This document shows positions 1 to 43,270 of a stretch of 43,270 bases of DNA, one piece after another; positions within the stretch are counted from its first letter, which is position 1, and the number at the start of each line of letters is the position of its first letter. Under the pieces are notes generated by a model. That model searched no databases and was not told the origin of the DNA. It saw only the letters and a program-made list of their open reading frames with translations. Source of the DNA: a virus. The stretch lies in the IMG/VR virus record IMGVR_UViG_3300035127_000009, positions 1 through 43,270 of that record; one strand, written 5' to 3'. The position numbers and the translations under genes are program-made.

Positions 1-392
1 TAACTAATAAGCGTCTTAAGCCATGAAGCATACGCGGCTTTCAAATCACCATAGCCTCGAAGCGTTAGAGCCCCGGATGATTGCGCCAGTTTCGGGTTGC
101 ACTTGATAAGGTGAATTGCCAAGACATCCAGCAACCGGCCAACGGTATCAACGGCAACAGTCTTGTACGACTCCAAATCCTTCTCAGTCAGATTAACAAT
201 GTCATCCCATGAATCTATTTGTACTGAGTCCTGTCTAAATTGCGAACGGTAGGCGCCGCCATCAAAGTCAAGCAGCAATACATCGTCAGCCGTAAAAGCG
301 GTTGACGTCTTGCCGATGCCAGGCTGACCGTAAATAAGCACCTTGATATTCTTAGCTTCGATTGTTTCGTTTGCACGAGTAATTTTAATCAT
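1..392 (-). CDS. Sak4-like RecA-fold ATPase (AAA_24), partial
   Basis: Translating the minus strand from the ATG at 392 gives about 130 residues that run off the left edge. A P-loop GQPGIGKTS lies near residues 22-30. A possible Walker B strand is TVAVDTVG at about residues 78-85. This is the pattern of phage AAA_24/Sak4 ATPases, which are RecA-core proteins that assist single-strand annealing in phage recombination. The start overlaps the stop of the upstream gene (ATGA), and a GAGGAG site lies inside that gene's end. The same bases around the start also precede the ERF gene at 41700, so Sak4 and ERF appear to be alternative occupants of one locus. The C-terminal part is missing from the window. 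Confidence 0.75.
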   Translation of the reverse strand, partial: MIKITRANETIEAKNIKVLIYGQPGIGKTSTAFTADDVLLLDFDGGAYRSQFRQDSVQIDSWDDIVNLTEKDLESYKTVAVDTVGRLLDVLAIHLIKCNPKLAQSSGALTLRGYGDLKAAYASWLKTLIS

Positions 393-706
393 CAGTCTTT
401 CTCCTCTGTTTGGTTATCAAATCGTTTAAACTCTGCTTCGGTAACTCCAAACGCGTTAGCATAGAATCCATCGACAGATTTCCCCTTTACTTTCGTTTGC
501 CACCAAAGCTTAGAATTGAAATGTCTATCCCTAAACCATTCACATATTTCATATTTTAGCAAACTTAAGCAGGCTCGAAACAAACTTCCATACCTAAGCT
601 CAAACCATCGGCTTACTTCCCGTTCAATTAAAAAGTCAGGAGCTTTTGAATTGGCCAAAATAGCAAATCGGTAACGTGACCTTTTGATTTTCTCCTTTGT
701 CTTCAT
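392..706 (-). CDS. hypothetical protein, basic, upstream of Sak4
   Basis: This is a 104-residue protein starting at MKTKEKIK. I chose this ATG because it overlaps the previous stop (ATGA) and follows a GAGGAAG site; the longer open frame upstream only overlaps the neighbour. The protein is rich in Arg, Lys and aromatic residues, with no transmembrane segment and no family I recognise. Its last codons (ending TEEKD) contain the ribosome binding site of the Sak4 gene, so the two are translationally coupled. There is no counterpart before ERF at the other end of the window. Confidence 0.6.
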   Translation of the reverse strand: MKTKEKIKRSRYRFAILANSKAPDFLIEREVSRWFELRYGSLFRACLSLLKYEICEWFRDRHFNSKLWWQTKVKGKSVDGFYANAFGVTEAEFKRFDNQTEEKD

Positions 707-945
707 TCGGTTTCTTCCTCGTCTGAGCCGATAGGTTGTTGAAAATATTGACATTCATGGAACTGGTCTTCTTCCATGACGTGCAATCCATCGCCATAAA
801 ACGGCGTTGGCAAAATAACCTCTTTCCATGTACATTCAATATAGCCACTTGGCCCAAAATCAATTTCATTGCCTTCTTGATCCCATTTGCAGGGAGCCTC
901 AAGTATCTTGCCAAACCTGCAATCTTTACATTTTACCATTTTCAT
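703..945 (-). CDS. small Cys-rich putative zinc-binding protein
   Basis: An 80-residue protein starting MKMVKCKDC. The ATG overlaps the stop of the preceding gene and sits behind GAGG. It has CKDC near the N-terminus, further cysteines in the middle (APCKW, IECTW) and HECQY near the end, so a zinc site is plausible. The acidic tail GSDEEETE is nearly identical to the tail of the otherwise unrelated protein at 41721-41954. This marks a recombination boundary between the two alleles of this region. Function unknown. Confidence 0.6.
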   Translation of the reverse strand: MKMVKCKDCRFGKILEAPCKWDQEGNEIDFGPSGYIECTWKEVILPTPFYGDGLHVMEEDQFHECQYFQQPIGSDEEETE

Positions 946-1133
946 TCTGCACATCCTCTGTTTTGGTAAATCCAGGCCCATGACTCGGTAAAGTTCCGGC
1001 TCTCTTTGGCCTGTGCTTTTAGTTCGTTAAAATCACGCTTCTCTTTCCGCACCTCTAACCCCTGTTCTTGCCATGCCTGAACAATCTCGCTATTGTCAAG
1101 CCTGGCTCCGCGCTGTGGGCTGTACTTTCCCAT
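942..1133 (-). CDS. hypothetical protein, copy 1 of a duplicated gene
   Basis: A 63-residue protein starting MGKYSPQRGARLDN and ending NRGCAE, with a GGAGA site upstream. It is almost identical to 41964-42155, differing at four positions by my count (RKEKRD versus KHERRD, AKES versus ARES). It probably adopts a small helical fold; no family recognised. The duplicate is one of the markers showing that the two ends of the window are alleles of one locus. Confidence 0.7.
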   Translation of the reverse strand: MGKYSPQRGARLDNSEIVQAWQEQGLEVRKEKRDFNELKAQAKESRNFTESWAWIYQNRGCAE

Positions 1134-1150
1134 GCTGCTTTCTCCACGTC

Positions 1151-1282
1151 TTAAGGATTCTGCTCCTCATTCATTCGAAGTTCAAGCGTCAATTGCCAAA
1201 AGTATTTCTTAGGCCCCCGCTTCGGCCACCACAGCTTGACTATCTGCCAGAAACGGTCTGCCTTGTGTTTTGCTACTTGCAT
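1151..1282 (-). CDS. small hypothetical protein (43 aa)
   Basis: The ORF starts MQVAKHKADRFWQ behind a GAGGAGAAAG site and ends at TAA. It is rich in Trp, Lys and Arg. Its C-terminal end LELRMNEEQ is found fused to the end of the neighbouring protein in the other allele (42321-42563, ending LELRMNEEKHR). That allele has lost the N-terminal part of this gene by deletion. The shared tail supports real coding here, but the function is unknown. Confidence 0.55.
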   Translation of the reverse strand: MQVAKHKADRFWQIVKLWWPKRGPKKYFWQLTLELRMNEEQNP

Positions 1283-1302
1283 CGCTTTCTCCTCAGTGTT
1301 TC

Positions 1303-1524
1303 TTAATGCTTCTTTTTGTTCTCCCCAGAGAATATTTCTCCGATTTCAGCCTCTTTAGCATGTTTATATGCCGAGTAATTCAATTCCAAGGCTAATTGAT
1401 TCCACCAGTATGCCATTGCCTCTGGGGCTGCATATTGGGCACTTCTTCTAATTGAACTGAGATTCTTTTCTAAATCAGGCGCAATCTCAATTATAGAATC
1501 GATGACATTAATTATATTTCGCAT
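1303..1524 (-). CDS. hypothetical helical protein, copy 1
   Basis: A 73-residue protein starting MRNIINVIDSIIEIAPDL. The start follows a GAGGAGAAAGCG site inside the previous gene and overlaps that gene by 13 bases. It differs from the copy at 42321-42563 at only a few positions up to FSGE. After that this copy ends in NKKKH, whereas the other runs on into KLELRMNEEKHR. It is predicted to be mostly helical. I do not recognise a family. Confidence 0.65.
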   Translation of the reverse strand: MRNIINVIDSIIEIAPDLEKNLSSIRRSAQYAAPEAMAYWWNQLALELNYSAYKHAKEAEIGEIFSGENKKKH

Positions 1525-1838
1525 CGCTTTCTCCTCATTGCTTTCTTGCATTCAGCCCGCCAGCAGGTACGTTGGTTCCATGCCCTCTTGCCGTCACGGC
1601 GCTGGCAGATTTCACATTTTATTGTTAGGTGCTCTGGGGTTTGTGGTGTCACAATCTCCGGAAGTCCCACAAGTTTTCTAATTCTTTGCTCTTGCGGCAT
1701 ACAGCCTTTTACTATTCTCGCAAGAGTACCAATTGAAACACCCGGATAATAGAACTGAAGCGCCCTTAGCGTACGGCACTTTTCTAATTTACTTTTGACC
1801 TCAAATTGCAATTGTTCATCCGTTAGTAGTCTTTGCAT
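1512..1838 (-). CDS. HTH / zinc-finger-like putative DNA-binding protein
   Basis: A 108-residue protein. The middle segment VSIGTLARIVKG resembles a helix-turn-helix recognition unit. A later CEICQRR...CWRAECKKAMRRKRC segment resembles a small zinc finger of the type seen in phage transcriptional regulators. The 123-base stretch 1621-1743 inside this gene is identical to 43148-43270, which is where the circular genome closes. It is probably a regulator; the target is not evident. Confidence 0.55.
   Translation of the reverse strand: MQRLLTDEQLQFEVKSKLEKCRTLRALQFYYPGVSIGTLARIVKGCMPQEQRIRKLVGLPEIVTPQTPEHLTIKCEICQRRDGKRAWNQRTCWRAECKKAMRRKRCEI
1621..1743. repeat. terminal identity, copy 1 (circular closure)
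   Basis: These 123 bases are identical to the last 123 bases of the window. One mismatch lies just left of the block, and the flanking sequence stays homologous but diverged. It marks where the right end rejoins the sequence, implying a circular or circularly permuted molecule. Confidence 0.9.
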
Positions 1839-1839
1839 A

Positions 1840-1932
1840 TTAAAGTCGCTCTACGCTAATGTCCACTAATTGTACAAGGTCGTCATTCGGGTAACCGTGA
1901 TTCAACGTCAGCGGATAGCTTAAAAGCGCCAA
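1840..1932 (-). CDS. possible small overlapping ORF (30 aa)
   Basis: A short frame from a TTG at 1932 overlaps the end of the next gene upstream and ends two bases before the ATG at 1838. It has no clear ribosome binding site. It could be a translational-coupling ORF or chance; I list it only because it closes the gap between two tightly packed genes. Confidence 0.25.
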   Translation of the reverse strand: MALLSYPLTLNHGYPNDDLVQLVDISVERL

Positions 1933-2146
1933 TTTCAAACAATTCTTTCAGCTCTTGCATGTCTTTACAATCCCCCGCCATTTTATCAAGCACGAAATCA
2001 CATACCTGTTTCAGGTTGGCATGGAAGGTATCGTGCGTTTGTTTCTTAGGCTCTTTTGTCTTGCGGTCAAAGCCGTCGTATGTCTCTGTGACTATCCACT
2101 GCAAGTTGTCACGTCGCATTGAGAAACGTTCGTTAATCTTAATCAT
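1883..2146 (-). CDS. hypothetical protein (87 aa)
   Basis: It starts MIKINERFSMRRDNLQW and has the general composition of a small soluble phage early protein, with a beta-rich first half and a helical second half (HANLKQVCDFVLDKMAG). It resembles accessory proteins that accompany phage recombination genes, but I cannot name a family. It lies in the same-strand small-gene block that leads towards the recombinase. Confidence 0.6.
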   Translation of the reverse strand: MIKINERFSMRRDNLQWIVTETYDGFDRKTKEPKKQTHDTFHANLKQVCDFVLDKMAGDCKDMQELKELFEIGAFKLSADVESRLPE

Positions 2147-2148
2147 GT

Positions 2149-2346
2149 CTACTTTCCTAATAATTCTTCTATAGTAAATCCGATTTGTTCAAGTATATCC
2201 TCCGGAGACATTTCGTTAGCTTCCCAATAATCTTTTCCAAAAGGAATTGTAATATATAAGCCAAGCTTGTTAGTCCCCGCAATATAGAACAACGGTTTCG
2301 CACCATCTATAGCAGTAGTATATCCACATATCCACTTGTCTTTCAT
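2149..2346 (-). CDS. hypothetical protein behind a structured leader
   Basis: A 65-residue protein starting MKDKWICGYTTAIDG. I reject the longer frame to 2475 because it would read through the structured leader. The chosen ATG follows a clear AGGAGG site. The protein looks like a small beta-sheet fold (PLFYIAG, GLYITIPF) with a C-terminal helix (PEDILEQIGFTIEELLG). It is the first gene after its own promoter, so the leader at 2347-2475 probably controls it. Confidence 0.6.
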   Translation of the reverse strand: MKDKWICGYTTAIDGAKPLFYIAGTNKLGLYITIPFGKDYWEANEMSPEDILEQIGFTIEELLGK

Positions 2347-2475
2347 CTCATATCCTCCTAATAAAAAAATCCCGATAACGTGTGAGGTTTGGCAAGCTCT
2401 TTTGTGAAGCCACGCTACCGGGATATAACCCGCGTCGAAATTGTCAGTTGTTAGGTCGCTTGCCAGAAACCTCAC
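2347..2475 (-). ncRNA. structured 5' leader with pseudoknot / attenuator potential
   Basis: On the minus strand, GTGAGGTTTCTGGCAAGC (2475-2458) pairs with GCTTGCCAAACCTCAC (2397-2382), giving about 16 bp with a two-base bulge. ATCCCG (2424-2419) pairs with CGGGAT (2374-2369). The two helices interleave. The second helix is followed by seven T residues, so it resembles a terminator and could compete with the first. An AGGAGG site and the 2346 start follow directly. The first helix begins at the predicted transcription start. A CAGTTGT/ACAACTG repeat (2474-2480, 2445-2451) offers another fold. Confidence 0.6.
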
Positions 2476-2480
2476 AACTG

Positions 2481-2509
2481 AATATACCCCATCACAGCCA
2501 CAAAATCAA
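2481..2509 (-). promoter_or_regulatory. sigma70-type promoter
   Basis: On the minus strand, TTGATT (2504-2509) is followed after 17 bases by TATATT (2481-2486). The predicted start is near 2475. It drives the structured leader and the 2149-2346 gene. The box quality and exact 17-base spacing make it credible. Confidence 0.65.
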
Positions 2510-2512
2510 GGA

Positions 2513-2665
2513 TTATCGTCCACAGCCACATAAAACATAAAGCAGATATAGCCAACCAAATACCCCATGAATCAAGCACCACAGAATAGACTTGTTGATA
2601 CTCCATGATACTGCAATCGCGATAACCGCGCCCAATCCAATACCACCTGATGATTTTTTGTTCAT
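2513..2665 (-). CDS. small membrane protein (50 aa)
   Basis: The ORF starts MNKKSSGGIGLGAVIAIA and has two hydrophobic segments (residues ~8-20 and ~30-47), ending CGCGR. Its ATG overlaps the stop of the upstream gene (ATGA), and GAG-rich bases precede it. It is likely an inner-membrane protein, possibly a holin-like or superinfection-related peptide, but no family is recognisable. Its end overlaps the promoter region of the next gene downstream. Confidence 0.55.
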   Translation of the reverse strand: MNKKSSGGIGLGAVIAIAVSWSINKSILWCLIHGVFGWLYLLYVLCGCGR

Positions 2666-2835
2666 CTCATCTCCTCTCTGATTTCATTAATCCTCTGCTG
2701 AATCCTGAACAGATTCATGCGCTGCTGTAATTCAAGCTCTCTCGGCAGATTGAGCTTGAGATTCTCCTCAACTCTCTGTCTGGCCGTCATAGCCATTTCG
2801 AGACGTTTGTTGACTGGCAATAGATGGCGTATCAT
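2662..2835 (-). CDS. hypothetical helical protein (57 aa)
   Basis: It starts MIRHLLPVNKRLEM behind a GGAGG site. The protein is almost wholly helical and charged (many Arg, Glu and Gln), with the look of a short coiled coil, residues ~15-55. It sits between a lipoprotein gene and a small membrane-protein gene. Function unknown. Confidence 0.55.
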   Translation of the reverse strand: MIRHLLPVNKRLEMAMTARQRVEENLKLNLPRELELQQRMNLFRIQQRINEIREEMR

Positions 2836-2849
2836 TTCCCCTCCGCTTA

Positions 2850-3119
2850 TCATTTGTCAATCTCAATTTCTGGTTCATTTGCGGGCGGCTCTGGACCAGG
2901 GTTGCGCAAGCCAAAATTGTTGAGTTCCTCCTGCTTTTTTAGATGATTAGGTATTGGCGTCGGGTCTGAACCGACAGTCTTCAGTTCCTCTTCCGTTAAC
3001 TCTTCGTCTGCTTTTGGTGTTGGCTTACACTCACACCCCGTCAACTCCATCGCCAGCCAGCCCATAAATATGGCAATGACAAGCATCTTGAGAATGTGAA
3101 AGAGTTCTTTCCTTTTCAT
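2850..3119 (-). CDS. putative lipoprotein
   Basis: An 89-residue protein with a basic start MKRKELFH, a hydrophobic stretch (residues ~10-25) and a lipobox ending LTGC near residue 29. The mature part is short and rich in Pro and Glu. A Pro-rich outer-membrane-style lipoprotein of this size could be an outer spanin, but no matching inner spanin is obvious next to it. A GAGGAG site precedes the ATG. It lies just downstream of the structured region 3120-3315. Confidence 0.6.
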   Translation of the reverse strand: MKRKELFHILKMLVIAIFMGWLAMELTGCECKPTPKADEELTEEELKTVGSDPTPIPNHLKKQEELNNFGLRNPGPEPPANEPEIEIDK

Positions 3120-3315
3120 GATGTTACTCCTCTGTTAATCAGCGCGCGGTAATGTCGGCTCCCGCGCTTGATCTTATCAGACCCCCGACATGGGCCTTTG
3201 CCGCTATGCCCTTCCATATGGACTCGGATTTTGCGGCGGTGTCACGTGCAGCTTTGGGGTCTATTCGCCCCGGCCTGTTGGCTCTAAGCGGCGTGTCACG
3301 TGACGCTTTCAGAAA
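3120..3315 (-). other. GC-rich structured spacer with an open frame lacking a start
   Basis: A gap of almost 200 bases with unusual composition. On the minus strand, the frame of the 3316-3504 gene continues after its TAA for about 55 codons with protein-like content, rich in Ala, Lys and Arg, and no ATG, GTG or TTG. Two near-copies of CACGTGACAC lie about 60 bases apart. Near the 3' end, ATGTCGG and CCGACAT interleave with GCGCGG and CCGCGC. It could be a decayed gene, readthrough coding or a structured leader of 3119. Confidence 0.45.
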
Positions 3316-3504
3316 TTAACCTTCTTCTGTCCATGCTTCTTCGACTGTCTTGTATGAGCTAATTCCACAAAAATAATCTGATGGAACGTTGGATACTTTT
3401 CCCCAGAAACCATCCCACGCTTTTAGATGGTTTCTGGCTTCTATCTTAACAACGTCTTGCAACTGATGCTGACTGTTTTCGATTGTAAAAATGTAGGTTT
3501 TCAT
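3316..3504 (-). CDS. hypothetical protein (62 aa)
   Basis: It starts MKTYIFTIENSQHQLQ behind AGAGG. It is a small alpha/beta protein with the pattern of a short beta-hairpin followed by a helix (EARNHLKAWDGFWG). It resembles small phage proteins of unknown role. Its frame stays open past the TAA stop at 3316-3318 for about 55 more codons. Confidence 0.55.
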   Translation of the reverse strand: MKTYIFTIENSQHQLQDVVKIEARNHLKAWDGFWGKVSNVPSDYFCGISSYKTVEEAWTEEG

Positions 3505-3556
3505 GATAATACCTCTGTTAAAGTTAGTATCCTGCCCGCTCCTATGCGGACACGAT

Positions 3557-3967
3557 TCAGTCCCAAGTAGCCTCGTCAGCTTCGAGAAAAGTATTTTTTT
3601 CCTCAGCCGTCATTGGAAAACCCCAATGTTCAGGATTCAAAACAATGAACGGTTCAAGCTCATCTGCAAAGTCTTTCAGATAAGCGCCAATGGCTGATTT
3701 AAACGGCTCTTGGGACATAAGCTTATCGCATCTATCAAGCTTGAACGATATCCTGTACTCGTTCTCAACTGAGCAGCAGGAACATGCAACCACAATCTCA
3801 TCATCCATATAATAACGTTTAAGTGTGCCTTGATTGCACTGTTCTGGACAAGCTGCTGTTAAAAATACTTCATGCTCGTCAAGGTCGATGACCTCAACGT
3901 CTGCCAGCTGCTTTATACCAAGCAGCTGCATTCCTTTGTCTGTTTCATATTCTATTGTGCGTCTCAT
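3557..3967 (-). CDS. hypothetical Cys-containing protein (136 aa)
   Basis: It starts MRRTIEYETDKG; the GTG just before the ATG is less likely. A GAGGAG site precedes it. Cysteines occur as CPEQC and CSCC around residues 40-65, suggesting a zinc ribbon, followed by a helical acidic C-terminus. It is the gene served by the structured leader at 3971-4094. No family recognised. Confidence 0.6.
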   Translation of the reverse strand: MRRTIEYETDKGMQLLGIKQLADVEVIDLDEHEVFLTAACPEQCNQGTLKRYYMDDEIVVACSCCSVENEYRISFKLDRCDKLMSQEPFKSAIGAYLKDFADELEPFIVLNPEHWGFPMTAEEKNTFLEADEATWD

Positions 3968-3970
3968 CAC

Positions 3971-4094
3971 TTGCTCTCCTCATCTCCTCAAATCGCAGGC
4001 GACGGCCCAAAGGCGTGAGGGTTTCGAACCCTCTGACGAGGCCTTGCCTTTAAGCATCCGGTTCCGCCAGAAGGCCGCCAGACCTGCGGAGTTT
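3971..4094 (-). ncRNA. structured leader with a tRNA T-arm-like hairpin
   Basis: The whole gap between two minus-strand genes folds. GCAGG/CCTGC and CGGCC/GGCCG (3995-4007 with 4073-4087) close an outer stem. Inside are a CTGG/CCGG hairpin (4058-4070) and a longer hairpin, AAAGGC/GCCTTT (4009-4014, 4046-4051). The longer hairpin ends in GAGGG-TTCGAAA-CCCTC, which is a perfect tRNA T-arm. D and anticodon arms are missing, so it is not a tRNA gene. A leader or tRNA mimic for the 3967 gene is plausible. Confidence 0.5.
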
Positions 4095-4313
4095 CTATGA
4101 CAAGTAACGCTCAGCTATTTCCTGAGCATTAGATATGTTATGCTTGATTGTGTCAAGCATATTTTCATTTGCATATCGAGCGCATTTTAAACGCTCGAAT
4201 TCTCCAAATGCGAAAAATAGATTTCTTAGAAAGGTGAGCCTAATTGGATCTGTTTCTTTCTCAATTGCTTTTTCGACAGCCTTTTCTGAATACAGATTTT
4301 TAAAATTATTCAT
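4095..4313 (-). CDS. first gene of the leftward transcript, hypothetical
   Basis: A 72-residue protein starting MNNFKNLYSEKAVEKA. I prefer this ATG to the GTG at 4418, because a CGGAGG site precedes it and a strong promoter (4354-4381) lies inside the longer frame. The protein is helical and charged. The ribosome binding site falls in a small hairpin AACCT-GCGG-AGGTT. It sits opposite the repressor gene across the control region, the place of an early-operon regulator. Function unknown. Confidence 0.6.
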   Translation of the reverse strand: MNNFKNLYSEKAVEKAIEKETDPIRLTFLRNLFFAFGEFERLKCARYANENMLDTIKHNISNAQEIAERYLS

Positions 4314-4353
4314 GATAACCTCCGCAGGTTTGTTAGGTGCTCTGTCTATTCCT

Positions 4354-4381
4354 AATATAGCAACTCTACTTTCAATGTCAA
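4354..4381 (-). promoter_or_regulatory. leftward early promoter
   Basis: On the minus strand, a consensus TTGACA (4376-4381) is followed after 16 bases by TATATT (4354-4359). It points into the 4095-4313 gene and the leftward small-gene block. It is the best -35 box seen in the window. Confidence 0.7.
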
Positions 4382-4408
4382 GACTTTTTTCAAGTTTTTT
4401 CTCTTGAC
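4377..4408. promoter_or_regulatory. candidate operator for the HTH regulator
   Basis: GTCAAGA (4377-4383) and TCTTGAC (4402-4408) form a 7-base inverted repeat. Each half overlaps one of the two divergent -35 boxes, and a further TTCAAG half lies between them. A dimeric repressor bound here would block both promoters. The neighbouring Cro/CI-type protein is the obvious candidate ligand. Confidence 0.5.
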
Positions 4409-4432
4409 TTTCTTCCACTACTATACTATATT
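4404..4432 (+). promoter_or_regulatory. rightward promoter for the repressor operon
   Basis: TTGACT (4404-4409), 17 bases, TATATT (4427-4432). Transcription would start near 4439, about 20 bases before the repressor start codon at 4460. Confidence 0.7.
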
Positions 4433-4459
4433 AGCGATGTACTTAAAATGGAGAAAATT

Positions 4460-4654
4460 ATGTTTGAGGAAATTAAAGCATTTGGACGGGAAATCAAAAT
4501 TGCCCGGATACGAAAAGGAATGAATCAAAAAGAACTTGCTGCTCAGCTCGGCATCAGCCGACAGCAACTAAGCGAAATAGAAAACGGACACCGTGTGCCA
4601 TCGCAAAACCAGATTGACGCAATTGACAACGTCTTGGAATTTCTAAATCATTAG
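4460..4654 (+). CDS. Cro/CI-type HTH transcriptional regulator (XRE family)
   Basis: A 64-residue single-domain protein starting MFEEIKAFGREIK. I chose the second ATG because GGAG lies six bases upstream; the first ATG at 4448 has no such site. The HTH_3 pattern is clear: MNQKELAAQLGISRQQLSEIENG (residues ~20-42), with LGIS and SRQQLSEIE forming the recognition helix. It lacks a cleavage or dimerisation domain, so it is Cro-like in size. It lies at a divergent promoter pair with an inverted repeat over both -35 boxes, which fits autoregulation and control of the leftward genes. Confidence 0.85.
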   Translation: MFEEIKAFGREIKIARIRKGMNQKELAAQLGISRQQLSEIENGHRVPSQNQIDAIDNVLEFLNH

Positions 4655-4663
4655 GAGGACAGC

Positions 4664-4903
4664 ATGAAGATAGATAACAAACAAAACAACGAAAAACCGC
4701 AGAGCAAGGCGGGTCAAATTGACACAACAATTGTTGAGCTGAAAGAAGTTGTTGATGAGTTGAGTATGTTTGCTGGAAACTTGGAAAAGCGAAATACTTT
4801 TTTTGATTGGTTGGTGCGTGATTTGAATCTACTATCGCCAACTCTTTCTGATGAAGAAAAGCAATTATTACATAAAGCGCTGTCAAATGAAAATGGAGGA
4901 TAG
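4664..4903 (+). CDS. hypothetical coiled-coil protein (79 aa)
   Basis: It starts MKIDNKQNNEKPQSK behind a GGAGGAC site nine bases after the repressor stop. Residues ~20-45 (VELKEVVDELSMFAGNLEKR) look like a short coiled coil. The protein is acidic, without transmembrane segments. It is co-transcribed with the repressor. I recognise no family. Confidence 0.6.
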   Translation: MKIDNKQNNEKPQSKAGQIDTTIVELKEVVDELSMFAGNLEKRNTFFDWLVRDLNLLSPTLSDEEKQLLHKALSNENGG

Positions 4904-4904
4904 C

Positions 4905-5102
4905 ATGAAGAAGAAACCATCTGGTTTTGTCGCCAAATGTCAATGTGGGGTTTATATCGGTGCATTAGATTACCATCGTACCGATAGGGAAGAAGCTGGA
5001 AAGATAATAGGAAAATGGCTCCATGATGGTTGTACCGTAGAGCCTCGTTTCAATTCATGGAATGAACATATTGAAATCTGTCAGTGTGGAGGACAGGCAT
5101 GA
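4905..5102 (+). CDS. small Cys-containing protein
   Basis: A 65-residue protein starting MKKKPSGFVAKCQCG. A GGAGGATAG site, which includes the stop of the previous gene, precedes the ATG. CQCG near the N-terminus and CQCGG at the C-terminus make a plausible four-cysteine zinc site, with HDGC between. It overlaps the next gene by four bases (ATGA). Function unknown. Confidence 0.6.
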   Translation: MKKKPSGFVAKCQCGVYIGALDYHRTDREEAGKIIGKWLHDGCTVEPRFNSWNEHIEICQCGGQA

Positions 5103-5353
5103 GGTATTCAGGAAACGATAACTATGGCAGGCCGAAGTCTGATTATCTTGCCAAGATAGCGGCAATGACTGATGATGAACTTCAGCATGAAAGCTATATT
5201 ATGATTTACCATTCGGCTCGGTGTGACAATAATCCGAAAGCCGACTGGCACTGGATGGTCGATGCCTGCTTTGATGAGGCACACAAGAGAGATGGCAAAG
5301 GAGATATTTACAAGAAAGCTTATGATGCCTGTTATAATGATTATGCTAAATGA
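5099..5353 (+). CDS. hypothetical protein (84 aa)
   Basis: It starts MRYSGNDNYGRPKSDY. The ATG overlaps the previous stop and follows GGAGGAC, so I reject the earlier in-frame start. The protein is helical, with conserved-looking aromatic and acidic residues (DWHWMVDACFDEAHKR). No recognisable family. It belongs to the repressor operon. Confidence 0.6.
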   Translation: MRYSGNDNYGRPKSDYLAKIAAMTDDELQHESYIMIYHSARCDNNPKADWHWMVDACFDEAHKRDGKGDIYKKAYDACYNDYAK

Positions 5354-5365
5354 AGGATAGATAGT

Positions 5366-5557
5366 ATGAAACATCCAAAAAATATTTTTGTTTGTAGAAA
5401 TTGCAAAAAATTGTATGAGTGTAAACCAGAAAGTGGCTGCCCAAACTGTAAAGTAAAAAAGCCCGTATGGATTCGCTACATCCGTGATGAATGGATTACA
5501 GAGTATTTATGTTGTTCAGAACGGACATACAGAAGCAAAGCTGAATACAACTTTTGA
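5366..5557 (+). CDS. zinc-ribbon small protein
   Basis: A 63-residue protein starting MKHPKNIFVCRNCKKLYEC. CRNC and CPNC (residues ~10-28) form a rubredoxin-like zinc ribbon. A C-terminal LCCSERTYR follows. Only a weak AAGGATAG site precedes the ATG. Such proteins often bind nucleic acid or polymerase subunits, but the target here is unknown. Confidence 0.6.
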   Translation: MKHPKNIFVCRNCKKLYECKPESGCPNCKVKKPVWIRYIRDEWITEYLCCSERTYRSKAEYNF

Positions 5558-5569
5558 TAGGAGAACTCT

Positions 5570-5638
5570 ATTCTTGATGATGTTACTCTCGCTCAAATAA
5601 ATAACATTGATGAAAGAACTTGCAAAGCCAACCAATGA
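5570..5638 (+). CDS. possible micro-ORF with ATT start (22 aa)
   Basis: AGGAG at 5559-5563 is spaced six bases from ATT, which opens a 22-codon frame ending TGA at 5638. The peptide has ordinary composition (DDVTLAQINNIDER). The only ATG starts nearby give frames of 7 and 11 residues. Either a rare ATT start or an eroded gene; weak support. Confidence 0.25.
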   Translation: MLDDVTLAQINNIDERTCKANQ

Positions 5639-5646
5639 GGAATGAC

Positions 5647-5895
5647 ATGAATGAGAATCAGAAATTTATTTTAGCAATTCTACTGGTCACGGTTTTAATT
5701 ATCCTGCCAATCGCATTACTGGCATACAGGGAAATCACAAGCACTCCGGTTGTATTACTGCATTATTATAGCAGCGACAAAAAAACTGAACAAATCTATT
5801 ATTGGGAAAGAATGTCTAACGATAATAGATGTATAAACCTACTAGAAATTCACGCTTTACAAGACACTGTGGAAATTTGGGTATCGGAGGAATGA
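5647..5895 (+). CDS. single-pass membrane protein (82 aa)
   Basis: It starts MNENQKFILAILLVTV behind GAGG. The N-terminal part contains a strong transmembrane helix (residues ~6-27). The soluble part ends WVSEE. The arrangement suggests a type II inner-membrane protein or an uncleaved signal anchor. It is followed directly by the YopX-family gene. Role unknown; superinfection exclusion is a guess only. Confidence 0.6.
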   Translation: MNENQKFILAILLVTVLIILPIALLAYREITSTPVVLLHYYSSDKKTEQIYYWERMSNDNRCINLLEIHALQDTVEIWVSEE

Positions 5896-5896
5896 C

Positions 5897-6397
5897 ATGA
5901 GAGAGAGAAAGTTTCGGGCATGGGATGGAAACCGTATGGTTTATGATGGCGACAAGTGGTTTCCGCCATATTTTAATAATGAACTCAAAGCTATTACTGG
6001 AACTGTCATAGTCACCCACAAAGGCTTTTATTTTTGGGTTCATGAGACGCAACTATCAAAAGCTACTGAAGAATACTTTGACCATGCCAGTATCCGGAGA
6101 CCGGAAATCTTTGAACCGATGCAATTCACCGGCCTGCATGACCGCAATGGGAAAGAGATATGGGAGGGAGATATATTGAAGCTTAGCTATGATGACGGAA
6201 AGGTCAAATTCATTGAAGTACGATTTCAGGATGGTGCATTTATTGTTGAAGATGACTTCTATGATTATGATATGACTGCCATCGGATGGGCTCTAAAAGA
6301 ATGGGGTTGCAATGGCGATAAGGTTGAAGTCATCGGAACTCGCTTTGAGAATCCAGAATTGCTTAACCATGAAAGGCCGGGTGATAACCGTGAGTAA
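5897..6397 (+). CDS. YopX family protein
   Basis: A 166-residue protein starting MRERKFRAWDGNRMVYDG. The opening REIKFRAWD-like motif and the later FTGLHDRNGKEIWEGDIL motif are the signature of the YopX family, a common phage accessory family of unknown biochemical role. The length fits the family. A GGAGGAATGAC site precedes the ATG. It is the last long gene of the rightward operon. Confidence 0.85.
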   Translation: MRERKFRAWDGNRMVYDGDKWFPPYFNNELKAITGTVIVTHKGFYFWVHETQLSKATEEYFDHASIRRPEIFEPMQFTGLHDRNGKEIWEGDILKLSYDDGKVKFIEVRFQDGAFIVEDDFYDYDMTAIGWALKEWGCNGDKVEVIGTRFENPELLNHERPGDNRE

Positions 6398-6467
6398 TTG
6401 GATACCAGATTGTACATGTAATGATTCTACATATAAATGGCCATGTCCGATTCATTCTTATGAGTAA
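6390..6467 (+). CDS. micro-protein with CxC and CPxH (25 aa)
   Basis: A GTG at 6390 inside the end of the YopX gene opens a 25-codon frame ending TAA at 6467. The peptide contains DCTCN and CPIH, which could bind a zinc ion. It ends just before the convergent minus-strand operon. The start signal is weak, so this remains a candidate. Confidence 0.35.
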   Translation: MSNWIPDCTCNDSTYKWPCPIHSYE

Positions 6468-6498
6468 AACCGGGGGGAGCGCATCCGGCTAATCAACG

Positions 6499-6981
6499 CT
6501 ACTTAACTCTTATTTCAATCAGCATCGGCGGCCTTGGTAAATCCGGGCCGCTTGTTGGTTTATCCAAGACCAAAAGTTCTATTTCATCAGAAGGCGCGGG
6601 ACTCCTGTTCCAAACTCCGCCACCAGCAAAGTGATAAGCCCAAATCCTTAGACACCAGACTCCCGGCGAGAATTCTATTTCCTCGGAGTGAGATACAACC
6701 CCTCCGTTAAGTTCCTCTATCCCCTGCACAATTCGAGTCCATCCGCCAGACCTGTCCCATGCTTTCGCTGAATCCTGAGCCGTTGCTTTTTCAACCGAGT
6801 GCTGCCATGATATACGAAGCGTGTCGCCCTTCATTACTGTCACGATTGAATCAGGCACCGGATAAGTAGCGGTTTTTGCCTTAGCTTCGATATCATAGCT
6901 TAGTTCCGAAACAGGAAAGTACCCGGGAGTCTGAGCCGAAGCGCAGCCGCAGATTATGATTGCAAGAAAGAACTTTTTCAT
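6499..6981 (-). CDS. secreted protein with Sec signal peptide
   Basis: A 160-residue protein starting MKKFFLAIIICGCASAQT, a classic signal peptide with cleavage after SAQ or a lipoprotein-type GC. The mature part looks like a fibronectin-type or Ig-like beta-sandwich (DTLRISWQHS, GVWCLRIWAYH). Its ATG overlaps the stop of the small membrane-protein gene (ATGA). It is the last gene of the structural operon. A virion-associated or envelope role is possible; not assignable. Confidence 0.65.
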   Translation of the reverse strand: MKKFFLAIIICGCASAQTPGYFPVSELSYDIEAKAKTATYPVPDSIVTVMKGDTLRISWQHSVEKATAQDSAKAWDRSGGWTRIVQGIEELNGGVVSHSEEIEFSPGVWCLRIWAYHFAGGGVWNRSPAPSDEIELLVLDKPTSGPDLPRPPMLIEIRVK

Positions 6982-7142
6982 AGTCCAGTTGCTTTGAAGA
7001 AAATAGACTTCTTTAGTTTTCTATACTTTTTGAACAATTTCCATAAAAGTGGAATCGTTATAACATTAAATATTACTGAAATAATAGATACCAAAATAAG
7101 CAAAGATTCTACATCGCGGGCACCACCCGCATGGTACTGCAA
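6978..7142 (-). CDS. small membrane protein, TTG start (54 aa)
   Basis: AGGAGG followed by a TTG at 7142 opens a 54-codon frame that ends on the ATG of 6981 (ATGA). The peptide has a strong transmembrane segment (residues ~13-34) followed by a very basic tail (KLFKKYRKLKK). This is a holin or pinholin-like layout. The site lies inside the 7109-7402 gene, giving tight coupling on both sides. Confidence 0.55.
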   Translation of the reverse strand: MQYHAGGARDVESLLILVSIISVIFNVITIPLLWKLFKKYRKLKKSIFFKATGL

Positions 7143-7402
7143 TTACATCCTCCTGTCCATTCTGGAGATTCCTGTGTCGTTTTTTTCATCAGACGAGCAT
7201 CAACATCATCTGCAATTTCGTCTTGTTTATCGGCCTTAACTCTTTGGAAGTCAGATGGGTCATAATAATAAAGCTCTACTTTGACCATGAAAATCTCAAA
7301 AGGACACTCGTAATTAATACAATAACATAGATTATCGTCATGCTCAAGAAGATCTCCGCATTCAGGACAGTTTTTTGGGTAAAATTTGTAAAAATCCATC
7401 AT
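7109..7402 (-). CDS. zinc-ribbon protein (97 aa)
   Basis: It starts MMDFYKFYPKNCPECGDLL. CPEC and CYCINYEC (residues ~12-34) form a zinc-ribbon. A beta-rich middle (FMVKVELYYYDPSDF) and an acidic helix follow. GCNC near the end adds two more cysteines. It is located among small membrane and secreted proteins at the end of the tail operon. Function unknown. Confidence 0.6.
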   Translation of the reverse strand: MMDFYKFYPKNCPECGDLLEHDDNLCYCINYECPFEIFMVKVELYYYDPSDFQRVKADKQDEIADDVDARLMKKTTQESPEWTGGCNCSTMRVVPAM

Positions 7403-7405
7403 TTC

Positions 7406-7504
7406 TTATCCTTCTCCACAGACAGAGCACCCTCTATCCGGGTCTGGCTTTGGGATATTCCCGGCACAGCTACAAATAATTATTGCAAGAAGTAGCTTTT
7501 TCAT
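7406..7504 (-). CDS. tiny lipoprotein or secreted peptide (32 aa)
   Basis: It starts MKKLLLAIIICSCAGN. The N-terminus is nearly the same as that of the 6499-6981 protein (LAIIICxC). The short mature part contains CSVC. Its ATG overlaps the stop of 7501-7758. It may be a lipoprotein with a minimal mature domain, or a remnant of a duplicated secreted gene. Confidence 0.5.
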   Translation of the reverse strand: MKKLLLAIIICSCAGNIPKPDPDRGCSVCGEG

Positions 7505-7758
7505 TTGGTTGCTATCTGAACTGCAAGTTGAATTAACAGAACAACAACCCCGACGATTATTCCAGCAAAAACTTTCTTCCGGTCTGATTCATCTCGGTTT
7601 TTCTGTTCGTTTTGTCTTATCAGGATTGCCTCAATTTTTCTTACTCTTTCATTCAATCCAGGCCTCCCGTTTCCACTAATGATATATTCAAGTTTCTTTA
7701 GCCGTTCTTCCATTAAGTTGCCCGCCATAGTTGTTTTTATTGTACCAAGTTGCCCCAT
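7501..7758 (-). CDS. XhlA/holin-accessory-like membrane protein
   Basis: An 85-residue protein. A charged coiled-coil part (MEERLKKLEYI ... LNERVRKIEAIL, residues ~16-55) is followed by a single C-terminal transmembrane helix (VFAGIIVGVVVLLIQLAV, residues ~63-80). This is the layout of XhlA/haemolysin-type lysis accessory proteins. The true start may be an internal ATG (MAGN or MEER). It lies just downstream of the fibre genes, a common place for lysis genes. Call rests on topology. Confidence 0.5.
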   Translation of the reverse strand: MGQLGTIKTTMAGNLMEERLKKLEYIISGNGRPGLNERVRKIEAILIRQNEQKNRDESDRKKVFAGIIVGVVVLLIQLAVQIATK

Positions 7759-8528
7759 CTGAAAGATGTGGGTGCGCCTCCCGCACAGCTCGATTCATCG
7801 CCGTTCACCGCGCCATTTAGTGAGATGTAATCAAAGAGCGCAGTATATGCAATACCTCCAGTTGCCGAGGCATCTAAAGCATAAAGACCGACACCGTCAG
7901 GATTCAAAGCCGTCGTTATAGTTGCTCCAAGCGTAGTCCAGTTTGTGCCATCCGCGGAGTAATCCGTCACAAACTCTCCACTAGATTCCGTATAAGTTAT
8001 GCGAAACCAAAGCGGTTCGTCCTGATTCCAATTTGCGCTTGCCGTATTGCTTGCGGATGCTCCATTTATCAATGTGCGAAAAACTTTCTGATTGCCGCCA
8101 GCGGCCCCATCATAATATACGCCATGTCTGATAAACTGAGATTCGCTTCCAAGTCTGACGTATGGGCCAAAACCATCATAAATATCCGGGCTTGAACTGC
8201 CAGGATCTACAGTGCTATGAGCTTTTACCACTAAGGTAAAATCAGCATCAGTTATAGCCAGATACATATGAGATGTATTTGGCGGATTTCCAGTATACAT
8301 ATCTAAAGGTGTTGAGCCATGACTAACTGCTAAGCTCAAAACCGTATCTCCTTGTATGGCGAATGTTCCGGCACTCAGGGGGTCAACCATTGTCCATTCA
8401 CCACCGAGAGCATCGCAAAAATCATCACTCTCATCAGCTTGTATTCGCACCGGAGGCTCTTGTCGCCCCCGGCATGTTGCTCCTACCCAGAGTATCAATG
8501 CTAAGACGAAATAGACGTATTTTACCAT
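7737..8528 (-). CDS. secreted ConA-like lectin/glucanase-fold protein
   Basis: A 263-residue protein with an N-terminal signal-like stretch (MVKYVYFVLALILWVG). The rest resembles a concanavalin A-like or DUF1349-type beta-sandwich: WTMVDP, FTLVVKAHS, YVRLGSESQF, LWFRITYTESSGEFVTDYSADGTNW. Such domains bind or cleave glycans. It lies immediately after the giant fibre gene and overlaps it by seven bases, so it is probably a receptor-binding or fibre-tip accessory protein. The presence of a signal peptide on a tail-locus protein is unusual. Confidence 0.6.
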   Translation of the reverse strand: MVKYVYFVLALILWVGATCRGRQEPPVRIQADESDDFCDALGGEWTMVDPLSAGTFAIQGDTVLSLAVSHGSTPLDMYTGNPPNTSHMYLAITDADFTLVVKAHSTVDPGSSSPDIYDGFGPYVRLGSESQFIRHGVYYDGAAGGNQKVFRTLINGASASNTASANWNQDEPLWFRITYTESSGEFVTDYSADGTNWTTLGATITTALNPDGVGLYALDASATGGIAYTALFDYISLNGAVNGDESSCAGGAPTSFRWGNLVQ

Positions 8529-11500
8529 GAGATATACGCCTCCCCGGCGCAGTAATTAGCATCGTCCGAGCTTGGAAGGAAAAACACCTGATAGCCATTT
8601 GGTATCGTGGCCGCTGTTATTGTTGTCTCTGTACCGTCGAAATGGTTTGCCCTATTCGTCGTCAATTGAACTGCATCGTTTAGGGTTACTGTCTCCCCAG
8701 AAGGGTCAACCATGACAATGTGAAAATCGTAATTGTCTACATCAGCTCGCGCCCAAACTGAATCAAGATTCGCATTTCCGCCTGTAGTATTCCGCCACAG
8801 GAATACAGCAGTATCGCCAGACGTTGCGGTCAGAAGCGTGTCCGGAAACGGTACTGCCCAACGTGCTATATGAGTTCCCAACTTTGATTTTGTTACGGCC
8901 CCATCTGCAAGCTCCGCACTATTGATAGAACCGTCCGCATAATGTTCGTTATCAATCGAGCCATCAACATAAGAATCTGAATCAATCGCATTCGCGCCTA
9001 TTGTAACAACGCCGACGTTTGTCATTGTAACATCACCCGACAAGGCCGCATAATTTACTGTCCCGGCTCCTGTGCCTATCGGGATTTCAGTGTCGGCAAT
9101 CCCTGAAGCGCCATCACTCTCAAGAGCATTTGTCTCGGCTGTTAGATAAGAACCTAAATCGCCAATGTCCGCTTCTTCGAGTGTACCATCGATAATACCC
9201 CCGGCTGGATTTAGAGCGCCATCTATTTTCACGGCCTCATTGAAATAGGCACTTCCAGCCTGTACGAATAATGCAGAATCTGCAAGTTCTGCATTTATCT
9301 TTAGGCCAGACATATCGGCATCTTCTGTATGCACCATTCCTGCCCATGCGCCAGCTACGGGGTTTCCGGTATGCTGATGAACGTGCAATACGCCGCTATT
9401 ATTAGTGAAATTTCCAACAGCTTCTACCTCAAATTGTCCAGTTGAAGCGGAAACCCCTATTGTATTTGAGCCAAACGAAATTGTTTTATTCCCCGTGGCA
9501 TCGCCAATTTCATTTATCAGAACTGCATCGGTGGGTATCGTTGCGGCGCCGGAATTAGCCAGAGACAAATCACCGGTAACAGCTGCGTAATTTCCTGTAC
9601 CAGCTCCGGTTCCAATGAATATTTCTGTATCTGCGATATTGGCCGCGCCATCGCCTTCCAAGTCGTTTGTTTCGGCTGTCAAGTAGCTTGCCAAGATACC
9701 TTTTTTCAGATTGCCGGTATCGTTTGGGTCGGCATAGTATACCGTGTCTCCAGCCGCCAAAGCGGCGTGCGTCAATCCCTTCAAAGCAGTTTCACCGCTT
9801 AAAGAGGCTTCGGCGGAAAAAGTAATTATCGATGCCGCGCCAACTGCCGAAACGTCTATGCCATCAACATTGCCAGAGGTTGTAATATTTTCATCCGCAA
9901 AATCAACCGTTCCCCCGGCGGCTGATATATTCAGGTTCCCAGCCCCTACCGCTAAAAGTGCGTTAGTCTGGTTATGACTCAATTCTATATAATCGCTTGC
10001 TGCCGTAGCATCTGCGGAATAAACTCTTAGAGTCGGGTCGGCTACCGTCCCGGAAGGATTGCGGTTAGCGTTTCCTAAATCAGCATATTCCATCAAGCTA
10101 AAGTATCCTGCACCAGCCGCTCCGCCTACCTTGATACCAAGCTGGGCATGGTCGTTACCGCTTGTCTCCCATTGCAATCCAATATCATCGCCACCGCCTA
10201 TCGTTAGTTGTGTATCGTCCGTGTCTATCTTAAGTCCCGCCTGAGCTTCTATTTCCTTATTGAAGGCAAACAATGAATTCGAATTATCCCATATTAAAGT
10301 TGCGTCCGGCGAAGCATCCGTGTCAAAAGTTATCGTAAGATTCTGGTCTGAATTGTCGCCAAGTGCAACAGCATTGCCGCTTAAAGTTAGATTTCCGGTA
10401 GCAACGATATTACCAGTAGAATCAACCCCGAATTGCCTTGTATTCCCTATCTCCAAATCAAGCGGATAAAGGCTCTTGTAAAGCCTGACAAAGAAAGAAT
10501 CGGCATCGCTTGAGACAACCAAAGACGTATCAGCAACCCAAATAAATTCCGCGTTGCCCTCTAAAGTGCCGTCTCCAGTCCAAACGCCTATTTGATTGTC
10601 AACCGGCGTTCCTACTTTCGATACGTCGCCTGACCCGGCTGGTGTTGACCATGTAGGTGCCGATGAGGCTCCTTGCGATTGCAAGTACGTCCCGGAAGAA
10701 CCAAGAGATAATTCTGTTATTACATTTGAGCCGTCAGAATAGAACACCCGCCATGCCGTATTTCCTGCCAGAGTTGTAAGGTCAGCATCGAGCGGCTGAT
10801 AGCCCGCGATAGCTTGCGATTGAGTCAACAAGCCGTCAACCCCTACCGAGTCAACCCACGGCGAACGTATAGCAAGACGTGTAATCTCGTGGTCACTAAC
10901 AGTCAAATATGCAGGTGTACCAACGACCGACAAAGCCTCATCCCCCGTATTTGTTCCGCTAAGATTTGAGCCAGTAATCACACCATCGACCGTAAAACTT
11001 GAATCCGTCGGAGAGTAAGCCAGATTAGGCCCGCCCGTATCGTCATCATCAAGTGCAAGTGAATCCTGATAAGTTGCAGACCGGAAATGAACCGTTGCCG
11101 AATCCGGGAATGTTGCTCGTGGAAAATAATCGGCTGAAGTGTTTTCCGCCTCTGTCCATACATCAACCCAAGTATTATCACCGCGCCAAAACGTGGATGA
11201 GGATGCTCCTGTCCCTGTGTTCATCATCCCGGCAGTGACGGCTATCTCATCGGCTCCGGTATCTTCATGCTCACTCGCATGTGTTTCCTCTTCCAAATCC
11301 GCTGTTATGTCCGTGCCCGCATTCTGGTCTGCAATAGCTGCCGCTGCTAATGTCCCACCGCCTGCGTTATTCTCGTGGTCATGAGTTGCATTTGTAAAAT
11401 CCCCGATAGTCGGAGTTGTAAGAGTCTTATTTGTCAAAGTCTGAGTATGCGCCTGAAATACAATGCTATCAGCAGCCGTCAAAAGAGGAAAATAAACCTG

Positions 11501-12967
11501 TCTATCCGCCGCAATATTACCAGGCGAAGACCGAAAGAGATATTGAAATGTAGCTGCCGGATTGTGAAGTTGTAAGAAGTTGTCTGTAAATTGATGCACT
11601 CCGGCCCAATTAACCAAAAGCTCATCGATATTTATTACTTCACTGCCGCCCTCAGTGATTGTCTCTCCTTCAATGTTTCCATCTACCGATAGGCTCGAAT
11701 CATTAGGAGAGTAAATCAGATTCGCCACTCCGGTATTTTGGTCGTCGATATACAAAGAATCATAAGCAGACGCTTCCAGGCTATCTTCAACAGTCGGGTC
11801 GGTTTCGGCCCCGGCCAATTCGCTCTCAACAATAACGGTTGAAACTATCTCATTCTCCGCCCAGGGATTCGCCGTGTTTACAAGATTCTCCGCAATCGTT
11901 CCGTCGGCAATATCTGTCAGAGTTGCTTCAAGTGGTTGATAACCTGAGGATAAATCATATTGAGTCGCCAAAGCCGCAGCCGTCGCATCTGTAGTGTCTA
12001 CCGAAATAGTCACCGAACCGGAAGCGCCCCCTCCGGTGACTGGAGCGTTTACAGATACGTTTGAAATATCCCCTGTTTCAGAAGTCAAAAAGCCTTGATT
12101 CCCGACATAATATTGAGTAGCAAGATTAGCCGACCCGGATGATGTATCCGCACTAATCGTCACATCACCCGTTGAGCCGCCGCCTGTTATCGGAGCATTG
12201 ACATTCACGGCCGTAATATCCCCAGAACCAGCAGCACCGAAATCCGAAACAAGAGCCTTGGCATAACCCGCGCCAGATGCCCGCCGGATCAAGGCTGTAT
12301 CAGTAGCCGCCGCCGATACCAAAGAGAGTGCAGATGTACTAACATTCAGAGTAACCGCCCCGGATGTTCCGCCACCGGAAAGAGCTGTGCCAGCCGTCAC
12401 AGCTGTTATATCTCCGGCATTTTGACTCAAATCATATTGTGTAACTAAGGCTGTCGATGTAGCATCTGTGGTATCTACGCCAACCGTATCTGCTGTCGTT
12501 CCTTTTGTAAATGTCAAAGGAGCCTTGATATTTAAAGTATCATTGTTCCCTTGTATTGTTTTTGATGGGTTGCCATCCAAATCCCTAACGGTCACATACC
12601 CGGCATTGGAACTAACAGAAACCGATGATGGCTGTAAAGCCGTTAATGCTACGCTATCTTGGGCAGGTATCGATAGATAAGTCGTCCCGGTAAACCCAGA
12701 CACGTTAGCCTGAATCTTCGCGTTACTCGATTGCGGCAAAACAAAATAGATATATCCGGTTGTGGCATTAGAGCGATAAACTTTATTGCCGTACTGAGGC
12801 AAAAGAGTCTGATTCTTTGTTACCTCCAATACCCTGAATTCAAGTTTTGTAGTAGTCGTCAAGTCCCAATCGTAGACCGTGCCATAAACTCTGCATTCGG
12901 AAGGCTGTGCATAAACTTGCACCCAACAAAATAGCCATATTATAGTTGAATAAATTAGGTTTCTCAT
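8522..12967 (-). CDS. giant tail fibre with signal-like N-terminus (1481 aa)
   Basis: I start at the ATG giving MRNLIYSTIIWLFCWVQ, which overlaps the previous stop (ATGA) and follows GAGGT. After the hydrophobic, signal-like leader (to about QVYAQ) the protein is low in Cys and full of Gly, Ala, Thr, Ser and Asp. Three related units (GDITAV...GGG.SG.VT) lie at about residues 185-330. Further on are TLTNKTLTTPTI and THASEHEDTGADEI, typical of phage fibres. A pair of longer repeats beginning SYLTAETN follows near residues ~1090 and ~1290. It is the receptor-binding fibre or spike. Confidence 0.8.
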   Translation of the reverse strand: MRNLIYSTIIWLFCWVQVYAQPSECRVYGTVYDWDLTTTTKLEFRVLEVTKNQTLLPQYGNKVYRSNATTGYIYFVLPQSSNAKIQANVSGFTGTTYLSIPAQDSVALTALQPSSVSVSSNAGYVTVRDLDGNPSKTIQGNNDTLNIKAPLTFTKGTTADTVGVDTTDATSTALVTQYDLSQNAGDITAVTAGTALSGGGTSGAVTLNVSTSALSLVSAAATDTALIRRASGAGYAKALVSDFGAAGSGDITAVNVNAPITGGGSTGDVTISADTSSGSANLATQYYVGNQGFLTSETGDISNVSVNAPVTGGGASGSVTISVDTTDATAAALATQYDLSSGYQPLEATLTDIADGTIAENLVNTANPWAENEIVSTVIVESELAGAETDPTVEDSLEASAYDSLYIDDQNTGVANLIYSPNDSSLSVDGNIEGETITEGGSEVINIDELLVNWAGVHQFTDNFLQLHNPAATFQYLFRSSPGNIAADRQVYFPLLTAADSIVFQAHTQTLTNKTLTTPTIGDFTNATHDHENNAGGGTLAAAAIADQNAGTDITADLEEETHASEHEDTGADEIAVTAGMMNTGTGASSSTFWRGDNTWVDVWTEAENTSADYFPRATFPDSATVHFRSATYQDSLALDDDDTGGPNLAYSPTDSSFTVDGVITGSNLSGTNTGDEALSVVGTPAYLTVSDHEITRLAIRSPWVDSVGVDGLLTQSQAIAGYQPLDADLTTLAGNTAWRVFYSDGSNVITELSLGSSGTYLQSQGASSAPTWSTPAGSGDVSKVGTPVDNQIGVWTGDGTLEGNAEFIWVADTSLVVSSDADSFFVRLYKSLYPLDLEIGNTRQFGVDSTGNIVATGNLTLSGNAVALGDNSDQNLTITFDTDASPDATLIWDNSNSLFAFNKEIEAQAGLKIDTDDTQLTIGGGDDIGLQWETSGNDHAQLGIKVGGAAGAGYFSLMEYADLGNANRNPSGTVADPTLRVYSADATAASDYIELSHNQTNALLAVGAGNLNISAAGGTVDFADENITTSGNVDGIDVSAVGAASIITFSAEASLSGETALKGLTHAALAAGDTVYYADPNDTGNLKKGILASYLTAETNDLEGDGAANIADTEIFIGTGAGTGNYAAVTGDLSLANSGAATIPTDAVLINEIGDATGNKTISFGSNTIGVSASTGQFEVEAVGNFTNNSGVLHVHQHTGNPVAGAWAGMVHTEDADMSGLKINAELADSALFVQAGSAYFNEAVKIDGALNPAGGIIDGTLEEADIGDLGSYLTAETNALESDGASGIADTEIPIGTGAGTVNYAALSGDVTMTNVGVVTIGANAIDSDSYVDGSIDNEHYADGSINSAELADGAVTKSKLGTHIARWAVPFPDTLLTATSGDTAVFLWRNTTGGNANLDSVWARADVDNYDFHIVMVDPSGETVTLNDAVQLTTNRANHFDGTETTITAATIPNGYQVFFLPSSDDANYCAGEAYISW

Positions 12968-14535
12968 ATTATGCACCTCGCTGGCCGCCCGCCATTGTAG
13001 ATTTGTAGAATCTCAGCATCAGTCAAAACAGGCCCAAGTCCCAAAGTTTTGTCAGTCCACAACTCATCAAAAACTCCAAATGCCTGAGCACCACCGGCAA
13101 TGGTTGAACCTATTGCAAAATTTGTCCCTATATCAGAGGGCGATGCCGGGTCATTCGATGATGTGTTTCTTAAAACACCATTCACATATATCTTACCGCT
13201 GTTTGCATTAAGAAAATCCCATGTAACAGCTAAATGAATCCATTCATCTTGAGTCCAGTATGTTGCCATCGAAACAGCCACACTAAAGGCCGCTGTCGTT
13301 GAGTTTAGCTTATACCCAAAAAAATTGAGATTGCCGTTTGTCTCAACTCTGAGGTAGATATGTTTATTGGAATCGTTTGTCCCGATTGTAATCAAATCAA
13401 GCCGGTCGTGGACATTATAGATTGCTTCCGGTTTAAACCAAAACCCCAAAGAACCAGAATCCCGTCCTATCAAGCCAACCGGAGATATAATCAACTTTTC
13501 AAGGGGGCGCGTGGTATTGGTTGGCGTCGATGCAAACTTGCCCTTTTCCATTTGAGCGGGCCCAGCATAAATTATTTCTGTATTTGTATCTATTAAAACA
13601 TCTATGTTTATATTTCCCGAATACCCGCTCGTATCAGCATAAACTTGAACATGCGAAAATCCATTATAAGGCCCGTCAGGCGTTGCTACAAATTCTTGCT
13701 CTTCCGTCCCACTTACCGAACCAGCAACAAATAGACTCCCATTAATATCTCCTTGGCCAGACTTAACAAAGATACTTGCAGTCCAATCGTCTCCCGCCGT
13801 TTGGCCAGTGTCATAAACAATTTGGTCATTAGTTGCGCCCGCTGTCAATTTGTTTATCAAATTTGTACCGAAAATATCGGGTGTTTCAGTCGTCTCATCA
13901 TCAACGGTCATAAATACTTTAGTCCACGGATCCCAATCAAGCCAATCTGAGCCAACATAATTTTGCCGTGCTCCTTCAATCAAGATACCGGTCATTTTGC
14001 CGCGGCGGCCCTCTGTGTATCGGAGTTGGTCTTCTGTAGTATTTACCCAGAGTCCCGTATCAGAATTATAATGCCATGCCGTCTGAGAAGCTTCGTCCCT
14101 TGTAAAACTTGCCTGAAGCCATTTATAATCAGATAATTCAATCACATCAATAGACTTGAAAACAAGCCTCAAAGCATCGGCGTAATCTGTTGTTGTAAGA
14201 TAAAACGGCTGTGCTTCGATGAAAACAAAATCTGCATCCGCTCCACCGGTGTCCTGGAAAGCTGCGCCGTCTCTATGCCGCCATACCTGACAAGTAGCGT
14301 TTAGATGCTGAATTATCTCGTCATACTTGGATTGCGGGTCAATATATCTGTGAAGGTGAACAACTACAACAAAGTTTATATGAAGAGGCTTTGTGACAAA
14401 GCTTCTTTTTCTATCAAGCGAACCCTCGTTTAATATGTTGCCGTAATCAGGCGTGAAGTCTTCCACTACAGCATAATCAAGCAAAACATCTGTACTTGAG
14501 ACCTGAAATTTAGGGCTTTGATTTCCAAATATCAT
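12964..14535 (-). CDS. tail protein with C-terminal LamG/ConA-like domain
   Basis: A 523-residue protein. The first ~150 residues (KPLHINFVVVVHLHRY) resemble a distal-tail or baseplate component. The middle (about 200-350) looks like a carbohydrate-binding jelly roll (DWTASIFVKSGQGD). The last ~170 residues are LamG-like: GFWFKPEAIY, WIHLAVTWDF, GKIYVNGVL. It overlaps genes on both sides by four bases. It probably links the tail tip to receptor binding. Confidence 0.65.
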   Translation of the reverse strand: MIFGNQSPKFQVSSTDVLLDYAVVEDFTPDYGNILNEGSLDRKRSFVTKPLHINFVVVVHLHRYIDPQSKYDEIIQHLNATCQVWRHRDGAAFQDTGGADADFVFIEAQPFYLTTTDYADALRLVFKSIDVIELSDYKWLQASFTRDEASQTAWHYNSDTGLWVNTTEDQLRYTEGRRGKMTGILIEGARQNYVGSDWLDWDPWTKVFMTVDDETTETPDIFGTNLINKLTAGATNDQIVYDTGQTAGDDWTASIFVKSGQGDINGSLFVAGSVSGTEEQEFVATPDGPYNGFSHVQVYADTSGYSGNINIDVLIDTNTEIIYAGPAQMEKGKFASTPTNTTRPLEKLIISPVGLIGRDSGSLGFWFKPEAIYNVHDRLDLITIGTNDSNKHIYLRVETNGNLNFFGYKLNSTTAAFSVAVSMATYWTQDEWIHLAVTWDFLNANSGKIYVNGVLRNTSSNDPASPSDIGTNFAIGSTIAGGAQAFGVFDELWTDKTLGLGPVLTDAEILQIYNGGRPARCII

Positions 14536-16280
14536 GTTGAACCTAAATAAATAGCTTCAAATCTTGATTGACCCCCGTCAAGGTCTTTCTCAAGCTTGAC
14601 GGGCCAATACTTCTTGCTGTCGTAATTAAAACCATCAATTGGGTTGTATTCTATCCCGTCAACTAAAAACTTATCAGCCCGATTATAAGGCAACATTTCA
14701 GACCGATATTGATGCCACAAGTTAGCAAGCAATTGCCCGCTTGCAATATAACCATCAACCGTGCTATCCCAATCGTCATCTTTAACGTAATCAACCCCAC
14801 TGACACCACTCCCATTCCATTGAGATACATTTGTAGAACCAAAACCACTAAGCCACCATAACCAGGGCAACGTATTTTCACGCTTTAAAGTTGAACTATC
14901 AAGAACAGTAAAGTCACCAGCATCAAAGTACTTGTTCCTTGATGCTCCAAATGTCTGTGATATTTTTACATATTTGTAAAGCGGGTACTTATAACCCTTT
15001 TGATGAGAGTGAACGTCTCCAAGAGTTTGAAGATTTCCACTATCATAATGATATAGTTTATAAAAAAATGCTTTTCTTTGATGAAGCAACCCGGTATAAC
15101 AGAACCAATCTATAGCAAGCTTTTTTAATAAGTCAGCTAATGTTGAAACTCCTGCATCAGCTTCGCCGAACAGATTAGAACAAAGCATATATGTTTCATC
15201 ATCCCATACTGCCGTATTAACTTGTTGCGATGTTCCGCCGCTCGTATATGATTGAGCAGTTGCAAGGCCGACTTTGTAGTTTGTTGTATCGACAATATCA
15301 GTAACTGTCCATATGTCATTGAGATCTGTCATTCCGACGACTTCACGAATCATCACCTCATCACTCACAGATAAACCATGAGTGCCGCTCGTCGTTACCT
15401 GTACCTTTGTATCCCCGTCTGTTGAAACTGCATTAGATATATCCCTTTGCACTCCAGCGCCGTAAAGTAAATCCCATCCAGGGCCATCTATTGTAAAAGT
15501 TGCCGTATCCGCAACAATAGAAGAATCGACGAATTGGTAAATTTCATCAAGTATCGTATAGATGGTTTTATTCAAACCAAAACTCATTATCTGAACTGTG
15601 CCACCGCTAACATAAGTTTGGTCTGTTTCAAGCTCTATCTCAAACTGTGTATTTGATACTTCATTATAAATCTCAAATGCCCGGTTCAAATCTGTCATTC
15701 CAGTAACACCAGAAATAAATATCTTCGTATTGTCATTAAAGTTTGCGTTTGAAGCATGTGTTACCGTCACTAATCCGGTTCCGCTGTCCCATGTCGCAGC
15801 AGATATACTTTCGCTATCTCCGGTTGACAAACCAAGCGGGTCAAGAGGATTCCCATCATCGTCATAGATAGCGGTGCGATTTAATATGTCAAGTTGCGGT
15901 ATTGCTTTGAAGTTCAAAATTTTTGTGCCTTCATCCCATCGGGCCTCATTATCAGGAACTATACCTATAAAGTCGGTTGTGCCGTCAACTTTTATTTGTA
16001 CTTCAAATTGTTTCTCTGTCAATGTGTTCTCAAATATCAAGTTGCTTATATAGCTATTTGGGTCAATGATAATTGAGCTTAATTCACCCGGCATAAGCAA
16101 AGTGTTTTCAAGGTCGAATTCCCATTTCAATCTTCCATATTTTTCTATGGCAAGATTTTGATCGCCTGAGCTGACATTCTGATTTGAGCCGGTATCATTC
16201 ACAGTGAAAATCAATATCATCTGAACCGTATTGCTACCGACCGTATCTTGTGGAAATGTTACTGTTATTGTGTATGACAT
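14532..16280 (-). CDS. tail tip / hub protein with FCCH-like repeats
   Basis: A 582-residue protein directly after the tape measure. The N-terminal ~130 residues (YGRLKWEFDLENTLLMPGE, KQFEVQIKVDG) look like a phage tail hub. Two ~65-residue repeats (VTVTHASNANFNDNTK ... and VQVTTSGTHGLSVSDE ...), each with GMTDLN and a closing SGGT, resemble the E1 FCCH-type repeat found in phage tail proteins. The C-terminal half is less characteristic. Position and repeats support a distal tail role. Confidence 0.65.
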   Translation of the reverse strand: MSYTITVTFPQDTVGSNTVQMILIFTVNDTGSNQNVSSGDQNLAIEKYGRLKWEFDLENTLLMPGELSSIIIDPNSYISNLIFENTLTEKQFEVQIKVDGTTDFIGIVPDNEARWDEGTKILNFKAIPQLDILNRTAIYDDDGNPLDPLGLSTGDSESISAATWDSGTGLVTVTHASNANFNDNTKIFISGVTGMTDLNRAFEIYNEVSNTQFEIELETDQTYVSGGTVQIMSFGLNKTIYTILDEIYQFVDSSIVADTATFTIDGPGWDLLYGAGVQRDISNAVSTDGDTKVQVTTSGTHGLSVSDEVMIREVVGMTDLNDIWTVTDIVDTTNYKVGLATAQSYTSGGTSQQVNTAVWDDETYMLCSNLFGEADAGVSTLADLLKKLAIDWFCYTGLLHQRKAFFYKLYHYDSGNLQTLGDVHSHQKGYKYPLYKYVKISQTFGASRNKYFDAGDFTVLDSSTLKRENTLPWLWWLSGFGSTNVSQWNGSGVSGVDYVKDDDWDSTVDGYIASGQLLANLWHQYRSEMLPYNRADKFLVDGIEYNPIDGFNYDSKKYWPVKLEKDLDGGQSRFEAIYLGST

Positions 16281-16281
16281 T

Positions 16282-18174
16282 TTACAAGAACCTCGCCCGT
16301 CTTACCTCTGCTCGCCTTACCAATACTTCCAGGTCGCTGTCAGTGACATTTACAATTGCTTCGATATTGTCCTGTCGTCTTGCTAATTGTGATATATTAG
16401 CATTTGTCGCTTGCTGCGCCGCTAAGATAGCCTGCAAGTGCCTGTCATTCATCTTTGCCTGTTGAGGCGTTTCGACGTTGACCCGCTCGCCACTTGATAC
16501 ACCAATCAAAAAATTGTCTCTTGGAAACCCGGTCGGCACCGTTCCTGCAAGGCCAAACTGAGCTTTTGCAAATCCACCCGACTGAGTTATCGTCCCGCCA
16601 CCGCCGTGTTTTAATGCTCCAGATAAGAAAGAAGCGCCTATACCAATCGGCCCGGATAATTTTAGAGCTGCAAATTGAAGGGCTATTTTCAAGAGTTCTT
16701 TGCCGAGATTTTGTCCATTTTTAAAAGCTGTCCCAAGTTGTCCGGCAACTCCTTTTAAGTCAGATCCAAGGTCTTTTGTTTTTGCATCTGCTGCTTGTAT
16801 GTTGTCGTTGTAATCTTTCCAGATATCGCCCAAATCTATATAGTCAAGGTCTGCCAGACGGCCAATCAATCGTTTAGAAATATCATCTCCAAACTTGGCA
16901 TTTATGGCATCAATATTGACCGCCATATTTTTCAACTCTTGATTAGCATCCGCGGCTTTTTCAGGGTTTACAGGGCTTTTATCGTCTTCTTTTTCTTTTT
17001 TCTTGCCTCCTGGAATATCGGATTCAGTTACCGTAACAAGAGCAAGCAATTCTCCGTTAAGTTCTTTTATCCGTGCTTTTGTCTCTGCTATTCTGCTATC
17101 TACATCATGTCCAAATAATTTATTTAAAGACCCGGAAACACCCTGTAGACTTGCAAGCCTCTTTTGCAGAAAATCTATTTCATCACGTATCTCTGTTATT
17201 TTTTCAGCATCAGCGGCATTAACAAAGTCAATCATCCCCTTAACAACAGGAGCTATTGCTGAAGAAATCTGGTCAAACCTCTTTGTAAGGTTTTCAAGAA
17301 ATACATCGAATCTGTCGCCAGTCAAAAACTCTTTTACTATCCTTGCAAATTCAGTCAGCTTTGGTATTAAAGCAGTACCGAGTTTTGCAGCAGCATCTGA
17401 AACAAGTGCAGTGATAGTCTTTTGAAGATTAGCCCAATCGTTTGCAGTGCGATTAAAATCTCCCTGAGCTTTTTTCGTATCCTGAAACACCGCCTCTAAA
17501 GACAACTGTGCTTTCAAATAAGAATCTGTCGCAAGCCGTGACTTGTCTATTCCTTTCGCAAGGGCAAGTTGTTCAAGCCTTGCAACCCTTATGTCAGAGC
17601 CAAATCGCCTTATCGGTTCAGTTTCACCGACCAAAGCTGCGCGAATAGCATCAAGCGCCTCAACAGTCGGAACGTTATTAAACGAACCCAAGTCGGCGGC
17701 AAGTTGCGTTACCTTTGTTGACATACTTGCAGCCTCTTCGCCGTTCGCACCCATTGCAACAAGAAGATTGCCTATCTCTCCAGTCATTGCGAGTGCTTCT
17801 TGCCTTGTAGCTCCTAATGACGTAGCTGCATTATCAGAAAATTTTATTACTTCATCAGCAGCGCCTCCAAATACCTCCTTTACTTTGTTCATAGATTCGG
17901 TTGTATCTGATGCAAGGCTAATCATTTTCTGAAAGCCTGTGAATATACCGCGCGCTGCAAAGAAAGTTGCTATCCCGCTCAGAGCCCCCACAGCGCCAGA
18001 TGCAAAGCGCTTGAAAATAGATGTACCTTTAGACTCTACTTTTCTAAATTCCTTGACCATTTCATCTGTGCGACGGTCAACAGAGTTTCGAATCTCTTGC
18101 AACTCACGCAAAAACTTGTCATTATCAAGCTTTGCTTCAGCTACCAAATCAGCTAATTTGAGTCTATTTGCCAA
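16282..18174 (-). CDS. tail tape measure protein
   Basis: A 630-residue protein. A charged helical start (ELQEIRNSVDRRTDEMVKEFRKV), a hydrophobic stretch (GAVGALSGIATFFAARGI) and a PhageMin_Tail-like block follow (MTGEIGNLLVAMG, LVGETEPIRRFGSDI). Long helices and a Gly-rich region near residues 510-550 come next. This composition is typical of tape measures, which set tail length and are injected with the DNA. The modest length implies a fairly short tail. It follows the frameshifted chaperone pair, as is normal. Confidence 0.85.
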   Translation of the reverse strand: MANRLKLADLVAEAKLDNDKFLRELQEIRNSVDRRTDEMVKEFRKVESKGTSIFKRFASGAVGALSGIATFFAARGIFTGFQKMISLASDTTESMNKVKEVFGGAADEVIKFSDNAATSLGATRQEALAMTGEIGNLLVAMGANGEEAASMSTKVTQLAADLGSFNNVPTVEALDAIRAALVGETEPIRRFGSDIRVARLEQLALAKGIDKSRLATDSYLKAQLSLEAVFQDTKKAQGDFNRTANDWANLQKTITALVSDAAAKLGTALIPKLTEFARIVKEFLTGDRFDVFLENLTKRFDQISSAIAPVVKGMIDFVNAADAEKITEIRDEIDFLQKRLASLQGVSGSLNKLFGHDVDSRIAETKARIKELNGELLALVTVTESDIPGGKKKEKEDDKSPVNPEKAADANQELKNMAVNIDAINAKFGDDISKRLIGRLADLDYIDLGDIWKDYNDNIQAADAKTKDLGSDLKGVAGQLGTAFKNGQNLGKELLKIALQFAALKLSGPIGIGASFLSGALKHGGGGTITQSGGFAKAQFGLAGTVPTGFPRDNFLIGVSSGERVNVETPQQAKMNDRHLQAILAAQQATNANISQLARRQDNIEAIVNVTDSDLEVLVRRAEVRRARFL

Positions 18175-18433
18175 GATATGCTCTCGCGTTTCTAATCAAT
18201 CCCACATCGCTTTTAGGCACGATATAAACTTCACGTCTCTTGAAAAACGTTATCTTCTTTTCCCATTTCTCAGATGCTTTCAAAACCATATTCATGGCAT
18301 CAACATTCAATTGCAAGTTATTCGCTGCTCGTATCCGTTTTTCGTTGCCACTTTCTTTAGCATCAGCAATAACCTTGTTGTATCGTTCCGGCAGAGGCTT
18401 TATCAATTCAATTGTCGATGTCAGCAATTTCAC
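18164..18433 (-). CDS. hypothetical tail protein (89 aa)
   Basis: It starts MKLLTSTIELIKPLPERY. It is helical and basic, and overlaps the chaperone T-frame upstream and the tape measure downstream. Its position between chaperone and tape measure suggests a tail-assembly role, but I see no family signature. Confidence 0.55.
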   Translation of the reverse strand: MKLLTSTIELIKPLPERYNKVIADAKESGNEKRIRAANNLQLNVDAMNMVLKASEKWEKKITFFKRREVYIVPKSDVGLIRNARAYLGK

Positions 18434-18758
18434 AAGTACACTCGCCTTTCTTTTTGTTCTTTAAACAATCCTTGCACAACCACGGTATCCGGCCCGCCTT
18501 TGCCATAGCCCAGAAATCAGATTGCACATCTCCACTCGCAACCGGTTCATTAGTAAGCCTGAGCTTCCCGCCGCCGCGCCAGTGCCCTTGATTGATAGCC
18601 TGGTCAAGCATCTCATTGTAGAAACTTGCTGGTAACTTTTCAACATTCCAATACTCGACTTTGAAAAAGTAGCTTATCAGTCCTCGGACGGTTTCTCTTG
18701 AGAGTCTATCGCCGCCGCGAGAGCCTTTTTTTTTAACTCTTCGTACTTGTCGCCCCAC
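18408..18758 (-). CDS. T-frame of tail assembly chaperone (expressed by -1 frameshift)
   Basis: The open frame covers 116 codons and overlaps the G gene by 82 bases in the -1 frame. It probably has no start of its own; it would be read after slippage at 18725-18731, giving a G-T fusion of about 225 residues. The T part contains VRGLISYFFKVEYW, FYNEMLDQAINQGHWRGGG and a C-terminal cysteine cluster (LCKDCLKNKKKGECTC). This is the classic lambda G/GT-type arrangement upstream of a tape measure. Confidence 0.8.
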   Translation of the reverse strand: MGRQVRRVKKKGSRGGDRLSRETVRGLISYFFKVEYWNVEKLPASFYNEMLDQAINQGHWRGGGKLRLTNEPVASGDVQSDFWAMAKAGRIPWLCKDCLKNKKKGECTCEIADIDN

Positions 18759-19084
18759 TCAAGCTTATTGATTTCATTAAGCAGAAATTCAATCTGAGTC
18801 CAGCTAAGTTTCTTGAGATTGTTAAACTCAAATATCTTATTCCACTGCCTTACTTCACGTCTCTTGATTGGGCGCAAAAAAGAAGGCAACCGTTTTACGT
18901 TCTTCGATAGAGCGCATTCAATTGCCTTCAAACTTGCAATATATGTCAATGCTGAGCCATCGCCATTGCGGTTAGACATAGCATCTTCAAGCTGGAATCT
19001 CTCTTCGGCAGTCCTTTCGGTTAGACTAACGGTTTGGCCAAAGAGCACGATTTCAATTGACTTCGGCTCCGGTACATTCATCAA
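18677..19084 (-). CDS. tail assembly chaperone (G-type)
   Basis: A 135-residue protein, the zero-frame product. The pattern SIEIVLFGQTVSLTERTAEERFQLEDA is typical of tail chaperones, followed by a helical C-terminus. It lies directly after the tail tube gene and before the tape measure. The A AAA AAG heptamer near its end allows -1 frameshifting into the T frame. The protein keeps the tape measure soluble while the tube assembles. Confidence 0.75.
   Translation of the reverse strand: MMNVPEPKSIEIVLFGQTVSLTERTAEERFQLEDAMSNRNGDGSALTYIASLKAIECALSKNVKRLPSFLRPIKRREVRQWNKIFEFNNLKKLSWTQIEFLLNEINKLEWGDKYEELKKKALAAAIDSQEKPSED
18725..18731 (-). promoter_or_regulatory. programmed -1 ribosomal frameshift site
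   Basis: On the minus strand the zero frame reads TTA AAA AAA AAG GCT, containing the slippery heptamer A AAA AAG. Moving back one base opens the T frame. GC-rich bases with a possible small stem-loop (CGC-GGCG-GCG) begin a few bases downstream. Confidence 0.8.
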
Positions 19085-19473
19085 GCACTATACTGGGTCG
19101 GAGTGATGGCACCGGTAATTCGTCCGCCATACCGAATAAGAACCGCATCGCCTTCAGGGATATTACAGACGATTTCAGCAGACGTTAGCATAATTGACGC
19201 AGCCCACTTTTTGTCAGCAGTACCCTGCTTTGCAATAAACTCAGCAGCTATAGCCGTTTCCCCTACCGTAGCCTCAGCGGTTGCGTCATCTGCATAGACT
19301 TCAGCGCTAAACGAGGCACCCTGACGGCCCGCAAGAAAACTTCTGGTTGTTGCGGCATCGGTTGAGTTTGTAGTCTCAATCTCGCCAGCTTCTTTTGATA
19401 ACGTCCAAGTCCTGCAAGGCAACGAAGTCGATGCAAAAGTAAGGTCGCCATCATTTCCACTCATCAAAGCCAT
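19081..19473 (-). CDS. major tail tube protein (putative)
   Basis: A 130-residue protein starting MALMSGNDGDLTFASTSL. The beta-rich sequence with WTLSKEAGEIETTN, FSAEVYADDA and a closing GGRITGAITPTQYSA fits small phage tail tube proteins. Its place between the tail terminator-like gene and the chaperones supports this. Its end overlaps the start of the chaperone gene by four bases. Confidence 0.7.
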   Translation of the reverse strand: MALMSGNDGDLTFASTSLPCRTWTLSKEAGEIETTNSTDAATTRSFLAGRQGASFSAEVYADDATAEATVGETAIAAEFIAKQGTADKKWAASIMLTSAEIVCNIPEGDAVLIRYGGRITGAITPTQYSA

Positions 19474-19476
19474 ATC

Positions 19477-19641
19477 TTACTCCTTTTCTTTCGGTAGTTC
19501 AACTTTGCCTTTGGCTGTAACCATAGGCCCCCTATAGCCGCAATCCCTACATATTACTCGTTTGTATGATACTACACCATCGATAGCAACTCGGCCCTCT
19601 CTTATGAAAACTCTGTGCTTTTCGTTATTCTCGCATTTCAT
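19477..19641 (-). CDS. small zinc-ribbon-like protein (54 aa)
   Basis: It starts MKCENNEKHRVFIREGR and ends EKE at TAA. Cysteines are MKCEN near the start and VICRDCGYRG in the second half, a possible zinc knuckle. The stop lies four bases before the tail tube gene, and its AGAAAAGGAG end supplies that gene's ribosome binding site. Its insertion inside the tail module is unusual; role unknown. Confidence 0.55.
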   Translation of the reverse strand: MKCENNEKHRVFIREGRVAIDGVVSYKRVICRDCGYRGPMVTAKGKVELPKEKE

Positions 19642-19646
19642 TGCGT

Positions 19647-20036
19647 TTACCTCGTTTCGTAAATATAAAACTCGTAATCAAGAGTTCGCTGATAGATGTC
19701 TCCGAACCGCTGAACCGGAACACTCAGAAGCCTGCGAATATCGATGCAGGTATAGCCAGTCACGCTAATAGAATTCTGTCCTTGGTCAAACGTATCCTTG
19801 AACGTCTCAACCAAGTCGTTCATTGTGTCTTCATCGTCGCCGCGAAATGTAAACTGTACCGTATTTGGCTCATGCCTGTTAACTGAATCTAAATCAAAAT
19901 TTTCCTCTATGCCGTAAAAAGCAACATAGGGATAGCTTGCGTTATCGGGTATCTCAAGATAAAAACCGTTCTCCGTGCTTATCCCGTCAACGGTATACAT
20001 CAGAGTCTTTATCCCGTCCCTAAGCGCCGGTATCAT
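19647..20036 (-). CDS. tail terminator-like protein
   Basis: A 129-residue protein. The pattern ALRDGIKTLMYTVDG, FYLEIPDNASYPYVAFYGI and a C-terminal DIYQRTLDYEFYIY fits minor tail U / DUF3168-type proteins that cap the tail tube. Its location between HK97 gp10-like and tail tube genes is the expected one. Confidence 0.65.
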   Translation of the reverse strand: MIPALRDGIKTLMYTVDGISTENGFYLEIPDNASYPYVAFYGIEENFDLDSVNRHEPNTVQFTFRGDDEDTMNDLVETFKDTFDQGQNSISVTGYTCIDIRRLLSVPVQRFGDIYQRTLDYEFYIYETR

Positions 20037-20422
20037 CTGACTTCCCTAAATCTAAATACCGCCCGGCTAATCCCGCGCCTCATATACGGATTTGGGTCAG
20101 TCCCTGGATGATGAACACGTTTGGCAAAGTGCGTCCCGTCATCATCTACCCACCTCAATACACTTGCCGTTTTTGGCGTAATCACATGAGGCGGAGTGCC
20201 AAACTCGACATAAGCAGGCACCGGAAGACCGGACTTGTGCGTACTTGCAACCGTTATCTCGCCTCTAATACGATTCTTACGCACCTTGATACCATCTTTG
20301 AGCGAACCGGGAGCGCCTTCTTTTATCTCTTCCCGGAGAATATCCGCGAACTGGTCAAGCTTCTTGAAAGCCTCACCCTTCAAAGCTTCTGTTGTCTGGC
20401 GTAAATACCATTTATTAGCCAT
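20033..20422 (-). CDS. HK97 gp10-like neck protein
   Basis: A 129-residue protein starting MANKWYLRQTTEALKG. The central YVEFGTPPHVITPKTASVLRW segment and the HPGTDPNPYMRRGI ending are hallmarks of the HK97 gp10 family, which joins head and tail. A GGGGGC-type site lies inside the upstream gene's end. Confidence 0.8.
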   Translation of the reverse strand: MANKWYLRQTTEALKGEAFKKLDQFADILREEIKEGAPGSLKDGIKVRKNRIRGEITVASTHKSGLPVPAYVEFGTPPHVITPKTASVLRWVDDDGTHFAKRVHHPGTDPNPYMRRGISRAVFRFREVR

Positions 20423-20741
20423 CAAGCGCCCCCTTGATTATCCGTGCCCGTGCCCGTTTTATTGCTCGGTTGTAGGCCCCCGGTGACTCTTGCGGAGAGC
20501 TGCCGTCAATCATCAGTCTACGGATATACTTCACCTCATTGACTACCCGCATATCGCCGTTAGAAAGCTCTCGCGTCTGCCATCCTGCAATAGCATTGCC
20601 CTTGTCAACAGGCGTCTCAGCCTGAAGCTCTTGCCTTAGAATAGCGGCGGCTTCGGCCTTGCTCATGTTTCTTGGGATTGCGATTGCCTGCCCATGCAGA
20701 CTGTTTCGCATCTTAACCCGCAATTGACGGCGACGAGCCAT
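20415..20741 (-). CDS. second neck / head-closure protein (gp10-like)
   Basis: A 108-residue protein starting MARRRQLRVKMRNS. The helix AAAILRQELQAETPVDKG followed by GWQTRELSNG and VKYIRRLMIDGSSPQESPG resembles short HK97 gp10-type tail-completion proteins. It overlaps the preceding stop (TAATG) and the next gene. Two tandem neck proteins here suggest either a duplication or a head-closure partner. Confidence 0.55.
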   Translation of the reverse strand: MARRRQLRVKMRNSLHGQAIAIPRNMSKAEAAAILRQELQAETPVDKGNAIAGWQTRELSNGDMRVVNEVKYIRRLMIDGSSPQESPGAYNRAIKRARARIIKGALDG

Positions 20742-20908
20742 TACTCACTCACTTGCTGCTTACGATACTTATCGGCCTCTGCATGCGTCACCTCACGTTC
20801 AGGCGACCACAACTTGACATCAACCCCATCAACCGAGGCAGATGCGTCTTGCGAAGCTTCTTTGATAAACGCAACATCGTTCGGAAGATAGCGTACTTCG
20901 TACTTCAT
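20741..20908 (-). CDS. small hypothetical protein in the neck module (55 aa)
   Basis: It starts MKYEVRYLPNDVAF and ends KQQVSE, and its stop overlaps the next ATG (TAATG). No strong ribosome binding site is visible. The acidic, soluble protein has no family I recognise. Its packed position argues that it is real. Confidence 0.6.
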   Translation of the reverse strand: MKYEVRYLPNDVAFIKEASQDASASVDGVDVKLWSPEREVTHAEADKYRKQQVSE

Positions 20909-20910
20909 AT

Positions 20911-21462
20911 TTAACCTACTTTCATTTTAAGCCAAGGCTTGAATCCGTCCATTATTCTTTTTGGATACCGAAACTCCTTATCGACATCCCCTGGATTCTC
21001 TCTTGCCGGGGCTTCGTTAATTGCTCTTGTCTTGCCAAGTTCATATTCAATAGCTTTTGCGACTGCCAGTTTAAGGCCTTTAGGCCATCTAATTCTTGTT
21101 AATGTCACTGTTGCGCCTAAATCTTCAGACTCAAAGGTATACTTAGAATTAAGCGTGAGAGTAGCCGCAACCGCCGTATCAATCGAGTAAACGCCATCAT
21201 TTAGGTAAGAGCCCTCAACATGAACATCCATCAAATCAGCAAACTCAATCCCATCATCGAGAAAACCCGTCTCTGAGTCTGTAATAGCACTCGCTGAAAA
21301 AGAATACGTATTCTTTGAGACCCAATTGCCGGTATGAAAATAATTGCTCAAATAATTGCACAGCCAGCCCTCGAAAGGCGGTATGATAGCATCGATTCTT
21401 GGAATTTTGTCCGTACTTATCCCAAGAATCTGAATTGCCTCAAATGCCGTGATAACAGACAT
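20911..21462 (-). CDS. head-tail connector (putative)
   Basis: A 183-residue protein starting MSVITAFEAIQILGIS. The helical start with the phrase IDAIIPPFEGWLCNYLSNYF resembles gp6/gp15-type head-tail connectors (phage_connect_1-like). A C-terminal helix LKLAVAKAIEYELGKTRAI fits. It follows the head genes and precedes neck proteins. Confidence 0.65.
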   Translation of the reverse strand: MSVITAFEAIQILGISTDKIPRIDAIIPPFEGWLCNYLSNYFHTGNWVSKNTYSFSASAITDSETGFLDDGIEFADLMDVHVEGSYLNDGVYSIDTAVAATLTLNSKYTFESEDLGATVTLTRIRWPKGLKLAVAKAIEYELGKTRAINEAPARENPGDVDKEFRYPKRIMDGFKPWLKMKVG

Positions 21463-21860
21463 CAGAACCAGCCGTTATCCTTATAGGCCACTTTAAAAGT
21501 ATCAGCAGCCGCGTTTGAATCGCCATCAAGCACAACCTTCAGTCTCCGCAAGCCCATAAAAACCTCTTTGTCAAGCGGAAGATAAATTGCGTTGGTTGTA
21601 TCCACTTTAACATAATAGGTCTTTAGGCTATCAGGCCTCGGGTCATGCACTTCATACCAGGTTGTCCCATCCCGTGAAGTCTGAAAATGAAGCGAATCGC
21701 TATTGACGTTATCAGGGATAATCAGGCCAGTAAACAAATCGTTTTTACCGATAGTAACAGCCGACGATGTATCCGCAAGACTCGCAAAGATAGCATCCTT
21801 AAAACCCTGAGCCTGAAGACAGACTGGCAATAACAGAAAGATAAAGGCTAATTTCTTCAT
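21462..21860 (-). CDS. secreted protein within the head module
   Basis: A 132-residue protein starting MKKLAFIFLLLPVCLQAQG, a textbook Sec signal peptide. The mature part is beta-rich (SLHFQTSRDGTTWYEV, GLRRLKVVLDGDSNAAADTF) and resembles a small virion decoration domain. It overlaps both neighbours. A signal peptide on a gene inside the head-connector module is unexpected. Confidence 0.65.
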   Translation of the reverse strand: MKKLAFIFLLLPVCLQAQGFKDAIFASLADTSSAVTIGKNDLFTGLIIPDNVNSDSLHFQTSRDGTTWYEVHDPRPDSLKTYYVKVDTTNAIYLPLDKEVFMGLRRLKVVLDGDSNAAADTFKVAYKDNGWF

Positions 21861-22162
21861 ACCTTATTTTCCTTGTCAACCTGCTCCATCGTCTTGACAT
21901 GAGGATTAGGTCTTTTGTTATGCATCCTGATATTGACCTCATTAGCTTTATATCCAAGCCCTGACAACTTATCCTGGATATTCTTGTCAGAGGTCTCAAC
22001 TACTCTTTTCCCGCCCGGCTCAGTTCTTTCGGCTTTGGCCAGGGGACGATTTTTTTCACCGTCCCATATTACTGAATGGTCAACATAGTATCGCTTTTTA
22101 GAACCGTGAGTGGCGGGAGCTTGGCGAGATTCGATAACCTCGTTTATTTTGCCTTTTGCCAT
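21857..22162 (-). CDS. hypothetical basic protein (101 aa)
   Basis: It starts MAKGKINEVIESRQAPAT. It is strongly basic, with no transmembrane segment or cysteines. A long helix-forming second half carries many Lys and Asn. It sits between a small membrane protein and a secreted protein. Role unknown. Confidence 0.55.
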   Translation of the reverse strand: MAKGKINEVIESRQAPATHGSKKRYYVDHSVIWDGEKNRPLAKAERTEPGGKRVVETSDKNIQDKLSGLGYKANEVNIRMHNKRPNPHVKTMEQVDKENKV

Positions 22163-22407
22163 TATTGTGCTCCATGTTTTTGTAAAACGAGATTAACATC
22201 ATCGTTTTCAAGGCTCTTTAAATCCTCGATTAAACGGTTAACAATCTCAGTATTGTTTGCATTGACCGCCTTGTATTTATTAGCCTCTGTCAAAGCCTCT
22301 ATTGCAGTTTCTTTCCAGACGTTTTCGCTTTTATTGATAGAAACCGCAAAACTAACAATAAGGCTAACAACCAAGGCAATAATAGCAACACTGATGTAAT
22401 CCCTCAC
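22162..22407 (-). CDS. single-pass membrane protein with coiled coil (81 aa)
   Basis: It starts MRDYISVAIIALVVSLIV, a transmembrane helix (residues ~5-24). A charged helical remainder follows (NRLIEDLKSLENDDVN). The topology resembles a spanin-like or Rz-type inner-membrane protein, but the location in the head module argues for caution. Overlaps neighbours by one to four bases. Confidence 0.55.
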   Translation of the reverse strand: MRDYISVAIIALVVSLIVSFAVSINKSENVWKETAIEALTEANKYKAVNANNTEIVNRLIEDLKSLENDDVNLVLQKHGAQ

Positions 22408-22595
22408 GTCGAAACCTCGTTAATCTTGACAGTGATATGAACATCCCAATCACTTCCTGAGGTGTTCTTCATATTAAGAATTTCCTCACCGCCAGGACTT
22501 GATTCTATCTTAAGAGATTGCCCGTCAGATACGGTATAAATCCCATTTCCGCTATATTCTTTCTTAGCCGTTATTACGGTTTCTTCTAAGTTCAT
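22404..22595 (-). CDS. hypothetical beta-rich protein (63 aa)
   Basis: It starts MNLEETVITAKKEYSG. The beta-rich sequence (GIYTVSDGQSLKIES, WDVHITVKINEV) resembles a small capsid-decoration-like fold. It lies right after the secreted 283-residue protein. No family assigned. Confidence 0.55.
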   Translation of the reverse strand: MNLEETVITAKKEYSGNGIYTVSDGQSLKIESSPGGEEILNMKNTSGSDWDVHITVKINEVST

Positions 22596-23446
22596 CAGTC
22601 AGAACTCGCAGAGTCGAAATTAACCCAGGTGCCGGAGCGAAGTTGGTATAATTTGCCTGTAGTTGAGATGTAAAGACTGCCTGTCGTAGCAGCGCCAACT
22701 TCCGAGGCAACCGCAGCGCTTGAGGTCTGGTCGCCAACATAAACTGCAAAATGCGCCGTTGCAGAGGCATCCTTCGGCCCTCCAACAATAAGCGGAAGTG
22801 GCGTATCAGCTCCCCAGGAGGTAAAATCCATAATCCGCCCAAACGTGCCTGAACCCAATTCAAAAGCCGCGTCTATAGTAGAACCAGCACCGGCGGCCAT
22901 AAATAGACCGCTGTCAATCGTTCCAGCAGAGGCCCATGTTTGGCCATAAAAGAGAGCCGATTCAACACCGCCAGCAGCAGAGCCAAGCGCATTGGTATTC
23001 GCATCAAAGATAGCCCGGACACCCGCCACAACAGCAGCCCCGGCAAAAGTCACATCAGATGGAACATCAATCCAGGCCGAAAGCGGATAATGAGCACCGC
23101 CCGCAGCTACGGTTGCACCAGAACCAAGCGTAAGATAGCCGTGTAGACACTGCATATCTGTTACAGTTGAATCGTCGGCAGAGGTAAGGTTAACCCGCCA
23201 ACCGCGCAAAGATGCAGAGCTTCCAGGATTAGTTAAGCTAACCAGATTGTACGAATACCCGCTGGCCGATGCGTCTGTTTGCTGGAAAGCGCCGGACAAA
23301 GTAGCAGCCCTAAACGTACCGTCTCGCAATTCCTCAATTGAAGCACGCACCTTTGGCTGAACACCGCCAAGATCTGGGTATTTATACGATTGCGCGTTTG
23401 CAACCCCAATTAGGAGCGCAAGGAAAACGAAAGTTAGTTTTCTCAT
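22595..23446 (-). CDS. secreted putative head-decoration protein
   Basis: A 283-residue protein with a clear signal peptide MRKLTFVFLALLIGVANAQ. The mature part is Ala/Gly/Ser-rich and beta-stranded, ending in GSLYISTTGKLYQLRSGTWV, a phrase common at the ends of phage head or fibre proteins. It follows the major capsid gene after a ten-base gap. I infer a decoration or head-fibre role, but the Sec signal is at odds with cytoplasmic head assembly. Confidence 0.6.
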   Translation of the reverse strand: MRKLTFVFLALLIGVANAQSYKYPDLGGVQPKVRASIEELRDGTFRAATLSGAFQQTDASASGYSYNLVSLTNPGSSASLRGWRVNLTSADDSTVTDMQCLHGYLTLGSGATVAAGGAHYPLSAWIDVPSDVTFAGAAVVAGVRAIFDANTNALGSAAGGVESALFYGQTWASAGTIDSGLFMAAGAGSTIDAAFELGSGTFGRIMDFTSWGADTPLPLIVGGPKDASATAHFAVYVGDQTSSAAVASEVGAATTGSLYISTTGKLYQLRSGTWVNFDSASSD

Positions 23447-23456
23447 TTTTATCTCC

Positions 23457-24398
23457 TTAAGAGGTTGTCAGACCGGTTATTGCATTGTGCATATAGACCG
23501 GGCCATAATCACAGCCAAATTGAGTGTAAATCTGACCCTTAACAGCAGCGCCGGTGCGGGACAAATCCTCGTAGAAGAAATTACCCTTACCGGGTACAGG
23601 CTGAAAGACATTAGAGCAGAAAGACATATCCAGCATCAGAAGAGAAGCGGCGGCCATATGAGGATTGAGCGCCACGGAAACGCGACCCATATCGGTTTCG
23701 ATTGCCTGAATATTCGAGCCACCGATAAAACGGTCAGTCGGAACATACTCATATATGCCTGAAATCTGCTGCTTCTGAAAAGCATTAACCCAAAAAATCG
23801 GGTCATTGAAAACAGCGCCGTCAGCATAAGCCTCGCGAAGCATCTGATTAATAAGCTCCTTTGTCAAGTCAGCACTGCCAGCGGCAACGCCATTGGAAGC
23901 GTCTGAAATAGCCTCAAGTGTACCACGAGAAGCGGTTGCAGCACTGGACGCGGACGAAGCAACATAACTGCCGTTAATCCAGGTATACTCAAAATCACGC
24001 ATGATAGCGTCAAACTTTGTTTGAATCTGAAAATCAACATGGTCTTGAATCGCCAAAGGCTGACTTGCGTCGGCAATACCAGTCAAACGATTCATGTTTG
24101 AAATCGTCTTGTAAGTAACCAAAACAGACCTGTGCTGAATCTGTACCGCGTTCTTTGTTTGTGAGGTCGTCACATCCACCGAAGCCGGGGCCGTAACCGA
24201 AGCGTCCTCAGTTACCACATTCTGACCAGCTGCCGGTAGACTATATTCGACACTAAGAGGGAACTCGTCATTTTGAGTATTCTTTCCGCCGTTCTCACCG
24301 CCAGCAAGAGCAGTAATCGGCGTATTGCGCCGGGACGGAGTGCTCAACATACCAACGTAGTTGACTAAATCCCACGATGAACCTGTTGTATCTGCCAT
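23457..24398 (-). CDS. major capsid protein (DUF5309 / SU10-type)
   Basis: A 313-residue protein starting MADTTGSSWDLVNYVGML. The signature includes RRNTPITALAGG, NMNRLTGIAD, YTWINGSYVAS, TKELINQMLREAYADGA and the closing DYGPVYMHNAITGL. This fits the DUF5309 / SU10 major capsid family with an HK97 fold. The length is in the family range. It is followed by the scaffold gene on the 5' side and head proteins on the 3' side, as expected. Confidence 0.85.
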   Translation of the reverse strand: MADTTGSSWDLVNYVGMLSTPSRRNTPITALAGGENGGKNTQNDEFPLSVEYSLPAAGQNVVTEDASVTAPASVDVTTSQTKNAVQIQHRSVLVTYKTISNMNRLTGIADASQPLAIQDHVDFQIQTKFDAIMRDFEYTWINGSYVASSASSAATASRGTLEAISDASNGVAAGSADLTKELINQMLREAYADGAVFNDPIFWVNAFQKQQISGIYEYVPTDRFIGGSNIQAIETDMGRVSVALNPHMAAASLLMLDMSFCSNVFQPVPGKGNFFYEDLSRTGAAVKGQIYTQFGCDYGPVYMHNAITGLTTS

Positions 24399-24404
24399 TG
24401 TTCC

Positions 24405-25085
24405 TTATCCTTGTTTTTCAGCTATCTCACGGTCAAGACGCATTGAAGCACGCATGTCGCCTTTCTTCATTGCCTCGTCTTTTTGTTTCCGCAAGTCAGC
24501 CAGTTCTTTTTCGTTTTTGTCCTTTGGATTACTCGGATCCGGCGGATCACCATTTACAGTCACCTCACCAAACCATTCCTTGTAATCATCAGATTCTTTG
24601 AAGCCGTTAACCAAATCATTCAGAGCAGGGTATTTACCATCAACCTCAACAAGCTTATCTGAATGCCTCATCAATTCATTGACAAGGTGTTTAGCCCAAG
24701 TTGGTTTTTTGATTTTGGCAGCCAATAAAGCCGTCTCGATGGCTGACTCAAGCTTGATATCCTGTAGCTGTTTCTTGAGAGTCTCGGTATCTTCCTTGTG
24801 CTTCGCTTTGAGCTTTTCCAGTTCATCGGCCGCATTTGCACCAGCCTTGACTTTCTTTTCAAGCTCTTCATAATCATTCGTCCGGGTCTCAAGCTGCTTA
24901 TTCAGCTCATCAATCTGAACATTGAGCGCCTTAACCTTTTCAGAAAACTTCGCCTGAGGAATAAACTCGCCCTCGTCATTCTGAATCAGCTTTGCAGCTC
25001 CCAAAGCGTTAATAACCTCATCGGTTATCGATGCCTCGTCAAGCTTTTTGACCAGCTCGTCTCCAAGAATCTTTTTGAAATCCAT
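24405..25085 (-). CDS. capsid scaffold (phage minor structural GP20-like)
   Basis: A 226-residue protein starting MDFKKILGDELVKKLDEA. A long coiled coil (residues ~45-115) and a C-terminal basic helical part are typical of GP20-type scaffolds. It lies between portal and capsid genes, its usual location. It guides capsid assembly and is then lost. Confidence 0.8.
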   Translation of the reverse strand: MDFKKILGDELVKKLDEASITDEVINALGAAKLIQNDEGEFIPQAKFSEKVKALNVQIDELNKQLETRTNDYEELEKKVKAGANAADELEKLKAKHKEDTETLKKQLQDIKLESAIETALLAAKIKKPTWAKHLVNELMRHSDKLVEVDGKYPALNDLVNGFKESDDYKEWFGEVTVNGDPPDPSNPKDKNEKELADLRKQKDEAMKKGDMRASMRLDREIAEKQG

Positions 25086-25167
25086 TTTTTATTCCCTTAT
25101 CTTTCGAGTTTTTATCGGGTCTCTCCCGCTTCGATAATCCTATCAATTTCTCCCCGATAGGTCAGGG

Positions 25168-26706
25168 CTAATTTATACGTGAAATTAAATCTCGAATCTT
25201 TTGCGCAATAGCGTTAGCCTCTTCGGTCTGGCCGGTATCAACGGCTCTCTGCTTCGCTAATGCCAGCTGCTGAATTGCAAGGGGAAGTTTACCAAGCTCA
25301 TCATCCCCGGTATTGCCTTGCTCAAGTAGTCTTGCAAATTCATCGTCTACATCATCAACCCGTGGGTCTTGCTCAAGTAGAGTCCTTTGAGATAGCTTCA
25401 CGCCTGACTGATTGCTCAATTCAATCTGTTCTTTATGATTGGCAATCATATTTTTGTTAAACGTGAACTTGAATTCTTCTACATTCTCAACTCTTTTTTG
25501 CCCTAATATCTCTTTATAAGTTGTTACGAACCACATCAACTCGTAAAGAGCAAATTCAAGCTTTCTTTGCAGGAGTCCAGCTTTCAAGTCAAGCGGCAGG
25601 TAAAGCCAGTTCAAAGCAACACCTGAAGGATTCTGTCCAAAAACATCTGTCTTCGCGTCTATTGACTGGCCAAAAACATTGATATTCTCTTCGGCATTCT
25701 TCATCCATGCCATCTTCGCTTCATAAGGAATATCAAGAGACATATAATCAATATCAACATCCTCTGCATTTGCTCCGGTAGAAATCACCTTGAACATTTT
25801 GTAATTTCGCCTAATCTCTGATGGTGTGTCACTCAATCCGATTGCCTTTATAATAGCCTCTTGAATATCCTCAAGGTCATTGGCAAGAATAGAGTCTTGC
25901 ATGTCATAGGCATCAATCAGAGTTTTAATAAACCTTAAGTCTGAAATCTTGCCCATGTTATTAGATAGCTCAATAAACGGCACTCGTCCCCAAGAGCCCG
26001 CCACTCTCTCTTCTGAAGCTGTATTCCCTATGGTGAAATGTGGCTTCATCAATTCAAGCTTGAATACTTTATTTGCATCTTCTTCGTAAACTTCAACTTT
26101 ATCGGCAAACCACCATTCAACACGCGTTCTCGTTTCTTCCCTGTCAGAGATATTCACAACTATATCGTAATATCTTATCACAGATTCCAGTTTCTCTTGT
26201 CTGGTCGTTTCATAAATCGGTATAATTTCCCTGGCATCCATAACCATGAAATCGAATTTTGAACCATCGAAAAATATATGAAGGTATTCCCGGCCCTTGT
26301 TAGATGCGTTCGTTCCCCAATCAATTACCCGGTCGTGAAACTTCTTTCCGAGTATATCAACATATTCGTCTCTTAACGTTTCGTTATCATGTGTTATGGT
26401 TATCGGATTTTTTAAGAGATAGGAAATCTTTTCAAGTACTTGACGACGGTGAAATGGATGTGCTATTCTGTTGTTAGCCTTATCGGTCTGATAATGAACT
26501 TGACCACTTGCGTAATCAGTCCACTCAGTGAAATCATAATCAAGAATATCATGGTCAGCACCAAAGTAATTAACGCCATCCCACATCTCTTTGTATGCCC
26601 TACTACCCTCATGAATATCAATCAATTTCTCGATTATCTGAGGCTCTGTTAAAGGCGCAAGCGCCTCAAGTTGTGCTGCTGTTATTTGTTGTAAAGTTAG
26701 TTCCAT
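25168..26706 (-). CDS. portal protein (SPP1 gp6-like)
   Basis: A 512-residue protein starting MELTLQQITAAQLEAL. The pattern TDKANNRIAHPFHRRQVLEKISYLL, WGRVPFIELSNN, LIDAYDMQDSILANDLED and LNWLYLPLDLKAGLL is that of SPP1 gp6-type portals, the dodecameric ring through which DNA passes. No Shine-Dalgarno site precedes the ATG; instead a terminator-like T-run ends one base before it. The Asn/Gln-rich C-terminal part fits the crown domain. Confidence 0.85.
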   Translation of the reverse strand: MELTLQQITAAQLEALAPLTEPQIIEKLIDIHEGSRAYKEMWDGVNYFGADHDILDYDFTEWTDYASGQVHYQTDKANNRIAHPFHRRQVLEKISYLLKNPITITHDNETLRDEYVDILGKKFHDRVIDWGTNASNKGREYLHIFFDGSKFDFMVMDAREIIPIYETTRQEKLESVIRYYDIVVNISDREETRTRVEWWFADKVEVYEEDANKVFKLELMKPHFTIGNTASEERVAGSWGRVPFIELSNNMGKISDLRFIKTLIDAYDMQDSILANDLEDIQEAIIKAIGLSDTPSEIRRNYKMFKVISTGANAEDVDIDYMSLDIPYEAKMAWMKNAEENINVFGQSIDAKTDVFGQNPSGVALNWLYLPLDLKAGLLQRKLEFALYELMWFVTTYKEILGQKRVENVEEFKFTFNKNMIANHKEQIELSNQSGVKLSQRTLLEQDPRVDDVDDEFARLLEQGNTGDDELGKLPLAIQQLALAKQRAVDTGQTEEANAIAQKIRDLISRIN

Positions 26707-26761
26707 AAAAAAAGGCCATTCATCTACTCGCGCGGGGACACGCTTTCAATAAAATGGCCTT
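26707..26761 (-). terminator. intrinsic terminator ending at the portal start codon
   Basis: On the minus strand, AAGGCCATT (26761-26753) pairs with AATGGCCTT (26720-26712), a perfect nine-base stem with a ~32-base loop. A run of seven T (26713-26707) follows and abuts the ATG at 26706. It would end transcripts from the 26800-27060 gene and also affect portal expression. Confidence 0.7.
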
Positions 26762-26799
26762 CCTATTTTTAAGGTCGAGGCAATATGTCCAGATTGAGA

Positions 26800-27060
26800 C
26801 TATCTCAAATCACTCAACCGCTTCCACGGGTCTTTGATTTCTGTATGACTATCGTTTTTCATTATAGTTCCGGTAATGCTGCCGTTTCTGAAAGCGTGCC
26901 TGACTACTAAGACACCGCTGAAGTCTTGCGGCAACTCACACAAGGCAAGCGTCTTGCGCTCATAGTCTGCTTTGCATTCTTTCTCTTTGTCGAATGCTTT
27001 GTTGTATGACGTTTCATCATACCCGCTTAGACCAACGAAAGTTCGCTTTCCATTCTTCAT
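26800..27060 (-). CDS. moron-like small protein with its own promoter and terminator
   Basis: An 86-residue protein starting MKNGKRTFVGLSGYD. It is basic and soluble, with two cysteines (ECKADY, ALCELP) and a beta-rich end (GVLVVRHAFRNGSITGTI). A sigma70-type promoter (27067-27096) puts the transcription start at or next to the ATG, so the mRNA may be leaderless. A terminator follows after a ~40-base gap. This self-contained unit between terminase and portal is the hallmark of a moron gene. Function unknown. Confidence 0.65.
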   Translation of the reverse strand: MKNGKRTFVGLSGYDETSYNKAFDKEKECKADYERKTLALCELPQDFSGVLVVRHAFRNGSITGTIMKNDSHTEIKDPWKRLSDLR

Positions 27061-27066
27061 ACTCTA

Positions 27067-27096
27067 AATATACCCTAAGTTGTGCGAGTAAGTCAA
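27067..27096 (-). promoter_or_regulatory. promoter of the moron-like gene
   Basis: On the minus strand, TTGACT (27091-27096) is followed after 18 bases by TATATT (27067-27072). The expected start lies at about 27060, the A of the ATG. Confidence 0.65.
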
Positions 27097-27103
27097 GTAT
27101 TTT

Positions 27104-28540
27104 CTACCCCCATGATAGCTTTCGGCCCATACGCTCATAAATCCCAGTCAACATATCAGGCGCGTCATCTGCCTGATTCTTTATCTTCGTATTGAAGCTT
27201 AAAACATGATTTGCAAACTCTGGCCAGAGATGAATCCAATTCTCTGGCATACGCACTTTGTCAAGCACATTATTCGATTGCGACTGTATCCGGGCCATCT
27301 TGTTTTTTCTCTGATGGAATGTAATAAACTTAGCATCTCCACCGCGCTCTCCAACCTCTCTTTCAACATTGCGGGAATAGCTTCGTGCGCCGCCATTAGA
27401 TTCCGAGACTATATCTCTTATATCAGCATCAATCAGCTTTTGCGCAAGTACTGGCTCTGTTACCTCAGCACTTTCCTGAGTATAGTAAACATCGACCATG
27501 TAGGCAAGACCGCCGCTTTCGATATACATCCCGGCACAAAGAAAGTCATCACCCTCGTCCGCAACATCGATATAAGCCTTTCTCGCCTCATAGGACTGCG
27601 GCAATTCGTCGTAGGTCTGAATATTGGTATAAAGACATCCTTCAATCGCTACAATCTTCTGATGATAATTCGCCTGAAAAATTGCTCTCGATACCGGATT
27701 AGTATTGCGCTCTGCAAGTCTCCTATTTCTGGCGTATGCCTCATAAGTCAGCATATCGTCACAAAGCATATTTTTCCCGTCATAGACCTCAAGAGAAAAT
27801 TCGTACCACTCACCAGGCTCCTCCTGCATAAACCTTCCGGTCGGGTCATTCTTAGACCACCGAGTTGCACATAGAATCTCAATCGGATTTCCGCCGTCCA
27901 TGCCCTCTGTGCGTGAAGCCCACGTTGAGACACACCAAGTAAACAGCGAATCAAGGTGATTTTCGTTCATGGCCTTTTCAGCATCCTTGACCAAATCGTC
28001 AAGAATCTTTATCGTTCCGCCCTTGCCCGTTAGGCTTCCATGTGGAGACGTAGCTAAGAAATTGAAATGCTCTCCCTCTAAAGCCCATTTTGATTTTCCC
28101 ATGTCTCCATGTTTTAGCGAAACCGCCTTGCCATCATCCTTGAACACATCTGAAAATACAATATCGGCCGGGTCGTTCTTCTCCTCTACTATCTCATCGC
28201 GGGTGAACTTGCCGTAATCGCTCGCCTCTTTCTCGTTATACGTTCCAGCAATAATACGATGCTGTTGGTTCTTACCTAACGCCCAAGCGCAAAAGTGAAT
28301 AAGTGTTCGTGTTTTCCAATGACGAGGAGGAAGCGACAGGACTATCTTACGGTAAACTTTACCAGTATGGTCAAGTGGGAGACCATAAAAAACGTTATTG
28401 AGAATCGTGCAAAGCTGCTTTAAATGCGGCGTTTCATACTGCACTGAATCAGTATAAAGACAGTAATGCCAGAAGCTACGCCTTGCGAGACTTATTTGCG
28501 CCTGTCTTTGCAGCTCTGCGCTTGCTGTTTGGCTTATCAT
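27104..28540 (-). CDS. terminase large subunit
   Basis: A 478-residue protein. The ATPase part contains LSLPPRHWKTRT (residues ~71-82), the Walker A position, and IKILDDLV (~180), Walker B. ATRWSKNDPTGRF fits the coupling motif region. The nuclease part has YIDVADEGDDF (~325) and a late DAPDMLTGIYE. It cuts and pumps DNA into the head. The Walker A has Trp where Gly is usual (PPRHGKT). The gene follows the small subunit and a small zinc-finger-like gene. Confidence 0.85.
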   Translation of the reverse strand: MISQTASAELQRQAQISLARRSFWHYCLYTDSVQYETPHLKQLCTILNNVFYGLPLDHTGKVYRKIVLSLPPRHWKTRTLIHFCAWALGKNQQHRIIAGTYNEKEASDYGKFTRDEIVEEKNDPADIVFSDVFKDDGKAVSLKHGDMGKSKWALEGEHFNFLATSPHGSLTGKGGTIKILDDLVKDAEKAMNENHLDSLFTWCVSTWASRTEGMDGGNPIEILCATRWSKNDPTGRFMQEEPGEWYEFSLEVYDGKNMLCDDMLTYEAYARNRRLAERNTNPVSRAIFQANYHQKIVAIEGCLYTNIQTYDELPQSYEARKAYIDVADEGDDFLCAGMYIESGGLAYMVDVYYTQESAEVTEPVLAQKLIDADIRDIVSESNGGARSYSRNVEREVGERGGDAKFITFHQRKNKMARIQSQSNNVLDKVRMPENWIHLWPEFANHVLSFNTKIKNQADDAPDMLTGIYERMGRKLSWG

Positions 28541-28553
28541 GAATCAAAAAAAC

Positions 28554-28823
28554 TTACCAATCAATCTCTGAGATTCTTGGTTTTGCGCCATTGTCAGACA
28601 TAAACTTCATAAGCTTTTCTTTAAAACAAGTTATACAAATATCAAATTCAGTCAAAATATGATGACCTGAATCAGGATAAGAAACACCTTCTTTCATTGA
28701 AATATCAACTTCACTAACTTCATAATGAACGTCAGAAAGATTAATCCCGCATATATCACAAGTGTAATAGTCAACTTGTTCTATTTTCTTTGCTGGTACG
28801 TTTACTATTTTTTTGTGTTCCAT
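28554..28823 (-). CDS. small zinc-finger-like protein between terminase genes
   Basis: An 89-residue protein starting MEHKKIVNVPAKKIEQ. CDIC and CITC (near residues 22-25 and 62-65) form a possible four-cysteine zinc site. It overlaps the terminase small subunit by 53 bases in another frame. A GGATTGG-type site is weak. It may act with terminase, but this is inference from position only. Confidence 0.55.
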   Translation of the reverse strand: MEHKKIVNVPAKKIEQVDYYTCDICGINLSDVHYEVSEVDISMKEGVSYPDSGHHILTEFDICITCFKEKLMKFMSDNGAKPRISEIDW

Positions 28824-29229
28824 TCGCTAATTTCTCAAGTGTCTTGGTATCGAGCTTGTCAAGCTCGGATTGGATTTTATGTGAGTACTGTTCAGTTCCA
28901 TCTGGATTTGTAGGTGCAACCTTTTCAAGCCGTGCAAAGTCTTCTTTGAACATGCGTTCAAGCATCCATGCACTAGCTTGCCATTGACCGCCGCTTGATG
29001 CCTTTTTAATTTCAGCAAGTCTGGCTTGAACAAAATCAGCTTGCGCTTTTTTTATATCGTGTGCAATTTGTGCATATTCCACTTGTCCATCTTCGGCTCT
29101 ATCAAGCCAATCATAAAAAGTTCGACGCGACAATCCAGCTAAATCACAAGCATGGCTTTTAGGCATCCCCTCGCGTAAAGCTGCAAGCAACACCTCTTTG
29201 ACTTCATCGTATTTATAGGACTCAGCCAT
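28771..29229 (-). CDS. terminase small subunit
   Basis: A 152-residue protein starting MAESYKYDEVKEVLLA. The N-terminal HTH (GMPKSHACDLAGLSRRTFYDWLDRA, residues ~22-46) and central helical oligomerisation part (QADFVQARLAEIKKA ... QASAWMLERMF) are typical of phage small terminases. They recognise the packaging site and regulate the large subunit. The basic C-terminus ends ENRTS. Confidence 0.85.
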   Translation of the reverse strand: MAESYKYDEVKEVLLAALREGMPKSHACDLAGLSRRTFYDWLDRAEDGQVEYAQIAHDIKKAQADFVQARLAEIKKASSGGQWQASAWMLERMFKEDFARLEKVAPTNPDGTEQYSHKIQSELDKLDTKTLEKLANGTQKNSKRTSKENRTS

Positions 29230-29260
29230 TTGTCGGTCTACTTGCCATTACAAGCACTCG

Positions 29261-29485
29261 CTATCTGCACTGAAGTCGAACATTATCACTATCTCCCGTT
29301 GTATGGTAATTCTGACAGCGTCCCTGCTCTACATGAATTCTTTTTAGATTGCAATGGCCTTTATCTCTGAGATTATTAAGACATTCAAATGATGTGCATT
29401 TAATTGCTACCAGAGATGTCCGTTCGTCAAAAGACTCGGATGCTTTTCTATCAAGTCTTATGGTTATGTCAGATAGCTTTGCCAT
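29261..29485 (-). CDS. small cysteine-rich (DUF1540-like) protein
   Basis: A 74-residue protein starting MAKLSDITIRLDRKAS. Cysteines CTSFEC, HCNL, RCQNY and a final QC match a DUF1540-like zinc fold in spacing, though only roughly. Its ATG overlaps the previous stop. It is upstream of terminase in the same operon. Function unknown. Confidence 0.5.
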   Translation of the reverse strand: MAKLSDITIRLDRKASESFDERTSLVAIKCTSFECLNNLRDKGHCNLKRIHVEQGRCQNYHTTGDSDNVRLQCR

Positions 29486-29724
29486 TACATTACACTCCTG
29501 AAATACTTCAGACTCAATTCAAACACCGGCCATGCAATGATTATACCCAATACAGGATAATGCCATTTCTTGGCCTTATAGCCAGCCAATAGCCAGAGGC
29601 CAAATTGGGGAAACTTTAGTAGATGCCACAAGACAGAGCGCGGCAACTCCGGAAATACGAATTGTTCCGCATTCCTGTAAGCTTCTATTAGCCTTGCTGC
29701 TATTTCAGATAGGATGGTTATCAT
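29485..29724 (-). CDS. membrane protein (79 aa)
   Basis: It starts MITILSEIAARLIEAYR. Two hydrophobic regions (FPQFGLWLLAG and PVLGIIIAWPVFELSL, residues ~35-70) suggest a hairpin membrane protein. It overlaps the upstream lipoprotein gene by four bases. A lysis or membrane-sensing role is possible, but I see no family. Confidence 0.55.
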   Translation of the reverse strand: MITILSEIAARLIEAYRNAEQFVFPELPRSVLWHLLKFPQFGLWLLAGYKAKKWHYPVLGIIIAWPVFELSLKYFRSVM

Positions 29725-30203
29725 TGCATCTCAATCCTGAAATAAACTTCATCCTGCGTCAAGCCAGCACTCAGGCCAACCGAGACGTTCCTATCCAGCA
29801 CAGCATCGTAAAGCTGGTAGGTTGATTCTGGCGTTGGTTTGGAGTAGAGAACTTTCGGGAGAGTCTTCAAATTATGTTCCTCTTGGGCGCGGGTTTCGTT
29901 TGATTGAAACCAGGCCCTGAATAGTTGCGATGCTGCTGAATCTGTCGGAACATGGTCATAAGACAAAGCGATTTCCTTCACCTCATCAATATAATTACTT
30001 TCCGTATCAAGGTCAAACTTAATCTTCATATCGTCGGCCTTATAGACGTTCGGTGCGACAAGCTTCGTTTCCGAGAGTACCTCGAACATGATTTGCTTGA
30101 AATAGCTCTGCTGTCTTATACGGACATTTGAGCTATCCGGTTCTGTCGGCGCCTTGCTACAGGCTGCCATAAGCACGAGTACTGCCAAGATTAGCTTTTT
30201 CAT
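29721..30203 (-). CDS. putative lipoprotein (160 aa)
   Basis: It starts MKKLILAVLVLMAACSKAP. The signal peptide ends in a lipobox (MAAC), with Ser after Cys suggesting outer-membrane sorting. I chose the ATG after GGAGAAC rather than the longer start. The mature part is a mixed alpha/beta protein (YFKQIMFEVLSETKLV). Superinfection exclusion lipoproteins look like this, but the family is not recognised. Confidence 0.65.
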   Translation of the reverse strand: MKKLILAVLVLMAACSKAPTEPDSSNVRIRQQSYFKQIMFEVLSETKLVAPNVYKADDMKIKFDLDTESNYIDEVKEIALSYDHVPTDSAASQLFRAWFQSNETRAQEEHNLKTLPKVLYSKPTPESTYQLYDAVLDRNVSVGLSAGLTQDEVYFRIEMQ

Positions 30204-30204
30204 T

Positions 30205-30396
30205 TTAGTTCTCCTCAATCTGTGTATACTGGCGGCGCTGTTCGTGATTTACACCAGCTTTAAAACCTTGCTCAAAATCAATCATCTTTCCCAACGTCCC
30301 ACGTATAAAATTGATTACAAAAGCCTCTGCCATCTTCCTACTAAGTTCTTTTATATATTCTTCAGCCTTGCCATTTGTATCCCATTCATATTTCAA
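30205..30396 (-). CDS. hypothetical protein, TTG start (63 aa)
   Basis: It starts at TTG behind GGAGAAC. The helical protein includes GKAEEYIKELSRKMAEAF and ends TQIEEN. The last codons contain the ribosome binding site for the lipoprotein gene (GAGGAGAAC), the same arrangement as the next gene upstream, which ends IEEN as well. Confidence 0.5.
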   Translation of the reverse strand: MKYEWDTNGKAEEYIKELSRKMAEAFVINFIRGTLGKMIDFEQGFKAGVNHEQRRQYTQIEEN

Positions 30397-30398
30397 TT

Positions 30399-30614
30399 TT
30401 AGTTCTCCTCTATTGGGTAACTAATTATATTTTCCCGTGCTTGCTTTTCCCAATATTCAACCATTCTTTTTGCAAGCATTTTATCTTTTATAAATCTAAA
30501 TGACATTGAACCTATATGTTTTTTCCTGCATCCACTCTTATGCTCAATCTGCTGCCCGTGTTCCTTGTTCCGGGCTCCGCACCATTGGCAGATGTCGATT
30601 AGGTTATCTTTCAT
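30399..30614 (-). CDS. small Cys/His-containing protein (71 aa)
   Basis: It starts MKDNLIDICQWCGARNK. CQWC, a His-rich segment (EHGQQIEHKSGCRKKH) and a helical basic end follow. A Cys2His2-like or Cys3His zinc site is possible. It overlaps the methyltransferase gene. Function unknown. Confidence 0.5.
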   Translation of the reverse strand: MKDNLIDICQWCGARNKEHGQQIEHKSGCRKKHIGSMSFRFIKDKMLAKRMVEYWEKQARENIISYPIEEN

Positions 30615-31324
30615 AGCGCAGTCAATTGCTCCGCGGTTCCGTTCTTTGGTTCTTCAAACATATCTATCGTTCGGCTGGCACGCCATTGCTCGATGCGTTT
30701 GCAGGCATCTCTGAAATAGTCCTCGTCTTTCTCGAAACCAAGATATTGAAAGCCTTCCCATTCACAAGCTATTAGACTTGATGCACTGCCAACGTGGGTA
30801 TCCAGTATCTTATCTCCAAGCTTGGCATAGTTCTTTAGAATCCAGCGGTAGAGGATAATTGGTTTTTGGGTTGGGTGAATAGCCCCTTCAATCAAAAGTT
30901 CGACTCTATTATATTCAGCAACTCTAAGAGCTCTTTCAAAAGATGTGAAAGCAAGTTCTCCATCACTATTACAAATCCTTTGACCTTTATCCCAAAATAT
31001 CCATCCCATACTTGGAGGCAAATATCTAGAAAAATAATTCGCTCCCCATATTATTTGATTTTTGCTTATTCTCCAAAGCTGATTAAAATAATCCTTTTCA
31101 GGTCTTTTACTATCCCATCCCTTAAATTCATATTCTTTTCTACCACCATGCTTTGATGTACTTGGCTTTGACCCATCTCTACCAATCCCATATTCAGGAT
31201 CAACTATCGCCAGCTCTGCGAACTTATCCGGCATCTCCCGCATAGCCTCGTTGCAATCGCCCCGGACAAACGAGTCCCAAGGCATACCTGCATCAAGCCA
31301 GGATTTTACCGAGTCATAAAACAT
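30611..31324 (-). CDS. DNA adenine/cytosine methyltransferase (N6_N4_Mtase)
   Basis: A 237-residue protein starting MFYDSVKSWLDAGM. It carries a catalytic motif IV variant (AIVDPEYGIG, residues ~40) and the AdoMet-binding motif I near the C-terminus (ILDTHVGSASSLIACE), a permuted beta-class order. HPTQKPIILYRW fits motif X. It is likely a modification enzyme that protects phage DNA. The DPEY form, rather than DPPY, is unusual. Its ATG overlaps the end of the interrupted zinc-ribbon gene. Confidence 0.8.
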   Translation of the reverse strand: MFYDSVKSWLDAGMPWDSFVRGDCNEAMREMPDKFAELAIVDPEYGIGRDGSKPSTSKHGGRKEYEFKGWDSKRPEKDYFNQLWRISKNQIIWGANYFSRYLPPSMGWIFWDKGQRICNSDGELAFTSFERALRVAEYNRVELLIEGAIHPTQKPIILYRWILKNYAKLGDKILDTHVGSASSLIACEWEGFQYLGFEKDEDYFRDACKRIEQWRASRTIDMFEEPKNGTAEQLTAL

Positions 31325-31512
31325 CAAAATAATTCCGCCTGCTCTTCCACTTCATATTCCCACCAGCAGGAAATCCAGCCACATTTGCACTTGCAGCGAA
31401 TGTAATAATGCGTCGGGTGAAGTTCCTACTCTACCTCTTTCCCGCATTCCTTGCAAACGTCTCCCCAATGTCTAAAATCTGAGGTCTGCTGTATTATTTC
31501 TTCGATGGTCAT
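31324..31512 (-). pseudogene. zinc-ribbon gene interrupted by an in-frame amber codon
   Basis: From the ATG at 31512 the frame reads 28 codons, meets TAG at 31428-31426 and then stays open for 33 codons to TGA at 31324. CKEC lies before the TAG. CKCKCG and SCWW lie after it, so one zinc ribbon is split by the stop. Both ends are coupled: the ATG overlaps the preceding stop and the final TGA overlaps the next ATG. Readthrough, suppression or a recent nonsense mutation are all possible. Confidence 0.65.
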
Positions 31513-32618
31513 TCAAATAACTCCGGCAATCTCTCGCAGCGTTTCTTTGCCATCTGGCAATATTCAAATTTCAAGTCAGTGACTACCGCTCGTCGGCCCA
31601 AACGCTCGGCCACGTTCTTGACTGTTCCACTCCCACCGAACGGGTCAAATACTACACAAGACACCGGCTCGCCTTTGTGCTTACAGGTAGAACGCCAGCC
31701 GATTGTTTTGGATGTTACATCACCACATCTTCCCTCATTTGGATAATTTGTATGACTATTTTTTCTGTCTCCCCAACTATTCCTTTGCGTTGTTTTCTCC
31801 ACAACCCTCTCCCACGGCGCCCCACATTCTAGGCAGCAGCCTTTCTCGCTGGTTCCGGCTTTGATGCAAGGCACAACCAGCTTCTCTGGAAATGTAGCAA
31901 AATGCGCATCCGGGTATGCCTGAGTCGCTATCTCCCAGACTGTGCGCTTGTTGCGGCCATTATAATTCATATGATCACCCATGCGCTTTGATTTAAATGC
32001 GCCAGTATCACTTCCCGCAGATATATATCCATCTTTCGGGGCAGACGCTTGTAAGCCATATTCATATCTTGCTAAAGACTCAAGTTTATGCGGCTCCCGT
32101 ATCGCGTCCGCGTCATAAAAATACTTCGGCTTCTTGCTCAGGAGGAAAATCTGCTCGTGGCTCTTTGTCGGCCTATCCGTGACACTTTCTGGCATCGGGT
32201 TCGGCTTGGCCCAAATTATCTCGCTTCTCAAGTACCAGCCATCGGCGCGGAGCGCGAATGCAAGCATCCAAGGAATTCCACAGAGGTCTTTGGGTTTGAG
32301 ACCTGATACAACAGTTGAATAATTATTATTTATTAAACGTTCTTTTCTATCGCCTCTTATACCGCCACGATGTCTCAATGTTGTCTGCGCATAACTATCA
32401 CCCATATTCACCCAACAAGTGCCATCATCCCGCAGCACTCTTTTCACCTCGCGGAACACGGCTACCATGTTCTGAATGTACTCTTCTGGAGTCGGTTCGA
32501 GTCCGAGCTGGCCGTCCACTGAATAATCTCGCAGCGCCCAATATGGGGGAGAGGTAACGCACATCTGTACGCTCTTGTCTCTCAATGGCAACCGCAAGCT
32601 GTTAGCGTTCAGTATCAT
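31509..32618 (-). CDS. DNA methyltransferase (TSPPYW type, N4-C or N6-A)
   Basis: A 369-residue protein. I prefer the ATG giving MILNANSLRLPLRDKS, which overlaps the previous stop (ATGA). Motif IV is VTSPPYWAL (residues ~20) and motif I lies near the end (VVFDPFGGSGTVKN), a beta-class order. GLKPKDLCGIPW and IIWAKPNPMPES are typical of site-specific methyltransferases. CLECGAPWE adds a zinc-like knuckle. With the second methyltransferase it suggests a heavily modified genome. Confidence 0.85.
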   Translation of the reverse strand: MILNANSLRLPLRDKSVQMCVTSPPYWALRDYSVDGQLGLEPTPEEYIQNMVAVFREVKRVLRDDGTCWVNMGDSYAQTTLRHRGGIRGDRKERLINNNYSTVVSGLKPKDLCGIPWMLAFALRADGWYLRSEIIWAKPNPMPESVTDRPTKSHEQIFLLSKKPKYFYDADAIREPHKLESLARYEYGLQASAPKDGYISAGSDTGAFKSKRMGDHMNYNGRNKRTVWEIATQAYPDAHFATFPEKLVVPCIKAGTSEKGCCLECGAPWERVVEKTTQRNSWGDRKNSHTNYPNEGRCGDVTSKTIGWRSTCKHKGEPVSCVVFDPFGGSGTVKNVAERLGRRAVVTDLKFEYCQMAKKRCERLPELFE

Positions 32619-32938
32619 ATCAATATCGCCGCTACCACAAATACCACAACCGCAAGCCAGTCGATTAGATTCGCTCCCTGCTTGCATCTGTCTATTCCCA
32701 CACAATTATCGTTCCCGGTTCCGTTGCCAGTTTGCATGGCCGTCTCCCATGCTGCTATCATTCCAAATCCGATTAAGTTAAACGGGTACGGCAAAAAGAA
32801 AGCTATCGAGGTGAACACTGGCGCCAGCACCAGCCGGACTATAGTTGTCTTGTCAAACTTTGCTGACCACCAGAAATCGGAACCGTGGAAGGGTATATGA
32901 CCTATCTTGGTGGGAGGTTTAAGCCAATGTGCTTTCAA
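32615..32938 (-). CDS. membrane protein, TTG start (107 aa)
   Basis: A TTG at 32938 behind GAGG opens the frame; it overlaps the stop of 32935-33042. Hydrophobic helices (IVRLVLAPVFTSIAFFLPYP, FNLIGFGMIAAWE, WLAVVVFVVAAILI) indicate a three-helix membrane protein with a Cys pair in the loop (DNCVGIDRC). It lies before two methyltransferases. Role unknown. Confidence 0.6.
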   Translation of the reverse strand: MKAHWLKPPTKIGHIPFHGSDFWWSAKFDKTTIVRLVLAPVFTSIAFFLPYPFNLIGFGMIAAWETAMQTGNGTGNDNCVGIDRCKQGANLIDWLAVVVFVVAAILI

Positions 32939-33042
32939 TTCCGTTCCTCTTCTTTTGGCTTTGGTGGCTTATCCGTTTCAGCCAGCTTGTTTCTAGCCTC
33001 TTCCCTCAGAGTCTTGATGGCCTCTATTATTTCTGATTTCAT
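32935..33042 (-). CDS. micro-ORF (35 aa), helical
   Basis: It starts MKSEIIEAIKTLREEARN and ends EEERN. It has a clear amphipathic helix and a Lys/Pro/Glu-rich tail. It ends on the next start codon (TTGA). There is no clear Shine-Dalgarno site. The ORF is one in a string of very short frames between 32935 and 33407. Confidence 0.45.
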   Translation of the reverse strand: MKSEIIEAIKTLREEARNKLAETDKPPKPKEEERN

Positions 33043-33076
33043 TTTTAGTTATTGGCAAGGGGCAGGGGATTTGCAC

Positions 33077-33154
33077 CTAAATCCACGAAACAGATACTTT
33101 GCTACTGTACTCCTCTCCGGGCAGTACAACTCCCGGCGTAGTAATTCTCTTCAT
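33077..33154 (-). CDS. micro-ORF (25 aa, or 49 aa from GTG at 33226)
   Basis: It starts MKRITTPGVVLPGEEYS and ends at TAG. The frame stays open upstream to a GTG at 33226, which would give 49 residues and overlap 33183-33287 in another frame. The composition is protein-like but no function can be inferred. Confidence 0.35.
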   Translation of the reverse strand: MKRITTPGVVLPGEEYSSKVSVSWI

Positions 33155-33182
33155 ATCTATTCCGCCACCCTTGCCAATATTC

Positions 33183-33287
33183 TTAAGCCATATTTTTAGG
33201 CAAGGAGCAACCACCGTCGTTCGCACCCGACTTGATCAAGTCCGACCAAGATACAGGCTGCACGTCAACATGGAATTTACCAGCCAT
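33183..33287 (-). CDS. micro-ORF (34 aa)
   Basis: It starts MAGKFHVDVQPVSWSD immediately after the TAA of the upstream ORF (TAA ATG) and ends PKNMA. Contains a Cys near the end. No Shine-Dalgarno site. Continuity with its neighbours supports translation. Confidence 0.4.
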   Translation of the reverse strand: MAGKFHVDVQPVSWSDLIKSGANDGGCSLPKNMA

Positions 33288-33407
33288 TTAACGAACTATT
33301 GACCGACTTACGATTCGGCCCAGCTTTCGAGTCCCCGGAATACGTCCGGGTATCCGCCCCTTTCGGGGTAATTGCCCCTTGCCAATTCCACCCTTAATAT
33401 CTATCAT
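33288..33407 (-). CDS. micro-ORF, very basic (39 aa)
   Basis: It starts MIDIKGGIGKGQLPRKGR and is highly basic (RIPGRIPGTRKLGRIVSR). It overlaps the stop of the RHH gene (ATGA). A small basic peptide could bind nucleic acid or be an antimicrobial-like peptide; this is only a guess. Confidence 0.45.
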   Translation of the reverse strand: MIDIKGGIGKGQLPRKGRIPGRIPGTRKLGRIVSRSIVR

Positions 33408-33571
33408 TTCACTTCCAGTTTATCAACCGCCTCGACAATCAGCGATGTCATGCTCACCCCACGCCGAGCGGCCTTCTCTGCTATCATGGCCTTCTCCTCT
33501 GCAAGAACCAACATGCAGATTCTCTCTCCCCAACTTCGGCCCTTTATCTTTGTTCTGTGTTTGCCAGGCAT
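33404..33571 (-). CDS. ribbon-helix-helix-like small regulator
   Basis: A 55-residue protein starting MPGKHRTKIKGRSWGE. The segment ERICMLVLAEEKAMIAEKAARRGVSMTSLIVEAV is consistent with an Arc/MetJ-type ribbon-helix-helix. AAGGA lies nine bases upstream. The longer open frame only extends into the tRNA region. It may regulate the nearby promoters at 33824-33889. Confidence 0.55.
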   Translation of the reverse strand: MPGKHRTKIKGRSWGERICMLVLAEEKAMIAEKAARRGVSMTSLIVEAVDKLEVK

Positions 33572-33605
33572 TGCAGTTTTCCTTTTTTTTAAAAAAACTA
33601 CTTTG

Positions 33606-33678
33606 CTGATGCGGTAGGATTCGAACCTACACCACACGGATTAACAGTCCGCGGCTCTGCCTATTAAGCTACGCATCA
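33606..33678 (-). tRNA. tRNA-Asn (GTT)
   Basis: On the minus strand a full cloverleaf folds. Acceptor TGATGCG/CGCATCA is a perfect seven bp. D arm GCTT...GAGC and anticodon stem GCGGA/TCCGT follow, with loop CTGTTAA. The T arm is GTAGG-TTCGAAT-CCTAC. Anticodon GTT reads Asn. CCA is not encoded. A phage-borne Asn tRNA may help late-gene translation. Confidence 0.92.
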
Positions 33679-33696
33679 AAAAAAATGACAAGGGGC

Positions 33697-33766
33697 AGGG
33701 ACAGACTGGACTTGAACCAGCAACCGCGGGACCATTCCCTAACTCTGCCTATTGAGCTACTGCCTT
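33697..33766 (-). tRNA. degenerate tRNA-like sequence
   Basis: It shares the D arm of the tRNA-Asn (AATAGGCAGAG) and has a good T arm (CTGG-TTCAAGT-CCAG). The stretch between D and T arms is three bases shorter. The anticodon arm cannot form a canonical seven-base loop. The acceptor pairs only in part (AAGGCAG with CTGTCCC). Forced folding gives anticodon GGT (Thr) with mispaired stem. It is probably a decayed tRNA or tRNA mimic. Confidence 0.6.
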
Positions 33767-33770
33767 ACAC

Positions 33771-33819
33771 GCATGGCGCGCCTGCTTATGCGCCGATATT
33801 TCTATCGCCCTTGCCATGC
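33771..33819 (-). ncRNA. promoter-proximal structured RNA (three-way fold)
   Basis: On the minus strand, GCATGGC (33819-33813) pairs with GCCATGC (33777-33771). Inside, CGATA-GAAA-TATCG forms a GNRA-capped hairpin and GCGC...GCGC a second. The outer stem begins at the predicted transcription start of promoter 33824-33852, and the tRNAs follow. Confidence 0.55.
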
Positions 33820-33823
33820 TTAC

Positions 33824-33852
33824 ATAATACGCATTTATTACGCAATCCGCAA
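33824..33852 (-). promoter_or_regulatory. promoter for the tRNA and leftward genes
   Basis: On the minus strand, TTGCGG (33847-33852), 17 bases, TATTAT (33824-33829). It drives the structured element, tRNA region and the genes to the left. It is divergent from the promoter at 33861-33889. Confidence 0.6.
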
Positions 33853-33860
33853 GAGAAAAC

Positions 33861-33889
33861 TTGCTTAACACCACGCGGTTTCTTATATT
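33861..33889 (+). promoter_or_regulatory. promoter for the membrane protein gene
   Basis: TTGCTT (33861-33866), 17 bases, TATATT (33884-33889). The gene starts 33 bases later. Confidence 0.6.
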
Positions 33890-33906
33890 CATGTCAAGTA
33901 CTTTAA

Positions 33907-33921
33907 TTTGGAGGCTCCAAA
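33907..33921 (+). promoter_or_regulatory. hairpin enclosing the ribosome binding site
   Basis: TTTGGAGGCTCCAAA is self-complementary around the GGAGG site just before the ATG at 33923. Folding would hide the site and lower or time translation of the holin-like protein. Confidence 0.5.
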
Positions 33922-33922
33922 A

Positions 33923-34255
33923 ATGGGCATCATTCAAAACCCTGTTATCGCTGTTGTGCTTGGCGTGTTGACGGTTGTCGGAAACATTGCCGGGCTATAT
34001 GATTCAAATGTAATGTTCACAATTCTTGGTGTTGTCGGTTTTGGCTCTATCGCTCAACTCCGGGCTGCAATAGATTCAACCGGATTAAAGACCTACATCA
34101 CCGTTGGCGCTGGCGGCCTGTCTATGGTTCTGTACGGCCTGAATATCATCTCTGTCGAACAGATGCAACTTGCCCTGTCTGTTCTCCTGCCTGTCGCTGC
34201 TGCCACTCTTGGACATGGCGTTCAGAAATCCGGCGGGGGAAAAAAGAAGCTGTAA
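33923..34255 (+). CDS. holin-like membrane protein
   Basis: A 110-residue protein starting MGIIQNPVIAVVLGVLTVV, preferred over the earlier ATG because GGAGG lies upstream. Three hydrophobic segments (residues ~6-25, ~33-48, ~60-98) and a charged Lys-rich end (GGGKKKL) are typical of class I holins. It is a single-gene plus-strand unit with its own promoter and terminator, and the ribosome binding site is in a hairpin. That suits a timed lysis protein. It could also be a general membrane protein. Confidence 0.6.
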   Translation: MGIIQNPVIAVVLGVLTVVGNIAGLYDSNVMFTILGVVGFGSIAQLRAAIDSTGLKTYITVGAGGLSMVLYGLNIISVEQMQLALSVLLPVAAATLGHGVQKSGGGKKKL

Positions 34256-34261
34256 CATTCT

Positions 34262-34507
34262 TCATAGCTCCTTCTCTGTTAGCCCGGCCTTTGTGTCGGG
34301 CTTTTTTTCTCTCTTGAATATACAATAAAATTGTGGTTTGATGCCTTCTTCAGTATGCCAAATTTTTTGTATTTGACCAACAAACTCCCATCCATTCGCT
34401 GCATGTTTATTAAGCCAATTTGCGACATCTATATCATCAATAAAAACTGATTTCCTATCATTTGGTATTGGTGGTGTAAAACCAAAACTGGTATATTCGT
34501 ATTTCAT
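34262..34507 (-). CDS. DUF4177-like small protein
   Basis: An 81-residue protein starting MKYEYTSFGFTPPIPND. The pattern YEY..., a helix with LNKHAANGWEFVGQI and FYCIFKREKK fits the DUF4177 family. The C-terminal codons overlap the plus-strand terminator of the holin-like gene, so the two converge. Function unknown. Confidence 0.65.
   Translation of the reverse strand: MKYEYTSFGFTPPIPNDRKSVFIDDIDVANWLNKHAANGWEFVGQIQKIWHTEEGIKPQFYCIFKREKKPDTKAGLTEKEL
34281..34308 (+). terminator. intrinsic terminator after the holin-like gene
   Basis: AGCCCG (34281-34286) pairs with CGGGCT (34297-34302) around a ten-base loop, followed by a run of T to 34308. It ends the plus-strand transcript. Confidence 0.85.
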
Positions 34508-34530
34508 AACTCCTCCGTAAACTTCCTTGA

Positions 34531-34947
34531 TTAACTGCTCTGCATGTATTCACGGTACTTAACAATAATCTCAATCAATGCAAATCGGTCAAGCTTGTAG
34601 GCTCCCATCTGCTTTTCAAGTCCTGTTTTTACTTTCAAATCCTCAAGAACTTCTGAGCCCCATCGCCGCTCGATACCTTCTCGATATTCAATTAACTTGC
34701 CAGCGTCAAATCTATTACACTGGTGACACTGGCCGTTTACATTCCGTTCGTCAAACCTGACAGATTGATATTTCCCGGCAGAGTAATAATGCCCTGCATC
34801 CAAAACCACACCATAGCGACCACAGGAAATACAGGGCTTATCTTTATCGCGCTCTCGTATCCAAGCATTGAAAACCTCAATAGCCTTTGCTTTCAAATAC
34901 TTATGCGATTTCTTTTGTAGTCGCTTTCTGTAGGTGTCGTCTTTCAC
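34531..34947 (-). CDS. ninG: NinG/Rap-family recombination protein
   Basis: A 138-residue protein. The N-terminal basic helix (YRKRLQKKSHKYLKAKAIEVFNAWIRERD) is followed by CISCGR, DAGHYYSAGKYQSVRFDERNVNGQCHQCNRF and an acidic helical end. This is the NinG/Rap pattern with four zinc-binding cysteines. In lambda the protein is a structure-specific endonuclease that resolves recombination intermediates. It sits at the far end of the replication module, near DnaB. Confidence 0.85.
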   Translation of the reverse strand: MKDDTYRKRLQKKSHKYLKAKAIEVFNAWIRERDKDKPCISCGRYGVVLDAGHYYSAGKYQSVRFDERNVNGQCHQCNRFDAGKLIEYREGIERRWGSEVLEDLKVKTGLEKQMGAYKLDRFALIEIIVKYREYMQSS

Positions 34948-34967
34948 AAGGCTCCGCGCTTCTTTGG

Positions 34968-35180
34968 TTATTTGAAAAAGCTACTTTCTTTAAAGAACTC
35001 TCGTTCACTTATCATCCAATCAACCAATTCTTTCAAATCCGGGTGACTGTCCGGCTTCCCATGTGCCTCTTGCCATAGCCTGATTGCCGGAAGCAGCGCC
35101 TCGTTTTGCCGATTGATTAGGTCGGCGTATTCTTGGCAGGATGGACAATTTTCGTATGTCTCTTTTGGCAAGATATTCAT
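34968..35180 (-). CDS. hypothetical protein (70 aa)
   Basis: It starts MNILPKETYENCPSCQEY. CPSC near the N-terminus is followed by a long amphipathic helix. It overlaps 35177-35407 by four bases. Ribosome binding site weak. Unknown. Confidence 0.5.
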   Translation of the reverse strand: MNILPKETYENCPSCQEYADLINRQNEALLPAIRLWQEAHGKPDSHPDLKELVDWMISEREFFKESSFFK

Positions 35181-35407
35181 AGTTCTTTGCCATCGTCTGA
35201 TAGTTCAATATCTTCCTTAAGATTCTTTGCACAATCTGGGCAATAGATATTGCCATACATCATCCAACCTAGAGATTTTGCATAAGCAATAACTTTCTTT
35301 CTGCCTTCAAACGCACTTGCAACCGGTTCGCTCGTTTCGCAAGCTTGTTTGTTTGGACAGCGGCCATCATAGTCATCGCAAACGATATTCACTTCATAGC
35401 TAAACAT
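35177..35407 (-). CDS. small Cys-rich protein (76 aa)
   Basis: It starts MFSYEVNIVCDDYDGRCPNK. Cysteines VC, RCPNKQAC and YCPDCAK are compatible with a zinc-binding fold. It sits between DnaB and the previous small gene. Unknown function. Confidence 0.5.
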   Translation of the reverse strand: MFSYEVNIVCDDYDGRCPNKQACETSEPVASAFEGRKKVIAYAKSLGWMMYGNIYCPDCAKNLKEDIELSDDGKEL

Positions 35408-35416
35408 AATTCCTCC

Positions 35417-36850
35417 TCAAAATGGTAAATTCGGTTCTTCTGTTTTCATTAGCTCTTCTGCAAAATCCTTGTTTCCAATATGACCGTTTGTCGGCTCCTT
35501 GTGCGTCTCATCTATCTCAAAAAACAGAGTCTTTGTTGGGTCAAAATGCATACCTATTGACCCAATCGGGCCAAGCCGCTGTTTTAGAATAATTATCTCG
35601 GCCAGCCCTTCGGTTGATTGTCCGTCCTCGGTTGTCTTTATCCCGTAATATTCAGGCCGGTAAATGAACATCGCAACGTCCGCGTCCTGTTCTATTGAAC
35701 CTGAGTCCCGTAAATCTGAAAGCTTTGGTCTGCTCCCGCCTCTATGTTCAACAGCCCTTGAAAGCTGGCTAATTGCCACAACCGGAATATCCAGCTCCTT
35801 TGCTGTCGCCTTGATTGCATTGCTAATCCTGGTCATCTTCTGATTATCGTTGTTCGTTTTCTCGGCGCAGCCCATGAGCTGAATGTAATCGATGAAAAGA
35901 ATCTCAATCTCGTCACGCCGCTTCATATTCCGAGCAAGACTCCGCAACCCAACATCAGTAAGTCCAGCCACGTCCGCAATGGTTATTGGCAAGCTGCTAA
36001 AAAACTCCTTATTCGCATCAAGCCTTACTTGCTCATCAGCATCAAGTTCACCCTTGATAATCTTGCGCGCATTCATCCGGCATTCGATTGCAAGAAGCTG
36101 ATTTGTTATCTGAAGCTCTGACATCTCAAGGCTGATAATACCTACGGAAATGAATTTCTGTGAAGCTATATTGTAGGCCAAATTAAAAGCCAAACTGCTC
36201 TTACCCATACTTGGGCGCCCGGCAATCACAATGTAGTCTTTCTTCTGGAATCCCTCTGTGTAATAATTCAACTGCCTGTACCCGGTTGATAACCCTAATA
36301 ACATGCCCGGCATTTTCTTTCTTTCCTCAATGATTTGATTCAATTCCTTAAACGGTTCCCCTACCCTGCGGAAACTTACATTCCGGCCAACTCCGATACT
36401 GAAAAACTTCTCTTGTGCCATCTCAAGGCAATCCAGCCCGCCTTGTTCTTTTGTCGCTTCATAAACCTCATTTGCAACCGTTCGAATTTTCCGGAGAGTT
36501 GATTTGTCTTTCACTATCTTGGCGTAATATTCAACACTTGCAGATGATGGCAAAGATTCAGGCAATTGTGTGACATAATACGCGCCGCCTACTTCCTCAA
36601 GTACCTGCATTTTTTCGAGCTGGTCAGTGACAGTCAGATAATCTACTGCCTCTTGCTTATCAGACAGACTTAGAATTGCCTCGAAAATTAACCGATGCTG
36701 TTTTTTGTAAAAGTCCTCTTTGTCAAGAATCTCAATCGATTTATCAATGGCCGCTGGATCCAGCATCATCGAGCCAAGGACGGCCATTTCCTCTTCAATC
36801 GCCTGTGGCGGCAGGGACTCGTGGGAATGGCTTGTATCCGGGGTTGTCAT
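35417..36850 (-). CDS. dnaB: replicative DNA helicase (DnaB family)
   Basis: A 477-residue protein. The N-terminal primase-interacting domain (PQAIEEEMAVLGSMMLDPAAI) is followed by Walker A GRPSMGKSS (residues ~195-205), ISLEMS, and Walker B LFIDYIQLMG. ISQLSRAVEHR and LRDSGSIEQDADVAMFIYRPEYY complete the helicase core. It unwinds the fork. GGAGC lies before the ATG, and the start overlaps the end of the replication protein by 56 bases. Confidence 0.93.
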   Translation of the reverse strand: MTTPDTSHSHESLPPQAIEEEMAVLGSMMLDPAAIDKSIEILDKEDFYKKQHRLIFEAILSLSDKQEAVDYLTVTDQLEKMQVLEEVGGAYYVTQLPESLPSSASVEYYAKIVKDKSTLRKIRTVANEVYEATKEQGGLDCLEMAQEKFFSIGVGRNVSFRRVGEPFKELNQIIEERKKMPGMLLGLSTGYRQLNYYTEGFQKKDYIVIAGRPSMGKSSLAFNLAYNIASQKFISVGIISLEMSELQITNQLLAIECRMNARKIIKGELDADEQVRLDANKEFFSSLPITIADVAGLTDVGLRSLARNMKRRDEIEILFIDYIQLMGCAEKTNNDNQKMTRISNAIKATAKELDIPVVAISQLSRAVEHRGGSRPKLSDLRDSGSIEQDADVAMFIYRPEYYGIKTTEDGQSTEGLAEIIILKQRLGPIGSIGMHFDPTKTLFFEIDETHKEPTNGHIGNKDFAEELMKTEEPNLPF

Positions 36851-37877
36851 ATTGCTCCTGCTGTTTGGTATTATTGCCGTTGGCCTTGATACTCTTTACG
36901 TCCACCTCATCTTGCCATCTTTCTTGATTCAGCCAGGTTGCCGGGTTCGGCGGATCGGTGCCTCGAATCTCTAAACGCTTTAGATAATAGGCTCGTTGTG
37001 ATTTCCAAGCTTTAATGATGTCTTCTGATGGTGTTCTCTTAAGTGCCTTATCCCAAGCCTTTTTTGCTGCCCCTTTGCCTACCTTGCGGATTTGTGACGG
37101 CCAAAACTCCTCGAATCTGTCCGGGTCTTTGCGCTTGCCGTTAAGTCTATGCCTGCATTTTTTGCAACATCCCCCTTTTTTTGTTGCTGGTGCTTTTTGG
37201 CATAACTTACACACCCAGTCCGCTTCTGGAGCTTCTGGGTTGGGCTTTGAACTATCCGGATTTTCCGGAGGGTTCGGAAATTCGGGGTTGATAGGTAGCC
37301 ATCGATTTGTATTTGTCCACAATTGGCATGCTTGACAAAAATTCTTTTGTTTATCGGTTCTAAAATCAGCTTTAAATGTTCCACACGAAGGACAAACAGC
37401 GCCGTCAGGCGCGGGTTCTTTTTCTTTTTCAGTTTTATTAATAAAATCAGTTTTATTAGAAGCATCATTATTATTATAGGCGGGATTTTCTCGACCCTCG
37501 AAGTTTTCCGAGTCTCTAACATTTCCGAGGTCGGATATTTCTTGCCTCGGTGATTTTGCCTTCTGGTAAGCTCTGCATAACGATGGCCGTTCAAATATCA
37601 GATATTCACTGCCAGATAACTTGCCATCTTCCCCACGAATCTTTTCAAGGATTGCATACTCAGAGGCAATCAATTCCTTAAAAGCAGACTCAATTTTGTT
37701 TTTGGTGTTCTTTATGAAACGCTTGATTATTTCTCCCTTCCGGGCTTTCCAATTATCTGGCTTGCTGAGAAGGTATACAAGCAGGGCCATGCTTTCCATT
37801 GACAATGATTTATCATTCAATGGTTCGTTATCAATTGTGCTAAACTCACGTTCCTTCTTAACTCGTATGTTGCTCAT
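36795..37877 (-). CDS. replication initiator-like protein (O-like)
   Basis: A 360-residue protein. The N-terminal winged-helix (SMESMALLVYLLSKPDNWKARKGEIIKR) resembles phage replisome organisers. The Pro/Asn-rich middle contains paired cysteines (CPSCG, CQACQ, CKLCQ, CCKKC), two zinc ribbons. The C-terminal FEEFWPSQIRKVGKGAAKKAWDKAL and NPATWLNQERWQDE are typical of phage O-like/DnaD-linked proteins that load helicase. It precedes DnaB, the usual pairing. An AT-rich tract and GGA-periodic repeats lie inside the gene. Confidence 0.75.
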   Translation of the reverse strand: MSNIRVKKEREFSTIDNEPLNDKSLSMESMALLVYLLSKPDNWKARKGEIIKRFIKNTKNKIESAFKELIASEYAILEKIRGEDGKLSGSEYLIFERPSLCRAYQKAKSPRQEISDLGNVRDSENFEGRENPAYNNNDASNKTDFINKTEKEKEPAPDGAVCPSCGTFKADFRTDKQKNFCQACQLWTNTNRWLPINPEFPNPPENPDSSKPNPEAPEADWVCKLCQKAPATKKGGCCKKCRHRLNGKRKDPDRFEEFWPSQIRKVGKGAAKKAWDKALKRTPSEDIIKAWKSQRAYYLKRLEIRGTDPPNPATWLNQERWQDEVDVKSIKANGNNTKQQEQYDNPGYKPFPRVPAATGD

Positions 37878-38221
37878 GGTGTGACCTCATATTGCATATG
37901 GTGGTAAATTTGCATATCCCTATATCGTACATGTCTTTGAATCATATTGCCATACTCAGCTAACAATGTCAATTTGCTAACCTCATCCCCGCACCATCTA
38001 TTTGGTGGTATCCTTGGATTCCAAATGCCATTGCCCGGCGGACAATCATCAAAATAATTGAGAACGGCATGATATTGCCCATGCAACTTAGCAGGTATCG
38101 CCACCAAATTATCTATGTCATTATTGCTTCTGTCAAAGTCGAGGTGATGAACATGAAAGCCTTGTGGGATAGGCTCTCCGGTTTGTTCTTCGTAAAATTC
38201 CCGGAGTTTCTTAGATGTCAT
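37874..38221 (-). CDS. HNH endonuclease
   Basis: A 115-residue protein starting MTSKKLREFYEEQTGEPI. HVHHLDFDRSNNDIDNLVAIPAKLHGQYH is the HNH/HNHc zinc-free signature with the HH, N and H residues. A C-terminal part rich in His and Tyr follows. It overlaps the replication gene. Free-standing HNH enzymes of phages are often homing nucleases or packaging aids; position argues for a mobile homing type. Confidence 0.75.
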   Translation of the reverse strand: MTSKKLREFYEEQTGEPIPQGFHVHHLDFDRSNNDIDNLVAIPAKLHGQYHAVLNYFDDCPPGNGIWNPRIPPNRWCGDEVSKLTLLAEYGNMIQRHVRYRDMQIYHHMQYEVTP

Positions 38222-38240
38222 CTTTGCAGTTCCTTACTAT

Positions 38241-38552
38241 TCAATCAATTTGATAACTTACATAAGCGTCATAGCCAAGGTCTACCAACTTTTGCACAGC
38301 AGCCTCTACCATGACGGTGTTTCTGTTTGCTTGTCCAGACGATGGAACATTGACAAAGAAAGTTCCAGAGCGAGCAACAGATTTACGCAGATTCAGTTTC
38401 GAAGCTATGCGCAAATGCATACCCTTAAGTATTATCATCGCAGAATCACGGTTACAAGAACCGCCATCATTGCCCGCTCCAGGGTCTGCCTCTATTGCTG
38501 CCTGCCTTGCTTGTTTCAATGCTTCTGATAGTTTATCGATGTCATAAGCCAT
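38241..38552 (-). CDS. first gene after the structured leader, hypothetical
   Basis: A 103-residue protein starting MAYDIDKLSEALKQARQ. Helical start, one cysteine (GSCNRD), then ARSGTFFVNVPSSGQANRNTVMVEAAV. AGGAGAAC precedes the ATG. It is the first gene of the replication operon after promoter 38733-38761 and the interleaved leader, so it may be subject to RNA control. Unknown family. Confidence 0.55.
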   Translation of the reverse strand: MAYDIDKLSEALKQARQAAIEADPGAGNDGGSCNRDSAMIILKGMHLRIASKLNLRKSVARSGTFFVNVPSSGQANRNTVMVEAAVQKLVDLGYDAYVSYQID

Positions 38553-38726
38553 GATGTTCTCCTAAAATGAAAATGTCCTTACACCTGAAGCCGAGCCGCA
38601 ACGCCGAATGATAGTTTGTATCGAGCAAGAAAAATACAAATGGCACACCCGGCCCCATGTGTAAGGACACCGTTATTTCTTGCTCTAACTGTACGATTAT
38701 TCAGCCGTTGCGGAGCTGTTTAACCG
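38553..38726 (-). ncRNA. long structured leader with interleaved helices (pseudoknot)
   Basis: Three strong pairings. A: TGTCCTTACAC (minus strand, 38669-38659, top strand reads the complement) with GTGTAAGGACA (38584-38574). B: CCGCAACG-CUGAAU (38713-38699) with AUUCGG-CGUUGCGG (38609-38596), with one bulged base. C: GAGCAAGAAA (38685-38676) with TTTCTTGCTC (38632-38623). B encloses C. The 38659-38669 segment lies in the loop of C and pairs outside B, forming a pseudoknot next to the ribosome binding site of 38552. Confidence 0.65.
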
Positions 38727-38732
38727 CATCTC

Positions 38733-38761
38733 AATATACCTATCTATTCAGAAAAATGCAA
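38733..38761 (-). promoter_or_regulatory. promoter of the replication operon leader
   Basis: On the minus strand, TTGCAT (38756-38761), 17 bases, TATATT (38733-38738). Predicted start near 38726, giving a 174-base leader. Confidence 0.65.
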
Positions 38762-38879
38762 GAGCTAAAAGTAATCGTCGTTTATCAACCCTCAACGGCA
38801 CACTGGATAGCAAAAGCTGTCTCGATAGCACAAACATAGTTTTTTCCATCTATTTCTTCAGTAAAAACATCTCATTTTT
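38762..38879 (-). other. spacer with an orphan open frame
   Basis: Between the 38880 gene and the promoter. A minus-strand frame of about 28 codons ends at 38785 and contains EEIDGKNYVCAIETAFAIQ, but a TGA precedes it and no start codon is present. It may be a gene remnant. No other signal seen. Confidence 0.35.
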
Positions 38880-39110
38880 TTATCCTTTTCTGCAATCTCG
38901 ACATTTGCCTTTTTTAGTAAAGCCCAGACGTGGCATGCCCGGCAGAGGTTTGTCGTCGTCGCCGGTATCGTAGACAGTATCGCAGCCTCGGCAGATAAAC
39001 AAAATCAAATTTAGCCGCTTTGAACCTTGCTTGACATATTCTCGCGGCTTGCGCGGCTTCGCTATTTTAAAAGGCTCTCGGTTGCCGAATGGTTTAACTT
39101 GTCGTGCCAA
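38880..39110 (-). CDS. small zinc-ribbon protein, TTG start (76 aa)
   Basis: It starts at TTG behind AGGA and reads ARQVKPFGNREPFKIAK, strongly basic. CRGC and CRDC (residues ~45-75) make a zinc ribbon. It follows the structured region 39111-39293. Possibly nucleic-acid binding. Confidence 0.55.
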   Translation of the reverse strand: MARQVKPFGNREPFKIAKPRKPREYVKQGSKRLNLILFICRGCDTVYDTGDDDKPLPGMPRLGFTKKGKCRDCRKG

Positions 39111-39293
39111 TTTTCATGTCCTAAATAATGGAGCGCCCGGCCAAGCCAAGGGAAAACCAGACGCTCCGGAGTTATGAGGTAGGTTCCTAACTCCCGGCAC
39201 GGGGATACTCTATTATAATTTTGCCGGGGTCGATTAAAATCAGGCCAAACTCCTACGGTTAGGAGCGGGCCGTGTTATTGGTATCCCCGCTTA
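39111..39293 (-). ncRNA. structured intergenic region with hairpin array
   Basis: On the minus strand, in order: GGGGATAC (39288-39281); hairpin CTCCTA/TAGGAG (39265-39250); CCCGGC (39228-39223); GTATCCCC (39208-39201), which pairs with the first segment across; GCCGGG (39198-39193), which pairs with CCCGGC. Hairpins GGAGTTA/TAACTCC and GGAGCG/CGCTCC follow. GTTAGGA in the third block could pair instead with TCCTAAC in the first hairpin. A TATAAT box (39212-39217) lies inside. Confidence 0.55.
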
Positions 39294-39536
39294 TTAAAAC
39301 ATGTCTGTCAAATCCTGATACATCAGTTTTTTTATATCACTTATTTCTCTATTTATCTTTAGTAATCTATCAAGAATAAGAGCTTTCCCGCTTGGCTTAA
39401 TTTCAATCGCCTCGTAAGTTGTAAATTTAGTTTTACATGCTTTGCATCTTTTTCTGCGCCTTGTAACTGCACCACCAAAAGTTGGACGAGAATCTATTGT
39501 ATGAGTGTTAGTACTCTTGCATTCAGGACATTTCAC
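39294..39536 (-). CDS. NrdR-like zinc-ribbon protein lacking the ATP cone
   Basis: An 80-residue protein starting MKCPECKSTNTHTIDSR. The DSRPTFGGAVTRRRKRCKAC and TTYEAIEIKP segments match the NrdR N-terminal zinc ribbon (CPxC...DSR...RRRxxCxxC...TTYE). The ~100-residue ATP-cone that follows in cellular NrdR is missing; only ~30 helical residues remain. Cellular NrdR represses ribonucleotide reductase genes, none of which are in the window. Confidence 0.7.
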   Translation of the reverse strand: MKCPECKSTNTHTIDSRPTFGGAVTRRRKRCKACKTKFTTYEAIEIKPSGKALILDRLLKINREISDIKKLMYQDLTDMF

Positions 39537-40087
39537 AATACCTCCTCACCGTCAAAGGTGTCAATTATTTTTTGTTCTGTATCTTCAGAGCCGTTGTACG
39601 AAATTCCGGTGAACTCATAATCTGGCTGGCCAAGTTTCTTTTGATTCTCTTCGTTTTCTTTGCTGCTCCAATTAATTACAACAACCTCTTGATAGCAGCT
39701 ATTGACCATCATTTGAAGCAAATCAAGTATCGGATCTATTGCTTCTATGCAATCGTCTTTTGTGAATTCTGACAAGCCCTTGTCTCTGGTAACTTTCTTG
39801 CCACGGCCTTTGGCTCCAACCCATTCAGTTACTTCAAAAAACATTCTGGTTAATGGGTTCGTCTTGACAATATGATAGATAGCGGCTGTTGATGTTTCAA
39901 GCAACTTGGCTGCAAGACCAAAGTCACGGAATATCTTGCCTTGTTGCGCTGTTGTCCATTTGTCGCAAGTCTGTAGCTCAATACCCCATGGATATTGACT
40001 TGGTTTGAAGCGCTTGAGAAATAGCTCTCGCTTATTTTCATCGAGTATGCTATCTGCAACACACTCGACATCGCAAGTTATTTTCAT
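39533..40087 (-). CDS. hypothetical protein in the recombination module (184 aa)
   Basis: It starts MKITCDVECVADSILDEN. Contains TTAQQGKIFRDFGLAAKLLE and an acidic C-terminus. The basic stretch GAKGRGKKVTRDKGLSEFTKDDC could bind DNA. It is faintly like NinB-type recombination proteins, but I do not claim this. Its overlap with the zinc-ribbon gene and place after YqaJ suggest a recombination role. Confidence 0.55.
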   Translation of the reverse strand: MKITCDVECVADSILDENKRELFLKRFKPSQYPWGIELQTCDKWTTAQQGKIFRDFGLAAKLLETSTAAIYHIVKTNPLTRMFFEVTEWVGAKGRGKKVTRDKGLSEFTKDDCIEAIDPILDLLQMMVNSCYQEVVVINWSSKENEENQKKLGQPDYEFTGISYNGSEDTEQKIIDTFDGEEVL

Positions 40088-40284
40088 AGCCAGACCTTCC
40101 TTTGCCGCTGGCGTCGTTCGACAATGCGAAATCTTATAAGATCTGCATCATCAGGTAGTTCCTCCGCGGCCTCCTCAAAATCATCATAGTTTTTATTTGG
40201 CATATCATACCATCTTTCAGTTTCAAGGCTTTTGTACTGAATCACGAAGACGCTCTTTCCTTCTTCCCATTTACCTTTTTTCAT
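40084..40284 (-). CDS. hypothetical protein (66 aa)
   Basis: It starts MKKGKWEEGKSVFVIQYK. A small beta/alpha protein with an acidic middle and a basic end (RIVERRQRQRKVWL). Overlaps neighbours by four and fourteen bases. Unknown. Confidence 0.55.
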   Translation of the reverse strand: MKKGKWEEGKSVFVIQYKSLETERWYDMPNKNYDDFEEAAEELPDDADLIRFRIVERRQRQRKVWL

Positions 40285-40957
40285 GTCTCAAGCTCTCCTC
40301 AAGTTTCCGTGTCAGATGTTCGTTGTCTCCCCGCAAGTGCGCCTCAACCGATAGCATCTTGTCAACGAAAGCCTCGACGCCGCATTGAAGTTCCTTTATA
40401 ATTTCCTCATCTCGGTAAACTCGAATCTCGAAATAATCAACCGGCGCCGGGAGCCTCGGGTCGAACGAAACGAAATCCCACCAATCGGTTTCGCATATCC
40501 ACATTCCGCCGTATACTTGTTTGGCATATTCAGATGGAAGTTTGTTTTCATAGACTCTTGCAACCTGTACATGAGAGGTAGGACATTTAATCTCAAGTCC
40601 GCCATCTAATTCTATTGCATAATTAATTGAATCTGGACTACAACCAATGAAATCATTATGTTCAACAAAACCTACTTGCATAATTGCTAACTCCGGGTGC
40701 CTCAACTCATACTGAGCCCGTGCCTGGTCTTCATATTCATTGCCCCAATCCATCGCCTCATTTCGGTAACGCTCGACCGGCTCTCCGCTCCATTTCTCAG
40801 CAAGCAACCGGAAAATCAACGGCATAACCTGAACAGACGGTTCGCCTTTCTTGCGGCCTTTAGCTGTAGCGGTCGCAAATTCGCTGGCTGTTATCTTTCC
40901 AATTCGAAGTTGAAACCATTCAGGACTGCCCTGCACTATGTCTCTATAGACCTTCAT
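40271..40957 (-). CDS. YqaJ-like viral exonuclease/recombinase
   Basis: A 228-residue protein. GSPEWFQLRIGKITASEF, MDWGNEYEDQARAQYEL, GCSPDS and the GGLEIKCPTSHVQ catalytic block (D...ExK) are the signature of the YqaJ/lambda-exo type nuclease. It trims 5' ends to give 3' single strands for the annealing protein. It overlaps the ERF gene, forming an exo/annealase pair. Confidence 0.9.
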   Translation of the reverse strand: MKVYRDIVQGSPEWFQLRIGKITASEFATATAKGRKKGEPSVQVMPLIFRLLAEKWSGEPVERYRNEAMDWGNEYEDQARAQYELRHPELAIMQVGFVEHNDFIGCSPDSINYAIELDGGLEIKCPTSHVQVARVYENKLPSEYAKQVYGGMWICETDWWDFVSFDPRLPAPVDYFEIRVYRDEEIIKELQCGVEAFVDKMLSVEAHLRGDNEHLTRKLEESLRHEKR

Positions 40958-41700
40958 TTCTCCTCCTTCTTTGCTTGCTTGTCAAGATAGGCATTGATAC
41001 CGCCGAGGACTTCTTCATATTTTTCAGCAGGTAGTTTTGCAATATCATCAATGCGGTATGCCCGGTGAATGCGCTGGGTAAATTCTTTCGGACACATCTT
41101 CAATCCCTCGGATAGCTTTTCAAGTTGCTTATTGCTAATAAGTTCAACCGTCTTACCAGCAGCTACACCATCATCGTCCTCATCTGCAAGCGAGATATTG
41201 AAAATCAATTTCAGCAAGTAACGTTGCCCGTAACTAAACGAACTCCCGACACCATGCACCAAGGTTTTGTTATTGCTGCCCTGCATGCCTTTGTTGTCAA
41301 TTGGCAGGTCAATATGATAGTCTTGGCTGTGTCCGTCCTCATGAGATAGCTCGGCCGTAATTCTCAGCCAATCCTCAATAGGGCTGTTAGTCGTTCCAAA
41401 GCTCACCGCAAAACCATGCTCTGTCGCTATCGGCATGACTACCCGATTGACCACCTCAAGCGGCGCATACATGCTTTTCGTCTGTGGGTTCTTCTTTGTT
41501 CTGGGAATGTCCGGGATAAGTTTCTGAACTTCCTTTAAAGCGATATTGAATTGCTGCTTTGCCCATTGTCTGGTCTTGCGTTCTTCCAAAGCCACGAGTC
41601 TTTCGATTACCTCGATATTGTTTCCCTGCAAGGCAATCTCCATGACCTTAGCCATGTCCATACCTACACCGTTGCGGGTCTCTATTGCTTTAGTTGTCAT
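40954..41700 (-). CDS. erf: ERF-family single-strand annealing protein
   Basis: A 248-residue protein starting MTTKAIETRNGVGMDM. The ERF core (FNIALKEVQKLIPDIPRTKKNPQ, MYAPLEVVNRVVMPIATEHGFAVSF, GVGSSFSYGQRYLLKLIFNI, residues ~55-185) is clear. An acidic DEDDDGVA stretch follows. ERF anneals strands resected by YqaJ. The bases around its start, AGGAGAAAGACTG-ATG, match those before the Sak4 gene at 392. ERF and Sak4 are thus alternative recombinases at one site. Confidence 0.9.
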   Translation of the reverse strand: MTTKAIETRNGVGMDMAKVMEIALQGNNIEVIERLVALEERKTRQWAKQQFNIALKEVQKLIPDIPRTKKNPQTKSMYAPLEVVNRVVMPIATEHGFAVSFGTTNSPIEDWLRITAELSHEDGHSQDYHIDLPIDNKGMQGSNNKTLVHGVGSSFSYGQRYLLKLIFNISLADEDDDGVAAGKTVELISNKQLEKLSEGLKMCPKEFTQRIHRAYRIDDIAKLPAEKYEEVLGGINAYLDKQAKKEEK

Positions 41701-41720
41701 CAGTCTTTCTCCTCTGTTGG

Positions 41721-41954
41721 TTATTCGCTTTCTTCCTCGTCTGAGCCGATGGAATCTTGTTTTTCATTCCAAGGATTTATAGCAGGATTTGAAACAGAAC
41801 CATTATTTTTTATGTCCGCCCAACTCCAGCTTTCAGCGCCATCTACATGCAAATGAAATTCAATTTCATCATCTGGCAATTCTGGATGGTTAGTTTCTCT
41901 GAGAATTTTTTGAACCTTATCTGATATTTCGCGCTTCTGTCTTATTGAAAACAT
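41721..41954 (-). CDS. hypothetical acidic protein upstream of ERF (77 aa)
   Basis: It starts MFSIRQKREISDKVQK behind AGGAG. An acidic, His-rich soluble protein. The tail GSDEEESE is nearly identical in bases and residues to the tail of 703-945, whereas the rest is unrelated. This shows where the two alleles recombine. Confidence 0.6.
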   Translation of the reverse strand: MFSIRQKREISDKVQKILRETNHPELPDDEIEFHLHVDGAESWSWADIKNNGSVSNPAINPWNEKQDSIGSDEEESE

Positions 41955-41963
41955 GATATTCTC

Positions 41964-42155
41964 CTATTCTGCACATCCTCTGTTTTGGTAAATCCAGGCC
42001 CATGACTCGGTAAAGTTCCGGCTCTCTCTGGCCTGTGCTTTCAGTTCGTTGAAATCGCGACGTTCGTGCTTCACTTCTAATCCCTGTTCTTGCCATGCCT
42101 GAACAATCTCGCTATTGTCAAGCCGGGCTCCCCGTTGCGGGCTGTACTTTCCCAT
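41964..42155 (-). CDS. hypothetical protein, copy 2 of a duplicated gene
   Basis: A 63-residue protein starting MGKYSPQRGARLDN, almost identical to 942-1133. GAGGAGG precedes the ATG inside the end of the preceding gene. The divergence is concentrated at KHERRD versus RKEKRD. Function unknown. Confidence 0.7.
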   Translation of the reverse strand: MGKYSPQRGARLDNSEIVQAWQEQGLEVKHERRDFNELKAQARESRNFTESWAWIYQNRGCAE

Positions 42156-42324
42156 GCTGCTTTTCCTCCTCGATGGTTATCGTTACCTTTATCGGCGGCC
42201 AATCATCTTGATGCCAGTCAAATTTTCGCCCTTTGGTTCTATAAATATTAAGAAGGTCGTCATCAGTCCAGTTTACCCGTGATACGCTTTTGCCAATCCA
42301 GCCTTTAATAATTGTTTTTTTCAC
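42118..42324 (-). CDS. hypothetical protein, GTG start (68 aa)
   Basis: A GTG overlaps the stop of the upstream gene (GTGA). The frame reads KKTIIKGWIGKSVSRVN and has a HQDDWPPIKVTITIEEE end that encodes the next gene's binding site. It is absent from the first allele, where the 43-residue gene 1151-1282 occupies the place. Confidence 0.55.
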   Translation of the reverse strand: MKKTIIKGWIGKSVSRVNWTDDDLLNIYRTKGRKFDWHQDDWPPIKVTITIEEEKQHGKVQPATGSPA

Positions 42325-42563
42325 CGGTGCTTCTCCTCATTCATTCGAAGTTCAAGTTTCTCCCCAGAGAATATTTCTCCGATTTTAGCCTCTTTAGCAT
42401 GTTTATATGCCGAGTAATTCAATTCCAAGGCTAATTGATTCCACCAGTATGTCATTGCCTCTGGGGCTGCATATTGAGCACTTCTTCTAATTGAACTAAG
42501 ATTCTTTTCTAAATCAGGCGCAATCTCAATTATAGAATCGATGACATTAATTATATTTCGCAT
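42321..42563 (-). CDS. hypothetical helical protein, copy 2, fused C-terminus
   Basis: An 80-residue protein starting MRNIINVIDSIIEIAPDL. Nearly identical to 1303-1524 up to FSGE, then continues with KLELRMNEEKHR, which belongs to the separate 43-residue gene in the other allele. A deletion joined the two frames here. A GAGGAAAAAG site precedes the ATG. Confidence 0.65.
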   Translation of the reverse strand: MRNIINVIDSIIEIAPDLEKNLSSIRRSAQYAAPEAMTYWWNQLALELNYSAYKHAKEAKIGEIFSGEKLELRMNEEKHR

Positions 42564-42580
42564 CGCTTTTTCCTCAGATT

Positions 42581-42814
42581 CTAATGGGGCAATTTATCAA
42601 CGATGTATTTATTGTAATGGCGATCAACCGCAGCATCTATCTTCTGCTCGTCTAACTCCCACTGAATCAATCGCAGTTGAACAACAAATATTGTATCCTG
42701 TACCTCTTTCAGTTCTATATCGTCAAGCCGCATTGATAGTTCTATCTCGCAAAGCTCGTCATAGAATTTCTCAACATCTTCGCGTGTTTTTAATTCATAG
42801 TTAGGCTTTATCAT
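42581..42814 (-). CDS. hypothetical helical protein (77 aa)
   Basis: It starts MIKPNYELKTREDVEK, with GAGGAG upstream. Strongly helical, charged (DELCEIELSMRLDDIELKE). Present only in this allele. Unknown. Confidence 0.6.
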   Translation of the reverse strand: MIKPNYELKTREDVEKFYDELCEIELSMRLDDIELKEVQDTIFVVQLRLIQWELDEQKIDAAVDRHYNKYIVDKLPH

Positions 42815-42823
42815 TATTTCTCC

Positions 42824-43051
42824 TCATCTATGCTGAATATAGACTTTGTTATCTTTTATGATGACTGCATATTGTCCGGACATATTTTTGTGAGAAAGGT
42901 AAGAATACACTGTCGCCCTCAGAGATGCAGGATTATCTGGTGAATCTATGACAATTGCCTTTCCTTTTGGAAGTTTTTCCAAACTTTCATAAATGGCTTG
43001 ATATTTCCTTTTCCTATAATTAGTAATAGCATCAGTGATTTCGATTTTCAT
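42824..43051 (-). CDS. hypothetical protein (75 aa)
   Basis: It starts MKIEITDAITNYRKRKYQ; the ATG overlaps the previous stop (ATGA) and follows GAGGAGAAG. An alpha/beta protein (KAIVIDSPDNPASLRATVYSYL). I prefer this to the earlier in-frame start. Only in this allele. Confidence 0.6.
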   Translation of the reverse strand: MKIEITDAITNYRKRKYQAIYESLEKLPKGKAIVIDSPDNPASLRATVYSYLSHKNMSGQYAVIIKDNKVYIQHR

Positions 43052-43270
43052 TTTCTTCTCCTCATTGCTTTCTTGCATTCAGCCCGCCAGCATGTGCGTT
43101 GGTTCCATGCTCTTTTGCCGTCACGGCGCTGGCAGATGTCGCATTTGATTGTTAGGTGCTCTGGGGTTTGTGGTGTCACAATCTCCGGAAGTCCCACAAG
43201 TTTTCTAATTCTTTGCTCTTGCGGCATACAGCCTTTTACTATTCTCGCAAGAGTACCAATTGAAACACCC
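43048..43270 (-). CDS. HTH / zinc-finger-like protein, copy 2, partial
   Basis: The C-terminal part of the protein seen complete at 1512-1838, cut by the right edge. The last ~41 codons at the edge are identical in DNA; the rest, including the end CWRAECKKAMRRRK, has diverged. The frame ends at TGA on the next start codon. Joining 43270 to 1744 restores the whole gene in frame. Confidence 0.75.
   Translation of the reverse strand, partial: GVSIGTLARIVKGCMPQEQRIRKLVGLPEIVTPQTPEHLTIKCDICQRRDGKRAWNQRTCWRAECKKAMRRRK
43148..43270. repeat. terminal identity, copy 2 (circular closure)
   Basis: Identical to 1621-1743 over 123 bases. Joining here gives a circle of 41,527 bp and leaves 1-1620 as the alternative allele. 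Confidence 0.9.

Follow-up and report, generated by a model that had tools for sequence, protein, structure and literature searches.

Ribosome-mediated transcription attenuation with a leader open reading frame (ORF) is known from trp and his and from rph-pyrE, and bmrC/bmrD is reportedly controlled in the same way. Other known leaders and small RNAs combine some of the same elements: C4 (P1/P7) and CI (P4) are phage immunity RNAs, preQ1 and SAM-II are pseudoknotted riboswitches, and type I toxin mRNAs show 5′-3′ pairing. Here, we describe a leader at positions 2347–2509 of an IMG/VR virus record of 43,270 bases, which was analyzed as a whole and is called the window below. We show that its architecture, in which two helices (A and B) interleave behind a promoter-like site, recurs as a class in other phages, and that the helices covary between relatives.

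Like the ribosome-mediated attenuators, the leaders of this class place a promoter, a leader ORF, and a terminator-like hairpin with a U-run before a gene, and the position of the ribosome would decide the outcome. They differ from these attenuators in that the helices interleave rather than share bases (the overlap in the window is at most 2), the leader start doubles as one arm of a helix and pairs into the terminator loop, and the leader ORF usually crosses the terminator, its peptide not being conserved in the one pair examined. The leader may work like a ribosome-mediated attenuator minus two defining features, the shared-base antiterminator and the conserved peptide. With C4 and CI, the class has in common a phage leader whose self-complementary segments link translation and termination; unlike them, it occurs in many unrelated copies, and the Rfam scans gave no C4 match. 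As in pseudoknotted riboswitches and type I toxin mRNAs, a pseudoknot or 5′-end pairing would control expression; unlike preQ1 and SAM-II, the class has neither a conserved sequence nor a ligand core. The leaders of T4 I-TevI (PMC2988022) are similar in occurring in a phage, with homing endonuclease genes and a promoter beside the structure, and in a nested model the window copy shows a start-dependent fold. The I-TevI ribosome binding site is sequestered in long transcripts (PMC2988022), whereas that of the gene behind the window leader lies outside both helices; because this site is free, the leader is not of the I-TevI type. In the open-access literature searched, no description of such a leader was found. 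Sequence-based RNA searches would miss the class because only the promoter, the helix order, the U-run, and the open frame are kept.

Anatomy and folding of the window leader

All parts of the leader lie on the minus strand, in a 166-base gap between a 50-aa ORF (2513–2665) and a 65-aa gene (2149–2346). The features are as follows:

2481–2509 (−), promoter-like site TTGATT-17-TATATT, 9/12 consensus matches
2458–2476 (−), 5′ arm of helix A at the predicted transcript start, containing GTG at 2475–2473
2381–2397 (−), 3′ arm of helix A (A′), inside the loop of hairpin B
2411–2424 (−), 5′ arm of helix B, 2424–2411 pairing with 2382–2369
2369–2382 (−), 3′ arm of helix B (B′)
2363–2369 (−), run of seven T's after B′ in the sequence, predicted termination site
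2444–2480 (−), hairpin H1, competing with A only in RNAs that start upstream of the predicted start
2149–2475 (−), leader ORF of 108 codons from GTG at 2475, open across the structure and continuing into the gene in the same frame
2149–2346 (−), downstream gene, 65 aa, ATG at 2346
38572–38713 (−), second interleaved leader, three helices, before the gene 38241–38552, with a weak promoter

A sequence-only reading of this DNA had pointed to a promoter with 17-base spacing, to a long helix between the first bases of the RNA and a downstream segment, and to an interleaving terminator-like stem with seven T's, and all three are present. The promoter-like site is weak on its own, as 16 such sites were counted in 5 kb vs. 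8.8 ± 3.5 in shuffles, and it scores below most elements of the class (10–13, TG bonus included). Helix A begins at most 5 bases past this site and is formed by two segments, 2476–2467 with 2390–2381 (10 bp, 76 nt separating the arms) and 2465–2458 with 2397–2390 (8 bp); counted together, they make a single 17-bp helix whose 5′ arm carries a 2-nt bulge. Helix B is a terminator-like hairpin of 14 bp, including two G-U pairs. The duplex energies are −23.5 kcal/mol for A:A′ and −21.9 kcal/mol for B:B′. The motif AGGAGG at 2359–2354 precedes the ATG at 2346 and is outside both helices. The product of the downstream gene had no match in Pfam or PHROGs.

The order of the parts, A-B-A′-B′, makes the helices interleaved. 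The weaker helix of the pair scored 24, while the mean in dinucleotide shuffles was 14.6 (SD 3.0) and none of 200 shuffles reached 24; the best single helix scored 32 vs. 18.3, again with no shuffle out of 200 as high. The minimum free energy of 2335–2480 corresponded to z = −2.96. A and B have no more than two bases in common; of the two options proposed earlier, mutually exclusive or interlocked, the folds are interlocked, and they would be exclusive only in a pseudoknot-free model. In such a nested model, an RNA starting at 2475 gave 0.97 for A:A′ and 0.00 for B, and RNAs starting at 2480 or further upstream gave 0.00 for A:A′, 0.88–0.96 for B:B′, and 0.98 for H1. Five extra 5′ bases are enough to flip the nested fold of the window from A:A′ to H1 plus B (0.98 and 0.95, respectively).

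Recurrence and covariation in other phages

Neither the DNA of the window element, searched against phages, nor the downstream 65-aa protein, searched against viral contigs, had a homologue. Single-protein scans with DnaB and TerL revealed no relative, the Sak4 scan revealed two distant ones, and the alignment of the Erf clade matched none of the genome contigs. As no relative of the element was found at the DNA or protein level, the search was carried out by architecture. The first screen covered 80 loci fetched by Erf alignment, and the plan was present in L039, L053, L060, and L066, in most cases downstream of a strong promoter. The Erf proteins of these four loci and of L048 grouped together (48–51% identity to L053), and a scan with this group yielded 20 IMG/VR loci. 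The class score was defined as the sum of helix A, helix B, and twice the promoter match, with the U-run required. In the 20 loci and the window, 28 matches scored at least 66, vs. none in three shuffled sets; 24 were distinct, two of the others being on duplicate contigs and two being mirror images on the other strand. Distinct elements were found in 13 of the 20 loci of this one Erf clade, in addition to the two in the window, and up to three strong elements were present in one contig piece (L092). The helix sequences differed between the elements, and the plan was the same.

Beyond this clade, the class was rare: 75 other Erf loci gave five matches at a score of at least 66 vs. two in one shuffle, of which L088+3648 looks real. 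The outcome of looser scans depended on the parts included. A promoter-anchored scan for helix A only, run on 83 sequences, was barely above the control (31 vs. 26.3 at ≥22), and a scan anchored on the Shine-Dalgarno (SD) sequence without the U-run was modest (23 vs. 9 at ≥50); with the U-run, the SD-anchored scan returned 10 rows vs. 0.5 at ≥48, the rows representing five distinct elements. A likely element was detected in Leptolyngbya phage Lbo-JY16 (L109, position 10551, score 64) before the CDS at 10663. Pseudomonas Medea1, BR141b, phiAH14a, and Sphingopyxis VSN-002 were scanned in part, and no element there combined a promoter score of at least 8 with a total of at least 57, and Shewanella ZP9, Methylophilales Venkman, and MW202785 had no convincing element. 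The match in L108 has a promoter score of 5 and is probably due to chance, although it was retained among the 25 tested elements. The Rfam 15 scan of the window detected two tRNAs only and no family at the element, and a scan of 14 loci (L088, L109, L117, and L128 being left out) gave no match at any element; a known Rfam class was rejected at gathering score for every scanned element. One element-carrying phage, L100, encodes an int-alpA RNA (RF02996) at 15851–15917 (+), away from its element.

Comparative alignment, suggested earlier as a check on the window leader, gave covariation in relatives within the class; the window copy itself has no homologue to align. Between L103+6004 and L104+8801, which precede homologous HNH endonucleases (40% identity), the 24 base pairs included five two-sided changes, one one-sided change, and one broken pair, and between L104+15909 and L117+3559, the 28 pairs included four two-sided changes, one one-sided change, and none broken. 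Slid structures had no two-sided changes in either comparison. For the third homologous pair, L089b/L091b, six pairs of helix A were counted in an alignment made by eye, and helix B was omitted because its register was ambiguous. The three homologous pairs together comprised 58 base pairs, with 11 two-sided changes, two one-sided changes, and one broken pair. Column shuffles reached the observed covariation in 18 of 500 trials for L103/L104 and in 32 of 500 for L104/L117, such shuffles being weak controls when the alignment has two sequences.

The genes behind the elements were examined for 10 downstream proteins. HNH_3 was identified behind L089+11488 and L103+6004, the latter protein also having an AP2 domain just under the Pfam cut-off; in the product behind L104+8801 both HNH_3 and AP2 were below the cut-off, yet it is homologous to the L103 protein. 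MT-A70 methyltransferase genes follow L091+13357 and L096+14655, and the remaining five of the 10 proteins had no Pfam match. In a PHROGs scan, 10 proteins fell into families of unknown function or into none. Among the HNH-AP2 loci, 20 of 21 of which were scanned, an element preceded the HNH gene in three, namely the L103 and L104 contigs again and L128, from a phage with a GC content of 58%, whose element (L128+2849) precedes a gene related to these HNH genes. Similar leaders precede different genes at L089 14018–14165 and L091 13357–13500 (+), which suggests a portable module. Both of these leaders also contain an extra hairpin with a T-run between A and B.

Parts of the class and possible mechanisms

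Each part of the plan was tested on elements selected without that part. A promoter score of at least 10 was found in 16 of 27 elements, a set that includes three mirror images and three matches in L108 and L109, vs. 0.6% of random positions. A T-rich tail was present in 20/24 (14.9% expected from the control), and an SD sequence with an ORF of at least 40 codons followed within 45 nt after B′ in 18/25 (vs. 10.4%), the remaining seven having no gene start by the rule used. A leader ORF beginning within or near A had no stop codon up to the end of B′ in 22 of 25 elements, vs. 6.7 ± 2.1 in shuffles; the exceptions were L097, L100-16753, and L102+16815. Across the class, A:A′ amounted to about −12 to −33 and B:B′ to −9 to −25 kcal/mol, and the hairpin loops were unusually long for intrinsic terminators. 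Between the predicted start and B, the RNA had a folding energy of 0 to −2.6 kcal/mol in 18 of the 24 elements; in six, including the window, this stretch was more stable. When the nested model was applied to 24 elements at their own starts, A won in nine and B in 13, and two were mixed. Thus, the balance between A and B is not uniform across the class, and by this model the two helices would either coexist as a pseudoknot or be decided by the order of folding.

The leader ORF was tabulated for 18 of the 25 elements (L092+5925, L094, L095, L097, L100-16753, L108, and the window element at 38.6 kb were omitted), and in L103+6004 and L104+8801, which have two open frames, the one starting at A was taken. 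The start codon lay 5–10 nt past the −10 box, at or beside the predicted first base, in 11/18. Eight elements had the leader stop no more than 4 nt away from the gene start, in three, including the window, the frame continued into the gene, and in the other seven the stop lay at other distances, between 37 nt before and 26 nt after the gene start. L128, found later, has an open leader ending in an ATGA overlap. Substitutions between the L103 and L104 leaders were distributed over the three codon positions as 8, 7, and 6 of about 30 each; this equal change indicates that openness is kept and not the peptide, and a conserved leader peptide was ruled out in this sole pair tested. In L094 5175–5345 (+), which shares its contig with L060, the A word of 10 bases (CTTGTCATGG) recurs at the gene's own start, so that one A′ could close either start.

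The proposal of an attenuator-like leader at a promoter agrees with the anatomy and with the recurrence and covariation in other phages. It overlooked the leader ORF, however, and as this frame starts in A and passes through the terminator, the likely mechanism changes. We consider the chances evenly balanced that the leader is a pseudoknotted, translation-licensed transcription attenuator. In such a mechanism, the RNA would begin with the start codon of the leader ORF or with SD bases, and an early ribosome on the leader ORF, trailing RNA polymerase, would prevent both A:A′ and B:B′ pairing. The polymerase would then cross the U-run and reach the gene; the leader ORF, which often ends at the gene start, may provide translational coupling. 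A coupled ribosome is reported to prevent intrinsic terminator hairpins (PMC5021804). If the leader received no timely ribosome, A′ would capture A and shut the leader start, B would pair with B′, and transcription would stop; the released RNA would mostly be devoid of a leader stop codon, and the shut start would also prevent futile translation. Several features of the window copy speak against an attenuator, namely the missing homologue, the 9-of-12 promoter, a leader ORF that is not significant alone (shuffle p 0.25), and a comparatively stable fold (−9.0 kcal/mol) of the RNA between the predicted start and B; in addition, A and B have hardly any base in common, in contrast to a classical antiterminator and terminator.

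The broader reading has a probability somewhat short of even. It holds that the elements form a phage riboregulator class defined by geometry, in which an intrinsic terminator uses its loop to trap the beginning of its own transcript, in many cases a leaderless start codon, and transcription of accessory genes such as homing endonucleases and methyltransferases is restricted to RNAs already entered by a ribosome. If working as proposed, the leader would act as a compact gate that needs no ligand and ties transcription to a prompt start of translation. It would add a new way of controlling accessory phage genes and offer a means to study transcription-translation coupling and leaderless initiation.

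Among the alternatives, a start-site-addressed terminator similar to that of T4 appears unlikely. RNAs from the local promoter would form A:A′ and read on, and read-through RNAs from upstream would form H1 plus B and stop. The flip of the nested fold between 5′ ends at 2475 and 2480 is consistent with it, as are the I-TevI structures, which form only on longer transcripts (PMC2988022). Nevertheless, a clear flip from A to B was found in the window only, among 24 elements, and a general start-site flip was therefore rejected; L096+14655 flips partly and L102+16815 the opposite way. The open leader ORF would also be left unexplained.

Control of translation or mRNA decay only, with a knot that shields the 5′ end or paces ribosomes and a U-run that does not terminate, seems rather improbable. 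The location of the 5′ end within helix A and the eight of 18 leader stops close to the gene start fit this explanation, and L105+2865 and L098+5001 have a promoter and both helices with no T-rich tail; against it stands the tail itself, present in 20/24 elements that were selected without it. We give still less credence to a self-contained, terminated small RNA, in which a promoter, a stable knotted RNA, and a terminator would form a unit and the gene would be fed by read-through. Every element has a promoter, an RNA of ~90–150 nt, and a U-run, but such an RNA needs neither an SD sequence and gene start within 45 nt (18/25) nor an ORF through the hairpin (22/25). Chance inverted repeats or a mobile-element remnant are very improbable: A and A′ resemble terminal inverted repeats of one short word, yet none of 200 shuffles was as good, the class recurs and covaries, and B straddles the edge of the A repeat, with one half on either side. 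Mobile-element ends were likewise rejected.

Other structured sites in the window

The same plan had also been reported for the leader at 38.6 kb. The helices there are well supported (0/200 shuffles as good), whereas no minus-strand site there was seen to match a promoter at 9 of 12 positions.

Further structured sites were observed on the minus strand. The gap at 3968–4094, before the ORF 3557–3967, contains a hairpin resembling a tRNA T-arm (GAGGGTTCGAAACCCTC) within a bulged closing helix. The gaps at 39111–39293 and 3120–3315 are long and strongly structured in a genome whose genes elsewhere touch; their interleaved helices are weaker, with 11/200 and 5/200 shuffles as good, respectively. 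At 26709–26898, interleaved helices lie just before the portal gene (25168–26706), the second being a terminator-like hairpin with a T-run and the first having an arm in the preceding gene. The stretch at 33697–33766 is the second tRNA-like one; it scored 30.3 bits, barely above the Rfam cut-off, and ARAGORN made no call. Base 1 of the record truncates a Sak4-like gene (1–392), and at the opposite end an open frame runs in on that strand too, a pattern that resembles a circularly permuted genome.

What the first reader, a model, noticed from the sequence alone, without database searches (positions are those of the whole stretch)
38553..38761. Long pseudoknotted leader in front of the replication operon
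A good promoter is followed by 174 non-coding bases with three long pairings of 10, 11 and 14 bp. Two are nested and the third crosses them, so that a hairpin loop pairs with bases just upstream of the ribosome binding site. Three independent pairings of this length in 150 bases are unlikely by chance. It could be a translational switch, an autoregulatory binding site or an antitermination element.
Basis: partly seen in the sequence, partly recalled or inferred. Interest (0 to 1): 0.8.

Follow-up and report, generated by a model that had tools for sequence, protein, structure and literature searches.

The report
Crossing-helix RNA leader before replication genes
The RNA in front of this unclassified phage's replication genes carries three long, mutually crossing base-pairings and then a stretch resembling a transcription stop signal, so it is probably an RNA switch that decides whether the genes are read, but no relative carries the same sequence against which to test it.

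Summary
The leader (minus strand 38761-38553) has Watson-Crick helices of 11 bp (C), 10 bp (B) and 8 bp (A, 14 with a bulge and one G-U). A encloses B, and C crosses both. No shuffle in 20,000 matched it, and it ranks first of 862 windows of this genome. The promoter is only 8/12. Stem C is followed by UUUUCAUUUU and then the Shine-Dalgarno, so it looks like a terminator; this was not in the finding. Step-by-step folding forms A+B first, and the C hairpin wins once complete. No sequence homologue was found, so covariation could not be tested. The nearest kin (L070, terminase 64%) has an unrelated sequence of the same anatomy at the same place: promoter, early stem, crossing later hairpin with U7, start codon of its own replication operon. 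L223 is similar. A controlled test did not prove a general class. Best reading: a co-transcriptional attenuator or pseudoknot gating the replication operon. It works like P4-type leader termination but is not shown to belong to any known family. The stem crossing and statistics are shown; termination and the controlling signal are inferred.

The parts
38733..38761 (-). weak sigma-70-like promoter TTGCAT-17-TATATT
   Evidence: sequence; 8/12 matches, below the scanner threshold
38697..38729 (-). mini-ORF MRLNSSATAE, overlapping the left arm of A; almost no room for an SD, may be meaningless
38699..38713 (-). helix A, left arm (CCGCAACGGCTGAAT)
38596..38609 (-). helix A, right arm (ATTCGGCGTTGCGG)
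38676..38685 (-). helix B, left arm (GAGCAAGAAA)
38623..38632 (-). helix B, right arm (TTTCTTGCTC)
38659..38669 (-). helix C, left arm (TGTCCTTACAC), in the loop of B
38574..38584 (-). helix C, right arm (GTGTAAGGACA), crosses A and B
38650..38657 (-). inner extension of the C hairpin (TGGGGCCG with CGGCTTCA 38593-38586); competes with the outer part of A in the predicted folds
38615..38640 (-). small hairpin D (TTTGTAT/ATACAAA) with B's right arm in its loop
38564..38573 (-). U-rich tract UUUUCAUUUU directly after stem C (terminator-like)
   Evidence: sequence
38558..38563 (-). Shine-Dalgarno AGGAGA
   Evidence: sequence
38241..38552 (-). 103-aa phage protein of unknown function (phrog_23592), first gene of the operon; confident alpha/beta model, no PDB fold match
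37874..38221 (-). HNH endonuclease (HNH_3)
36795..37877 (-). replication initiator
35417..36850 (-). DnaB-like replicative helicase

Best explanation
A co-transcriptional RNA attenuator at the head of the phage replication operon. As RNA polymerase leaves the promoter, A and B pair first (early stem S1). When the right arm of C emerges, C either closes a long hairpin followed by a U-rich tract, which stops some transcripts just before the Shine-Dalgarno, or pairs with the loop of S1 to give an H-type pseudoknot that lets transcription continue. What tips the balance (a phage protein, ribosome movement over the left arm of A, a small RNA, or kinetics alone) is unknown. Shown: the helices, their crossing, their non-randomness, the U-tract and the operon. 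Computed: the order of folding. Inferred: termination, its regulation and its purpose (setting when and how much replication protein is made).
For: Stem totals not reached in 20,000 shuffles. C is followed by UUUUCAUUUU and the SD. Prefix folding: A+B at -47.9 kcal/mol when the RNA reaches leader position 183, the C hairpin at -57.5 at position 195. The SD is partly open in both states, so simple SD masking is less likely. The nearest kin phage, L070 (terminase 64%), has in unrelated sequence a promoter TTGACT-17-TATATT (10/12), an early 12-bp WC stem (16 with G-U), a crossing later hairpin (19 bp + 7 bp) followed by T7, and then the ATG of an HNH gene leading its own replication operon of replisome organizer, primase and helicase; there too the early stem is predicted first and then displaced; 0 of 10,000 shuffles match its stems. 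L223 has the same layout upstream of genes including a DnaD-like loader and DnaB (2 of 10,000 shuffles).
Against: No homologous leader, hence no covariation. The U-tract is interrupted by CA, the lower part of stem C is only moderately G+C-rich, and the hairpin loop is large, so its strength as a terminator is uncertain. Among 244 terminator-like hairpins in the phage loci, loop pairing with upstream DNA (9 at p<=0.01) is no commoner than with downstream DNA (8), so a general class is not proven. RNAfold ignores pseudoknots; the combined A+B+C energy was only estimated.
Confidence: 0.42

Rival explanations
1. A pseudoknotted translational operator: a phage protein (the 103-aa product, or a replication protein) binds the A/B/C pseudoknot and represses or activates its own translation, as T4 gp32 does.
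For: Pseudoknot about 20 nt upstream of the start codon of a replication operon; U-rich single strand between pseudoknot and SD; T4 gene 32 precedent (PMC3014915; PMC535899). The 103-aa protein folds confidently as alpha/beta.
Against: No RNA-binding fold was recognised. Distant relatives of the 103-aa gene lack such a leader, one AT-rich case aside. The SD is not masked.
Confidence: 0.2
2. A leader that yields a short RNA acting in trans by its complementary arms, as in P4 immunity (CI RNA) or Gifsy-1 IsrK: the terminated short transcript pairs with the full-length leader and silences or activates the operon.
For: Each arm has its complement in the same transcript, and a terminator-like end would release a short RNA. 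P4 shuts off its replication genes by premature termination using such pairings, and IsrK has alternative structures and two isoforms (PMC4825925).
Against: Neither a repressor nor an integrase was recognised among the window proteins searched, so lysogeny is not indicated. Nothing speaks for trans action over cis folding. No Rfam match.
Confidence: 0.13
3. A terminator or insulator, or a 5' stabilising structure, whose extra complementarities arose by chance or rearrangement and are not regulatory.
For: Structured intergenic regions and terminator-like hairpins directly before genes recur in this phage (26712-26761 before the portal gene; 39121-39300). The loop-pairing class test was negative.
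Against: Three perfect stems of 11, 10 and 8 bp were not reached in 20,000 shuffles; similar anatomy before the replication operon of the nearest kin.
Confidence: 0.17
4. A DNA-level element: paired operators (dyad GTGT-N4-ACAC, 86 bp apart), a replication origin, or a mobile remnant with inverted ends.
For: The arms of C read as one perfect and one near-perfect (one mismatch) GTGTNNNNACAC dyad; the early stem of L070 is also two near-palindromes. Inverted repeats are symmetrical in DNA.
Against: Does not explain A and B. The sense RNA is the more stable strand. No DnaA boxes and no direct repeats in the leader; AT-rich repeats that would suit an origin lie inside the initiator gene, 37361-37464. 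No exact copy of C's arms elsewhere in the genome.
Confidence: 0.08

Closest known systems
P4 immunity leader (seqA/CI RNA/seqC) and Gifsy-1 IsrK
   Same: Phage leader RNA with mutually complementary segments; P4 stops transcription before its replication genes (PMC4825925).
   Different: In P4 one RNA (CI) pairs with two segments (seqA, seqC) and is processed out to act as an antisense RNA; here three distinct arms pair one to one in crossing order, and no processed RNA or immunity is known. No Rfam match.
T4 gene 32 mRNA pseudoknot (gp32 translational operator)
   Same: Pseudoknot upstream of the ribosome binding site of a phage replication gene.
   Different: T4's is a compact ~28-nt structure about 67 nt upstream, nucleating cooperative protein binding along an A+U-rich stretch; this one has 10-14 bp stems in about 140 nt, and its first gene is not a recognised single-strand binding protein.
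HK022 put RNA antiterminator
   Same: Cis RNA downstream of an early phage promoter that affects termination.
   Different: put is about 70 nt with two stem-loops; no pseudoknot, and the anatomy does not match.
Transcription attenuators and riboswitches with H-type pseudoknots
   Same: Early and late helices compete before an intrinsic terminator ahead of the gene (general knowledge).
   Different: No recognised aptamer or conserved core; no Rfam family matches even at E up to 5.

Membership tests
Rfam RNA families (4,227 models) | match to the covariance model | tested here: not met
   no match, even at E <= 5 on the leader alone
Intrinsic transcription attenuator | hairpin directly followed by a U-rich tract, before the gene | tested here: met
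   C hairpin then UUUUCAUUUU then SD; the loop is far larger than the 3-8 nt the scanner allows
Intrinsic transcription attenuator | alternative upstream pairing that forms earlier and competes with or crosses the terminator | tested here: met
   prefix folding: A+B first, C hairpin later; prediction only
Intrinsic transcription attenuator | measured termination that changes with a signal | not testable with these tools
   needs RNA 3'-end mapping or in vitro transcription
T4 gene 32-type autogenous operator | pseudoknot upstream of the RBS of the gene | tested here: met
   crossing helices end about 20 nt before the ATG
T4 gene 32-type autogenous operator | the encoded protein binds its own leader | not testable with these tools
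   103-aa protein: no RNA-binding homologue or fold found
P4 CI RNA / IsrK leader | one segment (CI RNA) complementary to two others (seqA, seqC) | tested here: not met
   no arm has a second good complement of comparable length in the leader; copies of C's arms elsewhere have at least 2 mismatches
P4 CI RNA / IsrK leader | stable short RNA made from the leader | not testable with these tools
   no transcriptome available
HK022 put RNA | about 70 nt, two adjacent stem-loops | tested here: not met
   topology is crossing, span 140 nt

The most novel reading that the evidence does not exclude
Unrelated phages repeatedly evolve the same device at the head of the replication operon: a promoter, an early long stem, then a terminator hairpin whose loop pairs back with upstream RNA, a pseudoknotted attenuator recognisable by anatomy and not by sequence (window, L070, L223, perhaps L014), used to time replication.
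Probability: 0.2. Interest if true: 0.72.

Novelty: new variant of a known kind. Interest (0 to 1): 0.5.

Why it matters
[quoted passage not shown] A leader with this anatomy in an unclassified phage, with a look-alike at the same place in its nearest kin, suggests that RNA-level control of phage replication operons may be commoner than sequence-based family searches show. It is directly testable with one reporter construct and compensatory mutations.

Tried and rejected
Homologue hunts that found no related leader: leader and replication region against phages; B arms and C arms as flexible DNA patterns in viral and genome contigs (the few hits were chance matches in coding DNA); single-protein scans with the 103-aa protein, initiator and helicase. 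Alignment scans: 103-aa family (53 viral loci; 2 genome loci), terminase (only L070/L071 are near kin), helicase; none carries a related leader. The very AT-rich L041 upstream region reaches the same stem total but was set aside as low-complexity. Class idea: 13 against about 0.6 expected for triple crossing stems of 27 bp or more and 5 against 0.4 for crossing stems with a T-rich tail, but the first count includes repeat-driven hits (L139), shuffles destroy real terminators, and the better control shows no excess over downstream pairing, so it is kept only as a lead. Overlapping upstream ORFs of about 40 codons in window, L070 and L223: base rate 27%, not evidence. Origin idea: no DnaA boxes or iterons in the leader. 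Structure of the 103-aa protein: confident model, no PDB match.

Full report
The window is a whole 43,270-base virus record from a public viral collection (whether the genome is complete is not stated), a tailed phage with terminase, portal, head and tail genes whose genes run mostly on the minus strand. Its structural proteins have only distant named relatives (terminase at most about 40% identity). The region in question lies upstream of 103 aa (unknown, phrog_23592) - HNH endonuclease - replication initiator - DnaB helicase, and downstream of recombination genes (RecE-like exonuclease, Erf annealing protein) and small zinc-ribbon ORFs.

Check of the observation. Exhaustive pairing of the 209 nt gives three perfect Watson-Crick stems: TGTCCTTACAC/GTGTAAGGACA (11), GAGCAAGAAA/TTTCTTGCTC (10) and CCGCAACG/CGTTGCGG (8, continuing past a bulge to 14 pairs). 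Order along the RNA: A B C B' A' C'. This is an H-type pseudoknot in which stem 1 is A+B and stem 2 is C. No shuffle in 20,000 reaches the same total, and no other 209-nt window of the genome does. The sense strand is the more stable one. The promoter is present but weak (8/12).

What the finding did not say. Stem C is followed by UUUUCAUUUU and then AGGAGA. The pseudoknot-free minimum is a long hairpin on C extended by TGGGGCCG/CGGCTTCA, which competes with the outer part of A. Folding growing prefixes predicts A+B up to leader position 183 and the C hairpin from position 195. The estimated energy of A+B+C together is similar to that of the C hairpin (A+B with C arms free -45.6, plus -16.2 for C, less an unknown pseudoknot penalty). 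The SD is partly accessible in both states. This anatomy suits transcription attenuation better than SD masking.

Homologues. None with this sequence: DNA search of the phage collection, flexible arm patterns in viral and genome contigs, and scans with single proteins and protein alignments all failed (follow-up).

Related anatomy elsewhere. A scan for the same crossing order in 2.34 Mb of fetched phage DNA and inspection of the hits gave three notable cases. (i) L070, the nearest kin (terminase 64%, portal about 40%): promoter TTGACT-17-TATATT at 819-847, early stem 893-904/948-959 (12 WC, 16 with G-U), later hairpin 909-934/966-992, T7, ATG at 1004 of an HNH gene followed by replisome organizer, primase and helicase. 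The early stem is predicted first and then displaced by the hairpin. The replication genes of L070 are of a different kind from the window's, yet the leader anatomy and position agree. (ii) L223: a promoter-like TATATTTG, stems GCTTAGG, ACGAAACTAC, AATCCCCGGA, tail CTTCTTTT, in an operon with a DnaD-like loader and DnaB. (iii) L014 (same sequence in L025): a long composite stem crossed by GCGCGGAGC, tail CTTTTG, not next to recognised replication genes. Against reading this as a proven class: with 244 terminator-like hairpins as the base, loop pairing upstream is no commoner than downstream, and the early stem of L070 is palindromic, so it could also be paired DNA operators.

Mechanism. Most likely (0.42) the leader is a co-transcriptional attenuator or pseudoknot in which the early stem and the terminator-like hairpin compete. 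Rivals: protein-bound translational operator like T4 gene 32 (0.20), inert terminator or stabiliser (0.17), trans-acting leader RNA as in P4/IsrK (0.13), DNA element (0.08). Papers consulted: PMC3014915 and PMC535899 (gene 32), PMC4825925 (IsrK and P4), PMC9378689 (put RNA).

Membership. No Rfam family. It meets the sequence-level features of an attenuator (hairpin, U-rich tract, earlier competing pairing) but termination is unmeasured. It fails the one-segment-with-two-partners feature of P4 and the two-stem-loop feature of put. The binding test for a gene 32-type operator cannot be run here. I therefore call it a new variant of a known kind (phage leader RNA control) and not a member of a named family.

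Noticed in passing
window 39115-39293 (minus): A second structured leader before a 76-aa zinc-ribbon-like ORF (38880-39110): crossing stems CGGGGATAC, CCCGGCA, TCCTAAC, then an 11-bp hairpin and AUUAUUUAGGA; fold z -4.0, stem total reached by 65 of 3,000 shuffles.
   Followed up: partly
window 22201-22380 (minus): The strongest fold outlier of the genome (z -7.5 with 30 shuffles): a long hairpin that overlaps a possible 81-aa ORF.
   Followed up: no
window 3961-4260 (minus): Very stable structure with a T-arm-like GAGGGTTCGAAACCCTC, tRNA-like but not called as tRNA by ARAGORN or Rfam.
   Followed up: partly
window 33050-33179 (minus): 12-bp closing stem TATTGGCAAGGG/CCCTTGCCAATA around tRNA-Leu-like D- and T-arm sequences; perhaps a decayed or expanded tRNA next to the tRNA-Asn.
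   Followed up: partly
window 33697-33766 (minus): Second tRNA (Rfam 30 bits) with a shortened anticodon arm; ARAGORN does not call it.
   Followed up: no
window 26706-26761 (minus): Terminator-like hairpin AAGGCCATT...AATGGCCTT followed by a run of T abutting the ATG of the portal gene, with no visible SD; a further stem CACGCTTTCA crosses it. A hairpin also precedes the portal gene in L070.
   Followed up: partly
window 37361-37464: AT-rich direct repeats (TCAGTTTTATTA, TAAAATCAGNTTTA) inside the initiator gene, a candidate replication origin.
   Followed up: no
window 38787-38879 (minus): Remnant reading MRCFY* then, in another frame, EEIDGKNYVCAIETAFAIQCAVEG*: a zinc-finger-like small gene broken by a frameshift, or a recoding site (read).
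   Followed up: no
L070 3565-6081: Helicase ORF of 838 aa with an intein-like insertion (CLGAGTPILMSDGS...VTHN) near the Walker A motif.
   Followed up: no
L108 14526-14605: skipping-rope RNA (RF02924, 55.9 bits) in a phage contig.
   Followed up: no
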